Positions 1 to 64,000 of a DNA stretch of 64,000 nucleotides are shown here, piece by piece. Within the stretch, counting starts at the first letter, position 1; each line of letters opens with the position of its first letter. The stretch is from the NCBI GenBank assembly GCA_003999685.1, contig CP021222.1, positions 3,224,001 through 3,288,000 of the forward strand, read 5' to 3'. This DNA is from Taiwanofungus camphoratus. Taxonomy: Eukaryota > Basidiomycota > Agaricomycetes > Polyporales > Taiwanofungaceae. The position numbers were made by a program, and so were the translations under genes. The notes under the pieces were generated by a model that made no database searches, was not told the origin of the DNA, and saw only the letters and a program-made list of their open reading frames with translations.

Positions 1-2
1 AG

Positions 3-314
3 GTGCGCGGCGCGCCGCGCGGCGTGTGCGCCAGGGCGTTTGGCGACCTGGCGCGGTGCCGGGTGTACCCCGGAACGGGCATGACGAGCGCCCGCGGCTA
101 CATGCGAGTCCCCGCTCCGCTTTGCTTGTGTGCGCTCACGCCCTGACCAGCGCGCATGTCGTCGTGTAGGCCGCATCAGCGGGAGCTTGTCCAGGTGCTC
201 CTGGGCGTGGTTGGGCCGGATGAGGTGCGCGTTTGGTGGTTTGAGGATGACGACGTTGACGACGACCTGTCCATCTACGTTCGTTGGGAGGGGCCGAGAG
301 ACAGGGGGGATTAA
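3..314 (+). CDS. possible 3' end of an unrecognised gene cut by the window edge
   Basis: The frame is open from base 3. A plausible join is 3..127 to 170..314, using a GTGTGC donor, a GTGTAG acceptor and a 42-nt intron, and it ends at TAA 312-314. The last exon encodes a strongly acidic tail containing WWFEDDDVDDDL and then IYVRWEG. No family is recognised. The support is only frame continuity and codon-like composition, so this may not be a gene. The 5' part would lie outside the window. Confidence 0.3.
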
Positions 315-2118
315 GTGCGGATTAAAGATGTTGAAGACCGGCACTTTAGGGAAAGTACCAGCATAGAACACGAGGTTGCCGCTAGCGTCTTCGTACGTTG
401 ATTCACATATTTGTTGTTCACATTGCTTGAATGGCCAAATGCTGGCCCACGTCCTTTATTCGAGCTTTCGTCCAAGTCTGTAAGCCTTGGTGACGCCTGT
501 TGGTTGACACAAAATAGAGCTACCACAAAGGCACACAGTGTATGTGCGGCAAGCGCAAATCCAGGATATCGCCCAAACCCCACTCTGGCTCGGGGCTGGC
601 GGAATCATAAAACACCTTGGTCTGTCAGCAACTATGGCGGATCCTGAGCTGCAGACGTGTGCGTCCTCGCAAATCGCTTGCCACACGCACAGTATTGCGA
701 CCTTTGCAGACCCCGTCTCCTGAGGCCAAACGGCGGAGCGGGTAAGAAAAGCGACCGTTTCCCACACCAAGCTCACATTCAACTGCGAAGAAGGCCTTCT
801 GGCAGACAAGTCGGGGGAACGACATGGCCTCTCATGTGGGCAGGACTGAACCGCAGAGCGCCCGCGACGTATCAGCGGCTCGACATATGCGTGATTGCCC
901 CTTCGTTGCACGACTGGGATTGCATCCGAGCTCAGCCCGTGCAGACTAGCCTTGGAATGTGTGCCAGCCCGTGCGACGGCTGAGACGGGATACGCGTGCG
1001 TGCGGTCCAACACCACGGAACGCGATGCAGAGACCACTTAGCTCAGAGCCATCTAACCGGCGGAACAGCGCAGCAGGCGGCCACAGCTGCCTCTAGTGCA
1101 GGACGCGGACTCCGCGCGCGCGCCGTATCCACTGCGCGGCCCATCAGATCTCAGAGGCAGCCGTTCACTGTTCCTCTCCGCCTCGAATGCGTGCTGCGCT
1201 GGCGCGGGGCCCCCAATGGCAAAAACAGTCCCAGTCCCAGTCCCAGTCCCAGTCCCAGTCTACCCGACTCTCCGTCTCCGAGGGCAAGCACGCGTCTGGC
1301 CGCTGAGATCCCAAAGTTGTTCCCATCATCCGCTACGCCCGGGCGCGCTGATGCGGCTCGACGGCCTCGGACAGCGCAGGCGCAGGCGCGCCGTGGTCTC
1401 TGCGAACGTGATTCTGGGCTGCCAGGCCGGCTACACGGGGGGGGGCTGTGCTGGTGAGACGATGGCGGTCGCAGCAGACCATGCGCCGGGGCGTCTGCGC
1501 AAGCGTGATGGGTTAGTGGGCCTTGGCTCTTCGGCGCTGGCTGTGCAGGGCCCGCGGGGCGCACGGACGCCTCGGAGAGCGGAGAGCGGAGAGCGGGACG
1601 CTGTGACTAACGGAGATCAATGCGGCCACTAGGCCACTAGTAGCACTTGGTCAGCAGAGCAGGTCGGTGGAAATAGTTGGCAGCCACTTGTTATTCAGCT
1701 CCGTCGGTTGAGTCAGATTGTGCGCAGATGCCCAATGTCGCGCTTGGGCAGAGTTCTGCGGAACAAGAGGCCTTAGTCATGACGGATGAATCAGCACTGA
1801 GCACTTTGAGCGCGCGCTCGCTCAGGAGTCCGGACAGGGGTCAAAATGGAGCGAATGTTATTGACGGAAGCTCTGGGGTGTATTGCACATTATTATGGTT
1901 ACATAGCATGTCGAGTAGCACGATTAACGAATATGGTACAGATAGGGGCGAGTATGTAGCTAAGCGTGTGTACGGCGGAGCAGAGAAGTGTCGAAATGAC
2001 AAGTTAAAAATTGGCCGGGCCAGCTGCATCCATCCAGGGGCGGAGAGGCAGCGTCTTCGTCGAGCGCGGTCATGCAGGATGACCCAGCAATTTTGCGCCC
2101 GAGCGCGGATCAGAGGAA
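315..2118. other. intergenic, no supported gene
   Basis: Short open frames occur on both strands, but none has a recognisable domain or a convincing exon chain. The 996-1632 frames are driven by GC-rich simple sequence. The stretch probably holds the 3' flank of the PCL-type cyclin, which ends at 2119. Confidence 0.5.
1226..1260. repeat. (CAGTCC)n hexanucleotide microsatellite
   Basis: Five complete CAGTCC units plus a partial sixth, perfect, inside the GC-rich intergenic region. Confidence 0.9.
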
Positions 2119-3388
2119 TTACACGTAGACCCGCGGGGCGTACGATGCCGTCGGCGCGGCAAGGTGGGAGGCCTCGATGGGCCTGCACCCGGTGACGCTG
2201 CGTGCGACGGCGTACGCAGGCGGCTTCGGCGCCGACGGCGGTGGCATGTGGCCCGCGTGCGCCGGCGGCGGCGGCATCAGCGACGTCCGGGCGGGAAAAT
2301 GAGGAAGAGGAAACGAGTGGAGCAGTTGCAGCGCGGAGGACACCGAGGACGTCCGCGCGTGGCGGGGGGACCGCGTGTGCCCGCGGGGGCTCTCGTGCAG
2401 GCTGTACACAGCGCCCGCATGCGCCCTCGCGACGTGCGGGTGGGAGGGGGTGGGGGCGAGGACGATGTGCGGTGCGGCGTGGGCGTCGCACGCGTGCTTC
2501 GCGGGCGCAGGGCCGTATGCTGCCGCGGGGTCGTGCACATGGGCGTCGGGCGTGCGCGGGGAGGAGGCCGAGTCGCAGGACGACGACTCCGAGTCGAGGT
2601 CCATGCCGTCGCTCGAGTCCGAGCTCCAGCGAGACCGCGGGGGCGACCGCGGCGAGCGGGCCCGCGCACGTGATGGGCGCGCGGCCGAGCGGGATTTGAC
2701 GCGGTGGCGGGGGTGCGAGAGCGACATGATCACGCCGTGGTGCGAGAGGATGTCGGCCTCGTGCACGCCCAGCTCAAAGTCGAGGACGTCCAGGAACTCG
2801 CGCTCGATCCGGCCGATGTCGCGCTTCCCGAAGACACCCGTGCACAAGGCCCAATGGATGTTCTTCAGGGTGGAGTCGTTCAGGTACTGCGCGAAAATGT
2901 CGCATGAGCACCCGGGGCGTGGCGGACGGAGGAGGAAAGACGTACCTTGTTGGCGAGGATGAGTGCACCGAGGAACACGCGCTCGCACGCCCACTGTTCG
3001 AGGGCGATCTGGAGGTGTGGCTTGGCCCTGTCGATATAGACAAGGGTCACGAGGAGGGCAGGGACCTTCACTTCCGCCTTGTGGATGACGTCGGTCACAA
3101 ACGCCGTGAACTTGGCGTGCTCAGAGTGACGTGAAAGCGAGCGGCCTCTGGAGGAAGAGGAGGGGCGGCCCAGTGCATAGTCGACCGTCTCCACCACATT
3201 GTCGACGATGTATTCTGCAGATGGGCGGGGTCAGAGTGCGCACCACCAAAGGTACAGACAGGTTACTCACCGAGGAAGTTGCGGGAGAGGTCGATGTCGA
3301 GGAGCTCCATGAGAGCGGGTGAGTGGAGGGAGGGGTCGACAAGACTGGCCTTGTGCACGGGGGAGAGGCGTTCAGCGGCGACCATCAT
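2119..3388 (-). CDS. PCL1/PCL2-type (Pho80-like) cyclin
   Basis: Exons on the minus strand are 3388..3271, 3214..2946 and 2886..2119, giving 384 aa. Introns are GTGAGT..CTGCAG and GTACGT..CGCAG. Residues about 40-190 form a cyclin box of the fungal PCL family: LANKYLNDSTLKNIHWA is the hallmark, followed by a DIGRIEREFLDVLDFELGV helix. Family knowledge: PCL cyclins activate the Pho85-type kinase in G1/polarity or phosphate and glycogen control. The C-terminal 190 residues are low complexity (Ser, Pro, Ala, His) and likely disordered. The start at 3388 opens with two Met codons; either could initiate. The paralogue or role within the PCL group cannot be fixed from sequence alone. Confidence 0.85.
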
Positions 3389-5793
3389 GGCGGGAGGGGG
3401 AGGGGGAGGGGTGAGGGGACGACTGCCACAGAGGGAGGGGGTTGGGGAGGCGGAACGAGTGTCGAGGGGCGGTATAAAAACGACAGGGATGGTGTAAGCA
3501 CGCAGTCATGGCCGGCACAATGGGTGGTAATGGAATGGGATGATCTGAGATGGCGCTCGGAGGAAGACGCCCAGCTGAGTGTAACGCGACAGCGGGAGTA
3601 GCGTGACAAAGTGACAGGACGGCCCTGTCCCGGTGCAAGCGCCCGCGATCGGCGTGTGCATCGTGATTGGCTGCGATTGGCCCCCCACGCCACCGGGCGT
3701 TGACTCACGCCGCGCCGAGTCAGCGAGTGGTCGCTGTCAGCTGCGCCCTGCCGTGCCAACGCGCCTCCCATATGCGGCAGTATGAATCCGCCACTGCGCG
3801 CTGTGTCAGCCCGGCGCCTGCGAGCATTCCTCTGTGGCTGCATCCGACTCTGAATTCCCTGTCACGGGCATGTCTTTCTTGTCACGATGTGCACCCGCGC
3901 GGTGCGGTCGCAGACAGGCCCGCATTCCCCGACATTCTCGGTGCGTCCGCGTCGGGGGCCCAGTCCACTGTGCCGAGGCGCGTCGGTCTCCTTCGGCCAG
4001 GCCCCTCCTCCAATCGAAAACTAAAAATCCCCACCGAGCCCGATTATCGACGGACGTCGCGTGCAGCCACGTGCGCCGCGATGCCGGCCGCGGCCGACCC
4101 TGGCTCGTCAGTGTCCCCCCTCCATCCTATCCGCTCCTGCAGCCTCCTAAACGCTCGGATGCATACGCAATGAAGGCCTGGACCCTCCCGTGCGCGCGCG
4201 CCTGGCCCACCGCTGTCGGTCCTGCGGTTCGCAGATTCTTCCGACCTGTCCCATCGCAAGGCCCTTCTGCGTCCATGCATCGGTCCAGATTCCAAATTGC
4301 ACGCTCCAGCTATTGGACGAGAAGCGAAGCCACCCATCATTCGGTGGCTGGGCTCTCACGTAACTCGACCCCGCACGATGATCTTCCCGTTTTGCACCTC
4401 ATCCAGACCGGTCGCGAGCCGCCCCACATGTTTATCTTATGATCTATCCCTCTCCCATCTTGAAATCATGTCCACGTATAGCACGACTGCCCTCGCTTGG
4501 ATCAAACGGGTTATACTGCCTATCGCTCCCGGGACGATAACGTCCATCGTCTTCTGGACACACATGTCCCGGCTCGTCATACCATGATTCATTGCAGGCA
4601 CGTCACAGTGATCGGAAGGAATATATCAAACAAATAAAGCCATTCCCGCAACTTGCGCTATGCGGGCGGTTTCAGCGTACTGCATCTCCTGCGCCCGTAG
4701 TCAGTCTCCGGACTGCGGTTTGACGCCCCAGTACCTGCGTTGGCAAAGACGCTGCCTCCTCGACGACCTAGCGCGCGTGCTATCATGCACTTAATATAGA
4801 CTGCCCCCGCGATGGCTGCCCATGCTCCCTCTCCTTCGCGAAGCCGGCGCTACTCGCGAGCTGTGTATCGCCTCCTCGCAACCCCGCAACTGTCCGACGC
4901 GCGCTTTCGTGCGTGCGTGCGCTCGCCGCTCCAGCACGCGAGGCCGTCCCGAGTCGCGCACGACTCGCCGCCAGCCCGTGTCACTCACTCTACGCGTGAA
5001 ATGCGGACACGCGTCTGATTCGGCGTCACGAATCGCAATCAATCATCACGCATCGTGCATCGTGCATCGTGCATCAGCGCGCGGGGGACGTCGTCCAAAC
5101 GCGGCATTGCCATACTAGCCGAGACTCGCGCCAGACAGGGAAACGCGTCGGGGCGCGAGACGCCGGGCGGGCGCCTCGCCCGGAGGCGTTCAATGTCCGG
5201 ATCTGGCAATGTGATTAGTTTGGAACTCACGCATCCATTATCGCCTGGCTGCCAACGCGCACCTCCCGAACAAGCCAGATGTACGATAGTCCGCGATGAT
5301 GACTGGGCCAGCGCGACGCGCGGAATTTGTCTTTAGCGCTCAGCTGCGGCGTGCTTCGTGCTTGGGAAATCAACCGGTCGCCGTGAATTCAGCGGTGGCA
5401 TCTCCAAGCCACCAAGCCTCTCGGCGTGCTGCTCTTGCTGCACCTCGGGAAACCTATCACAGCCCGGTTTCAGCGCCCTCGCCGCAGTTCAGGGTAGCAA
5501 TACACACAAGGTGACATTGTGAGTATGGGAACAGCAACCAAGACAGCTCGGAGACAGGCCACACCGGCCAAGCCTGCGAAGAGAGGCGTCACTAGCATAC
5601 AAAACTAAACTACAGCGTCAAGTCTACAACACAGATTCCCCCCGCCGCGGGCCAAGTCAATCCCTACGTACTCGCCTAGAGACCGTCACAGCCCCCGTGG
5701 CGCCCGTCCGATATTGATATCAAACGCCCGAGACCGCCGTCGTGCAGACTAGCCGGAACAAAATGAGGCAAAGTCAAAAGGAGAAAACTCCGT
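3389..5793. other. intergenic, 2.4 kb, no supported gene
   Basis: This lies between the start of the cyclin and the 3' end of the AT-hook gene. Open frames are short and GC-driven. An ACGCG core resembling MCB/SCB-type G1 elements occurs near 3584, about 200 bp upstream of the cyclin ATG. That is only suggestive. Confidence 0.4.
5050..5075. repeat. (GCATCGT)n heptamer microsatellite
   Basis: Three complete GCATCGT units and a five-base partial unit, perfect. Confidence 0.85.
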
Positions 5794-7088
5794 TTAGCCG
5801 AGCGCTGGTGTGCCAGCGGAAGCGGAAGCGGGCGCTGGCGTTGATGCGGCAGCGGAGGACGCCTTGCCCTTCGCCTTGCCGTTGTTCCTGCTCCCCTTTG
5901 GCCGCCCTCTGGGCCGTTTGCTGGCGGCCTGATCCCCGCTCAGGTCGTCGCCGCTGCGTTTCGTCCCTGAAGCGGTGGAAGCCGAAGATTCGGCCTGTAA
6001 CCGCAACTCCTTTAAATACCTGTGTGATATTTATGGGTTGGAACCATGGGAACAAGACCATGATGGAATGGGCGTACTGTGCAGATTTTTCCTCTAGTGT
6101 AGTCTGGAGGCTAGGCAGGGGCGGCTGGCCGAGTTCTTGTCTGAGTCTGTCCACATCGTGCTTGGCAATAGCATAGTCTCCATCTGAAATGGCTTGTATT
6201 TTTTGCTTCAAGTCGTTGCATCTGTTGAGATTCTGGTCAATAGGATCGGAACGGGCATATAGGCCCAGAGCATGCGCGAAACCGAATCACAGTAACAACC
6301 AAAGTACGCACTCTTTATTCAGTGTGGCTTCCATTATATCAGCCTACACAGACATAATTAGAATGGAGTAATTTGAGCATAGCTATTTATATATTGAACC
6401 GACTCGCCTTGTCTCGATCTTCGTTGACCTGCCACACAGATATTGAATGCATGCTCGGAATAGGGGAGACGCAAGTCCGATGCGCACCTCTCGTAGGCAG
6501 TTCAAGAGTCTTGACCGCTCGCTCTCCAATCTGATTGCACCATTTCAGATCGCGTATGACCTGCTTGGAGAGGGAAGACCGTACTTATTCTTCTGCTCCT
6601 TTAAATCCTGGATCGCCTTGTTCTTCTGTTCCAGCGACGCGTGTGCGGAAAGGATGTGCGCAGTGTGTAGTTGCAGGGTCAATGCATGTTTCCTGAAGTG
6701 CGGAGACGGTGGGTGCAGGGGGTGAAGGAGATGCATAGCAGGTGTTCGACAGCGCCGCGATTAGCCAAAAAAATAAGACCAGCGTCAGCCGCAAGCCGCA
6801 CAGGATGTATATGAAAATCGGGTCGTGATGACGTCGTCGCCAATGGTTGGAAGACGGGAACAGCGATCAAGCGAATTCGCAATAAATAGAAATAGACGGT
6901 ACGGCAGGAGGACATGGCGGACAACGAGCCGCGACAGCGACAACGTAGGGGGAGCGGGGAGGGACGCACTTCAATTCTGCGGTCTTGGCGAGGTGCACGA
7001 GGTTTTTGGTCCAGTCGCCCGTTGCGAGTAAGGGGGTGTTGGCATTTGCGGACGAGGAGGCGGTCGAGGCGGACGCGCCCGTCGCCAT
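5794..7088 (-). CDS. coiled-coil protein with C-terminal AT-hook
   Basis: Seven exons: 7088..6970, 6692..6585, 6530..6488, 6428..6408, 6343..6312, 6221..6078 and 6019..5794, giving 230 aa. After an Ala/Ser-rich start, residues about 30-165 are charged and heptad-like (for example QKNKAIQDLKEQKNKLESER), so a coiled coil is likely. Residues 190-198 read KRPRGRPKG, a canonical AT-hook core (GRP flanked by basic residues) that binds the minor groove of AT-rich DNA. The tail is Ala/Ser/Pro-rich. This suggests a nuclear, chromatin-associated protein, but no named complex is recognised. Exon 4 is only 21 nt and its following intron starts with GC (CAAG|GCGAGT), the only join that keeps the frame open. 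Intron 1 is long for this window at 277 nt, so an unseen exon is possible. Confidence 0.8.
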
Positions 7089-9085
7089 TGCGAAGAATGC
7101 GGTGAGATTTGGCGGGAAAGATGCTGGGGGTTCCTGGGGGAGGCGCGAGGTCCTCCGGGACTGCGCAGCCTGCATTCTCGTCCGCTCCCACGCCTTCCCG
7201 TTGGCGCCCACGGCCCCCAAACACTTCGCGGAGGACGGGCAGGTCGATTTTGAATTTCATGGCCGGACGTTGGGCTGGACAACCAGAGGTTGTAAGCCGA
7301 ATCGACAATATCATCCGGCGTGCCCGTCTTTCTATCCTGCTTGCAAGTCGACTCATCCGGAACTCATCAATGGCGCCAACTGAATTTTTTGCTGTGACCT
7401 ACTTCAGCCGACCCTTCGAATGTGACAGTGGTATCGTGACTTCGACGTTCTTGGAATTGTCGGATCTCCTTCTTTCGATGCTTCAGGCATTGCGTCCTTA
7501 CTAAGGAAGCGTCCATATGGCGCTTGACCCCCTGATGTTCGGAGGTGCAGTTGGTCATATTATTTCCGACGTTGTAAGCAGCCAGTGATAGCTGACTACC
7601 GTCGTTGTTGACATTGATGATGCAAGTGAGTCGAATGACCTCCAGTGCTGAGGCAGCAAGCCCCTGCATCTGCTATTGTATTGACCTTCCCAAATTTATG
7701 ACGTTTTCGCATATTTTTTCTCACATTTATTCCCTGGTAGAATTACCGGTCTTCCTCCAGCGGTCTAAGTCCTCTGTTGGTACACCAAGTGCGAGTTTTC
7801 GCCTCAAGATGTGCTAGTCCAGATGCTATAAGGAGCAAGACTTGCTCCTGTCCTTCTCCGCAGGTGCGCTGAACGCTGGTGGATATATAGGGATTGTCAC
7901 TTTCATCACAGGTCGGCGCTTACCACGACACTGATTTTCTGGAATATCCGGACACTTGTTGCGCAAACTCGTATTACTTTCTCAAGCTAGCGACGCTATT
8001 TCGTAAGGCCAATGTTTGATGCTTGTCAGTATCTCCACAGTCCGGAGGTTCAAATAGAATAGTATGGCCCGTTGTCGCCCCGCACGGACCCTTGATGGCC
8101 ATATGGACGGAACCAAAGAAGCTCCTCAGAACCAGTCTCCGTATCCCGCCATCAGTGGAACCGCTGTTATCGACAGTCTATCTGAATTTTAGCAGGGTCT
8201 ACGACAGCAATTTGATCCACATCGGGCATAAGTGATCTTTTGCCCATGCTACGACATCTCTAATTTATTCTTCATGTTCCCAAAGTTGGCCGTAGCGTCC
8301 GGTCGCGGCGTTTCACATTCTGACATACTATGTTTTGGGGGCACGAGCATTGTCCCTTCGGAAATATCATGTGGCGCAGAAGAGCGACGGTCCATCAGGG
8401 CCCTTCCATAGTCTGAATCTCTGCAACGTCCAAGCCAAGCCGAGACCATAAAGACTTCATGGTAAGCACTTATTTACTAAGCAGACACAAGCTACTATTC
8501 GTGTGGGGCGATCTTTTCAGTCACACCTCATCACAAAATCTCGACAGGCCTTCGTGAAGTATGGAAGGAACCAGAAAGCGGTGGTGTCAATACTGAAGAC
8601 AAGCTAGGCTTTGCTAAGCTTCAAAAATAAGGGGTTGCTATCAGCATCAGCTGAATGACCCGAATATGACAGGCCACATGGGGTGAGGAATGCTCGCTGT
8701 CCCTATGTCTAGTGATTGGTACCATGCGCCGCGCCGCATTTCAAGGCAATGAGTACCGGTAAAACATCTTTTCAAATCACCCTCTGCAAGGTCTCTGGGA
8801 GTGAATGCCCTACATATAGAATCCCGATCCATTTGACAACATGCTTTCTGAACTTGTCAGCGGTAGGCAAACCACAATATCGGACACCGTTGTGAGAGAG
8901 AGCTTCTGAAACAACGGTAGACATTTGTCATGACCTCAGTCTCACAGTCGAATCCGAAGAAGCCATTAATGTGAGAATATCTGTCAAATCCGAGTGAGAC
9001 AGGCCGAAAATCATCACGTACGACAGAGGAAGTAATATATAGGTAGGTATACATCGTGACAGTACATACAGGTGCAGTTACACTA
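7089..9085. other. intergenic, 2 kb, no supported gene
   Basis: Only short frames without domains or splice-compatible neighbours. The right part is the 3' flank of the RING gene that ends at 9086. Confidence 0.45.
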
Positions 9086-11546
9086 TTAGGGGATGTATAT
9101 TTTGGAATAGCCTTCCACGCTGTCAGGGACACAGCGTCAGTTAGAATGTTCTGCTCCTCAGTTTGCGACTAACCTTCGGCGGCAGCACGGGCAAGTGTGT
9201 TTTGACGCTGAGGAGCGTGATGCCAGGTTCTCCCGACAGTCATCGCATAGCGCAAGGCATCTGTGCGTCAAGAACATCGCGCGAAGCCAGTCGGCCGAAA
9301 TGTACTTCGTGAGCAGCACAACACCCCATCCGCCGCGACCCACTCACCGACAAGGCCAGCAAATGATCTCTCGTGGCTCCGTCGTGCAGATAACACAGTT
9401 GTATATGTGTTCTGCTGGCGGGTTGTTGGCGCTGTTGTCCATCGCCGACGCCCCTGATGCCCTCCTTTCTCTGGCAAACTCGTCCCAGTCGTCAAACTTG
9501 TCGTCTGGGGCAGTCTGAGAAGCACCCGACATGAGTCTTCCGTACTGCCGGCGAGTGAGGGGAGAGGGCGATGTCATGTGCGCGAGCAGTAGTGGGGCAG
9601 ATGATACGGCTTCCCCCTCCGAGAGTTCGCTGTAAAGCTGCAAGGCCTCGCCGTGTGTATCATCTTCGTCGTCTGTGGAACTGGAGGGCGTAGCCTGACG
9701 GGAGTCTGGCTGCAGTGCATCAAGCGGCGGCTCAAAGTCTTCGTCGTCATCATCACTGACAGATTCTCCGCGCAAGAATTGCCGGTAGATACCCACTTCA
9801 GGCTCATCCGTGTTTTCTTGAGCACTCGTTATCTGGTCTGTCGTAGTCGCCGCATGAGCCTGAGCAGGGTTGTTTGCAGGTCGCCGCTTTTGTCTCATGA
9901 GTGCCCAGAGAACCAGACAGAGCGTCCATCCTGCCTTCAAAACACTGAGCAAAAATTTTCTGGTTTCTCTGTGCCATTCTGCATGGACCATAGCATCCGC
10001 CCATGCGTCAGCAGGCTTCGTTCTCGCTCTCACATTGCTGATTTCGTTGGCGAATCCACGCTTGGGCATTCTGCGCTTCCCTTGCCTCTCGAAAGCAGGT
10101 GATATCGACACCACGCCCGACCGGTCAACCTCGATGGTCCCGCGGTCTTCATCGGCCTGGCGCCGCGCTATATCAGCGGCGCTTGCACCGACAACCCCCC
10201 CTACTTCGTTACCCAGTCCTGCAATGTTCGTCACTTCCATACTAGCCGTGCCCAACCGGAAAAGAGCGATACTGAAATCCTCATCCAATTTTGGCATGAG
10301 GGTGTCGGCGTGCCCGATGAACGGTCTGGTAATGGCGCCCTCCAGAAACATCTGCGTCATAGCATTCAAGGAGATGCTGAGGAAGATGATCAGACAGAGA
10401 AGGGATTCGACAACACATGGAACGAAATTAGAAATTGGGTAAGACGGAGGAGAGACCCAAATCACGGCGTGGAAATGAGTCAGCGTGAGAACAGAGCACA
10501 GTGCCGTTGGCAATAGTCGTTGTCGTGCCCATTCCTTCTTTACCTCAAGACAATGCAACAGCGTGAGCTAATAACGGTCAAGTCAATACGGCTGTAATTA
10601 CTGTTGTAAGCACATTGGACGGACCTGTAGGAGTGGTATGATCATAGTAATCATGATATGTATGTCCGGTCTTGAAGGGCCACCCTGCACCTTATGGCCA
10701 TGAGTTGACGGAGATGAGTAGATGTAGAGCTGAAACGCAAAGGAGAACTGGGACGATGGATTAGCACAAGCGGTGAACATACACATGCGACATACTAGAT
10801 TGAACGGGGAATTCTGATGATTTATACCTTCCAACCCACTTGTGAGAGCTCCTACTGCAAGTGCAATGCAGGCGGATGTAAAAGTGAACCAGCATATATC
10901 CTCCATTGGCTTGCAGGCAACCCAGTCATTGATGGTTTGTAACCAACCCCATTTCCATGATGGGAAGAGGTGTGCTCCTTGAAGAAGCAGTACTAGCCAA
11001 ATAAGCAGGGACTTTGTCAAAAGATAGATTGACGGTATGCGGAAACTCCATCGAGAAAATGTCGAAGACAAGTTAACAGGAAAAAGAGAGCTGGAGACCA
11101 TACGGCGGACAGACCAACGTGTTCTGTAATTGTGAAGATGATGCAAACCCAACTGACGGCGAGGAGGCACGACAATGTTCTGAATGCGGTTCAGGACCAA
11201 TGCCTGCCAGTAATCAGCATCGATGCTCGCGTCATGAACAACCTGCGCTGTCGCTCACTATGATGAATAACCCAAGGAAATAGCCAGACGTGATGAAACC
11301 TAGTGGTCCCGGTACAGGTGGCATACTGGGGCCTGTGCTGGTGTCCTGCGCCCCGTGTCTACGGACAGCCGTACTAGAATACAAACGGGGCTGGGATACA
11401 ATGTCTTGGTTGAGCATGTTGTCTAGCCGGCGTACTCGGGCCAGAACTCGGGACGGGAGCTCAAGGATACGAGAAGCCAGATTCAAAGTAGCATTGTATA
11501 AAGTGGGGCTTTCGTCGGTCGCATTGAGTGCACCGTGGCCATCCAT
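9086..11546 (-). CDS. multi-pass membrane RING protein, Asi1/Asi3-like E3 ligase
   Basis: Six exons: 11546..11259, 11203..10796, 10747..10625, 10567..9348, 9260..9174 and 9119..9086, giving 719 aa. The N-terminus carries an N-glycosylation sequon (NATLN) and a hydrophobic segment. Several further hydrophobic segments follow up to about residue 320. The middle is acidic and Ser-rich. The C-terminal RING reads CVIC, then CWPCRCLALCDDC, then CPCC, and the protein ends VEGYSKIYIP. Family knowledge: yeast Asi1/Asi3 have this layout (luminal N-terminus, transmembrane helices, C-terminal RING) and act in inner-nuclear-membrane protein degradation. Assignment to that family is inference from architecture. 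The position usually held by His (PCGH in related RINGs) is Cys here. The 34-nt last exon is easily missed; without it the protein would end at a false stop at 9158. The hAT MITE lies 175 bp upstream of the ATG. Confidence 0.8.
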
Positions 11547-11720
11547 TTGTGCTGGAATGGCTCAGAGGTGATATTCAGAATCTCACAAGGCTAATGGTGA
11601 AACATCAGGACGCGAGATCAAGAGGCTGAAATAGACGCCGTAATCAACCAGTCTTATGTCATATCGTCACGGTTACATTTTATTTATATACCTTCAGCCG
11701 TTTTGTAAGTGTAGACAAGG

Positions 11721-12402
11721 TAGTGCTGCCGTGAGGTGAGGTGAAGGTCACCTTAAGGTGTCAGAGTTGCTACCTTCACTTACCTTAAGGTAGCCAAGGT
11801 GCACCTTGAGATACCTTGAGGTAACCGGCAGAGCATAGGCCGATGCGGCTGAGACTATCCCATACCATGCATGGAAGGTGAATAACCCCAGAATGGCTTG
11901 ATACAGTAGGTGTTATTTGCGTGAGGCGAATAACTTGTTGTAGGATCTCATTCGCAAATGAGTGTATCAACAAATATTACAATGACATATAGTAGAGGCA
12001 GTACAGTAGAGTTCTAACATGACTAAAATCACTCTGCTCAGAAGCTCCAAGAGGTCCATCTGACAGATCAACCTTGAATGTTGATGCAGCTGCATTCTCT
12101 TTCACCTAATCTTGAATGAATGTAAGGCAGTCCTACCGCAACTTGAATTTAAGACTTTAGGAGCATACCCATCGCTACTGGACCAAGACAGCTGCATTGT
12201 GTAACGGTCTCTGGCCTTCATTGCTTGAGAAAAAAATGTGCTTTAATGCACATAACGTGACCGGTTCTCTCGCAACACAAGTCAGGCTGTTACCTTGAGT
12301 TACCTCAAGGTGACCTTGAGGTACCTTAAGGTAATCGGCATGCGTGCCGGTGCACCTCACCTCACCTTAAGGTCTGAGGTACCTCACCTCACGGCAGCAC
12401 TA
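11721..12402. mobile_element. hAT-type MITE (non-autonomous DNA transposon)
   Basis: The 682-bp element has perfect 22-bp terminal inverted repeats: TAGTGCTGCCGTGAGGTGAG plus GT at 11721-11742, and its exact reverse complement at 12381-12402. It is flanked by a perfect 8-bp target-site duplication AGACAAGG (11713-11720 and 12403-12410). An 8-bp duplication with TAGTG termini is diagnostic of the hAT superfamily. Subterminal regions at both ends hold many copies of short CCTTAAGGT/CCTTGAGGT motifs, as expected for transposase-binding sites. There is no transposase frame, so it needs an autonomous partner. The perfect repeats and duplication suggest recent insertion. It sits in the upstream region of the Asi-like gene. 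Confidence 0.93.
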
Positions 12403-12436
12403 AGACAAGGAACTTGAAGCTTGAAGCTGAAGCCCA

Positions 12437-13702
12437 CTAAGACGAGGCGCAAGATCCACAGATCGTGATTATTTCAGAAGTACAGATTTCGGGGAGGAAA
12501 CAAGAATGAATATATACAGAATAAAAATTACGTGCGCCAATGGCGACTATGGCAGCCTCTCGAGCCAGCCTACCCTCCGGAACCATGTTTGGTAATTCCG
12601 CAATTTGTCCGTAAAGATTGGCCTCAACGATTGCCACCTTCAAAGCAGACCGACATCTTCTCGAGTACGGCAGCTGTAGGTAAGGTGATCTAAGATGTAG
12701 GAATTTCTTCCCCATCGGGTCCTATAACGGTGATTGTGATACCACACTCCTCACCACTCTGGGAGGTGATGAGTGCAAGACCAGACACTAAGGTTGCAAA
12801 ACGCACTTCATCCGGTCCAGATGGGGATGGTGAGGATTGAAGGATGGTAAGAATGACCGGCGCCAGGTTGAGTGTGCAATGGGAAGATTCCATGACCGTC
12901 GCTCGACTCAGAAAACGGAGGATGACGCTGAGAGAAATGCTTTCAGTTAGATTTGCAAGCCTTGGTCACGAATAGTGCCGTACGGATACCAGGGAGAAAT
13001 CGAAAGTAAAGCTTGGTTTATAATTTCACATTGTGGCCACGAACCTCATTGTGGCCGGAAGCGATGGGGCCAAAGCAAACATAGACGCCACATGTATTGC
13101 TGGGGACTGGGGATAAAACTAACAATATTGACGCCACATTTGTGACTTGATGTTCAGCGTTCTTTATCAGTATAAGTCGCTTCGAGTCGGCAAGAAAGCT
13201 GTAATAACCGCTCACAAGGTATGCATTCTTCATTTCGTCGAGGGACCAGTGTACACTCTCTCACAAACTGGATGATATCACAGGCCTCGGGTGGCCTAAA
13301 TTTTCCAGGTTGAACATTTGCCCCAGTAGCACAGGGAGGACAACAAACCCAAGAGGGCAGCCATGTGCATGCTCGCCAATTGAATACATACACCATCGCC
13401 TCAATCACTTCACGCACCCTTTCCCACAGCTGGTATTCCCAAAAATGCAGAGCATTATCAATTTTCGACGATGACCGCACGCCTGTCGAGGGCCACCTAG
13501 TTGTTCGACAAGGGAAAGTTCTCGAAAAGACATAACTGGCATCTTCCAAGACTGCAAAGCCGTCATTTGCAGAAGCGCCTGCAGGTGAACTAGTCAAATT
13601 GTCACAAGCAAGACATGCATGGAATTGGAGGCGTCGAAGTTGGCATGGTAGAGGTCCAAAGGCTCCTCCGGCGGCGCGGACCATTCCTGTTCCATCAGGC
13701 AT
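12437..13702 (-). other. unrecognised minus-strand open frames, gene status unclear
   Basis: Frames at 13702..13154 (182 aa, Cys-rich, no known domain), 13233..13018, 12893..12690 and 12715..12437 lie in the same orientation and could be exons of one gene or the remains of one. The 12893 frame ends ITVIGPDGEEIPTS before a stop, then a second frame continues with VAIVEANLYGQIAELPNMV. No clean GT-AG join between them was found. No family is recognised; a decayed gene is as likely as a live one. Confidence 0.25.
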
Positions 13703-14922
13703 GGTGGTCTTCTGCGATATTACGGGCGTAGATCTTCAGGGCCGATTGGCGGAGTTCTCTCCCAACTGAGTGAGTGGTGGGATATTGGATTCGGATCTCA
13801 CGATTTGTCCCATGGCCGCACGCACCGAAGCAGACTCGGAAACCAAGCGTGAAGCGAAAGACTTGTCGGAGAAAAGAAATATGCTTGAAAAAATGATTTA
13901 CAAGATTGAGTTGAAGGTACTGGATACGAGCATGGCGTGAATGTGGGAGTTTTGCAATTTAAATCAGCCCTTTTAACGTGATAACCCACTTTAAACCTTC
14001 AAGAGCGGGGCAGCCAATTCATGCGTGAGACCATCACGCTGACATAGAACCCCGATGTCAGAGAAGAGATAGCACCCGGAAACAAGTCACGTAGCGACGG
14101 AGTACTGTCTTTGAAAATGACTTGCACGAAACGGAATCCGTTTCCAGAGTTGTGGTCAGGGCCAGTCGTTGAGCCCCGTCGGCGCGCTTTATGAAAAGCT
14201 CATCAGCTTCGCGCTATGTGCGCAGGATACGAGCACTATGGCGCTTCGACTTCATGAATTGTGGTCATTTGAGAATTTGTTCAAAGGGGAGGCAAGAGCC
14301 GCAATTTGAATGATGAACAGTGGGTTCAGCGCATATTGACGATATGAAGGCATGTTCCACTCTCGGGATCATACCGTCTGTCGGTGCTGGAGGTGCTACA
14401 TTTCGCCAATATGAAAGTGAACATATACAAATATATAGAAAGGAGTGAACGTCGAATTACCTTGGCTGTCTTGTCTCGCTGTGGTGGAAATAGACAACTT
14501 CGCAGCCTCTCTGCATCCAGTATCGCGATGAGAACGTTTGTGTTATTGGAATTGCACAATCTAATGCATTGAGAGGTCTTCCTATACCAAAAAGCCAAGG
14601 ACGGAAATTGCTGGAGGTATCTCACGACGAGCGTTGAGACCAAGTCTGACTACGCGCGCCTCATCAAGTTATCGCCGTCAAGTCGTGTAACGCACGCCAC
14701 TCTCGAGTTACACCCGCTGATGGATTGCGAGCCCACAGCCACGAAACATGACAGTGTCTCAGCTTCTGGTTCGTTAGGGTTTGCTACAAAGAAAAGAGCA
14801 CAAGACAGTTAATCACGCTTCACAAAGCTCACTGACATTCCAACGCGAGCCCGTTCGATGCTTATATACTAATATACATGAGAATGCAACAGAGGCAATG
14901 GCAGCAGACTGGCTAACGCCTC
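13703..14922. other. intergenic; right end is duplicated 3' flank of the acidic-family genes
   Basis: Up to about 14680 nothing is recognisable. From about 14690 the sequence (GTAACGCACGCCACTC and following) recurs near 16552, inverted near 23240-23360, and partly near 34030-34100. It is the downstream flank copied together with the acidic gene family. Confidence 0.6.
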
Positions 14923-15596
14923 TCATTGCCAACACCAGTCAATAGCGTCTACATGCCATCTTGGCACCTCGTCCGTCTCGACTTCCTTTGCTAGCTCCTT
15001 TCCAAAGGCCTTGATAGCGTCTTCTGGCGGGATATTTTTGAAGAGATAATTGGTGTATAGCGAGACGATTCGAGAATCATCATCGCGCAGAGGTAGCTCA
15101 ATACGGAGAGAGCCCGTAGGAAATTGCAGTCCAAGACGCCCCGCCATAAAACTGAGGGCATCCTCCATGGTACGGTGTGTGTCGACATGAGGCCCGCCTG
15201 CTTCTTCCTCGTCATCATCGTCATCATCACATAAGTCTTCTTCCCCATCAGAACCCCACATATCCTGGGAGTGCGCCTGTATCTGGTGCTCCTTCGCATA
15301 ACGCAACAAGTCGTCCGCCTTGACGAGCCAGCCAAAATGCATCATAGGTGGCTTCATGGATTGTTTGCGATGCGGCACGAGAGCTAAAGGCAGGCTGTCA
15401 AATGGTGCGGGATTCAAGACACCCATGAAATCCTAATATGAATGAACATCAATGAACAAATGACTTTGAGCAGCAGGCGTACCGCACGGGTGACTTTTCT
15501 CCGGATAGGCACAAATGGGAATTTGAGTGCTCGCTGAGTCTCGGGGGAGTCTACCAATGGAGGCAGGTTGGTTGGAACGCGGGCGAGAGTAGACAT
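14923..15596 (-). CDS. acidic two-exon family protein, copy 1
   Basis: Exons 15596..15483 and 15432..14923 (50-nt intron), 207 aa. No known domain is recognised. The first exon ends in a basic KFPFVPIRRKVTRA stretch. The second has a conserved segment (MMHFGWLVKADDLLRYAKEH), a hypervariable run of Asp/Glu at about residues 95-110, and a C-terminal part with VSLYTNYLFKNIPPEDAIKA ending in DWCWQ. Conserved Trp and hydrophobic residues around the acidic loop suggest a folded soluble protein, but the function is unknown. It is one of six full copies in this cluster and in the same orientation as copy 2. Its promoter has the family E-box. Confidence 0.82.
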
Positions 15597-15694
15597 GATG
15601 AGTAGCCTTAGATGGATGTTTACTATTGAGTTCGGCGTGCTCAATCCGAGTGAGCGTTCAACGTTCAACATTGGCTACTTTCATGAACAGCTCA

Positions 15695-15702
15695 TCACGT
15701 GA
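15695..15702. promoter_or_regulatory. palindromic E-box TCACGTGA upstream of family copy 1
   Basis: Lies about 100 bp upstream of the ATG at 15596. The same octamer stands 64-105 bp upstream of copies 3-6. CACGTG is the core bound by bHLH factors; that it works here is inference. Confidence 0.55.
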
Positions 15703-16110
15703 GTGAAAGCGGCCATGGCCACAAGCTGGACGAGGTGTCCCAGATGTTGAATCTTACCCAAGGATCATTTGACATTCATTCTGGTTGTACAGACCGTGTT
15801 ACGCGCAGTGCCACTGCTACGGGTCAAGAAGTAGTTGAACTTCCACTGCCGTCCATAGATAATATTAGTGCCGCCAGCAATGGATGTCCAGCGTTGCTCA
15901 TTTGCGAGCTGATAAGTCCACCAAGCGCTATCCCGATGTTATCGCAGCAATGAAGTTGCAATAGGAAGAAGGCCAGGAAGATCGTGCTTTGTTTGTAGTG
16001 GAAATCAAGACCTTACCTTACCTATAGTACAGTGCGAGGACTGAAAAAGAAAATTTGATAGTGTCCTCGTCTGGGCTCTTGTCGGGGTAACAGTTTGTGT
16101 AGATGAAGGA
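15703..16110 (+). pseudogene. decayed copy of the PD-(D/E)XK-like gene
   Basis: The plus-strand text KLDEVSQMLNLTQ..SFDIHSGCTDRVT..QEVVELPLPSIDNISAAS aligns with the minus-strand relic at 23799-24756, followed by RYPD and FVVEIKT remnants near 15930-16015. It carries a shortened middle, a frame change after ISAAS, and in-frame stops (for example TAG near 15961). It is clearly non-functional. Confidence 0.65.
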
Positions 16111-16790
16111 TCAATAATACGAAAGCCCTTGATACGCAAGGGGTTCTCGATGCAAAGGGATGCTGAGGAAATTGCAATCCGATGTGGCCAGCGATAAAGA
16201 TTGATTAGCAATTGATATGTGAGCAAAAAACATATGATGCTTTCCAGGTACCACGCAGTTGCACTCAGTCTTATCCGAACGGGCGGCGTCATCAACAACC
16301 ATCCTCTCCAAGTCCATCGCCAACAAGGTGATCAAAAAATTGGCTAAATCACCGATATGCACAGAAACCGTCAAAATCAGGAGATTATGTCGATCAGGCA
16401 TATTGCGGTGAGATGGGGATGTGTCCGTGAATACATTGCCTCGCTTTGAGGAAAGTGCTAGTGATGTCTTGTTGAACTGTCCTTTGACCTTGGCCCAACG
16501 TTTCGATCACTGCTCGCCGACTCACACTCACAACGCCCATACACAATGTCGTGTAACGCACGCCACTCTTGAGTTACACCGGATGGATCGTGAGCCCACA
16601 GCCACGAAACATGACAGCGTCTCAGCTTCTGGTTTGTTAAGAAGTTTGCTACAAAGAAAAGGGCACAAGACAGTTAATCACGCTACATGAAGCTCACTGA
16701 CATTCCAATGCGAGCCCATTCAGGGCCAATATACTAATGTACATGAGAATATAACAGAGGGAACAACGAAAACAGGCTAGTTAACGCCTC
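16111..16790. other. duplicated flank sequence, no gene
   Basis: 16325-16450 (GGTGATCAAAAAATTGGC and following) recurs inverted around 23440-23600. 16550-16700 is the same downstream flank as 14690-14850. It marks segmental duplication, not coding sequence. Confidence 0.6.
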
Positions 16791-17460
16791 TCATACCCAA
16801 TGCCAATTTATACCATCTAGATACCATTTTGGGACCTCGTCCGTCTTAAGCTCCTTTGCTAGCTCCTTTCCAAAAACCTCGATAACATCTTCGGATGGGA
16901 TTTCCTTGAAGTAATAATTGGTGTAAAGTGAGACAATCCGGAATCCACCAATGCGCAGAGGGATTTCGATAGAGAGAGAACGGTCAGGAAATTGCAGCCC
17001 GAGACGCCCTGCCATGAAACCGAGGGCAGCTTCCATAGTACGCCTTGGGTCTAACTGAGGTTTATTGGCTTCTTCTTCTTCTTCGTCGTCGTCGTCCTCT
17101 TCATCTGAAAATGATACCTCCTGCCTGTGCACCCTTATCTGGTGTTCTTCCGCATAGCGCAACAAGTCGTCCGCTTCGACCAGCCAGCCAAAATGCATGA
17201 TGGGTGGCTTCATGGACTGCTTACGACGAGGCATAAGAGCAAAAGGAAGGCTGTCGAATGGAGCCAATTTCGTGGCTTCCATAGCATCCTGATATGAATG
17301 AATGATGCTCGTAGTAGTCACACACATTTAGCAGTAGACATACCGCGCGGGTGATTCTTCTCCGAACAGGCACGAACGGAAACTTGAGGTCTCGCTGAAC
17401 ATCTGGGGAGTCTACTGATGGAGGTAGCGTTGTCGTAAGGTGAACAATAGTAGACGTCAT
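16791..17460 (-). CDS. acidic two-exon family protein, copy 2 (COX16-linked, probable founder)
   Basis: Exons 17460..17344 and 17288..16791, 204 aa. It is the most divergent member: exon 1 begins MTSTIVHLTTTLPPSVDSP, exon 2 starts DAMEATKLAPFDSLPF, and the acidic loop is DEEDDDDEEEEE. It is divergently paired with COX16, with only 102 bp between the two ATGs, and lacks the TCACGTGA box found in the other copies. The two exon-1 relics at 30148 and 32969 resemble this copy, and each is likewise paired with a COX16 relic. The shattered duplicates therefore derive from this locus. Function unknown. Confidence 0.82.
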
Positions 17461-17562
17461 GGTCAACGCTGGACATGCACTGCAGTGAGCGTTGAAATGC
17501 GTCGATCGGCGAACACATTTCCAAATACAGTCACAGTACCTTGGTCACAAACCTTGAACACG

Positions 17563-18058
17563 ATGCCAACCTTTCCTTCGCATCCTCTGAATACCTCCCC
17601 CATTCACCGCACGCTGCGGAAATACCCTCTCCTCTTCGGCGTGCCCTTTGTTGTCATCATCGTTGGCGCCTCATTTGGGCTACAGAGTTTTACGCAGACA
17701 CGATATGACCTCCAGGACCAGAAGGTATCACAGGTACGGGCGGGACTCTTCTTTCTCTTACCATGACATGCCCCTGACATTGGACGGATGCTCGTACTCA
17801 CGCTCGGTCGCTCAGGTGAATAAGGAGCAAGAGCTGGGACTGGCGAAGAGTCGCAAGAAGTTTGACATCAGGGAAGAGTACTTCGTACGTTGCACTTGCG
17901 TCGCATCCAATGTCTCGTGTTCTCAACCTATACAGAGACTCAATGCTGCACAAGATGAAGATTGGGAGCCTAAGCGGATAGAGCGGCCAAAAGGCCTCCC
18001 CGAGTGGGGAGTGCCGCCTTCCGAGCCTCCGTCCAAGCCGACAAATGCTTCATCTTAG
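17563..18058 (+). CDS. COX16: cytochrome c oxidase assembly protein COX16
   Basis: Exons 17563..17733, 17816..17884 and 17936..18058, 120 aa. One transmembrane helix (LLFGVPFVVIIVGASFGLQS, residues about 23-42) is followed by the family signature FTQTRYDLQDQKV, then SRKKFDIREEYF and WEPKRIERPKGLPEWG. Family knowledge: COX16 is an inner-mitochondrial-membrane factor needed for assembly of cytochrome oxidase. The length matches other fungal members. It converges on RPN7, with stop codons 170 bp apart. Three broken inverted copies lie at 28821-29279, 29907-30053 and 32417-32867. Confidence 0.95.
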
Positions 18059-18227
18059 CATGTGTGCATCAAGCTCGTACGTTGAAGTTGTCACGCTGCG
18101 TCTTCCATTCGTGTAGCGTACCCGGGAACCGATACGATGGCCAGAGCGTGTCACCTGCTCTTACCGGATGGCACACCAAGAAGAAATCAAAGCTCCACTA
18201 TGCATCGACCAGCCCATCATTCTACGC

Positions 18228-19756
18228 TCAGTACAATACTTTACTCAATCTCTGTACCGCATTAAGCAAGATATCGCCCTGCCGGATCACCGTTTCGTAT
18301 TGCGCATTTTTGAGTGGTGGCCGATTTGTCTCGACGACTCCATGTACTTTGTCTATCGTACAATGGAGGCGGCCGGATGCGATGAATCGTGACAGCTCGC
18401 TGGGAACGGGGGAATGGGTTAGCAATCATTGAGTGGGACAGACAGACGTACCTATCGACGAAGTCTACGCTCACGCCAAACGACCGCGCCAAACTATCGA
18501 GGGTCAAGCTACGGTATGACTCGAGAAGCTGGCTATACGCAAGAATGCGCATCTCACGAACGTAGAAGCGGGTGTGCGGCGAGAGTAGGCGGGAGGGGAG
18601 GAACTTTGTTTGCTCGAGAGTTGCTACATTGCAGACATGTTCAACAGCATGGTAGTGTCTGGGAAGCATCACACGTACCGAGTGCGAGGAAGAATTTGTC
18701 ATAATGCGAATCGTACAAGTTCTTGATAAGGTCCGCCAGTGCCGGTAGTTCAGGGAGGACCTGGTTGACTTCTGGTGCTGCAATGAGCTGTCGGGATTCG
18801 TCAACTTTCCGAGCATGACAAGACACATCGAACAAACAGGTCATACCTTCTTCTTCAGATCAACTCGCTTCAGTGTCAACACGTTGGCGATGATTGTATA
18901 TGCAACGAAGTCGTTGTTCGAGATCAGCTCTGTTGCTGTAAATGTCGAAAGCGCGTCAAGCAGAAGTTCACCGCCCCGCTTGAATTGCCGGATGGAGAGG
19001 AGGTGCACTCCGCGGTAGACTTTGAGACGATTGCGCCTGTCCCAATCACCGCCCTGCTCAACCAACCTAGGAGAAAGTATTGGCTCAGCTTCTTCGTAGA
19101 AAGGAGACACTACATACTCTTCTGCCTTGGCAAGATTTGTGGTGATCATTTGGAAATCACCGAAGAAGAAGCCGATTCTAATCAGCGTAAGGATGATGTC
19201 TATTCGCGAGCCCAACCCCGGCGTTTTCTCCAGTGCCACTTTTTGTGCTTCAATTGCTTTCTCCTGGAGCGCGAGTATGAGTGAACGAGCTGCTTAGCAT
19301 TTGTGAGGCCGACACGCGCACCCTCTCTCCGATCTTCGTGAAGTAGTTCGCTCGTGCCTGCAGTGCGTCTGCGATATCAGACTCACCCTCCGTCTGCTCC
19401 GCCTCTGCTAGTCGTGCATCAAGTTTCTCGAGTTCCAACTTGTTTGCCTTGTCCATGGTCTCGAGGAGGGCCTGGTCCAGCGGAAGTTCCGAAGCGGCCG
19501 TGATTACGCGGTAATAGGGTGCCATCTCTGCGGTTCCAGCAGCATTCACGCGTCAGGATATGCAAATTGACGGAATAAGCACATATCGTCTCATAGCAGT
19601 ATGAGACCTTGGACTGCACGTACGATCGGCCTGAATGCCTGCGAGAAGCTCTTTTCGTGCATTATCATGAAGGTGTGAGAATTCTGGCTTTGCAAGGACG
19701 AACAGGTGTTGCGGAAGCGCAAGGTTTGGGATGGGGAGAACAACGTCGTCGGGCAT
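18228..19756 (-). CDS. RPN7: 26S proteasome regulatory (lid) subunit RPN7
   Basis: Seven exons: 19756..19624, 19527..19322, 19263..19118, 19066..18847, 18787..18679, 18623..18452 and 18399..18228, giving 385 aa, the usual length. The N-terminal helical part ([35 protein letters not shown]) leads to a C-terminal PCI domain ([59 protein letters not shown]). Family knowledge: RPN7 (PSMD6) sits in the lid and contacts RPN3 and RPN6. Divergent from RPN6 over a 210-bp spacer. Its 3' end was copied along with COX16 to 28566-28651. Confidence 0.95.
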
Positions 19757-19966
19757 GGCAAGTTACAGAGTCGGTGGGCTCAGCGTGACAATTGTGAAAT
19801 TGAGCACTACAGCTAGAGGTCCTCTGTAGGACGGTCGCTGGGTCGACGCGTCAGTGCAGCACAAGTTCCCACGTCCCTCGACGCGTCACCGTCGCGTGCA
19901 CCCTGTCCTCATACTCACCGGCAGGTTATTCAAACACCTCATATCCACCTCACTCTTGTCTTGAAT
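19757..19966. promoter_or_regulatory. bidirectional promoter of RPN7 and RPN6
   Basis: 210 bp between the two start codons must serve both proteasome lid genes. It contains a perfect 11-bp direct repeat TCGACGCGTCA at 19843-19853 and 19878-19888, each with an ACGCGT core. No copy of the yeast PACE element (GGTGGCAAA) is seen. The repeat is a candidate co-regulation site; this is inference. Confidence 0.6.
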
Positions 19967-22047
19967 ATGCCTTCCAAAGAGGAACTCTTGCAGGAAGCGC
20001 AGTCGCTTGTGAGCAAGAACCCCCAGAGAGCCGAGGCGATATACAAGGAGATCATCGGTGAGTCCATACCAATTCGCTTTTCAGGCTGTAGACATTCACG
20101 TCGATCACGCACGTAGCTACACCACTCAAAGAATATGCCGTGACAGAAGAGAGGGAACGGGAAATAAGGCATCAAGAGAGTGCGCTCGTAAAACTCGGTG
20201 AACTCTACCGAGACCGAAAGTAAGCAGCTCGCTCTGCCGGATCGCCCAAGTATCCTGCGCCGTGTCTGATAGCTTTCCCTCTACACAGGAATGCGCAAGG
20301 TGTATCTGAGGTTATCAAAATGTCCCGTTCCTTTGTCTCGTCAACAGCGAAAGCAAAGACCGCCAAACTCAGCACGTATTTTTCACCGCCGTCTGCACAT
20401 TTCTTACTAACAATTGATACACAGTTCGGACCCTACTTGACTGTTTCAACCCTATTCCAGCTAGTCAACAGATACAAATTGACGTCCTGACTGACAACAT
20501 TGAGTGGGCGAAGCGGGAAAAACGAATATTTTTGAAACACAGCTTCGAAACGAGGCTAGTGGGACTGTACGTCGACATTATCTGGCTTTTGATCCTATGA
20601 ATCGGCGTGTACTTGACGATATTACTTCATCGCCTAATTCTACAATATACTCTCCTGTCGCGTTTCGACACATTGTTCACTCTCGCTAACGCATAATTAC
20701 AGACAGCTAGAAACATCTCAATATAAACCCGCCCTTGCTCTCATCGATTCACTCCTCACGGAGCTTAAACGTCTAGACGACAAGATGATTCTCACAGAAG
20801 TTCATCTCTTTGAGAGCCGGGTATGGCGTGGCCTTGGAAATCTCTCAAAGGCAAAGGTATGCATTCAATTTGTGAACCTGCTTTTGGCATTTGATATATC
20901 CGTTGCGCCCACGCAGGCAGCGCTCACTTCGGCGCGAACAGCAGCCAACTCAATCTACTGCCCACCGCATCTGCAAGCAAGTCTTGATCTGCAGTCCGGC
21001 ATTCTCCACGCCGACGACAAGGATTACTCTACAGCGTACTCGTACTTCTTCGAGACGTTTGAGAATTTGAGCGCGCAAGACGATCCAGGCGCACTTGGAG
21101 CACTAAAGTACATGCTACTGTGTAAGGTCATGCTGAACCTGGTATGTCCGAAACGTGCGTGATACCTCAGTATGGAGCCTGACGAGCAATCTGTAGCCAG
21201 AAGATGTGACGTCTTTGCTTTCGATCAAGCTCGCACTGAAATATGCTCAATTACGGGACGTAGAGAGCATGCGTGCTATTGCGCGGGCACACCAGAAACG
21301 GAATTTGGCAGATTTCGAGAAGGCTCTGAAAGACTATCAACAAGGTAAACGCCGCTCTTTTCAGAGTTCGTGTGGGGCAGCGTACTCATAATTCGACCCC
21401 ACCCTCAAGAGCTATCTTCTGATCCAACAATCCGTACACATCTCTCTGCCCTGTATGATACCCTCCTCGAGCAGAATCTTCTGCGAATCGTCGAGCCCTA
21501 TTCTGTGGTCGAGGTCGAATACGTTGCGCAACAAGTTGGACAAGGCAGACAGGCGGTGGAGCTAAAGTCCGTCCGAGCATTTCTCTCACTTACTCTGAGT
21601 GGTGATTCTGATGTCATCGTTCATAGGCTGTCCCAAATGATCCTTGACAAGGTCTTCCATGGCGTCTTGGATCAAGGCAGGGGCTGTTTACTGGTGTTCG
21701 ACGAGCCAGAGGCAGATGTAAGGCGTTACTGATAAACTTCTAATGCGCTGCGTAATTGCACATCGCTCATTGGGCTCTGTTCCACTTTAACAGAATACAT
21801 ACGGAGCAGCGATTGATACTCTGGAACAAGTGGGTAAGGTAGTTGACTCACTCTACGCAAAGGTAATGTGCGGCAATATTATACTGAAAACCATTGCTGA
21901 TCACACTACTGCTTCTTTGAAATACGCAAACCTGTCGCAATGTCATTTTCTTCTACGACTTCAACTTCCCTTCTCACGCCGCTACCCGATCATCTCGCTC
22001 TACTTGCGTCGTCTATGTTTTATATCCAGACTGTTAAAATTGCATAG
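19967..22047 (+). CDS. RPN6: 26S proteasome regulatory (lid) subunit RPN6
   Basis: Eleven exons: 19967..20057, 20117..20219, 20289..20371, 20425..20566, 20703..20856, 20917..21141, 21197..21344, 21410..21566, 21627..21717, 21794..21862 and 22030..22047, giving 426 aa, as in PSMD11. Helical repeats ([37 protein letters not shown]) lead to a PCI domain ([46 protein letters not shown]). Family knowledge: RPN6 clamps the lid onto the core particle. Intron 3 must start with GC (A|GCACGT, branch CTAAC, acceptor ACAG); every GT alternative breaks the frame. The last exon is only 18 nt (TVKIA-stop), after a 167-nt intron. Confidence 0.95.
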
Positions 22048-22443
22048 CGCTGTGGTGTCACGGTTACTTTCACTTGCACCTTTGTTGTATCGATCACTTT
22101 TATCGTGTAAGATTTGCTCGTGTGCACAACGGCGTCGGCGGCCACTGGAGAGGCGTCGAATACTTCACTGAAAAGAAGGAACTGGTGCAGTTATCCGAGC
22201 TGTGGTCTGCCAGTGCAGGGCCGTCGTACAGTTGCGGAGGTCAGATTGTGTATGGGCATTGTGAGTCGGCGAGCTTTCATTGAAACGTTGGGCCAAGGTC
22301 GAAGAACAGTTGCTCAACAAGACATCGCTCAGCTCAAAGAGAGAAGCGCATAAAGCGCCTGGCCGCTTCCATTCACGTGATAAGTTGTACGTAGCCAATG
22401 TTGAACGAACTCAATTGTCAACATTCGTCTAAGGCTATTCAAC
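22048..22443. other. RPN6 3' flank and duplicated upstream region of family copy 3
   Basis: From about 22200 the sequence matches the inverted flank near 16440-16560 (GTGAGTCGGCGAGC, AAACGTTGGGCCAAGGTC). It runs into the standard family promoter: CGCCTGGCCGCTTCCA, the E-box, then CAACATTCGTCTAAGGCT before the ATG. Confidence 0.6.
22373..22380. promoter_or_regulatory. palindromic E-box TCACGTGA upstream of family copy 3
   Basis: 64 bp upstream of the ATG at 22444, in a promoter nearly identical to those of copies 4-6. Confidence 0.55.
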
Positions 22444-23120
22444 ATGTCTACTCTCACCCGCGTTCCAACCAACCTGCCTCCATCGGTAGACTCCCCCGGG
22501 ACTCAGCGAGCACTCAAATTCCCATTTGTGCCTATCGGGAGAAAAGTCACCCGCGCGGTGTGCCTGCTGCTCAAAGTCATTTGTTCATTGATGTTCATTC
22601 ATATTAGGATTTCATGGGTGTCTTGAATCCCGCACCATTTGACAGCCTGCCTTTAGTTCTCGTGCCGCATCGCAAACAATCCATGAAGCCACCTATCATG
22701 CATTTTGGCTGGCTCGTTGAGGCGGACAAGTTGTTGCGCTATGCGAAGGAGCACCAGATACAGGTGTACTACCAGGATATGTGGGGTTCCGATGAGGAAG
22801 AAGACCTTTCTGATGATGACGATGACGACGATGAGGAAGAAGCAAGTGGGCCTCATTTAAGCCCGGAGCGTACGATGAAGGATGCCCTCAGTTTTATGGC
22901 GGGGCGACTTGGACTGCAATTCCCTCCAGGCTCTCTCCGTCCTGAGCTACCTCTGCGCGATGATGAATCTCAAATCGTCTCGATATACACGAATTACACC
23001 TTCAAAAATATCCCGCCGGAAGATGCTATCAAAGCCTTCGGAAAGGAGCTAGCAAAGGAAGTCGAGACGGACGAGGTGCCAAGATGGCATATCGACGGTA
23101 TTGACTGGTGTTGGCACTGA
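22444..23120 (+). CDS. acidic two-exon family protein, copy 3
   Basis: Exons 22444..22557 and 22608..23120, 208 aa. Same plan as the other copies; the acidic loop is one residue longer than in copy 4 (DDDDDDDEEE) and the C-terminus is DGIDWCWH. The frame is intact and all splice sites are canonical, so it could be expressed. Its neighbour RPN6 is on the same strand 400 bp upstream. Function unknown. Confidence 0.82.
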
Positions 23121-23798
23121 GAGGCGTTAGCCAGTCTGCTACCGTTGCCTCTGTTGCATTCTCATGTATATTAGTATATAAGCATCGAACGGGCTTGCGT
23201 TGGAATGTCAGTGAGCTTTGTGAAGCGTGATTAACTGTCTTGTGCTCTTTTCTTTGTAGCAAACCCTCTTAGGAAACCAGAAGCTGAGACACTGTCATGT
23301 TTCGTGGCTGTGGGCTCACAATCCATCTGCGGGTGTAACTCGAGAGTGGCGTGTGTTACACGACATTGTGTGTGGGTTGTGAGTCAGTGAGCAGTAATTG
23401 AAACGTTGGGCCAAGGTCAAAGAACAGTTGTTCAACAAGACATCACTCTGCTGAAAGCGAGGCAGTGTATTCACGGACACACCGCAATATGCAGATCGAC
23501 ATAATCTCCTGGTTTTGACAGTTTCTGCATATATCAGTGATTTAGCCAATCTTTTGATCACCGTGTTGACGATGGACTTGATGGTTGTTGATGACACCGC
23601 CCGTTCGGATAAGAATGTGCACTACGGTTTATACAGCTACTAGTAGTCACCTTTCGACAAATTCATTCTTGTTCCACCGGAACAGTCCATAATATACAAC
23701 GGATTCCTGACAATTGTATGCTATGTACATCAATTCAGGATGTTATTATGACGAATGGAGTTTAGGGAAAACATTGATTGAGTACAACAAAAGCTATA
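23121..23798. other. duplicated downstream flank, no gene
   Basis: 23150-23360 repeats the family 3' flank (TGTATATTAGTATATAAGCA and the segment seen inverted at 14690-14880). 23440-23600 is the inverted counterpart of 16325-16450. Confidence 0.6.
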
Positions 23799-24756
23799 TC
23801 AATTGACACGGTTGGCCCCTAAGTCATGCCTTGCCCTTGTCCACGCCGTTTTGAAAGCCGTACTATAATCTTCCTTGTCTGGTCGTAATAAGTGATGCAG
23901 CCGGGCTGACCGCCATCGATGCTGCAAAATTCCATTGGAAGGTAGTTCTTCACCGATTTCTGGCATCTTGGAACGTAAAAACCTGAGGACCCGGAAGTAT
24001 TGTTCGATTATACATAGCCCATAAACCACATCCTGGGTGGGATATTGTTTGAAGGCGTATTGAGCTTGCTGAATCATTTGGGGCAGCACATGATTGAAGG
24101 TTGGCACCATCTTTCGTAGCCTTGCTTTTTCAGTTCTGACACTGTACCATAGGTAAGGTAACGTTTTGATTTCCACTACAAACAAAGCATGATCTTCCTG
24201 GCCTTCTTCCTGTTGCAACTTCATCGCTACAATAAAATCGGGATAGCGCTTGGTGGACTTATCAGCTGGCAAAGGAGCATCACTGGCTGCTCCACTGCTG
24301 GCAGCACTGATGTTATCTATGGACGGCAGCGGAAGTTCAACTACTTCTTAACCTGCAGCAGCAGCACTGTGCGTAACGCGGTCTGTACAATCAGAATGAA
24401 TATCAAATGATTCTTGGGTAGGATTTTGACATACCAGATTCTCCAACATCTGGGACACCTCGTTCAACTTGATTTCTAAGCTGAGCTTGAGGGTGGACAG
24501 AAATCCAAGCATCTTCTGTCCTCGTTCTTGCGGCATTGAAGTTTAATGCTAGATCACATGAGTGGTAAAACCCGTTCTCATCCTCGCCTTGTAAAGCATC
24601 CTCGCGAAGGGCCTTAAAATGTTTAATGTGATCTTGAAGCGATATTGTCACCGTAGTAGGCCATCGGCTGAAAAAGATTAAGCACTGACATTGCAAAGTG
24701 ACGATAACAAGGAGAAAAGACGCACGATTGGCTGCTCGCCGCCATACTGTTATCAA
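23799..24756 (-). pseudogene. decayed gene with PD-(D/E)XK-like motif
   Basis: Minus-strand frames at 24756..24403, 24536..24348 and 24272..23799 are collinear parts of one protein. The last part contains RYPDFIVAMK followed 20 residues on by LFVVEIKTL. An Asp then E-x-K on a hydrophobic strand is the pattern of PD-(D/E)XK nuclease-like folds; this is inference from motif only. A TAA interrupts the frame just before EVVELPLPSIDN, where the copy at 15703-16110 has CAA, and the reading frame shifts around 24520. It is therefore probably dead. An alternative is an unusual intron spanning the stop. No TIRs or duplication seen around it. Confidence 0.5.
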
Positions 24757-25129
24757 TCTCGGGTCGGCCTAGATCTTGAGCATGCGAGCTTGCCTGATCC
24801 TTTATGAGTTATGAAATCGAGGTGGCCTGGGGAAACAATGGCAGAATGTCATGACTCCATCACTACTCACAAAAGCATCTCGGTTATTGTATCAGTGTCA
24901 GGTGTTAGTGGCCTGGGTGGCTTTGACTTTCCAGCATTGACTAAGAATGGCAACATGAGTGGCTCGAATCATAGAAATAGAAGCACATAAGGCACTGTGG
25001 GCCGTGGCCGCTTCCACTCACGTGATGAGCTGTTCGTATAAAGTAGCCAATGTTGAACATTGAATGAACACTCGCATTGAGCACTAAACGCCGAACTCAA
25101 TTGTCAACATTCGTCTAAGGCTATTCAAC
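24757..25129. other. intergenic, with promoter of family copy 4
   Basis: From about 24980 it is the conserved family promoter (GGCCGCTTCCACTCACGTGA and CAACATTCGTCTAAGGCT). Nothing recognisable to the left. Confidence 0.5.
25018..25025. promoter_or_regulatory. palindromic E-box TCACGTGA upstream of family copy 4
   Basis: 105 bp upstream of the ATG at 25130. Confidence 0.55.
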
Positions 25130-25803
25130 ATGTCTACTCTCACCCGCATTCCAACCAACCTGCCTCCATCGGTGGACTCCCCCGGGACTCAGCGAACACT
25201 CAAATTCCCATTTGTGCCTATCGGGAGAAAAGTCACCCGTGCGGTACACCTGCTGCTCAAATTCATTTGTTCATTGATGTTCATTCATATTAGGATTTCA
25301 TGGGTGTCTTGAATCCCGCACCATTTGACAGTCTGCCTTTAGTTCTCGTGCCGCGTCGCAAACAATCCATGAAGCCACCTGTGATGCATTTTGGCTGGCT
25401 CGTTGAGGCGGACAAGTTGTTGCGCTATGCGAAGGAGCACCAGATACAGGTGTACTACCAGGATATGTGGGGTTCTGATGGGGAAGAATACTTATTTGAT
25501 GATGACGATGACGACGAGGAAGAAGCAAGTGGGCCTCATTTAAACCCGGAGCGTACCATGGAAGAAGCCCTCGGTTTCATGGCGGGGCGACTTGGACTGC
25601 AATTCCCTCCAGGCTCTCTCCGTATTGAGCTACCTCTGCGCGATGATGATTCTCAAATCGTCTCGCTATACACAAATTATACTCTCAAAAATATCCCATC
25701 GGAGGACGCTATCAAAGCCTTCGGAAAGGAGCTAGCAAAGGAAGTCGAGACGGACGAGGTGCCAAGATGGCATATAGACGGTACTGACTGGTGTTGGCAA
25801 TGA
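25130..25803 (+). CDS. acidic two-exon family protein, copy 4
   Basis: Exons 25130..25243 and 25294..25803, 207 aa. Very close to copies 3 and 5, with intact frames and canonical splice sites. The acidic loop is LFDDDDDDEEE. It is followed by a tyrosine-recombinase relic, in the same arrangement as copy 5, so copies 4 and 5 share a larger duplicated unit. Function unknown. Confidence 0.82.
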
Positions 25804-26404
25804 GAGGCGTTAGCCAGTATGTTGCCGTTGTTTCCTCTGTTGCATTCTCATGTATATTAGTATATAAGCACTGAATGGCTTGTGTTGGAATGAACCCAAA
25901 CAACTTTGTGTAGTGTGACGAAATATCTTTTGCTCTTTACTTTATTGTAAACTTCGTAACGGGCCTGAAGCTGGCACTCTGTGTGACCGTGGGGTCGCAA
26001 TCCACCGGCGCTGTAGAAGTGTAATTTCAATTAACCAAGAGTGGCATACATTGGGAGTTCTACGACACTATATAAACCTGTCATCAGGGCCCTAGTGAGT
26101 CGACGAACAGTAATCGAAACATGGGGCCAAAGTCGAACAGCAGTCATTTAGCAAGACTTCTTATGTGTAAATCTATATCTGAGACGTTAAAACGTTGATG
26201 AGCAGATCGAACATTGCTGGCATTACTAAGTAAGTACTTGACATGCATCCTAATCGACTTCTGAGGTTGCGCTCGCACGGGCGCGCGCGTTGTAGCCGGG
26301 TTCGGCGACTGCTGCCCACCAAAAACGTACTAATTATTTTTTAGATCGCTATTCCCTAACGTTCTTTTTTCTGTTGAGACTCAAGATGGAATGAAAAATA
26401 GCCT
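25804..26404. other. duplicated downstream region of family copy 4
   Basis: Matches 31110-31590 downstream of copy 5 (for example CGGGCGCGCG..TTCGGCGACTGCTGCCCACC near 26279 and 31482). No gene. It is part of the copy-4/copy-5 duplication unit. Confidence 0.55.
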
Positions 26405-28330
26405 GCAGCGTCATGCTCACACGCTGCATAGTAGGGTGTGTAAAAGCAAAGGGTGCTTCCGAATGTACGCTTGCCAAGCGTCTGAGGACCAATGACCCAA
26501 AGCCTGTATGAGCTGAGGAGGCGTCCCACGGGCCGCCGCAGCCGTACAGTGGAAGATCGCATTGCTACTTTTCTCACCGACTATATGAGAACGGCGCTAC
26601 TTCATGATTCGAACGGTGGTTCACCTCCTAGCCTCAATGTACTGTCGGGCCCACAGACTGAAGACCCATATCTGAATAACGCTTGCAAGTTCACTCAAAT
26701 GGGATCCAAACAACCAGAACCAGAAAGCAGCTGGATATCGTCCTCCAAGGCTCGAGGAAAACAGTTTTACTAACATTTACTTCAGATGGGTATCACGAGA
26801 AGGTGAGGAAACACACGAGCTTGCCAACTAACATGCCCCTCAGAGATTTCTTCTGCCACAATTAGTCTTCTATCCGCTTGTTTGATGTCAGGTATGATTT
26901 GATCTACTTCTTCCTCAGCCTTCTCGGTCTCTGCTTTCTTCAGCCACAGCAGTAGCTAACTGTTCATCTTTCGCCAGAGCGTTGGATAATCCACCTCGAC
27001 TTAGGATCCGACCATCCGTGCCCAACGACGTCACAAATTCAGAGGTAGGGATTGCCATCGCTATACTGTGAGTCTGTATCGCAGAATGTTCAAGATATGT
27101 TTGATGACCATTCAGTTACAATGACCTACGACAAGAACTATTCTTCCACGGATCAAGTCACCCTTGAAGCATTTCTCTACAACCCACCGTGCCGTATGAA
27201 CATCCAGGGTTGCCAGAACCTGAATCATGTTCAGTACTATCTATGCATACTGCAAACCAGATCCTCAGGTCGTCCAGAAGAACCTCAGCAGACGAATACA
27301 CAGCACGAGCCAGAGTGATCCGAGCCTGAACATGATATTAGCATGAACACCTTAGGTGTTGATATGGGTTTTACCTTCTGGCCACCGCTAATCGCAATAT
27401 GAGATCAAGATGACCTGGTTAGAGTGCTCTACTGATCACGTACCTCAGTGTTAATCCCTTCCTTCGGTTCGATCGCCAGCATCAAGCAGACTCAGATCAC
27501 GCTCAAGGCCGCACTGGACAATGACTAGGCCTATTTCTCAAGATTGACATAGACAACGATCGAAAGAGGTTCCTACAAACCTTTATTGTAACGTTCTTCG
27601 TCATATGCGCTACCGAATAGAATATTTTCCTGTTCATGCTATGCCTAGCAACATCTCATGGGAAAAATCGATGCAGGCGCGTCATGAACCACGCCCGTGG
27701 CGGTACAGAGCCATCAGCTCAGATCCACAGCTCCGGTCGCAAGGGAAACAGCCCGTCGCGCGATCGTGGATAGGTGCGAAATGCATCCACAAGGTCAGGT
27801 CCTGCCCATGTGATCAAGATACGACTGCCGTCAAAGAACGAGTCCGCCTTATGTGCCGGTAGCAAGAAAGTATACTGCCCACAGGTGGCGAGGTGCCGCA
27901 AGGATAAATGCTTGAAGTCGCGTAAGTCGATGGAGTCAGGCCATCCCAATTCGACCAAGCACATTAACACATGGAAGCCCGAGGAGTTGAGATAAGAATA
28001 GCTGTCGTCATGAGCCGATGAGTCGCCCAGCGCCTCAACCACCAAAGTTAAGTCGTTCAGCACAAGCGCTCTCTTCCTCCGGATGGGATTGCTCCGGAGA
28101 CGCCTGCATCCCCGCAGGGTGCGCTGCACTAGTTGGGACGATCGCACCCTTCGCACGTGAGGAAAAAAGGCCTTCAATTCGCTCGCGATATCTGATAGAT
28201 AAGAGTCGACAGAGCGCGGCTCAATGTGCGCCGACATATATACGACATAGAAACTCACTGTGTCTTCTGTCAGTTCCACAGCCAATTCATGCATCTTGCA
28301 AAAATTTAAATGCGTGCCTTTGCCAAGGGC
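26405..28330 (-). pseudogene. tyrosine recombinase relic 1, split by a 1.1-kb insertion
   Basis: Minus strand: 28330..27719 encodes the N-terminal SAM-like and start of the catalytic domain (ELTEDTVSFYVVYMSAHIEP, then LFPLRPELWI before a stop). 27700..27640 and then 26545..26405 carry the C-terminal part, including the H-S-M-R motif (the HxxR catalytic pair) and WSSDAWQAYIRKH with the presumptive nucleophile Tyr. A stop after PELWI and the unrelated sequence at about 26550-27640 make it non-functional. Family knowledge: such recombinases occur in fungal Crypton-like elements and in expanded Agaricomycete families; no element ends are visible here. Confidence 0.65.
26550..27640. other. about 1.1-kb insertion inside tyrosine recombinase relic 1
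   Basis: Relic 2 (31590-32372) lacks this sequence, so it is an insertion in relic 1 or a deletion in relic 2. Left boundary near CAGTGGAAGATCG, right near TATTTTCCTGTTCAT; the ends are only weakly inverted-repeat-like and no target duplication is seen. Short frames inside (26492-26773, 27052-27318) match nothing recognisable. The boundaries are approximate. Confidence 0.45.
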
Positions 28331-28565
28331 TTAACCCAGGGCAATGGGGCGCTCATGGACGAGCTGTTCCATGGACCACACATGCAGGCTGCCGTGGTCG
28401 GCGTGCTGATGGAATCATTGTGGGATTGCCCCCAACGCATCCCGAAGGGGTTCCAAAGGTAGCAATGGGAAGATCTGCTGAACGTCGCCGAATGTTTTCC
28501 GCGATATCAACGCCTGGAATATGCACCCAACGCAGTTGCAGGTGTCGAGATAAATCAGCCACTAC
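28331..28565. other. sequence upstream of recombinase relic 1, up to the junction with the RPN7 fragment
   Basis: No recognised coding content. The junction at about 28560 joins it directly to the RPN7 3' fragment. Confidence 0.4.
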
Positions 28566-28651
28566 TCAAAAATGCGCAATACGAAACAGCGATCCGGCAG
28601 GGTGATATCTTGCGTAATGTGGTACAGAGACTGAGTAAGGTATTATACTGA
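28566..28651 (+). pseudogene. RPN7 3'-end fragment
   Basis: Encodes the last 28 residues of RPN7 with changes (NAQYETAIRQGDI, then QRLSKVLY and stop), followed by the same convergent spacer and a COX16 copy. It is part of an inverted duplicate of 17.5-18.3 kb. It has no start and no upstream exons. Confidence 0.8.
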
Positions 28652-28820
28652 GCGTAGAATGATGGGCTGGTCGATACATAGTTGAGATGTGATTTCTTCT
28701 TGGCGTGCCATCCGGTAAGAGTAGGTGACGTGCTCTGACCATCATATCGGTTCCTGGGTAAGCTACACGAATGGAAGATACAGTGTGACAACTTCAATGT
28801 ACGAGCTTGATGCACACATG

Positions 28821-29279
28821 CTAAGACGAAGCATTTGTTGGCTTGGACGGAGGCTCGGAAGGCAGTACCCCCCACTCGGGGAGGTCTTTTGGTCGTTCTA
28901 TCCGCTTAGGCTCCCAATCGTGCAGCATTGAGTCTCTATAAAGGTTGAGAACACGGGACATTGGATGCGACACAATTGCAACGTATGAAGTACTCTTCCC
29001 TGATGTCAAACTTCTTGCGACTCTTCGCCGGTCCCAGCTCTTGCTTCTTATTCACCTGAGCGACCGAGCGCGAGTACGAGCATCCGTCCAATGTCAGGGG
29101 CATGTCATGGTAATGAGAAAAACGAATCCCGCTCGTACCTGTGATACCTTCGTAAAGTTCTGTAGCCCAAACGTGCCAACGATGATGAAAACGAAGGGCA
29201 CGCCGAAGAGGAGAGGGTATTTTCATAGTGTGTGGTGAATGGGGGAGGTATTCAGAGGATGTGAAGGAAAGGTTGGCAT
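28821..29279 (-). pseudogene. COX16 pseudogene A
   Basis: All three exons are recognisable in inverted orientation (exon 2 VNKKQELGPAKSRKKFDIRE, exon 3 tail to TNASS). Exon 1 has an early in-frame TGA-type disruption around the HRTLRK region and loses about 30 bp encoding QTRYDLQDQ. It cannot make COX16. Confidence 0.8.
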
Positions 29280-29289
29280 CGTGCTCAAG

Positions 29290-29906
29290 GTTTGCGACCA
29301 GGGCACTCCAGCGCTACGACCGCATTTGGAAATGGGACCTGCCGACCAACGCACGGTAGCACATGATACGAGCTGTATACAATCTTGAAGAGTTCAAGCT
29401 CAAGTCCTGTTTCCTGTCCTCTCGTTATCTATCCTGTGCAGACCATTTTGTCCTGCAATATTACGACATCTTCGTAGAGATATACGTCGCTATGCACGAC
29501 CACCTCGGTTGGTAGAACACGATAATCAGTCGTCAATAGCAAGCTTCGGAATGAGACGTTCGTGAGTTTCCTTGGTTATTTGGTCGGAAGATACCAGCCC
29601 ACTTAAGTATTCTGTGATAGTGATCGTAAGTGAACCCCTTTGAGGTGTATTGTTTGCCATACTAGAGAGAATATTGTCTTATAGACACGGAACCAGATTA
29701 GGTAGGGCCTTGAATTCTGTTGGTGCGGAGAGAATTGCCGAGTTCAGAAATGATACATTCAATTTGCAGTTTGGAATATAGCTGCGTTCTAACGCACCTC
29801 TTAAAGCCAGTTGACTTATATTCTTTCGTACAGTGGATTGAACTCCTTCATAAGGGTATGTGAGGGACTTCAAATTCGTGCTGTGTTAGAACACGACCCT
29901 GACTGG
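29290..29906. other. unrecognised sequence between two COX16 relics
   Basis: The first 50 bp are COX16 promoter sequence. The rest has no counterpart elsewhere in the window and no supported gene. It separates two partly overlapping copies of the same ancestral segment. Confidence 0.4.
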
Positions 29907-30053
29907 GCTATACCGTGTCTGCGTAAAGCTCTGTAGCCCAAATGAGGTGCCGACGATGATGACAACGAAGGGCACGCCGAAGAGGAGAGGGTATTTCCGT
30001 AGTGTGCGGTGAATGGGGGAGGTGTACAGAGGATGCGAAGGAAAGGTTGGCAT
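29907..30053 (-). pseudogene. COX16 pseudogene C, exon 1 only
   Basis: Starts MPTFPSHPLYTSPIHRTLRK and stays in frame through the transmembrane segment to FTQTRY, then breaks off into unrelated sequence. It is divergently paired with the family exon-1 relic at 30148, just as COX16 and family copy 2 are. Confidence 0.8.
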
Positions 30054-30147
30054 TCTGTTCAAGGTTTGTGACCAAGGCACTCCGCTGCGACTGTGCCCGC
30101 TGATCGACGTATTCAACGCTCACTGCAGTGCACATCCACCGTTGACC

Positions 30148-30270
30148 ATGACGCGGACGTCTGCTGTCGTTCGCCTTTCGACTACGCTACCTCCATCAGT
30201 AGACTCCCCAGATATTCAGCGAGAACTAAAGTTTCCGTTCGTGCCTGTTCAGAGAAGAATCACTCACACG
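30148..30270 (+). pseudogene. acidic-family exon-1 relic
   Basis: Encodes MTRTSAVVRLSTTLPPSVDS and on to RRITHT with an intact donor (GTATGT). Similarity to copy 2 stops at the end of the intron, where the promoter of copy 5 begins. Exon 2 is missing. Confidence 0.8.
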
Positions 30271-30348
30271 GTATGTCTACTGCTAAATGTGTGTGACTAG
30301 CATTTCATTCATGCAATAGAAGTGCACAAAGCACCTGGCCGCTTCCAC

Positions 30349-30356
30349 TCACGTGA
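30349..30356. promoter_or_regulatory. palindromic E-box TCACGTGA upstream of family copy 5
   Basis: 80 bp upstream of the ATG at 30436. Confidence 0.55.
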
Positions 30357-30435
30357 TGAGTTGTATGTAGCCAATGTCGAACATGAGCACTAAACGCCGA
30401 ACTCAATTGTCAACATTCGTCTAAGGCTATTCAAC

Positions 30436-31109
30436 ATGTCTACTCTCACCTGCGTTCCAACCAAACTGCCTCCATCGGTAGACTCTCCCGAGATCCAGCG
30501 AGCACTCAAATTCCCATTTGTGCCTATCGGGAGAAAAGTCACCCGTGCGGTACGCCTGCTGCTCAAATTCATTTGTTCATTTATGTTCATTCATATTAGG
30601 ATTTCATGGGTGTCTTGAATCCCCCACCATTTGACAGCCTGCCTTTAGTTCTCGTGCCGCATCGCAAACAATCCATGAAGCCACCTATCATGCATTTTGG
30701 CTGGCTCGTTGAGGCGAACAAGTTGTTGCGCTATGCGAAGGAGCACCAGATACAGGTGTACTACCAGGATATGTGGGGTTCTGATGGGGAAGAAGACGTA
30801 TCTGATGATGATGATGACGACGAGGAAGAAGCAAGTGGGCCTCATTTACACCCGAAGCATACAATGAACGATGCCCTCAGTTTTATGGCGGGGCAACTTG
30901 GATTGCAATTCCCTCCGGGCTCTCTCCGTATTGAGCTACCTCTGCGCGATGATGATTCTCGAATCGTCTCGCTATACACCAATTATACTTTCAAAAATAT
31001 CCCGTCGGAAGACGCTATCAAAGCCTTTGGAAAGGAGCTAGCAAAGGAGGTCGAGACGGACGAGGTGCCGCGATGGCATCTAGACGGTATTGATTGGTGT
31101 TGGCAATGA
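30436..31109 (+). CDS. acidic two-exon family protein, copy 5
   Basis: Exons 30436..30549 and 30600..31109, 207 aa. Intact frames and canonical sites. It differs from copy 4 by scattered substitutions (for example NKLLRYAKEH for DKLLRYAKEH, and PKHTMNDALS). Immediately upstream is the exon-1 relic; downstream is recombinase relic 2. Function unknown. Confidence 0.82.
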
Positions 31110-31589
31110 GAGGCGTTAGCCAGTATGTTGCCGTTGTTTCCTCTGTTGCATTCTCATGTATATTAGTATATAAGCATTGAATGGGCTCGTGTTGGAATAA
31201 ACCATCGGCGCTATACAAGTGTAGTTTCAAGAATTAGTTAACCAAGAGTGGCGTATATTTGGAGTTCTACAACACTAAACTTGTCGCCCTGGTGAAGATG
31301 ATGATGATGACGATGAAGTCAATTTACGTGCTTCAGGCACTTAAGGGCCCTGGTGAGTCGACGAACAGTAATCGAAACATGGGGTCAAAGTCGAACAGCA
31401 GTTATTCAGATCGGACATCGCTGGCATTGCTAAGTCAGTACCTAACAAGCATCCTAGTCGACTTCTGAGGTTGCGCTCGCACGGGCGCGCGTGTTGGGTT
31501 CGGCGACTGCTGCCCACCGAAAACGTGCTAATTATTTTTTAGATCGCTATTCTCTAATGTACTTTTTTTGTTGAGACTCAAGATGGAAT
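31110..31589. other. duplicated downstream region of family copy 5
   Basis: Counterpart of 25804-26404, with small deletions and a short ATGATGATG-type run near 31296. No gene. Confidence 0.55.
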
Positions 31590-32372
31590 GAAAAATAGCC
31601 TACAGCGTCATGCTCGCACGCTGAGTAGTAGGGTGCGTAAAAGCACAGAGTGCTTCCGAATGTACGCTTGTCAGGCGTCCGAAGACCAACGACCCAAAGC
31701 CTGTACGAGTTGAGGAGGCATCCCGCGGGCTGCTGCAACCGTAGCACCCCCGAGCGCATGCTATGCCCAGCAACATCTCGCGGGAAGAATCGATGCGGGC
31801 GCGTCATGAACCACGCCCGTGTCGGTACAGAGCCATCAGCTCAGATCCACAGCTCCGGTCGCAAGGGAAACAGCCCGTCGCGCGATCGTGGATAGGTGCG
31901 AAATGCACCCACAACGTCAGGTCCTGCCCGTGTGATCAAGATATGACTGCCGTCAAAGAAGGAGTCCGTCTTATGTGCTGGTAGCAAGAAGGTATACTGC
32001 CCATCCTCACAGGTGGCAAGGTGCCGCAAGGATAAATGCTTGAAGTCGCGTAAGTCGATGGAATACCAATTCTCCCAAGCACATTAACCCATGGAAGCCC
32101 ATGAGGAGTTGAGATAAGAATAGTTGGTCGTCATGAGCCGATGAGTCGCCCAGCGCCTCGGCCACCAAAGTTGAGTCGTCCAGCACAAGCGTTCTCTTCC
32201 TCCGGATGGGATTGCTCCGGAGACGCCTGCATCCCCGCAGGGTGCGCTGCACTAGCTGGGACGATCGCACCCTTCGCACGTGAGGAAAAAAGGCCTTCAA
32301 TTCACTCGCGATATCTGATAGATAAGAGTCGACAGAGTGCGGCTCAATGTGCGCCGACATATATACAACATA
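31590..32372 (-). pseudogene. tyrosine recombinase relic 2
   Basis: Continuous match to relic 1 without the 1.1-kb insertion: SAHIEPHSVDSYLSDIAS, LFPLRPELWI then a stop, FPRDVAGHSMRSG, and a Trp-to-stop change (TGG to TGA) just before QAYIRKH. The N-terminal end is fused at about 32372 to the 3' flank of COX16 pseudogene B. Non-functional. It shares the stop after PELWI with relic 1, so the stop, or an intron not recognised here, predates the duplication. Confidence 0.7.
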
Positions 32373-32416
32373 GACACAGTGTGACAACTTCGACGTACAA
32401 GCTTGATGCACACATG

Positions 32417-32867
32417 CTAGTATGAAGCATTTATCGGCATGGACGGAGGCTCGGAAGGCAGCACTCCCCACTCGGGGAGGCCTTTTGGCCGCTCTGTTAA
32501 GGTTGAGAACACGAGACATTGGATGCGACGCAAGTGCAACATACGAAGTACTCTTCCCTGATGTCAAACTTCTTGCGACTCTTCGCTAGTCCCAGCTCTT
32601 GCTCCTTATTCACCTGAGCGACCGAGTGTGAGTAGGTGCACCCGTCCAATATCAGCGGCATATCATGGTAATGAGAAAGACGAATCACGCCCGTTCCTGT
32701 GATACCTTCTGGTCCTGGAGGTCATACCGTGTCTGCGTAAAGTTCTGTAGCCCAAATGAGGTGCCAGCGATGACAACAACGAAGGGCACGCCGAAAAGGA
32801 GAGGGTATTTTCGTAGTGTGCGGTGAATGGGGGAGGTATTCAGAGGATGCGAAGGAGACGTTGGCAT
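32417..32867 (-). pseudogene. COX16 pseudogene B
   Basis: Exon 1 (MPTSPSHPLNTSPIHRTLRK to QDQKVSQ) is full length, but the intron-1 donor is GA instead of GT (CACAG|GAACGG). The start of exon 3 (about 45 bp encoding LNAAQDEDWEPKRI) is deleted. The best preserved of the three relics, but it should not splice or function. Confidence 0.85.
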
Positions 32868-32968
32868 CCTGTTCAAGGTTTGTGACCAAGGTACTCCGCT
32901 GCGACTGCATTTGGTACCCGCCGATCGACGCACTCAACGCTCATTACAGGGCGCAGTCAACATCGATC

Positions 32969-33091
32969 ATGACGCGAACGTCTGCTGTCGCTTGCCTTCC
33001 GACTACGCTACCTCCATCAGTAGACTCCCCAGATATTCAGCGAGACTTCAAGTTTCCGTTCGTGCCTGTTCAGAGAAGAATCACCCACGCG
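32969..33091 (+). pseudogene. acidic-family exon-1 relic
   Basis: MTRTSAVACLPTTLPPSVDS to RRITHA, donor intact, exon 2 absent. The ATG is 101 bp from that of COX16 pseudogene B, matching the spacing at the source locus (17460/17563). The promoter of copy 6 begins right after the intron remnant. Confidence 0.8.
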
Positions 33092-33162
33092 GTATGTCTA
33101 CTGCTAAATGTGTGTGACTAGCATTTCATTCATGCAACAGAAAAGCACCTGGCCGCTTCCAC

Positions 33163-33170
33163 TCACGTGA
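33163..33170. promoter_or_regulatory. palindromic E-box TCACGTGA upstream of family copy 6
   Basis: 84 bp upstream of the ATG at 33254. Confidence 0.55.
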
Positions 33171-33253
33171 TGAGTTGTACGTAGCCAATGTCGAACGAAC
33201 ATGAGCACTAAACGCCGAACTCAATTGTCAACATTCGTCTAAGGCTATTCAAC

Positions 33254-33921
33254 ATGTCTACTCTCACCCGCGTTCCAACCAAACTGCCTTCATCGGTAGA
33301 CTCTCCCGAGATCCAGCGAGCACTCAAATTCCCATTTGTGCCTATCGGGAGAAAAGTCACCCGTGCGGTACGCCTGCTGCTCAAATTCGTTTGTTCATTA
33401 ATGTTCATTCATATTAGGATTTCATGAGTGTCTTAAATCCCGCACCATTTGACAGCCTTCCCTTTGCTCTTTTGCCACGTCTCAAACAGTCCATGAAGCC
33501 ACCTATGATACATTTTGGCTGGCTCATTAAGGCAGACGACTTGTTGCGCTATGCGAAGGAGCACCAGATCCAGGTGCACATGCAAGATGCATTATTTTCT
33601 GATGGAGACGAAGACCTATACGATAATGAGGATGAGGATGAGGGTGAGGAAGAACTTGAGTTCGACACGGAGCGTACCATGGAAGAAGCCCTCGGTTTCA
33701 TGGCGAGGCGACTCGGACTGCAATTCCCTACGTGCTCTCTCCGTATTGAGATCCCTCTGCGCATTAATGGGTTTCGAATTGTCTCGCTATACACCAACTA
33801 TTTCTTCGAAATTATTCCGCCTGAAGACGCTATCAAAGCCTTCGGAAAGGAGCTAGCAAGGGAGGTCGAGACGGAAGTGCCAAGATGGCACCTAGATGGT
33901 ATAAAGTGGCATTGGGAATGA
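33254..33921 (+). CDS. acidic two-exon family protein, copy 6
   Basis: Exons 33254..33367 and 33418..33921, 205 aa. The promoter and exon 1 match copy 5, but exon 2 shares features with copy 2 (IEIPLRINGFRIVSLYTNYF, ending in WHWE), so this copy may be a recombinant. The acidic loop is mixed Asp/Glu/Asn (DNEDEDEGEEE). Intact. Function unknown. Confidence 0.82.
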
Positions 33922-35073
33922 GAGGCGTTAGCCAGTCTGCTGCCGTTGTTTCCTCTGTTGCATTCTCATGCATATTAGCATATAAGCATTGAACGGACTC
34001 ACGTTGGAATGCCAATGAACTTTGTGTAGTGTAACTTGTGTGCTCTTTCCTTCGTAGCGAGCCAGAAACTGTCCTGTTTCGTGATGGTGGGTTCACAGTC
34101 CGTCGGTATTCGACGCCATACGAGCGTAATAAAAATAATCAGCCAACCAGGAGTGGTGTTCAGCCGGAGTTTTATGACACTGTATATAAAGTTGTCCTGA
34201 CCATGGTGAGTTGACGAGCAGTATAGTAGTCGAAACATGGGGCCCAAGTTTAGCGAGACTTCTTATGTGATCTATATCTCAGACCGTTGAGACGTTGAAC
34301 ATGAGCAGGTCCCAGTCGGACATTGCAGACATTGCAAGCAATTGCTGGTTCACAGACGCATTCCCACCTTACCACTTGAATATGATCATCAACACAATCC
34401 CTTGATTCTCACAGTTTCTGCGCAGTACGAAGATCAGAGATTAGCCATTGTTTTGATCACCTCGTTGGCGTCCGCTAATAGGCGATAGTGATGGAGGGAA
34501 TGGCTGATGATGATGCAGGTCGGAAAGGGAAACTACCTGGCAAGCACCTTTTTTGTTCCCGTACCAATTGCTAATCGATCACATAGTCCGCTAGCACAGG
34601 TTTGTGTTGACGACCCTTGTTCATGGCGGGCGTAGAATAAGGTATACCATTCATTCAATCTTGACAATATGTATTCATGTTCTCCGCAACCCTGCTAGCT
34701 GTGTATCCCAAATATGACTTAACGTAGGCTCGCCCGAGTCATACTATCTTCAATCAAGATGGATACCCGGCCACTGATTGTCATTTCGCCCTGAAGGATG
34801 TTTAGAAAAATCTACGTCCTCTTTAGAAACGACGGTCCTGTGTCATGTGTATGAGCGGTAACCATCAAAGGCGACGTTGGCATATCAGTAAATACAAGCA
34901 GGCAGTGCTTACGACATCCAATACCCTGAACTCAATTATTCGAACATCTGTCAGCGGTGATTCTATTCCCATGATGGTTGTCTACTCTACTGTCTTGCAT
35001 TACCATTGCTATTAGGACAGAAAAAGTGTCCACTGGCACCGATTGTCACTCCTTCCCCTCATATGTATAACCC
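33922..35073. other. right edge of the duplication cluster and intergenic DNA
   Basis: 33950-34100 is family 3' flank; similarity fades by about 34450 (a weak match to the GATCACCTCGTTGGCG/ATTAGCCATT region also seen near 16320 and 23560). From there to 35073 nothing is recognised. Confidence 0.5.
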
Positions 35074-36811
35074 ATGACTTCCAACCTCACTCCTTACAAC
35101 TTCTCGTACTCGGACAACTCGCCTCTCTTCAAATATCTCCCTTACCGTGATGGCCCCACAGACAGTGGTTGGAATCTCTCGTTCTCGGATAGCTCGCAAT
35201 CGCAATGGGCACCCGACTTGTATTTTGGTACTGGAGTGAGTAATGAGCTCAAAGGTTATGTCGATTGTGATAGTGATTTATCCGCACCTAGACAAGCTCA
35301 CATAGTAGCACCCTAGTCAACGCTCTCGCAGAAGTTTACTGGACAGGAACTGACATCTGGGTTTACGGCCAAGCAGCTCAGGGTGCTTATTCTGTACAAG
35401 TCGATGACGAGTCTGTACTGGAGGGGAGTGGATCCACTGAAGACGGATTACTCTTCAGTCAGACGGGAATGCAGGATGGAGTGCATTCGTTGCTCTTCAG
35501 GGTCGTGCGAGGTGAAGCCACGGTCACTGGAACGACAATCACAGTCGGCATGGGCGAACCTGGGTAGGTTGCGAATATTCTCAGTCAGGAGATCAGTCAT
35601 TCTGATGATATTATTAGTACTGTCGTTCAAACGCGCAACATCTCTGCTACAGTAAACGAAAATGGCAATGTGACTGCGAATCCTTTCTTTCTTACCGATG
35701 GCTCTGACTGGCAAGTTGGAGTCCCATTTGAAACCGGCAGTTCGGGACAAGTGATATATCCACGTCTTTTGACCGCTAAGCAGGGCGCGACCGTTACATT
35801 CTACCTGAATTCGACCAGTGCATTTGCCATGTATGGCAGTGTTGACTATAACCAAGGCATATACAACGTCACGGTGACTCCCCCGCCGGCCTTCATGTCT
35901 GCTCAAGCCACTCAATACAATGCATCCTCACATTGGATGGAGCTGGACCAGATAAAGTGCCTTGTCACCGGAATGAATAGGTCACTAACATACCGAGTAG
36001 ACGTCACGAATGAGTCCGATAACTTCTTTGACTTTGCCAACCTCGTCGTCTTTGATACACCTCCAGCGTGAGCAGCCTTGTGGTCGTTGCCGAACGCACA
36101 CATAGTGGCTGACCCATATCAAATTGCAGGTCATCACCGTCGCCTGCATCGTCCGCACCTGGGTCATCAGCGACGACGTCCCTTGGACACTCAACCTCGC
36201 GTCTGTCATCTCATTCTCTTGGTACTGGTGCCATACTTGGGATAGCAGTACGCACTTCTTATACACAGTGTCCAAATGCTGACACGGTCGGTATACCTCG
36301 TTAGGTCGGCAGCGTTCTCGTGTTCCTTGCGGTGGCAGCCATGCTTTTCGTGCTGATTCGTTGGCAACGTCGAAAACGGCAGATCGATATTGAAGAGGAA
36401 GTTGATCACCTCATAGTGTCTCCATACCGACTTTCTTCGGGCAACTTTGTACCAATAGACCACTGCGTGGCTCCAGGAAATGAGGCATCTCGTGCGCGTT
36501 TCCCGCATTGTGAGTCTCTATGTTTTACTTTGTCGGCGTCGGCTTCGCGACTCATTGAAGGGCTGTTGTATCGCACCGCAGTCTCGAAAGGTCATGCAAC
36601 TGTGCCGGGTCTTTCGACCAATAGACTTGGGGAAGTACCAGCATCTTCACAGACAGATATTAGACAATACGAGTCGTCCGCGCCAAGCATGCCGAGCGCG
36701 CCTGTACAACCGCCTTCTGGCTCGCACGAGGTGATCCACGAGGAAGATGCAGGACCTATTCCCGCGGTACACCCTCCGGCATATAATCCAGCGTGGACCA
36801 ATAACACTTAG
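35074..36811 (+). CDS. single-pass transmembrane protein with extracellular beta-rich domain
   Basis: Six exons: 35074..35235, 35292..35563, 35618..36067, 36130..36247, 36305..36509 and 36582..36811, giving 478 aa. The first about 295 residues are Ser/Thr/Tyr-rich, beta-type, with N-glycosylation sequons (NLT, NIS, NST, NVT, NAS, NRS). A Ser/Pro/Thr linker follows, then one transmembrane helix (GSVLVFLAVAAMLFVLIRW) and a basic stop-transfer RRKRQ. The cytosolic tail is Pro/Ser-rich. This layout is common in Agaricomycete cell-surface proteins of unknown function. No clear signal peptide is seen, so an upstream exon may be missing or the membrane helix serves as signal anchor. Confidence 0.78.
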
Positions 36812-37927
36812 TGCGATGGCGATACCTTTTCTCGTCAAGCGGGACTTGACGTCCTTGTACTGTAGTCCTAGCTATCGCTCTCATCGTCTTCGCCGCTATA
36901 CGGATAATTTCTCTTCTGATGATTTCTTTCTCGATCCGTCTCATCGTCGTTATCGTTATCACGATACCGCCGTATCCGTTGGAATCTGCATTTGCTCACA
37001 TATTTGTTGGCAATTCTACACAGGTACAGCAAATGTATATCTGTAAACTTCGAGAGAACGTCAGGACATTTGGCCCATTCCGTTTCTATAGTGAAAGCCA
37101 TACTTGGATTTACTCATAGAGTTGGACCTCGTAAATCATGAGCATATCAATTGATACAAAAATTATGAAGCTGTAAAGAAATGGATGTATGTACTCTCTG
37201 ACGCCTCCGGTGCGAAGATTATGTTGGCGTTACGATTCCGCAGCGACGATAGAAATTTCTGATATCAGGAAAGAGACCCTCACAGCATTCTGAACGAGGG
37301 CAATGCGCATAAGGACTCGTTTTAAGTACCGATCTTCAATTGGCCAAACAAATGTGGGCTTTCGGACATCGTCTCGCTATGCGCCTGTGGCTGTCAGTGT
37401 CATTGTTGGTACCAAACCAGCGGTACACGCCAGGGCTGGATTAGACTGCAGGGTACATAAACATTTTGGGTCGCACGAACAATCCAGTTGAGCGCAGACT
37501 CATGCCCCCAGAATGAGGTTAGGACACAAATGGTCAGCTTGAAGGACGTCGAAGCTTAACTTGGACGCCCGAGTACAGATAGTCATGCAAGATAGAATGA
37601 GATGGCTTATTCCGCATCTTGAAGTTATGTCTCCAGCAATGTTGTGTAGTTTAACTTACCATTCCTGAGTATTGAGTGCAGTTGATAAAGTTGAGCGAGC
37701 GTTTCGTGTATGCAATAAATATGTTGCGGGACATCGGACTCGACCATGACTCGGAATAGGCGCGGTCCGATAAGTAGATTGCAGATCTTGGCTAGCCAGT
37801 CTTTCTCGTCTACGCTACTCCCTGCTTAGGACCTAATAACTCTTCCCCGGTGAACCATTCTGGGCCTCTACCAGATCACAGGCGCGTCCAGCTTGAGTCT
37901 GGACGGTCAGTGCTTCAACTAGTCCCC
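36812..37927. other. intergenic, 1.1 kb, holds the ADE12 promoter
   Basis: No supported gene. Short frames only. Confidence 0.45.
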
Positions 37928-39651
<1,724 letters not shown>

Positions 39652-39778
39652 AGTACTATAAATTGATAAACGTATCCCGTACATTGTAGCTGTGACGGAA
39701 GCGAAGATTAAAAAGAATCATTGTGAAATGAGCTGCGGCCGAGGGAGTCATCTCGAGTAGTTCCCACGCCACAACTAG

Positions 39779-39785
39779 TATAAAA
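39779..39785 (+). promoter_or_regulatory. candidate TATA box (TATAAAA)
   Basis: About 150 bp upstream of the ATG at 39932; a consensus TATA element in a plausible position. Not tested. Confidence 0.4.
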
Positions 39786-39931
39786 GTGAGTGTGACATTG
39801 TTTGGTCAACCCTTGTCACTTCCTCGTCACGAACTGTCACCCGACAAACGCACCTCGCAGCGGAAAGGAGTCGCAAGGCGTAACGGTCACCGACGGACAA
39901 TATACAGAGCTCAAATATACGTTTGTGTTGG

Positions 39932-41105
39932 ATGGATCCTAACGTTCACCACCACCACGACCCATCGCACCAAAACAACGTGCCCGCTACCCCCTCTACA
40001 TCTCGCAAGCGATCTCGAGAGAACGAGACTCCCAGTCAGAGACACAAGCGAGAGAAAGCTGCTGAGCGTCAGCGCCGGAAACGTGAACGAGACCGCCAGG
40101 CAGGTTTGAACAATATATTGGCTTTGTCGCAGGTACAAGCAGGGGCTCCTCAGGTGGAGCCTCAACCTCCCCTTCCGACGTCCATCTCCGAATACAAGGG
40201 TGACGACATCTCAGCGGAAGAAGTTGCTAAGCGCGACAGAGTGCGTCTAGCTGCGAGAGAGAGACAGCGAAAGCACCGCGCACTCGTTAAAGCGCGGAAG
40301 CTACGGGAGTTAGGGCTGGATATGGGAAACGAAATCATACCAGGGATGGAGGAAGTGCAGTATCGCTTGAATGCCGAAGGACAGTACCACCACATGATGC
40401 CTCACGAGATGCAACCACATCCTCCCCCACATCCCCTTCCCGGGCCAGAATTTCAGCAGGGACAACCCCTTGGCGGGCAGACTTTTGCCTCGACTCTACT
40501 TCTGTCCTTTTCCTGTGCTCCCTTGCTCAAGCAACACCTTCTCCGCACCCTTAACTTGTCTAATGATGAATTGGCCTCGCTGGAACCTATTATCGCCCAG
40601 GCCTACGACCATTGGGATCAACAGGTGAGGAAGGCACACGCAAGTGGTTGGTCAGGAAGCTGAAGTTTGCACGCAGAGACGAATGTTTGGGCACCATAAG
40701 GGTCCCGACGGGTCTCATGCACCCGATCCCTCTGCACCCCCTTACCCGCCTATGGGTGAACACCCACTTCACCCTCAATACGTCCATGATCCCTCGCAAG
40801 CACCTCCCAATGATTTCCGGGCCCGATTTCACCGACCTCTCATCGCCCCTTCTCCCTTCCGCTCCGCCATGGTTGGCACAGACTCACAGCAAGCGACGGC
40901 GCCGTCTTCATCGGCCTCTGCGTCGGTTCCAGTAGGACCCCCAGTGCCTCCCGGCGATACTCTAGATCCCCATCTTGCCAATGCCGCCAGCTCCAGCGAG
41001 CAGCGGCCTGATTTACTTACACCTAACGTATCAACTATCGATCCACAGTTGGGTCAGGCTCGAGACGAAGCAGCTGGAGTGGCGGGAAAACTAGAGAGAA
41101 CATGA
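39932..41105 (+). CDS. unrecognised protein with two Arg/Lys-rich (bZIP-like basic) segments
   Basis: Exons 39932..40624 and 40677..41105, 373 aa. Residues about 27-58 (QRHKREKAAERQRRKRERDR) and about 98-125 (KRDRVRLAARERQRKHRALV) each look like a DNA-contacting basic region with regular Arg spacing, but no leucine heptads follow either one. The middle is His/Pro/Gln-rich, then a short helical part (LNLSNDELASLEPIIAQAYD), and a Pro/Ser-rich disordered tail. A nuclear regulatory protein is likely; calling it bZIP would overreach. No orthologue name is recognised. Confidence 0.75.
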
Positions 41106-41520
41106 GTGGCAAATTATTGACCACCCCTTTTTTTTCAGCTCTTGCTATGTATTCACGCCATCGACTCTTCCGCTCCAGATTGTTGATTTTATTCGCACCA
41201 TCAGATTGCCTGTCTCTACTTCAGTATTACTCAATAATGTCGGAGTGTCTTGTTCCTTGGTCCCATATTCGTTGTTGACATACGTAGGCAGCATGTGTAT
41301 TTTTTGCATGACAGTATGAGCGAGGAGCTCTCTGTACGGACTGTATTCGGGGCAGTGTCTGCACCACCAATATAGGCCAAGTCTTGAAAGATCTCAAATT
41401 ATGCACTTGTTTAACACCAACGAGCACAGGCGAGACAGTACACAATGCATGGGAGTCGCAGAGCAACTTAGTTTATAGCAGTAAGTTGTAATTTTCTGAT
41501 TGCAATCAATATTGCTGCCC

Positions 41521-42913
41521 TCAACGATAGTCAGAATGTTCTTGGTAACCATAGTAGTGTTTGCCTTTCTTCGGACCATGATAATCTATATGCACATGTT
41601 GAGCGAAAGAATGGGAAACGTTTCGAACTACGCACAGGAACTGGTGTCACGGACAGGGCTTACTCCAGCGACACCGCCAAGATTGAGGTATCCTTCGACT
41701 GATCTAGAAGGGCCGGCAGTGGCACTGCCGGAAGCGGGGGCTACTACCCACTTGGCGCGACAAAAGACACATGTCAGGTTGTACCGAGCGGTCGTAGCCC
41801 CTAAAATGAAGACAGTGAGCTAGTTAGACTAGTAGGACGCAGTCCTCGTACACTGTCGGAAACACTCCTTGTGTAGACCATTGCCACATTCCTCGCAAAA
41901 TGTCAGAATACTTTCACTTGCACCGTGCATGTTCTCGTAACAGATTGGGCAGTCGTCGTCGGGCCCTGGAATACGTTTCTTCTGTCGTTGATCGTCTTCA
42001 GAGGTCTGTGCGATAGCCTTTCCGGTGGCACGGGCATAGGCATCTTTGATGCGTGGATGAGCGACAGAGTTAGGGGCGAGAGGCGCATGCGCAAAAATGT
42101 CCTCCAATTCGGATGTTAAGAGGGCTCTGCGACATAGTTATACCATACAAGGGACACACACAAACAGAATGGCGTACTTCTGGTACCAATGCCCGGAGTC
42201 TTGGGTGACTTGAAGCACTGCAACAAAAAACTCAGTGTCTCCCGCATGACCGACGATCGCACGAAGTGAACCTTTCAGAAAAATGAAGAGCTGATCGCTA
42301 TATTTCGGGATTCAGTACCCCACCAAAAATAGCGCAAATCTCACGATATGTTTGCAGTGGTTGCCCTTGATTGCATCAGGACCTATCATAACTTTCAGAT
42401 TAATAACAACTGAGAATTTCGCTCTGCACTCCTCACAGTTGCATGACGGAGTGTTATCTATAACCACTGTGTACACCTGGGGTGCGAGTTAGGCCCAGAG
42501 CGGTATAATATATATCGAAGCTTCTCACATTGCCTGTCGATCCGAGTACACTGAATTCCTCCCTTAGTTCACTTCCCACTCTTCTCCTATCGACCATAAA
42601 GAATCTGATACGGGAAGCGCGTCAGTCCGTCAGGAAATGCGGCACGCGTCGCGCGTGACATAACGCGCCTCTGAGAGAACACTCTGTCCAGCCTATCCAG
42701 GATATTTTTCGGACACCTTTTCTTGAGAACAGCACCTCGTTTCTCAGGAATAGGCACGTCGGTATCCTTCTTATGGCGTTGCCTCTTGGCCGGAGGCGCC
42801 TTGACTGGAGAGTCGATGACAATGGGGTTTGAAGACGGGCCGGCCACTGTTGACGATGACGCTTCAGCCGAAGCCCATTCATTACTAGTCGCCTTTCTCT
42901 TGCGGACGCCCAT
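41521..42913 (-). CDS. SWIM zinc finger plus RING finger protein
   Basis: Nine exons: 42913..42669, 42604..42529, 42476..42437, 42382..42345, 42290..42272, 42217..42178, 42126..41852, 41800..41636 and 41585..41521, giving 320 aa. A basic Ser/Lys-rich start leads to the SWIM motif CNC-(8)-CKH (Cys119, Cys121, Cys130, His132). A RING follows from residue 212: CPIC, CEEC, HKEC, CVFC. The combination resembles ZSWIM2/MEX-type ubiquitin ligases, so an E3 role is likely (inference). The RING is complete only after joining exon 8. Intron 1 uses GC-AG (CAGAG|GCGCGT); the GT alternative (GTTAT|GTCACG) changes two residues only. Exon 5 is 19 nt. It is divergent from RER2 with 108 bp between start codons. 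Confidence 0.85.
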
Positions 42914-43021
42914 CGCAGATGATGGTGAAAGTACGAGGAGAAGGAAGTGAGTGAGCCTGGTGGCTGGTGCCGCGGAGTGTTTCGTTTCGCCTTTCTCGAT
43001 CGAGAAACTAGTTCCCACGGT
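42914..43021. promoter_or_regulatory. bidirectional promoter between SWIM-RING gene and RER2
   Basis: Only 108 bp separate the two ATGs, so 5' UTRs must be very short or overlap the opposite gene. No known motif is recognised. Confidence 0.5.
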
Positions 43022-44263
43022 ATGATATTCCAGCTCATTTCCCGCTGCTTCAGATGGCTCGCCCGCAAAGCATCCAGCAAAATCCAGGATGCTGTCCTGA
43101 CTATCCTTGCTGCTGGCCCGGTCCCGCGGCACATTGCTTTTGTTATGGATGGGAATCGGCGTTATGCTCGGTTACACCATAAACAAATCTCAGAAGGCCA
43201 TTCAGAGGGCTTCCTCGCGTTGCGACGGGTATGTTTAGACATCTCTACGCGTTTATGCACCCGTCTTATTCTCACTTTTTTCTTCATGCAGATGCTTGAA
43301 ATATGTATGCAACTTCACGTGCGCTGCGTCACCGCTTATGCATTTGCAATCGAGAATTTCAAGCGTTCCCCGGAAGAGGTCGATGCGCTGATGAATTTGG
43401 CCGTAGAGAAACTAGTGGAAATATCTCAGCACGGGTGAGATGATTCCAATATTCATTCAGACGACCTCTCGATGCTTACTCGCACACATAGCGACTTGCT
43501 TGACGAGTACGGCGTAAGGCTGAATGTGCTCGGAAAAACAGAGCGTCTTCCACCCAAAGTGCAGGCAGCAATACACAAGGCGGAGAATATGTCACGGAAC
43601 AATAATAGGTAAGGGAACTACATAGTAATTGGCGCTACCCACGGAGCACCCTTCCATGCAAGATACGCAACTTCTGTCGGTTTGGCACTAATTTGCATGT
43701 GCTAGATCTGATGTCCTGTGTTCCATCCTCCTTATCACCCCTTCCGTTCTTCTATGGCTGGTTCCACAGCTGGAGCTGACATACATCGTTGTTATCATAG
43801 GGCAATTCTAAACATCTGCATGCCTTACGCGGCGCGTGACGATATCGCCACGGCCGTGGAATCTGCCGTGCGACTTGCTGTCGAGAAAGGTGGCCACCGG
43901 TGAGCACTGTTTTTTCCACGTTCACATGACCTTTGCCTGCTGACTCTCTTCGGCCTCAAAAGCGAGATAACGGAGGAAGACATTGATGCCCAGCTCATGA
44001 CATCAGTTGTAGGGAGTCCCCCTCTTGATGTCCTGATCCGTACAAGTGGCGTGAAGCGCCTCAGCGACTTTCTTCTGTGGCAGGTGGGCTATCCTGCAGG
44101 CGTACATATTCAATCTTGAACGCTCACGGGCCTCGCCTGATGTTAGTGCTGTGAGAATACTCAGATACACTTTTCGACCACGTATTGGCCAGACTTTGGT
44201 CTGCGGGACTTCATACCAATTATTCTAGACTACCAGCGGAAGGTCTGGTCACCACCATCATAG
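43022..44263 (+). CDS. RER2: dehydrodolichyl diphosphate synthase (cis-prenyltransferase)
   Basis: Six exons: 43022..43228, 43292..43434, 43492..43608, 43801..43899, 43963..44083 and 44147..44263, giving 267 aa. It condenses isopentenyl diphosphate onto farnesyl diphosphate for dolichol in the ER. Visible motifs: [14 protein letters not shown] (Asp43 is the catalytic/Mg Asp), [38 protein letters not shown], and [20 protein letters not shown]. In this family an NgBR/Nus1-type partner subunit is usual; none is in this window. The 192-nt intron 3 is long for the window. N-terminal hydrophobic residues may bind membrane. Confidence 0.93.
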
Positions 44264-44514
44264 CTGTAATCTTGTTCGCTCAGTGTTTGAAATTGCAAAA
44301 AAGACACTGTCTGTCTGGTACTGTACTAACCTATGTAATTCAATTTGACAAAATCGGTATAAAGTACTGGGGAAATATCACATACGGATGGTATGGAGCA
44401 CTAAAATGACATCAAAATCATGGCATGAATGAAAGGGCCCGAAGAGTAGACGATGGGCCCCAAAATTTAGAAGGAAGGTCTGGTATATCGAGATGGCTAA
44501 AGGCGCAAATGAAC

Positions 44515-46958
44515 TCATTCTACCGCATATCGCTCGTGTTGTCTAATTGTCGCTTGACATCTAAGGCTTTGCCCTGGCCCACTTATAGCAAATAAATACT
44601 GTCGACCTCTCGGCATCATGATCGAGTCCAAGGTATCCTCTATGCGCGAGAGCGGCTTATAGAGATCCACATCCGTCGTCTGCAAAAGGTGTTTCTGTAC
44701 ACTGAGTAAGCACTCCGAATTACTAGAGAAGCGTGCAAGGAGTAGCTCTACCTTCACAATGGCGAAGAGATCGTCCTTCGTGAACGGCTTTGGCAGGATT
44801 TCCTTCAAGCCAGTTGGAAAATGTCTTTTTATCTCGCATAGGCTTGATCTGGTGATCATAGCAATAACGGGAGCCATACTGCCGAGCTTTCGAATCAGTG
44901 ACCTTGTTGAAACGTCATAGTGCTTGGGCCCAATGATGTTCTGTAGATAAGGACGAAATATCAGCTCCGCGCTTCTCAGGATGGGAGATAAAGGATACCA
45001 CGAAGACAAGGTCACAATTCTCAGGGTTCATCTTGTTGACGGTATCCGCACCGTCAGCTCCAACGTCAACCGTGCAGCCAAAACTTTTCAAGTACTTGCT
45101 GACCAGGTGACGGTTCATTTGATCGTCGTCGACCAGTAGCACATGCGGATGCATCCTCCGCCTTGGCGCCCCTAGCAATCGCTGCATGCTCAGCTTCTGA
45201 GAATTGTTCGGCCGTTCGTTCGGGCCCACAGCACGGCTCCCATCGCAAGGAGATGACGCTGGTTCACCGAATAGGTCAATTGCTTCGCCTGCCAACTGGG
45301 ACATTTCAATCCGACCTTGAAGGTAATGAAAGACTTCTGTTACACGTGGACGCTTTTGCCATCTCTCATGCCAGCAGGCTTGTATCAGATCCCAAACGCC
45401 GTCTGAAAGCCCGTGAGTGGTTGCCTCGAGAGGACGATGAGGTCTTTCTCCCTTAAGTACTCTGCATATGACTGTAGCATCTCGCGGATACTCATGAAAA
45501 GGGATGTGGCCTGCGAAGACCTACGTAACCTCAATTCGAAATATCGATATACAGTAAGCCGACGACATACCTCCCACATAACCATAGCCAATGCATATAT
45601 ATCACTTTCTCGAGAAACATGTGAATGCTCGCGACCAAATCGTTCAGGTTCCAGAAGTTCTGGTGCCATCCATCGGGCCGTACCATTCGTGTTGTCAGAG
45701 GCGGACATTATATTCATCGTATCCGGGTCGTAGACCACATTGGTGAGACCAAAGTCGGCCAAGCATGCACAGCGCTTGTCATTGATGAGAATGTTCGCCT
45801 TGTGATGGACAACAATGATCAGCGCAAGGGGGCTGATGTAGGGTTGAAATTTTCTGACCCCTTTTAAGTCACCGTGTATGACTCCGGCGCGGTGCAAGTA
45901 CGCAAGGCCGCTCACGACGTCAACAAGCTATAGGATGCCTACTCAGTGTCATTCATCAATATTACGCGAGGGCTAGTCACCAGTTTCGGCCGGTTCGCTC
46001 CGGGTGTTTTCCTCAAAAAATGTGTGATGTTCCCGTTGGCCATCCATTCACTTACTATGCACAGGGGAAAGAGACTGGTGTTGACTCCCAAAAAGGGTGT
46101 GATGTGCGGATGTGACAAGCGTTTCCAGACGATGGCTTCCTTGCTGAAGTTCTGATCACAAAGACGTATGACTATTTCTGCAGTCTGACATGAAACCTAC
46201 TAACCTTGCGAATCTTTTGCAGATCGGCTTGTTCATAAACACGGAATGCCTTCAGAGCCACACTCTTATTTTGATACCGTCCGGACCACACGTCCGCAAA
46301 TCCACCAGAAGCAACTGGCAACTCGTTGACCTTTACCAAGTCGCTGCTAGATAAAATCGTGGACGATGGAAAAGTTCCTGTGTTTGCACACAGTCTTCGC
46401 AAAGTATGGAATGCTCTGGTGTATAAACGACAACTCTTTTCCATTCTGTCCATAGCCTACATTTGGACAACTCAACTAAAAACCAAAAAAGTGAATAGTT
46501 GCGTACCTGATCTAATAGGTCCATGAACGATGCTGCAGCACTGTCTTCCATGGTCATCAACGCAGCGATCCGGTCTTTGGAAGAGAGTATAGATTGAATG
46601 CCGTCCAACACCTCGTCATCGGGCTGCAACGGCGACACAAATAGTGTTCCCGCAATCATTGGGGTACGATCTGGTTCCTGGAGATCCGTACACGATATAA
46701 ATCTTCAGCGGGATCAAAAACAACACGGCACAAACAGGTTTCGGAAGCTCGTTTGGAAGAGTCCTAAGCAGCCTCTCCGTAGCCTCTTTCACGCTTGTCC
46801 ATCTCACAAGAGCAGTCATCATATCCCATGACGACCACTGCGTCATGCATCCATGCAGATCCTGACACCATCTAGGAGTTTAATATGCATGTTTAGTGAG
46901 CAGACTTTGAACAAGTAGATCAGTACCTTTGTGCCGCCATGAGAATGTCAACGTTCAT
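44515..46958 (-). CDS. TKL-type protein kinase fused to a SKN7-derived degenerate receiver domain
   Basis: Ten exons: 46958..46927, 46871..46736, 46677..46507, 46456..46205, 46151..45981, 45927..45859, 45798..45571, 45520..44999, 44940..44752 and 44694..44515, giving 649 aa. An N-terminal helical region is followed by a kinase domain at about 150-422: glycine loop ASGGFADVWSGR, VALK (Lys182), HGDLKGAN (Asp274), DFG (Asp292), RWMAPELLEPERFG. It looks catalytically complete. About 55 linker residues later comes a receiver domain, 479-595: HVLLVDDDQMN (acid pocket), KSFGCTVDVGADG, then NII where receivers have the phosphoacceptor Asp (Asn528), and ILPKPFTKDD (Lys578). The kinase C-lobe and the start of the receiver lie in one 522-nt exon with no stop, so the fusion is direct. 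The start codon is the least certain part; more N-terminal exons may lie at 46975-47355. It is 1.6 kb downstream of SKN7, same strand. Confidence 0.85.
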
Positions 46959-48593
46959 TGGTCGAACGTCCAAATTATTCCGATTTACGTCTGCCAGATA
47001 TATATCCCGACACCGAAACGTATACCTTTGACAGAATAGGAGGAGTGGCAATAAACATTTCTATCACCGCGATCAACACTAAAATCTCGACTTTCACTGA
47101 TACGGATGGCACTACCTTGTACATCTGTAACTTATGATAAGATGCTTCCGTTAAGGTGGAGCATTGACACAATTGAATGACGATTGTCCTCGCTTGCGAT
47201 TGTCCTTGATCGGCTGCCACACCCATGCCATTAAGCGATAGCGGCGTCAATGAGGCAGACATCGATGAAGTCTTCACTGTCAGGTTTTGCCGCGGGGGAG
47301 TAAGTCTGACCACAGCACACGGGTGGCGACGGCACTGCATGTTGACACATGGCAATGCAGCAGAACACGTTGCGAGAAGTTGTATTTAAAAATGCATCAC
47401 AACACATTTTTTTTTTAATTCACCGGGTTTATACTCCATACGACGTAGGTACATGTAGAGTAGAATGATAGTAAATGGGCATCCGCGCCCGCATGAGCGG
47501 CCCACCTACAGGTTTCAGTGGCCTCGTTATATGGCGTGGGCAGACAATCCAGTAAAGCCTGCAAGAGGAAGGATATAGCCGAAGGAAGCCATACCCAACC
47601 GACCCACATTTCACGCTCTATGTGTTTACCCGGCCCAGTACTCCTGTTCCGTCAGTAATCCACCCTATTAACTGAGTTCAGCCCTACAGGTTTCAGGCCT
47701 CAGTTATTATCTGGATAGACAGGGGGGTCGTCGCGGATACTAGGTTCCGCTATCCCCTCATCAATCCACATCACAACACATAGCAGCATTAACGCCGCAA
47801 CTGATTCTCGCCCAATAACTGGGGCTCAAAGTTCAGATACGGATATCCTGAGACACGAAGGTTGAAGGAAATATCTAGTCTGCCTGGGGAGAAAAGACGT
47901 TATGCGGGGGAAATTCGTGTACATGCCGCTGTCCAACATTTCGACCTGTAGTAGACATCAGATGCTAGCCGTACTGACCTACAGCGGACTCACATACGAA
48001 TCTCTCACTGTTATTGCACGAGCAACGACGAAAAGCTTATTGGCCGAGTAGCAGCCTGAATGTGAGGAACAATGCGAATCTATCTCATGGCGCCAATGTG
48101 CCCGCGGTTTGATAGCAGTGGAAGTGTAACACTCTCACTACCATCAAGTTATTAGTAGGAAGTGGACTGTGGTTGACACGCTGCACTGCCGCAAATGACT
48201 TGTACGCGATGACATAAGTACCAGCTGTTTCTCTGCGACGGGCGTACACATCCCTTCAACCCAATCCATTATCTTATCCCGAATCGTGCCGGTGGTATAT
48301 TATCATTTGCGTGGGCGCGGACAACGTCATCTGGTCCTGGTCCCTGTAACTGTACTATACACGTAGTATGTAATACAAAAACTTGCAGAGGTTCTCACGA
48401 CAGATCAAGCATGGGAAGGGGAACACGACCTACAGGCGACACACAACCTACAGAGGCTCACTGTATACAAGAAGGGGGAAGGGGGGAACTGCGCGGCGGC
48501 TTTTCACGGGCAGACAACGTCCCACAATAACTTAGAAGAAAGCTGCAATCGCCCGGGCGGGCGGGCGGGCGGTCGGGGGGACGGACGGATCGC
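46959..48593. other. intergenic between SKN7 and the kinase; may hold extra kinase 5' exons
   Basis: A minus-strand open frame at 47355..46975 and a second frame (residues DVNRNNLDVRPMNVDIL) run into the assigned kinase start. They could be upstream exons, but no consistent chain was found. An imperfect repeat CCTACAGGTTTCAG occurs near 47505 and 47683. The rest is featureless. Confidence 0.4.
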
Positions 48594-51564
48594 TCACTCT
48601 ACGACCTCGAAGCGGCTCCGCTTGGGATCTCGGCCGTCGCCGGCGTCGTCGAGGGGCCGCTTGCCGTCCGCGGTGCCCTCGAGGGAGCCGATGCCCATGA
48701 ACGACTCGCCGTTGACGAGGTTCTGGAGGATGAGCGTGTACTGCTCGTCCGTGAGGCCCATGCCCGCGAGCGGGTTGATCTTGCCGTCGTCCTCGCCGAG
48801 CGAGAGGCCGCCGAGCGGGTGCGCGCTGGACGCCTGCACGCTGAGCGCCTGGTCGAAGCTGCTGTCCGAGAGCGGCGGGATGCCCACGGAGCGCGGCACT
48901 TTTGACATTGTCTGGATGACCTTGAGGTGCATCAGGTGTTTCTAGGCAGGGCGTCAGAACCCCGGGCGGTGGGAAAATCATGCAGAGTGCGGTCTCACCT
49001 CGAGCATATCCAAGAGACCGTCCTTCGTGAACGGCTTCGGCAGAATGTCATTCATGCCTGAGGAGTAGTATTTGATGATCTCGTTCGGCTTCGAGTTGCT
49101 CGTCATAGAGATAATAGGAGTCATGTGGTCGAACTGGCGGATCAGTGACGTTGCTGAGACACCGTCGAGCTTCGGCATTACAATGTCCTGCAGGCACGAA
49201 CAACGTGTGAGTCTTCCATGCCCACGCCCACGCCCACACCCACGGACAAGCAAGGCACATACCATGAGGACCAGGTCGTATTTCTCGAGGTTCATCTTGT
49301 TGACGGCACCCACGCCGTCGACCGCGACGTCGATCGTGCAGCCAAACACCTGCAGGAACTTGCTGGACAGGCGGCGGCTCACGGCGTCGTCGTCGACGAG
49401 CAGCACGCGCGGGGGCACGGCCCACCCGGGGACGTACGTCGACCGGCGCACGCGCAGCTTCTGTGCGGGCGTGCCCGCGCCCGACGCGCCGGGGCCGGCC
49501 CCGCCGTCGTCAAACCGCGACGGGCCCGCGTCGCTGATCGGGTACGGCTGCTGGCGGCCGGCCTCGTCCTCCTGCTCCGGGTCGCCGCCCATGCCCTGCG
49601 GGGTGGGCATCACGACGGCGTTGAGCGTGCTCGCGTCGAAGCTCCAGTTGCCGTTCTCGTCGTCGAGCGTCGACTTGGGCATGAGGTGCCCGACGGTGAA
49701 CACCTGCAGGCCCTCGTGGCTCAGGCTGCTGTTGTTCACCGCGACGCCGTACCGCGCCGCGTCGTCGGTGCCGCCCCCGCCCCCGCCGGTTGTGCCGGGG
49801 AGGAAGAACGCGTCCGTGTCGAAGCCCGTGCTGTCTGCGCCGGGGAGGGATGCAGCTTGGGCTTGCGTTTGGGCCTGGGCGTGCGCGGCCTGGCCCTGGG
49901 CCGAGGTGGGCCGCGCCCGCGAGAGCTCTTCGATGCGTGCGAGCGCGTCCTGGCGACTCATGGGCCGCGCGGGCGTGTCTGCGCCAGGGACGAGGCCGGC
50001 GGCCGCGGCCATGATGCGGGATGCGCTCGAGGGGGGACAGCCTGGGCCCGCGGCGGCCGTGCCCGCGGGCGCGGCAAATGACATCCCTGCGACTTCTGCG
50101 CGGCGGGAGATCTCATTCATCTGTGCGAGCGATGCGCGTGCGACGTCGCCGTCCGGATAGGCGCCCATCATGCGCTGCGCCTCCTGTGCAGGCAGAAACG
50201 GGTTCGCGTCGGAGAAGCCGGCCTGGTTCGAACTGGACAGCTGTTCAGTCTTCACTTTGCCTAGAACGGGACAGGAGGACAGAGCCACATTGACCGGGAC
50301 CGAGACATGAGAGAGAGAGAGAGGGGAGGAGAATCGCAGATGCGTCATTAGTGTGGATTTAGGTTACTACGATGAGGAGACACCCCCACCATTCTCCAGC
50401 TGCAAGAAGTACTGTATCAAATTCTGCATCAAACCGTCCTGCTGCGCCATGTTCCGCTGAAAGTTCACCATCTCCCCCAGCACGTTCTGGTAGTTGTTCT
50501 CGAGGTTGCGGATGTGCGCGGCCATCTCTTCCTGGTCGCGCACCATGCGGTCGATCTGCGCCTGTAGCGCCTCGACCGTCGCGCTGCCCGTGGTCGGGCT
50601 GGGGGACACGCCCCCGCGCGCCGCGGATTTGCGTGCGGCAGGGACCTTGCGCTTGATGTTCTCAAGCGCGTCCCGCCGGTCGACGTGAAAGTCGGGATGT
50701 CGGAACGTCCAACTCTATTCACATTTGTTATTTTCTCGATGTACGATACAGGAGCACGAGTACGACCCACGTGTTCTCCAAACTGGTTATCATCCGAGTT
50801 CTTCACCTGCGTGAGAAAAAAAAAGGCGAGAGATTAGCAAAAAGGGCGCAGCCGATAGCAAGAGGCACAAAGAGAAGGAAAAAACGCACCTTGTGAAAAT
50901 CATACTTGTTGAGTTGGCGGACGAAGCTGGCGAAATTGGAATGCTTGAACATGCGGGGTAGAATGGACTTTGTGAACTCGTTCATGTCCTTGACGACGAA
51001 GCAATCGCCCTGGGGCCCCCAGGAGACGACGTGGGACCAGGAGGTGTCCTCGAGCATTCTAGCGATGAGGAGGGAGGGAGGGAGGGAGAGAGAGAGACAA
51101 GGCGATCAGTGAAGACGGGGCAGAGATGGGGGGTAAATTCACTTGTAGAGCTTCTTGACAAAGTCGCTGGTGGAGGGCATGCCGTCCTCGCCCTCGTGCT
51201 TGACATGGCTGGAGGAGTCGGGCTGGGAGGGCGGGGCGGGGTCGCGGTCCATGTGTTTGGATCTAGAATCCGAGTGGCGGAGGGGCGGGGAGATGTCGTC
51301 ACGGGAGCTGGAGGTGCGGTGGGTGGGCCAGGGCAGCTGGGAGGAGGCTGCGAGGGAGGCGGGGAGCTGTGCGGCGGTGTTGGAGAGGGAGGGGTGGGGG
51401 TAGGTGGGCGGGGGATAGCGCGCGTTTGCGGGGATGTGTGAGATGGGGGGGAGGGTGTTGTTCCTCGAGAACGAGGAGAGGTGCAGCTGGGACGGGGGCG
51501 GGAGCTGGGGCGATGTGAAGAGCTGGCGCTGGCTGAGGCCGGAATACTGACCAGACTGCTCCAT
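48594..51564 (-). CDS. SKN7: SKN7/Prr1-type response regulator transcription factor
   Basis: Seven exons: 51564..51143, 51058..50890, 50806..50771, 50714..50384, 50260..49263, 49187..48999 and 48941..48594, giving 830 aa. HSF-type DNA-binding domain at about 130-235 (FVKKLYKMLED, MFKHSNFASFVRQLNKYDFH, WTFRHPDFHVDRRDAL), then a coiled coil (VEALQAQIDRMVRDQEEM..), a long Ala/Gly/Gln-rich linker, and a receiver at about 600-720: RVLLVDDDAVSRR, DLVLM|DIVMPKLDG with phosphoacceptor Asp653, and ILPKPFTKDG. Family knowledge: acts downstream of the HOG-branch histidine kinase relay in oxidative and osmotic stress. The intron directly before the GAC codon for Asp653 is shared with the neighbouring kinase gene. 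The 998-nt exon 5 is very GC-rich. Confidence 0.95.
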
Positions 51565-52899
51565 GGCGGCAGTCGAGAATGAGGGTGTATATATTGTATC
51601 GTGTCTCAGGGCTAGACGGCGAGGGGACAGCTTTGCGACAGGGAGACTGGCAAGGGACGACCGCCGGTCTAATATGCGCTTCCGCTCACTCATATCGGCC
51701 GGCGAAAACCTTATTCCCACCGGCAATCTGCCGCAACTCTGCTACGCCTGCCCCTCTCTCTCTCTCTCCCCGCCCATGGCCGCTGCACACACTGCCCTCC
51801 CTGCCCTCGCCCTGCACCGAATCCCACGATTTGGGCATGCACAGAGAGCCCTGCGCTCGTACATTCTGCTGTGGTCGACTGCCCTCGCCTGTGCGCTGTG
51901 CTGGCAGCTGGGAGCAGGGATGCGTCCGTCGCAGGGTCTAGACCGCGGAGAGATGGCTCCAGGCGTTGAATGCCTGATATGGGCTCGGTCTAGGCCCGCT
52001 CATGTCCCCAGATCACCCGTCTGGGTCCATGCACCTCCCCAGTCACGCCCTCACACAACCACCCACAACCCCGACATCCCTCTGTGCCGCCTTCACCGCC
52101 CACTGGCGCACCCAGAGCGACCCCGTGGACGCCGACCCGCGTCGTGAACCAGCGCAGCAGCCAGCACAGAGCGACCAGCAGACAGACCTCCCGCAGATGC
52201 TGCCTGCAGCGGCTCCGGCGTCGGCCGCCAGGCACTCCAGAGTGCTCCGGAGCACCGGCCCCTGCCGATCACCCCCGCGCCCGTGTCTCCCCGCGCGCAG
52301 GCCCCGGACGCTTTCCAACAACGGAGCTGCAGGTTCGAGTCCCCTCTGTCTATGCTACGCTCTAGACGGCCCCGTCGAGAGCGGGTCGCGGCGTCCGCCC
52401 AGGCCCCCATGCGATGGCACCATGTTCAGAACCGCGCATGGATCATAGATACTGTACCTCGATGATGGCTGTACTGTAATACAAATTCGCCTCCCGAGCA
52501 GCGTGATTCCAGACTGCCATCGGCCTACAAATTCACATTCCATTACGGTGATCCAGGCCTTCCTCCACCACCAACGCCGGTGCAGACCGTAGCTCGCAGG
52601 TCGAGGAGCACCGTCATGCCCATGTACAGAACACACCATCCAATGGAGGGTGGGATATTAGTATACAGTATAGATACGTGTCATCTCCCCTAGCAGACCC
52701 GCCGTCGCGGACATTCTCGAGGACGATTCATCCTGAGCAGCGGCAGAAATTCGCGAAAGACAAATCGATCAGAGCAGAAATAACGGGACGATTCAGCCTG
52801 AGCACCACCGACGGCCATGAACGCACGGAGAAGCCCACCACAACGCCGCCGCCGCCTCAACATCCTGCACAACCGCCCCTGTGTCCCGGCCCGGCACGG
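51565..52899. other. intergenic, 1.3 kb: SKN7 promoter and VPS11 3' flank
   Basis: GC-rich, with CT-rich runs near 51755-51770. No supported gene. Open frames here are compositional. Confidence 0.45.
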
Positions 52900-55800
52900 T
52901 CACGCAGCGACGTCCTCGACCCGCGCCGCGTTCAGCGCGCCGCGCCCAAAGCCCGCCGCGAGCGCGCCGAACCCGCCCTCGCGCACGTCCTGCACGAACA
53001 CGTCGTGCTGGTCCGCGAGCCGCGCGTTGTTCCGCCGGATCTCCGCGACGATCGCGTGTGCGCGCGCGCAGTGCGGGCACTCCGCGTCGTGCTCGCCGAG
53101 ACACCTGCGCGATCGGACATCGGCGTTGATAGGGGGCGGAGTAAGTGGGGGGTGGGGTCGTACAGGCACAGCGTTTGCGGTGGGGGAGGCAGGGGTTAGG
53201 AGCGCGGAACGGGTCCACGGCGTGTTGTATGAGGCATATAGTTAATGGAAAGAAGGCCCCGGCGGATAGAAGCAGAGCACGCAATAAAGCACGCAATAAA
53301 TTAATGAGCGGTGAATGAGGACAACGACGGGGAGAACGCACCGCTGGTGGTAGCTGTGGTTGCACATAAAGTGCACGCTCGGCAGGTCGAGCTGCCCGTG
53401 GCACGCCGCGCACTGCGTGACGTGGAACACCCGCGGCCGCTCCGGGTCCGACAGCTCCTCGACCTGCCGCAACTTCGTCTGCGTCTCGGTGCGGTACGAC
53501 TCGATCAGCTGCCGGTCCTACAGGCCCCACATCCCGCATCAGAACGCACAGCCCTGGCAAACAGACACAAGCATGAACAGCGACGCACCGTCTCGACCTC
53601 CGCCTGCGCCTGCCGGATGCGCGCGAGGAGCCACTGCTTCACGAGCCCGACGCTCGTCACCCCGTTGCGGCTCAGCACCTGCACGACCGCCAGCGGGGGC
53701 ATGATCCCGCGCGCGTCGATCGCGCGGAGCACCTCCTCCACGTCCGCAGCGTGCGCCGCGAGCAGCGCCGCGTCGGACGTCAAGAAGCGCAGCACGAGCG
53801 GGTACAGCCCCGCGCGCGCGCCGCCGTACCGCGCGAGCGCGCGCACGACCTCCCCCGCCGCGCCCGCGTCCCCCGCGCGGTGCGCGTCCATCCAGAACCG
53901 CAGCACCGCCTCGTGCATGCCCATGCGCTCCCACAGCAGCACGAGCCCCCGCGTGTGCGCGCGCGTCGAGCACAGGATCAGCGCGTGCGTCGCGTCGTAC
54001 GGGAGGTGCGCGCTCTCGAGCACCTGCAGCGCCTTGTCTGCGCCCGCCCCCCCGCCGCTGCCGCTGGCGGGCTGCGCGAGGTACAGCTCGAGCAGCGTGT
54101 TCCACACCGCGACCTGGTCCTGCTTCTCTGCGCCCTCGTCCGCGTTCGGGTCCGTCTCGATGGGGTGGTCGCCACCCTCGAGGCTCTGGCCCCACCGCCG
54201 GAGCGCCACGGTCTCCAGGAAGCGGATGAACTGGTCCGTGTGGTCGACAAAGTGCGCAAAGTACTGCCGCGGAGAGGGCCGCCTGACGACGCTGGTGCGT
54301 GCCCTTGCTGGCACCGCTGCCGTCGGCGTGGAGGGCGGTGGGGTTGATGTCCTCGAGACGTCATGTAACGAGTCGCGCCGCGAGCCTGCATCCCGCCGGG
54401 TGCTTGGGTCGCCTGGCCGCACTGTGATCGTGGACGGCGCGCTGTCCGACGACGCGGTCGGAGCGGGGGGCACGACTCTGTTGAGGGCCAGGAACGGTAA
54501 GTAGGGAGCAGTGTTGCCGGTCTGGCGAGTAGACGCCGCTCGAGGCTCGTCTGTCTCGATAGAGAGCGGTGCAAGGCTCGTGCAGATGTCGATCAGCAGC
54601 TGTGTCGTTTCTTCCGGGAGGTTGTCAAGCATGGCACGGCCGTACCGCGCCAGATTCGCTTCCGCCTGTGATTAATGAAAAGCGCCAAGTCAACGGCCAT
54701 TAAAACACGCAGGCATTTGTTCACCGACCGCCTCAGTGCCCAATCTCCGCAAGTACACCAACGCGTCCTTGTAATTGCCGGCATCCTCAATTTGTATCCG
54801 TAAATAGTCTTCGTGACGCTCATATTTCTTTGCGAGGTAGGAGGCATGTTCGAAGTAGCCCGCCTGGCGACACACTCGGATTGCTGTGTCGAGATCGAAG
54901 GGCAGCTCATCGCGTTCGCCATCAACGGTCGTGCGCTTGGCCTCGCGTTTAATAAAGCTATCGAGGCGAGTGACGTCCTTGAGCTTGGTGTACGTGTTCA
55001 AGAGGAGTGTCGTGTGGTCCGCGTTCGCGAGCCCAAGCGAGTGCAGTTCCTGTAGATACGTAACCAGGTTATGGATCCGCTGCGCGTCGAGGAACTGTAT
55101 CGAACGCCGGGGTCAACAGCTGCGTAGATAAACGGGCGGATCACAACGGACGGACCTTGCGGATCACATAGCTAGGCTGGACGTGTCCGATGGTCTGCAC
55201 GAACTGCTGCATCGCCCCGTCGTAGTCGCCTTTTGAATACAGATGGTCCCCATACTGCCGATGTATGTCCGCGACGCTCGACTCGTCCAGGCGCTGCGTG
55301 CTGGCCAGATTGAGCGCGACCGTGAACTGCGACTTGCGATAGAGCATGTCCAGCTTCGCCGAGGTGGGCTTCTCCTGCAGACATGACAGCTGGAAGTTCC
55401 TGGGTCAGCCTGGTACGGAAATCTCGACTGACGAAAAATTTGAACTGCTGACCGTGCCGTCGTTCGACAGGACGTAGATCTGCCCCCATGCCGAGATAAC
55501 CTCGCGGATGCCTTCCGTGAACGTGCCGGAATAGGCGACAAATTTATTCTCTGGGTCAAATACGGTCACTTTCGTGATGTCGGAGCTTGCAGGGCCGCTG
55601 TTCTTCGCGGCAAAATTACGAACAGTCGCAGATGCTGCCGAAGCAGACGGCGTTATTGGTGGCGATACAATCACCATGTAGTTCAGATGTGTGTGCACTA
55701 AAGACTTCAGCCCTACCCGCCTGGATCAGCTGTGCAGTAAATGAATAATGACGGCTGTATTACTGACCCTCATACGCGTACGAGGCACCACGACCGTCTG

Positions 55801-56826
55801 TTTCGCATATATAGATCGCTTCATCCTTGGCAACGACCATGGACTTCGCACGCCAATCCATAGTTGCACACCCAAGGCCACATCCAATTTCGTTGACTAC
55901 TGTAGGAGAACCACCGCTGCCCTTACCTGACGCCTGGTAAGACAGCACCCGGTTAGTCGTTACAATGAACAGATACATGTTCGAATTGTCCTCGTCAGGC
56001 TCCCTGAACCCCAGTCCAGTTATAGGCTCCGTGGGAGATTCATGGACGACACGGGGTTTAGGCAGTGAAGTGAGCGAGGTAAATCCAGAAAATACAGACT
56101 GATCGAGGTGCCTGTAAAGGATGACGGTACCGTCTCCAAGGCCGACGGCGAGATACGAAAGTGCGGCCGATAGGGCAATTGTAGAGACCTACACGTTGCT
56201 AAGCACAGGATGCACTGCAATAGAGAGATGCAGACCAACGGGGTGGGGACGATTTCCACTTTGCACTTTGATAGACCGCAACAGTACGGGTGCACCAGTC
56301 TTTTTATCACTGCTCTCCAAGTCCCATACCTTGAGAAACGGATGCCGCGCAGAGTCTTCCTCCTACATGCACAGAGTGGATCAACGACCTATCCCTTGAC
56401 CGGTTCGGAGATATACACATACCCCGAGCGTGATCAGGATACCCCTTCGCTCAGCCATATGTGTCACGCGTCCATCGGTATGCGCAATCCAGCTCTTCAC
56501 GATCTCAAAGTCACGACTCAAGAGATACACGCTTCCATGGATGTCCGCAACGAGAGGGCCCATTGAAGATGGGATGACAGTTGATATTTCCGGAGTTTTC
56601 TGCGCACATTGGTGAAATGTGGGCGTCGTATACACGCGTCTGATATCGTACCTTAAATATTTCAGGTGGACTACCCAAGTCATGAATGTCCTTTACTGGA
56701 ACGACGTCAAAGAATGTGAATTGACGCCACTAGGATTGTACTTCATATTGTATCCTTTAGTATACCAAGCAAGGCATTGTAAAGACTCACTGCTGGTGCT
56801 GCCGCATCAGCTGTTTGCGCAGCCAT
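52900..56826 (-). CDS. VPS11: vacuolar protein sorting protein VPS11 (PEP5)
   Basis: Eleven exons: 56826..56791, 56729..56652, 56599..56423, 56362..56240, 56188..55768, 55712..55453, 55389..55156, 55094..54729, 54665..53589, 53517..53342 and 53104..52900, giving 1050 aa. An N-terminal beta-propeller ([33 protein letters not shown]) leads to an alpha-solenoid ([58 protein letters not shown]) and a C-terminal RING-H2 from residue 961 ([20 protein letters not shown], then [15 protein letters not shown]). Family knowledge: core subunit of the HOPS and CORVET tethering complexes at endosome and vacuole. Exon 9 (1077 nt) is far more GC-rich than the upstream exons. Full length. Confidence 0.95.
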
Positions 56827-57375
56827 CACAAATGTATCGTAGGACAGAGGCCCCTGGGGCCAATCTATGAGTTGGACTAGTACTCAGTACACTCTCCAAG
56901 ATCGTGAGTTCAGCAAAAGCTATCGGCGAAGCCGGGTCTTTAGTTCAGTGCTCGTACAGACGATTCACTCGCCGACAGCCCTCCAGGCACGTGGATGGCG
57001 AGTCTGTTAAATCGTGATTTTTTGTAAAAGGCGAACGAAGGGCGTCAGTGTCTCCTCGATGGTAAACCAGCCCGGTAAGTGGATGTCGCCTTCAAGGACA
57101 AGGATAGCTACTTACACCAGATAATAGAAGACGTTGATGTCGTAAGACCTGTTTCTTACTCGTTCAAACTCCGATTACAAGCCTTAGGAACTTTGCAAGG
57201 CTTCGCTCTTTCCGGTTAAAGCGAGGGCTTCCGACATCTCCGAGCTTGGCAAGTTCTCCTCTCTACACACATTTCGTTGACCACCGCTGCCAACACTCAG
57301 GTTAGTGACCCCTGTAACTTTTCTTTCGTCCATGTGCATCCTAACTTCTGTTTCTTGTACAGACTAAATTACAAC
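56827..57375. other. divergent intergenic region between VPS11 and ATP18
   Basis: 549 bp, no gene seen; must hold both promoters. Confidence 0.5.
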
Positions 57376-57675
57376 ATGAGCTTCTTGGGTCTTCGCAAAT
57401 GGCCGACCCCTGCACGTCCAGCTCGTCCTACGATTTGCATTCGCCACTAATTTGTCTTATTCTAGGTCGCCAAGCCTATGTGGCCATTCATTGCAGCTGG
57501 TACCATCACCTTCTTGCTGGTGTCGAAAGCGCAGGAGATAGGTGTAAAGTGTACGTCGTGCAGTTCTCAACGGTCGCCACGTATGGATTGATCTAGTACA
57601 CTTGTAGCGGAGACATATGCGAAGGACCCTCGTAACCCATATGCAGCTCAGATCGCGAAGGAGTCACACCACTAG
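57376..57675 (+). CDS. ATP18: mitochondrial ATP synthase subunit j
   Basis: Three tiny exons: 57376..57411, 57466..57550 and 57608..57675, giving 62 aa, the usual size. Sequence features: MSFLGLRKWPTP, VAKPMWPFIAAGTITFLLVS (a single membrane helix), and DPRNPYAAQIAKESHH at the end. Family knowledge: subunit j (ATP18) is a small Fo component in the inner mitochondrial membrane. Intron 1 must start with GC (CCCCT|GCACGT, 54 nt, acceptor TTCTAG) to give WPTP-VAKP; GT donors in range all break the frame. Intron 2 is GTACGT..TTGTAG. Confidence 0.88.
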
Positions 57676-58726
57676 ACAAGCTTTCTGTATATGCGTACAC
57701 GATGAAGCAGCTAGTGTTTGGGTAAATTTTCACAATGTAGATCCGCCTTGACTTTGCTGCTGCGCGTGTAAGATGACGTCCGCAGTATCAACATCATTTT
57801 CAAGCGATTGTCAACATTTGCGGCGATGACATTCTGTCCGAGTCGTCGCAACATCTAGGCAGACTCACCATTGCTAATAGAATTGAATTTAGTACGTGGT
57901 CATGTTGGCCATGCACTACTTTGGTCGATGAAGGATGAATGTTATTCGCGGAGTCCCTTGGCGTACATAATGCATCAAGTTTAACATTTCCTTCGTATAC
58001 CATGCCTCACCGGCATCCCCTAGAAGTCGGCACCCCCATGACTTAGACACTGTCGTTTCCTTTAGAAATTTCATATCTGCCGTCATTTCGAGCTTGAACA
58101 AAAGCAAACGGATGAGTAGTTGAGTATTCCCTTCTTTTCAGGCCATGAGAGTGTATTCGCAAGTGAATTCGAACTGGTTAGTTCAAGATGGCGGAGGGGC
58201 ATGTTCTGAATTATGATGGAGGGGTACACCCGCATCGAGTACGTTGAGTTTGAATTTCGACATATGATATGTGATATGTCAACCCTGAATCAGGCACACC
58301 AATTCGAACTGGGCTGCGAATACGCTCTATTGTCACGGCTGTGATCACGGTCAGGCTGGTTTCGCACTGTTTTGCAGCGGTCCCTCAAGTCAGCACGTGT
58401 GACAGAAGTGTTACTTTCGACTCCTAGGGAGTCCCGGTAAGGCATAGTATTGATTTGCACGGGTCGTGCAAACGACAGCAGAGCTTCGCTTTGAACGTGC
58501 TCTGCTGCGTGCATTTGTTCCGACTATACGCGCAAGCGTTTATCACTGCCCAGTGTTTAGCCAAGGACATCGGTGTGTCAGAGAATCGGGATCTGATACA
58601 CTGCTATCTTCATTGAGTCATAGTACGCTGCGCCGCCTCAGGGGGGACGCGTGCAGGCACCGTATAAATTACGCTAGTACTCTGCGCTCAGTCCTGACCT
58701 GCATAACCTACCTTTTGATCACTAGA
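57676..58726. other. intergenic, 1.05 kb, no supported gene
   Basis: Short frames only. The right part is the promoter of the NmrA-like gene. Confidence 0.45.
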
Positions 58727-59691
58727 ATGAACGTCTACGCTATAGGTGCTTCCCGAAATATCGGCTACTATGCGTCAGTCAGGTTGCTAGGTGAGCATTC
58801 TTGTAGAACCTTGGGGCGATTGTGCATCTTACAAATGTTAATTAAATATAGAGAAAGGGGCGACAGTCACGATGCTCCTGCGCTCTCCCTCGACTTTTGA
58901 TCACGACAGCAGTATCCAAAACTATATCAAATCTGGCAAGGCGCGTCTCGTCAAGGGAGACGCGTTAAATGCCGCTGATGTCCAGCGTGGGTGGGAGTCG
59001 GCGATGGAAGCCTCGGAAGGCCGCGTAGACCTCGTCCTCTTCAGCGTTGGTAAGCTCCTTACCCCTGCCCTTTTCAAATATCCTATTCTGAAACTTATTC
59101 CTCGACCTTGCAGGGGGGACCCCGAAATTTAGCATAACCAAGGGCTTTGTGATCGATCCGCCCAATCTATGCACCAAATCACTTTTGAACGTTCTCTCGA
59201 CAGTCCCTGCCGCCTTGCGCGACCCAACCACGCAGCCGCGCTTTATCACAATCTCCTCCATTGGTCTAACGCGTGCTTCACACAACGCTCTGCCGCTCGC
59301 GCTCAAACCGATGTACGGATACCTCCTGCGTGTGCCGCACCTAGACAAGGTCGGCGCTGAACGTATCGTTGCCCATTGCGCTGGGCGCACATGGACAGAC
59401 GAGGAGCCGCGGGAGGAAATTATCGGCAGAGGCTGGAAAGACACGCCAGGTTTACTTGGGCCGGGCGAGCTGAAGCACGTCGTGGTGGTGAGGCCTGCCT
59501 TGTTGACCGATGGGGCGTGCAAGGCGGATAAGGTTGATAAAGCAAGCAAGAAGCCACCATACAGGGCCGCCGACGGGGAGTTGGGGGACGGATACACAGT
59601 TTCGCGGCGCGATATTGCGCATTTCTTGGTGGAGGGTGTTCTGCTCAATTGGGATCAATGGGAGGGAAAGTGTGTCAGCGTCGCATATTAG
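58727..59691 (+). CDS. NmrA-like / atypical SDR NAD(P)-binding protein
   Basis: Exons 58727..58790, 58852..59049 and 59114..59691, 279 aa. A Rossmann start MNVYAIGASRNIGYYASVRL (G-x-x-x-x-x-x-x-G-like loop), then EKGATVTMLLRSPS, VKGDAL, VDLVLFSVGG, and ITISSIGLTR. This is the layout of NmrA-like and other atypical short-chain dehydrogenase proteins, which bind NAD(P). The usual catalytic YxxxK is not obvious, so it may be a redox-sensing or divergent enzyme. Substrate unknown. The C-terminus (SRRDIAHFLVEGVL) is typical of the group. Confidence 0.85.
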
Positions 59692-59838
59692 TATATTAAA
59701 CCCCTGTATCACGCGCTCTTTGCAGTCGTGTACAACATGCTTATTGACTGATGTTTCAGGACAGTATGGTATATTGAACTACTGATATGTATATGTAATT
59801 CCTAAGTCTGAATACAGATAATACTAGCATCTGTCATT

Positions 59839-61775
59839 TCAGTATACATTATATCGAACAAACTTCGATAGAATATCCACCATCGGTTGCCTCCGATCCT
59901 TGGTATCAAACACCATTGCGTGATCCAGGTCACCATAATATAACACCTCCAGCCCATTTTGCCGCCAGCTGAACTGCAGATCGTCGCTCTTGGTCAGATA
60001 CCTCCTCACCTCTCTTGCATCTAGAATTTGGTCCTTCCCGCTTAGCACAACAGCAACCTCTCGCCCTTGTAGATCGTCTTTCCACAAAACATTCTGTGCC
60101 CAAAAGAAGTGCCGTGCCAGTGCACGAGCAACGTCTGGGTCACGGCTCGCAAAGTACCACAATTGCCACTCGTTCGCGGCGCGTGGTGAGCGATAAACGA
60201 AGTTGTAAGCGACAGCAGGGAGGTGGAGTAGAAACGGGATCGGGTCGACGAGCAGCGAGGCCGAAACGCGCCTTGACAACACAGGATCGCGCAGAATGTG
60301 TGCAGCGATGATAGTTCCATATGAATGTGAGGTAAGGACGACACGCGGGAGGGCGTGGAAGTCAAGGATCCGCGTGAGCGCGGCAAGCATGACTTCGCGC
60401 GGGAGCGGCGGGGCCGAAATGCGCATACTGACGGATAGGTTCTCAATGGCAATGATACCTACGTCTGGTTCTGCAGCAATCAGTTCCCTGAGGAAACCGA
60501 GATACGGCCACAGGCCGATCTGGGCTTTGCTTAGTGGAACAATTCAGCAAAAATGACCAGGAAGACACACCCCTATTCCATGAAAGAAAAGGACAGGCTG
60601 CTTAGTTTTAGAACGGTGAGGTCGATACCAATACACCAATTCGCGATTGGGCGATCGCTGTGAGAAGATGGTACAAAGTCTTGGAGGGAAACAAGAGAAC
60701 CAATTGCAAATGTCAAAGTGCTTGAAGCCAATCGAGAACATCAAAAGGGAGGTATAGGTATCAAGCAAGGCAATTATCTAGGCAGATTATTGAGTCATTG
60801 CTCAACTTCTGTGAGGATGATGACACTTACGAGGTACCAGACCAGCGGCCGATGGACTGTCACGACGTGATCGAAAGAGACTCGCATACATTTGACTTTC
60901 TCATCCCACCCAGGAGCAAATCTCTGGCCCATGAAGCCCTCGAGCTTTGTTACATATCCCTCGAGCTCGGCCTCCCATTCTTTCCGAAAGCCGTCTGGGC
61001 GGGCACTAAACAGCGCCCACGACAGCCATTCCATCATGTTCTCTCGCTTGATCGCCGACGGCGAGCTGGGGTAAAACCATCCGGCAGCGGCATTAGTCTC
61101 GCGAAGATTGGAAAAACATTTGTTGAATACAGCTTCCCGCTCCTCGCGAGACATCAGAGGGGGGTGAGTAGCTGCCTAGGCATAGACCGTTAGTACATAC
61201 GAACTATCACGCCTGGTAACCAGTAGTCGCATGAGTGAATCAATGTGCATTGGGTGTACCCTTCCCATAAAACCACAACCAATTGTCAACAGGTCCTCGC
61301 TCGGTACTGTTTGAGGTGGATAGCGATACAGTTAGCTGTGGTCTCTTACTATCAATCTTCTAGGAACTCCCAATCTCGCAACGAGAAATCGAACTAGCAT
61401 CGATGAGCAAAGGAGAATAACAGCACGTAAACAAGTAAGCCATGATTGACGTCTAGTACATCACGTTTTTGCTCAAAATGTCCTCTGGGTGATCCAGAAG
61501 TTGAAGTGAACCACAAGCACAGTAACAAACTGCGACGCGCTTCTCCGAAGAGTTCTACAAAGGCTCACCTTCTGCAAAGCTTTACATCTGGGCAGATACA
61601 CGCAGACATAGAAGGAGGCTTCCGTGAGGGCGTAAACCCCGAGCCAAAAGGAGAACAAAAAATGGCGAGTATGCCAACTGGCTAACGTATAGGCAATACT
61701 GAGAGGTGCGACTAGTCGAAGACCAAAGATGGCCGTCCGAATGAAGATGTACTCGGGTAGTGACTGTCCTAGCAT
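59839..61775 (-). CDS. membrane-anchored alpha/beta hydrolase
   Basis: Four exons: 61775..61569, 61175..60831, 60777..60571 and 60519..59839, giving 479 aa. The N-terminus has two to three hydrophobic helices (FGLRLVAPLSIAYTLASW, FLFSFWLGVYALTEASFYV), then a helical region, then the hydrolase core: PVLFFHGIG (oxyanion region), the nucleophile elbow TSHSYGT (Ser319), LLVDPIPFLLHLP, an acid in LSGKDQILD, and the His in YYGDLDHAMVF. The catalytic triad is complete. Substrate unknown; lipid or ester hydrolysis at a membrane is plausible. Intron 1 is 393 nt, by far the longest modelled, so an extra small exon cannot be excluded. Confidence 0.85.
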
Positions 61776-62107
61776 TCCCGTCGTGAGCGCCCCGCAGCGC
61801 AGGTAGGGCCGAGGTCGTCAAGAGTTACCTAGACCTGATGAATGTATCGGACAGAGTTTCAAGCCTCAGCAATTTGGAACTCGGCGTGCATGTTGGGGCG
61901 GCAAGGCTTGTGCGTTGGGGCTGTCCTTTCGTCACAGGCAGGGCTCCGGTCGACGAGCAGCAGCCCGCAGTACCGCACGCGACGGTAGCCACAGTGGGCA
62001 GTCGTATTTGGAACTCCGCACAGCCGGCCCATCCGGCTTCTTGTCTGGTTGCAAACTTTCTCTCACCACCGCCTGCCAGTGTCACTTCCCTTCATCGCAT
62101 ATACACA

Positions 62108-63619
62108 ATGGCAAAAAAGAAGAGTAAGCAGGTAAGTTGGAAGGTTTCTGCTTTACAGCGATAAGTCTCACCTCTTCACAGATCATTCGCCCATGGTGCT
62201 GGTATTGCGAGCGGGAGTTCGAAGATGAGAAGGGTGAGTCCCACGTATGTACTGCAAGCTGGCTAGAGGCTGAGCAATACACCATGGCCTAGTTTTAATG
62301 CAACATCAGAAGGCTAAGCATTTCAAATGCAATATGTGCCCTCGGCGTCTGAATACAGCGGGTGGATTAGCAGTGCACATCCAACAGGTTCATAAACTCG
62401 AGCCAGAAAAGTAAGTTCTTCATCGTCTTGACAATTCCGATTTATGTCGATGTTCGGTATAGTCTCCCTCGAATTGAAAATGCATTGCCTGGCCGTGACG
62501 GTTATGAAGTCGAAATCTTTGGCATGGAGGGTATTCCTGCTCCCGATGTTGCAGATTATAAGCGTCGTAAGGAAATAGAGTTAGGTCTTAACCCTGGAAC
62601 AATCTCCCAGCCGCCGTCTAAAAGACCCAAGATTGATAATCGCCCACTTTCCGAGGAAGAGTTGAAGGCGCAGCTTGAGGCGCATAAAGCGCTCATGGGC
62701 GCTTCGGAAACAGCAGCTGCTCCTTCCACGCCTGAGGTCGCCTCCGGGGCCGTTTATGGTGCGCCGCCTCAGACGTATGCTGCCCCGCCAACTTCTGCTA
62801 TGATTCCTCCTCCGTCGGCGTCTCCCCTCGGAATGCCTCCTGTTATGCCTCCAGGTGCGCCCCCTTTCATGCCTGGAGCAATACCGCCACCTGGTTTCCC
62901 AGGAGCCCCTCCTTTCCCTCCTATGCCAGGCATGCCGATGCCTCCAGGGTGAGTCGACTTGACATTTACGCAATGTCTGTCCAGGAACTGAATTCATACC
63001 GTCACTAGTCCTCCCCCTGGCTTCCCTATGCCCCCCTTTGCAGGCTCACCTCCACCTGGTATGTTGCCACCAGGAGCTCCACCCGGTGCTCACTTTCCTC
63101 CCGGTGTTCGTCCACCTTTCCCACCCCCTCCGTTCATGCCTCCTGGTGCTATTCCCCCGCCCGGATTTTCTCCCCCTCCAAATGGAATGCTTCCACCGCC
63201 AAGTCTTCCACAGACACCTATGCCGCCAGTGTCATCCGTGTCCCCTCCCCCGTCGGGTGTGCCGAGTGCCTCTGCACCGCCCGCTCCTGCTCCTACAGCG
63301 CCTCAGTCCGCTCCTGCTCCTCCTGCGCTTAGTCTTCCTAATCCGTCCTTGGCACAAACCAATCCCCCATTTAAGAAAGCCACGGTACTCAAATGGTCAA
63401 ATCCGAATTTCTCGCTGGTACGTGAAATACGCCTCCGTATTTGACTGTCCTGATTATATTCTTCCCATATTCTAGGAAGAGACACGTGCTGTCCACTATA
63501 AGTACTACTTCCACAAGGAAGATGTCAATGGTCAGAAACCAGATGATCAAGCTCCGGCCATCCCTGCTGCCGAGGAAAGCAGGGGTAAGAAGAGAGCAAG
63601 AGCAGAAGATTTTCTGTAG
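62108..63619 (+). CDS. ZNF207/BuGZ-like zinc finger protein
   Basis: Six exons: 62108..62131, 62182..62233, 62293..62410, 62463..62948, 63009..63417 and 63476..63619, giving 410 aa. The N-terminus [20 protein letters not shown] continues into [20 protein letters not shown] and ends HIQQVHK: two C2H2 fingers in the ZNF207 arrangement, then [19 protein letters not shown] long Pro/Gly/Met low-complexity region follows. Near the C-terminus [15 protein letters not shown] resembles the GLEBS motif (SLEERRA in animals) that binds Bub3. Family knowledge: BuGZ binds Bub3, microtubules and splicing factors; the low-complexity region drives phase separation. Orthology is by architecture. Divergent from the hydrolase across 332 bp. 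Confidence 0.88.
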
Positions 63620-64000
63620 ATGGATGTGTCGCGGTTCAAGTGTCTGCACCTTTTCCTTCTTATTGATGTTTACGAAGGCGCAGATGACGTCCACCTGTCG
63701 GGTGTTTATTGGGACATAGGATGGCAAGGGGCGAAGAACGAAGAAAATGGAGGCTCACCAGTCCGTCCATCCACCCACGTGTCTCTTTGTTTCCTTCCGT
63801 TCTGCTCACTTCTTTGTCTCATTATGTGTCAGTGGAGCTAGGATTGGAATCACAATATGCGGTGCGGATGCCCTTCTTTTTCTGCGCCTACTTGTCTCCC
63901 ATAGCCATTATGCTCGTCTGCTATACTATACTCTGTACGGTCGGTCTTTCTTTCTTGTTCTTAATTAGCTTGATATGGCCTCCAAAATGAAATCAAGGTT
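63620..64000. other. 3' flank of the BuGZ-like gene, no gene seen
   Basis: AT- and T-rich sequence to the window end; no supported coding region. Confidence 0.5.

Follow-up and report, generated by a model that had tools for sequence, protein, structure and literature searches.

We identified in Taiwanofungus camphoratus a chimeric gene (KR) in which a TKL-type kinase is, at the level of sequence, fused in frame to a receiver domain derived from the neighboring SKN7-like gene. With moderate confidence, we regard the captured 3' part of SKN7 as having been kept as a noncatalytic docking or bait module for a partner or an attacker. Unless a contig is named, positions are those of the window, which is the whole stretch of 64,000 nucleotides that was analyzed, and the features are collected in Table 1.

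Table 1 Features of the kinase-receiver gene, its SKN7-like neighbor, and related chimeras
Feature	Position	Strand	Basis or remark
KR gene: TKL-type kinase plus SKN7-derived receiver	44515..46659	-	Splice model, 8 coding exons, 587 aa; Pfam; own aligner run gives identical model
KR N-terminal region and kinase N-lobe to mid C-lobe, exons 1 to 5	45571..46659	-	
KR exons 1 to 5	46659-46507, 46456-46205, 46151-45981, 45927-45859, 45798-45571	-	
KR fusion exon: kinase end, linker of ~40 residues, receiver start	44999..45520	-	
KR receiver intron 1	44941..44998	-	Position as in SKN7 intron 49262-49188
KR codon AAC (Asn) replacing phospho-acceptor Asp (GAC in SKN7)	44938..44940	-	SKN7 alignment, solved receivers
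KR receiver intron 2	44695..44751	-	Position and length (57 nt) as in SKN7 intron 48998-48942
KR last exon	44515..44694	-	SKN7 likeness in first five residues only
KR segment homologous to SKN7 49463-48928, including two introns	44681..45199	-	blastn
SKN7-like gene (HSF DNA-binding domain plus receiver)	48594..51105	-	Pfam; 5' limit approximate
SKN7 segment, source of the KR receiver copy	48928..49463	-	blastn, protein alignment
C10_1228: TKL kinase plus CRIB plus CLA4/PAK-like kinase	C10:1228097-1231551	+	Open frame, Pfam
C10_1236: kinase plus tail like a C5 gene	about C10:1237.9-1235.4k	-	

Structure of the kinase-receiver gene

The splice model of KR contains seven introns, all of them GT-AG and 50 to 60 nt long, and its frame is free of stops. 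A sequence-only reading of this DNA had claimed that the kinase C-lobe and the start of the receiver share one 174-codon exon without a stop, and the model agrees, as the 522 nt of exon 45520-44999 hold both with zero stops. The two other structural claims of that reading, a single protein frame and a TKL-type kinase, are likewise borne out at this level, the first by the eight-exon model (46659-44515), which reads through without a stop, and the second by the Pfam family PK_Tyr_Ser-Thr, which matches residues 99 to 356 (E value of 7.4e-45; 153.7 bits against a cut-off of 23.1), the TKL label of the family resting on this match together with our own reading of the sequence. Residues 418 to 527 match Response_reg (E value of 8.6e-13; 48.9 bits against a cut-off of 30.2), and the Pfam search found no HSF domain in the protein at E values of up to 0.1. 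KR is, by its open frame, one chimeric gene, and since the fusion exon is open, we infer a single transcript. The first codon of the model is the ATG at 46659, and an earlier 5' end at 46958 gains neither support nor contradiction. The linker between the domains was compared with the tails of the kinase paralogs, and a kinase origin for it was dropped, as the likeness is not significant (118 of 2000 shuffles were equally good).

The kinase keeps the catalytic motifs VALK, HGDLKGANI, DFGL, and APEL. Its glycine loop, SGGFAD, is not fully canonical and departs from the usual consensus GxGxxG, which makes kinase activity less than certain.

Two observations concern other genes. A neighboring plus-strand gene at 42929-44119, read from roughly joined open reading frames, resembles undecaprenyl diphosphate synthase (Prenyltransf; E value of 2.4e-25). 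In the whole genome, the heme peroxidase family PF00141 gave only two exon matches at E values of up to 1e-6 (three candidates scored) and no loci, which we take to be few for a white-rot fungus and perhaps to indicate a brown-rot type.

Origin of the receiver

The SKN7-like gene lies 1.9 kb upstream of KR on the same strand and matches both HSF_DNA-bind (E value of 8.3e-30) and Response_reg (E value of 9.1e-26). With blastn scores of +1/-1, KR and SKN7 segments align at 64% identity over 539 columns (E value of 2e-52), and with +2/-3 at 67% over 404 columns (E value of 1.5e-26). Counted from QKL, the two proteins are identical at 62 of 130 residues, including 56 of 112 within the receiver domain itself, and the two introns within this part stand at matching places. 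The likeness lies far beyond chance. These results uphold the proposal of the sequence-only reading that the receiver was copied from the adjacent SKN7, and the alignments identify the copy as one of DNA, introns included. The exons are 71 to 73% alike in a gapped alignment and the introns are near chance (z values of 2.0 and 3.7 against 200 shuffles), in comparisons for which the SKN7 coordinate of one exon end was off by a single base. The last exon of KR shows no resemblance to the SKN7 tail after KHLLQ; homology of the exon to that tail was rejected, with 672 of 1000 shuffles equally good and 963 of 1000 when the first five residues were left out.

The KR receiver is 50% identical to that of SKN7, versus 22 to 30% for the four other receivers of the genome that were compared. 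A tree of the KR receiver with SKN7, suggested earlier as a check, was also run; KR and SKN7 group together (support of 87/89) apart from these four, with branch lengths of 0 for SKN7 and 1.19 for KR, in a tree of six rows, of which the program marked one as a long outlier and one has only 70 residues. A PF00072 search of the genome gave at least 13 exon matches at E values of up to 10, on six loci, and more receivers may exist because only 11 candidates were scored.

Loss of the receiver active site

In the two alignments listed with receivers of solved structure, RcsC and the regulator of RpoS, the Asn of KR at the phospho-acceptor position (Table 1) is matched with an Asp, which we take to be the phosphorylated one. 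In the SKN7 alignment, the conserved Thr is replaced by Ile, and the acidic residues and the Lys of PKPF are kept. Residues of the Skn7 type also persist at two further sites, as Cys at DD+17 and as Ser at D+10. The domain belongs to the receiver fold family by sequence but lacks the phospho-acceptor Asp and the conserved Thr/Ser of a functional receiver, and judged by these residues, it is dead. As Asp has become Asn and Thr has become Ile, ordinary phosphorelay input through the KR receiver is unlikely and was set aside, and the earlier proposal that the fusion links the phosphorelay to a Ser/Thr kinase does not hold as it was put. Residues of helix 1 and of the beta5-alpha5 region are not significantly better retained than the rest of the receiver (18 of 32 versus 17 of 47; Fisher P = 0.11), which leaves a kept Ypd1-binding face without support.

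Related kinases and their captured tails

The kinases nearest to KR in the genome are found on contigs C10 and C9, three on C10 being 58 to 59% identical to it and one on C9 49%, and five phase-0 introns are common to KR and these relatives. A kinase tree with 13 of 15 rows gave no branching order among KR and the three C10, two C9, and C6 kinases. Synonymous divergence between the KR receiver and SKN7 (0.7 to 1.3) is below that between KR and its kinase paralogs (1.8 to 2.1; LWL85, with NG86 undefined), so the kinase duplications probably came before the SKN7 capture.

A captured tail was recognized in 3 of the 15 modeled kinase loci, 11 tails having been viewed as lists of open reading frames only. 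The tails on related C10 kinases had been overlooked in the sequence-only reading. In C10_1228, the kinase exon continues without a stop into a CRIB domain, which is followed by a CLA4/PAK-like kinase (Pfam PBD, E value of 2.9e-23, and two kinase stretches). The likely source of this tail is the gene at C5:859058-860976, and the CLA4/PAK name of both is our reading of the combination of CRIB and kinase. Identity between tail and source, counted in alignment columns, is 50/57 in the CRIB, 55/153 in the linker, and 169/267 in the kinase, and the five introns of the captured part have phases 0, 2, 1, 1, and 0, in an order matching five of the six introns of the source. The captured kinase has HRN for HRD and DFA for DFG, both of which are intact in the C5 source, and its glycine loop is lost. 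Relative to the source, dN is 0.08 to 0.10 for the CRIB and 0.25 for the dead kinase, with dS at 1.4 to 3.3; because dN is low against the high dS, the dead kinase seems constrained, although this partly reflects the constraint on the source gene itself.

In C10_1236, the tail agrees with a gene at C5:1262k in 95 of 182 residues (52%). Both kinase and tail could be modeled only with a frameshift, one in each, so this locus may be broken or misread. The tail weakly resembles DUF6741, but this assignment was rejected, as the matches (19.1 and 17.0 bits) stay below the Pfam cut-off of 27. No captured tail is recognizable in the close C10 paralog C10_1178, whose 76-residue tail matches only its own locus in the genome and no Pfam family.

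As the tails of KR, C10_1228, and C10_1236 stem from three different genes, they represent three captures whatever the kinase tree. Where a judgment is possible, for the KR receiver and the C10_1228 kinase, the motifs indicate that catalysis is lost, and these two genes, as predicted from sequence, have the layout of a kinase fusion, with an apparently functional kinase and a nonfunctional domain.

Other TKL kinases form a cluster on both strands of C9, at about 642000-672000, where some models contain in-frame stops or frameshifts. Two near-identical and more distant kinases at C3:1036700-1040265 have HGT or HGN where KR has HGD and are for this reason perhaps pseudokinases; a guessed N-terminal piece of theirs matched no Pfam family.

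Fate of the captured receiver

The explanation that we favor is that a TKL-type kinase took up the receiver-coding 3' part of SKN7, as DNA with its introns, and that in the receiver the phospho-acceptor Asp and the conserved Thr would afterwards have been replaced, with the kinase motifs kept. The captured part may then act as a docking or bait module that directs the kinase to the partners of its source protein, which for KR would be Ypd1 or the partners of Skn7, or to whatever attacks them, and the recruited kinase could phosphorylate the partner or itself. The lost active-site residues and the long KR branch, a sign of fast evolution beside the zero length of SKN7, would also suit a decaying leftover, in which a fusion that is open by accident left a working kinase with a tail that is under relaxed constraint or of no use, a possibility that we consider unlikely. 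Pairwise dN/dS between the KR receiver and SKN7 is 0.35 (NG86), 0.44 (LWL85), or 0.23 (YN00), and since the SKN7 protein has hardly changed, we estimate that an equal split of dS could put dN/dS on the KR branch at about 0.7, as decay would predict. Against decay, the 130 receiver codons contain zero stops and zero indels relative to SKN7, the splice sites are kept, and the C10_1228 chimera has a similar tail with low dN. In 20,000 neutral simulations of 136 random substitutions from SKN7, a test that depends on how the divergence is split between the KR and SKN7 branches, 11.1% kept the frame without a stop, which decay can accommodate; among these same simulations, 6.5% were at least as identical as observed but only 0.9% were both open and at least as identical, and 5000 simulations with other mutation weights gave 6.8% (frame open) and 2.8%. 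Constraint on the KR receiver is, from these comparisons, likely but weak.

Two further explanations concern what the fusion does or whether it is expressed as one. The receiver could remain tied to stress signaling without Asp phosphorylation, either by way of the Cys at DD+17 and the Ser at D+10 or by binding Ypd1, which we find improbable. The alignment shows this Cys and this Ser retained in KR, and they lie outside the active site, as discussed for Skn7 (there Ser or Thr at D+10) in passages of Bourret et al. (PMC8510515), in which Skn7 oxidative-stress signaling is described as independent of Asp phosphorylation; however, two kept residues are expected by chance in a domain that is 50% identical, and the role of the Skn7 Cys is itself given there as a hypothesis. 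A very unlikely alternative is that there are two transcripts, with a kinase message that normally ends, or is spliced, ahead of the receiver, while the SKN7 fragment forms a separate pseudogene. This would be compatible with the likeness of the kinase to its C10 paralogs, which is not significant past about residue 360, whereas the SKN7-like part begins some 40 residues later. It fits poorly with the one exon that holds both domains in the kinase frame and with the downstream SKN7-type introns, which stay in frame up to the stop.

Comparison with known systems

The sequence-only reading, by which fungal receivers are normally attached to histidine kinases or to Skn7/Ssk1/Rim15-type proteins, named Rim15 as a known carrier. 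With Rim15, a fungal Ser/Thr kinase with a C-terminal receiver was already known, according to passages of PMC8510515. As described there, ascomycete Rim15 receivers have Glu, Ala, or Gly for the Asp and basidiomycete Rim15 keeps it, and pseudo-receivers amount, Rim15 excepted, to about 3% in fungi. KR shares with Rim15 a Ser/Thr-type kinase with a C-terminal receiver and, with the ascomycete forms, the missing phospho-Asp. It differs in its kinase, whose matches are PK_Tyr_Ser-Thr and TKL paralogs, in its receiver, which descends from SKN7, and in having Asn at the position of the Asp, a comparison made with the published description of Rim15. With Skn7 itself, KR has in common the receiver sequence, the two intron places, and the Cys and Ser named above, but it has a kinase and no HSF domain, and both Asp and Thr are replaced.

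A parallel in layout is offered by the plant kinase fusion proteins (Sr43, Lr9, Pm4, and tandem kinases), which in published descriptions combine, like KR, an active-looking kinase with a noncatalytic copy of a signaling domain, and whose second domain has been proposed, in passages of PMC10260397, to be an integrated decoy. Here the host is a fungus, the proteins are known from sequence, and the genes from which the captured parts stem are identifiable within this one genome. An integrated decoy has likewise been proposed, in passages of PMC12258605, for Sordariales NLRs with a CHK-2-derived kinase domain, where a fungal signaling domain is also copied onto another protein; the carrier there is an NLR, whereas in KR it is the kinase.

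TKL and FslK kinases are reported in parts of PMC2838846 and PMC3937382 as families of mushroom-forming fungi with many paralogs and unknown function. The main text of PMC2838846 contains neither "receiver" nor "response regulator," and that of PMC3937382 does not contain "receiver." Titles and abstract beginnings among the literature matches listed gave no TKL-receiver or TKL-CRIB fusion, although Table S4 of PMC8510515 (unclassified fungal regulators with enzymatic domains) may record such proteins.

Implications for TKL kinases of mushroom-forming fungi

By analogy with plants, some TKL kinases of mushroom-type fungi might be kinase fusion proteins working like plant integrated-decoy receptors, an idea that we put forward as quite unlikely. 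An active kinase would then have been grafted repeatedly with dead copies of conserved signaling hubs (the SKN7 receiver, CLA4/PAK with CRIB, and others), and these copies might bait the molecules with which mycoviruses, bacteria, mycoparasites, or rival strains attack those hubs. If it were true, the large TKL expansion of these fungi would acquire a testable role.

KR adds, beside ascomycete Rim15, a further fungal kinase whose predicted C-terminal receiver lacks the phospho-acceptor. TKL kinases carrying the 3' parts of other genes offer a concrete docking or decoy hypothesis for the expanded TKL kinases of mushroom fungi, and this hypothesis names the partners, which would be Ypd1 and Skn7 partners for KR and Cdc42/Rac-type GTPases for the CRIB chimera.
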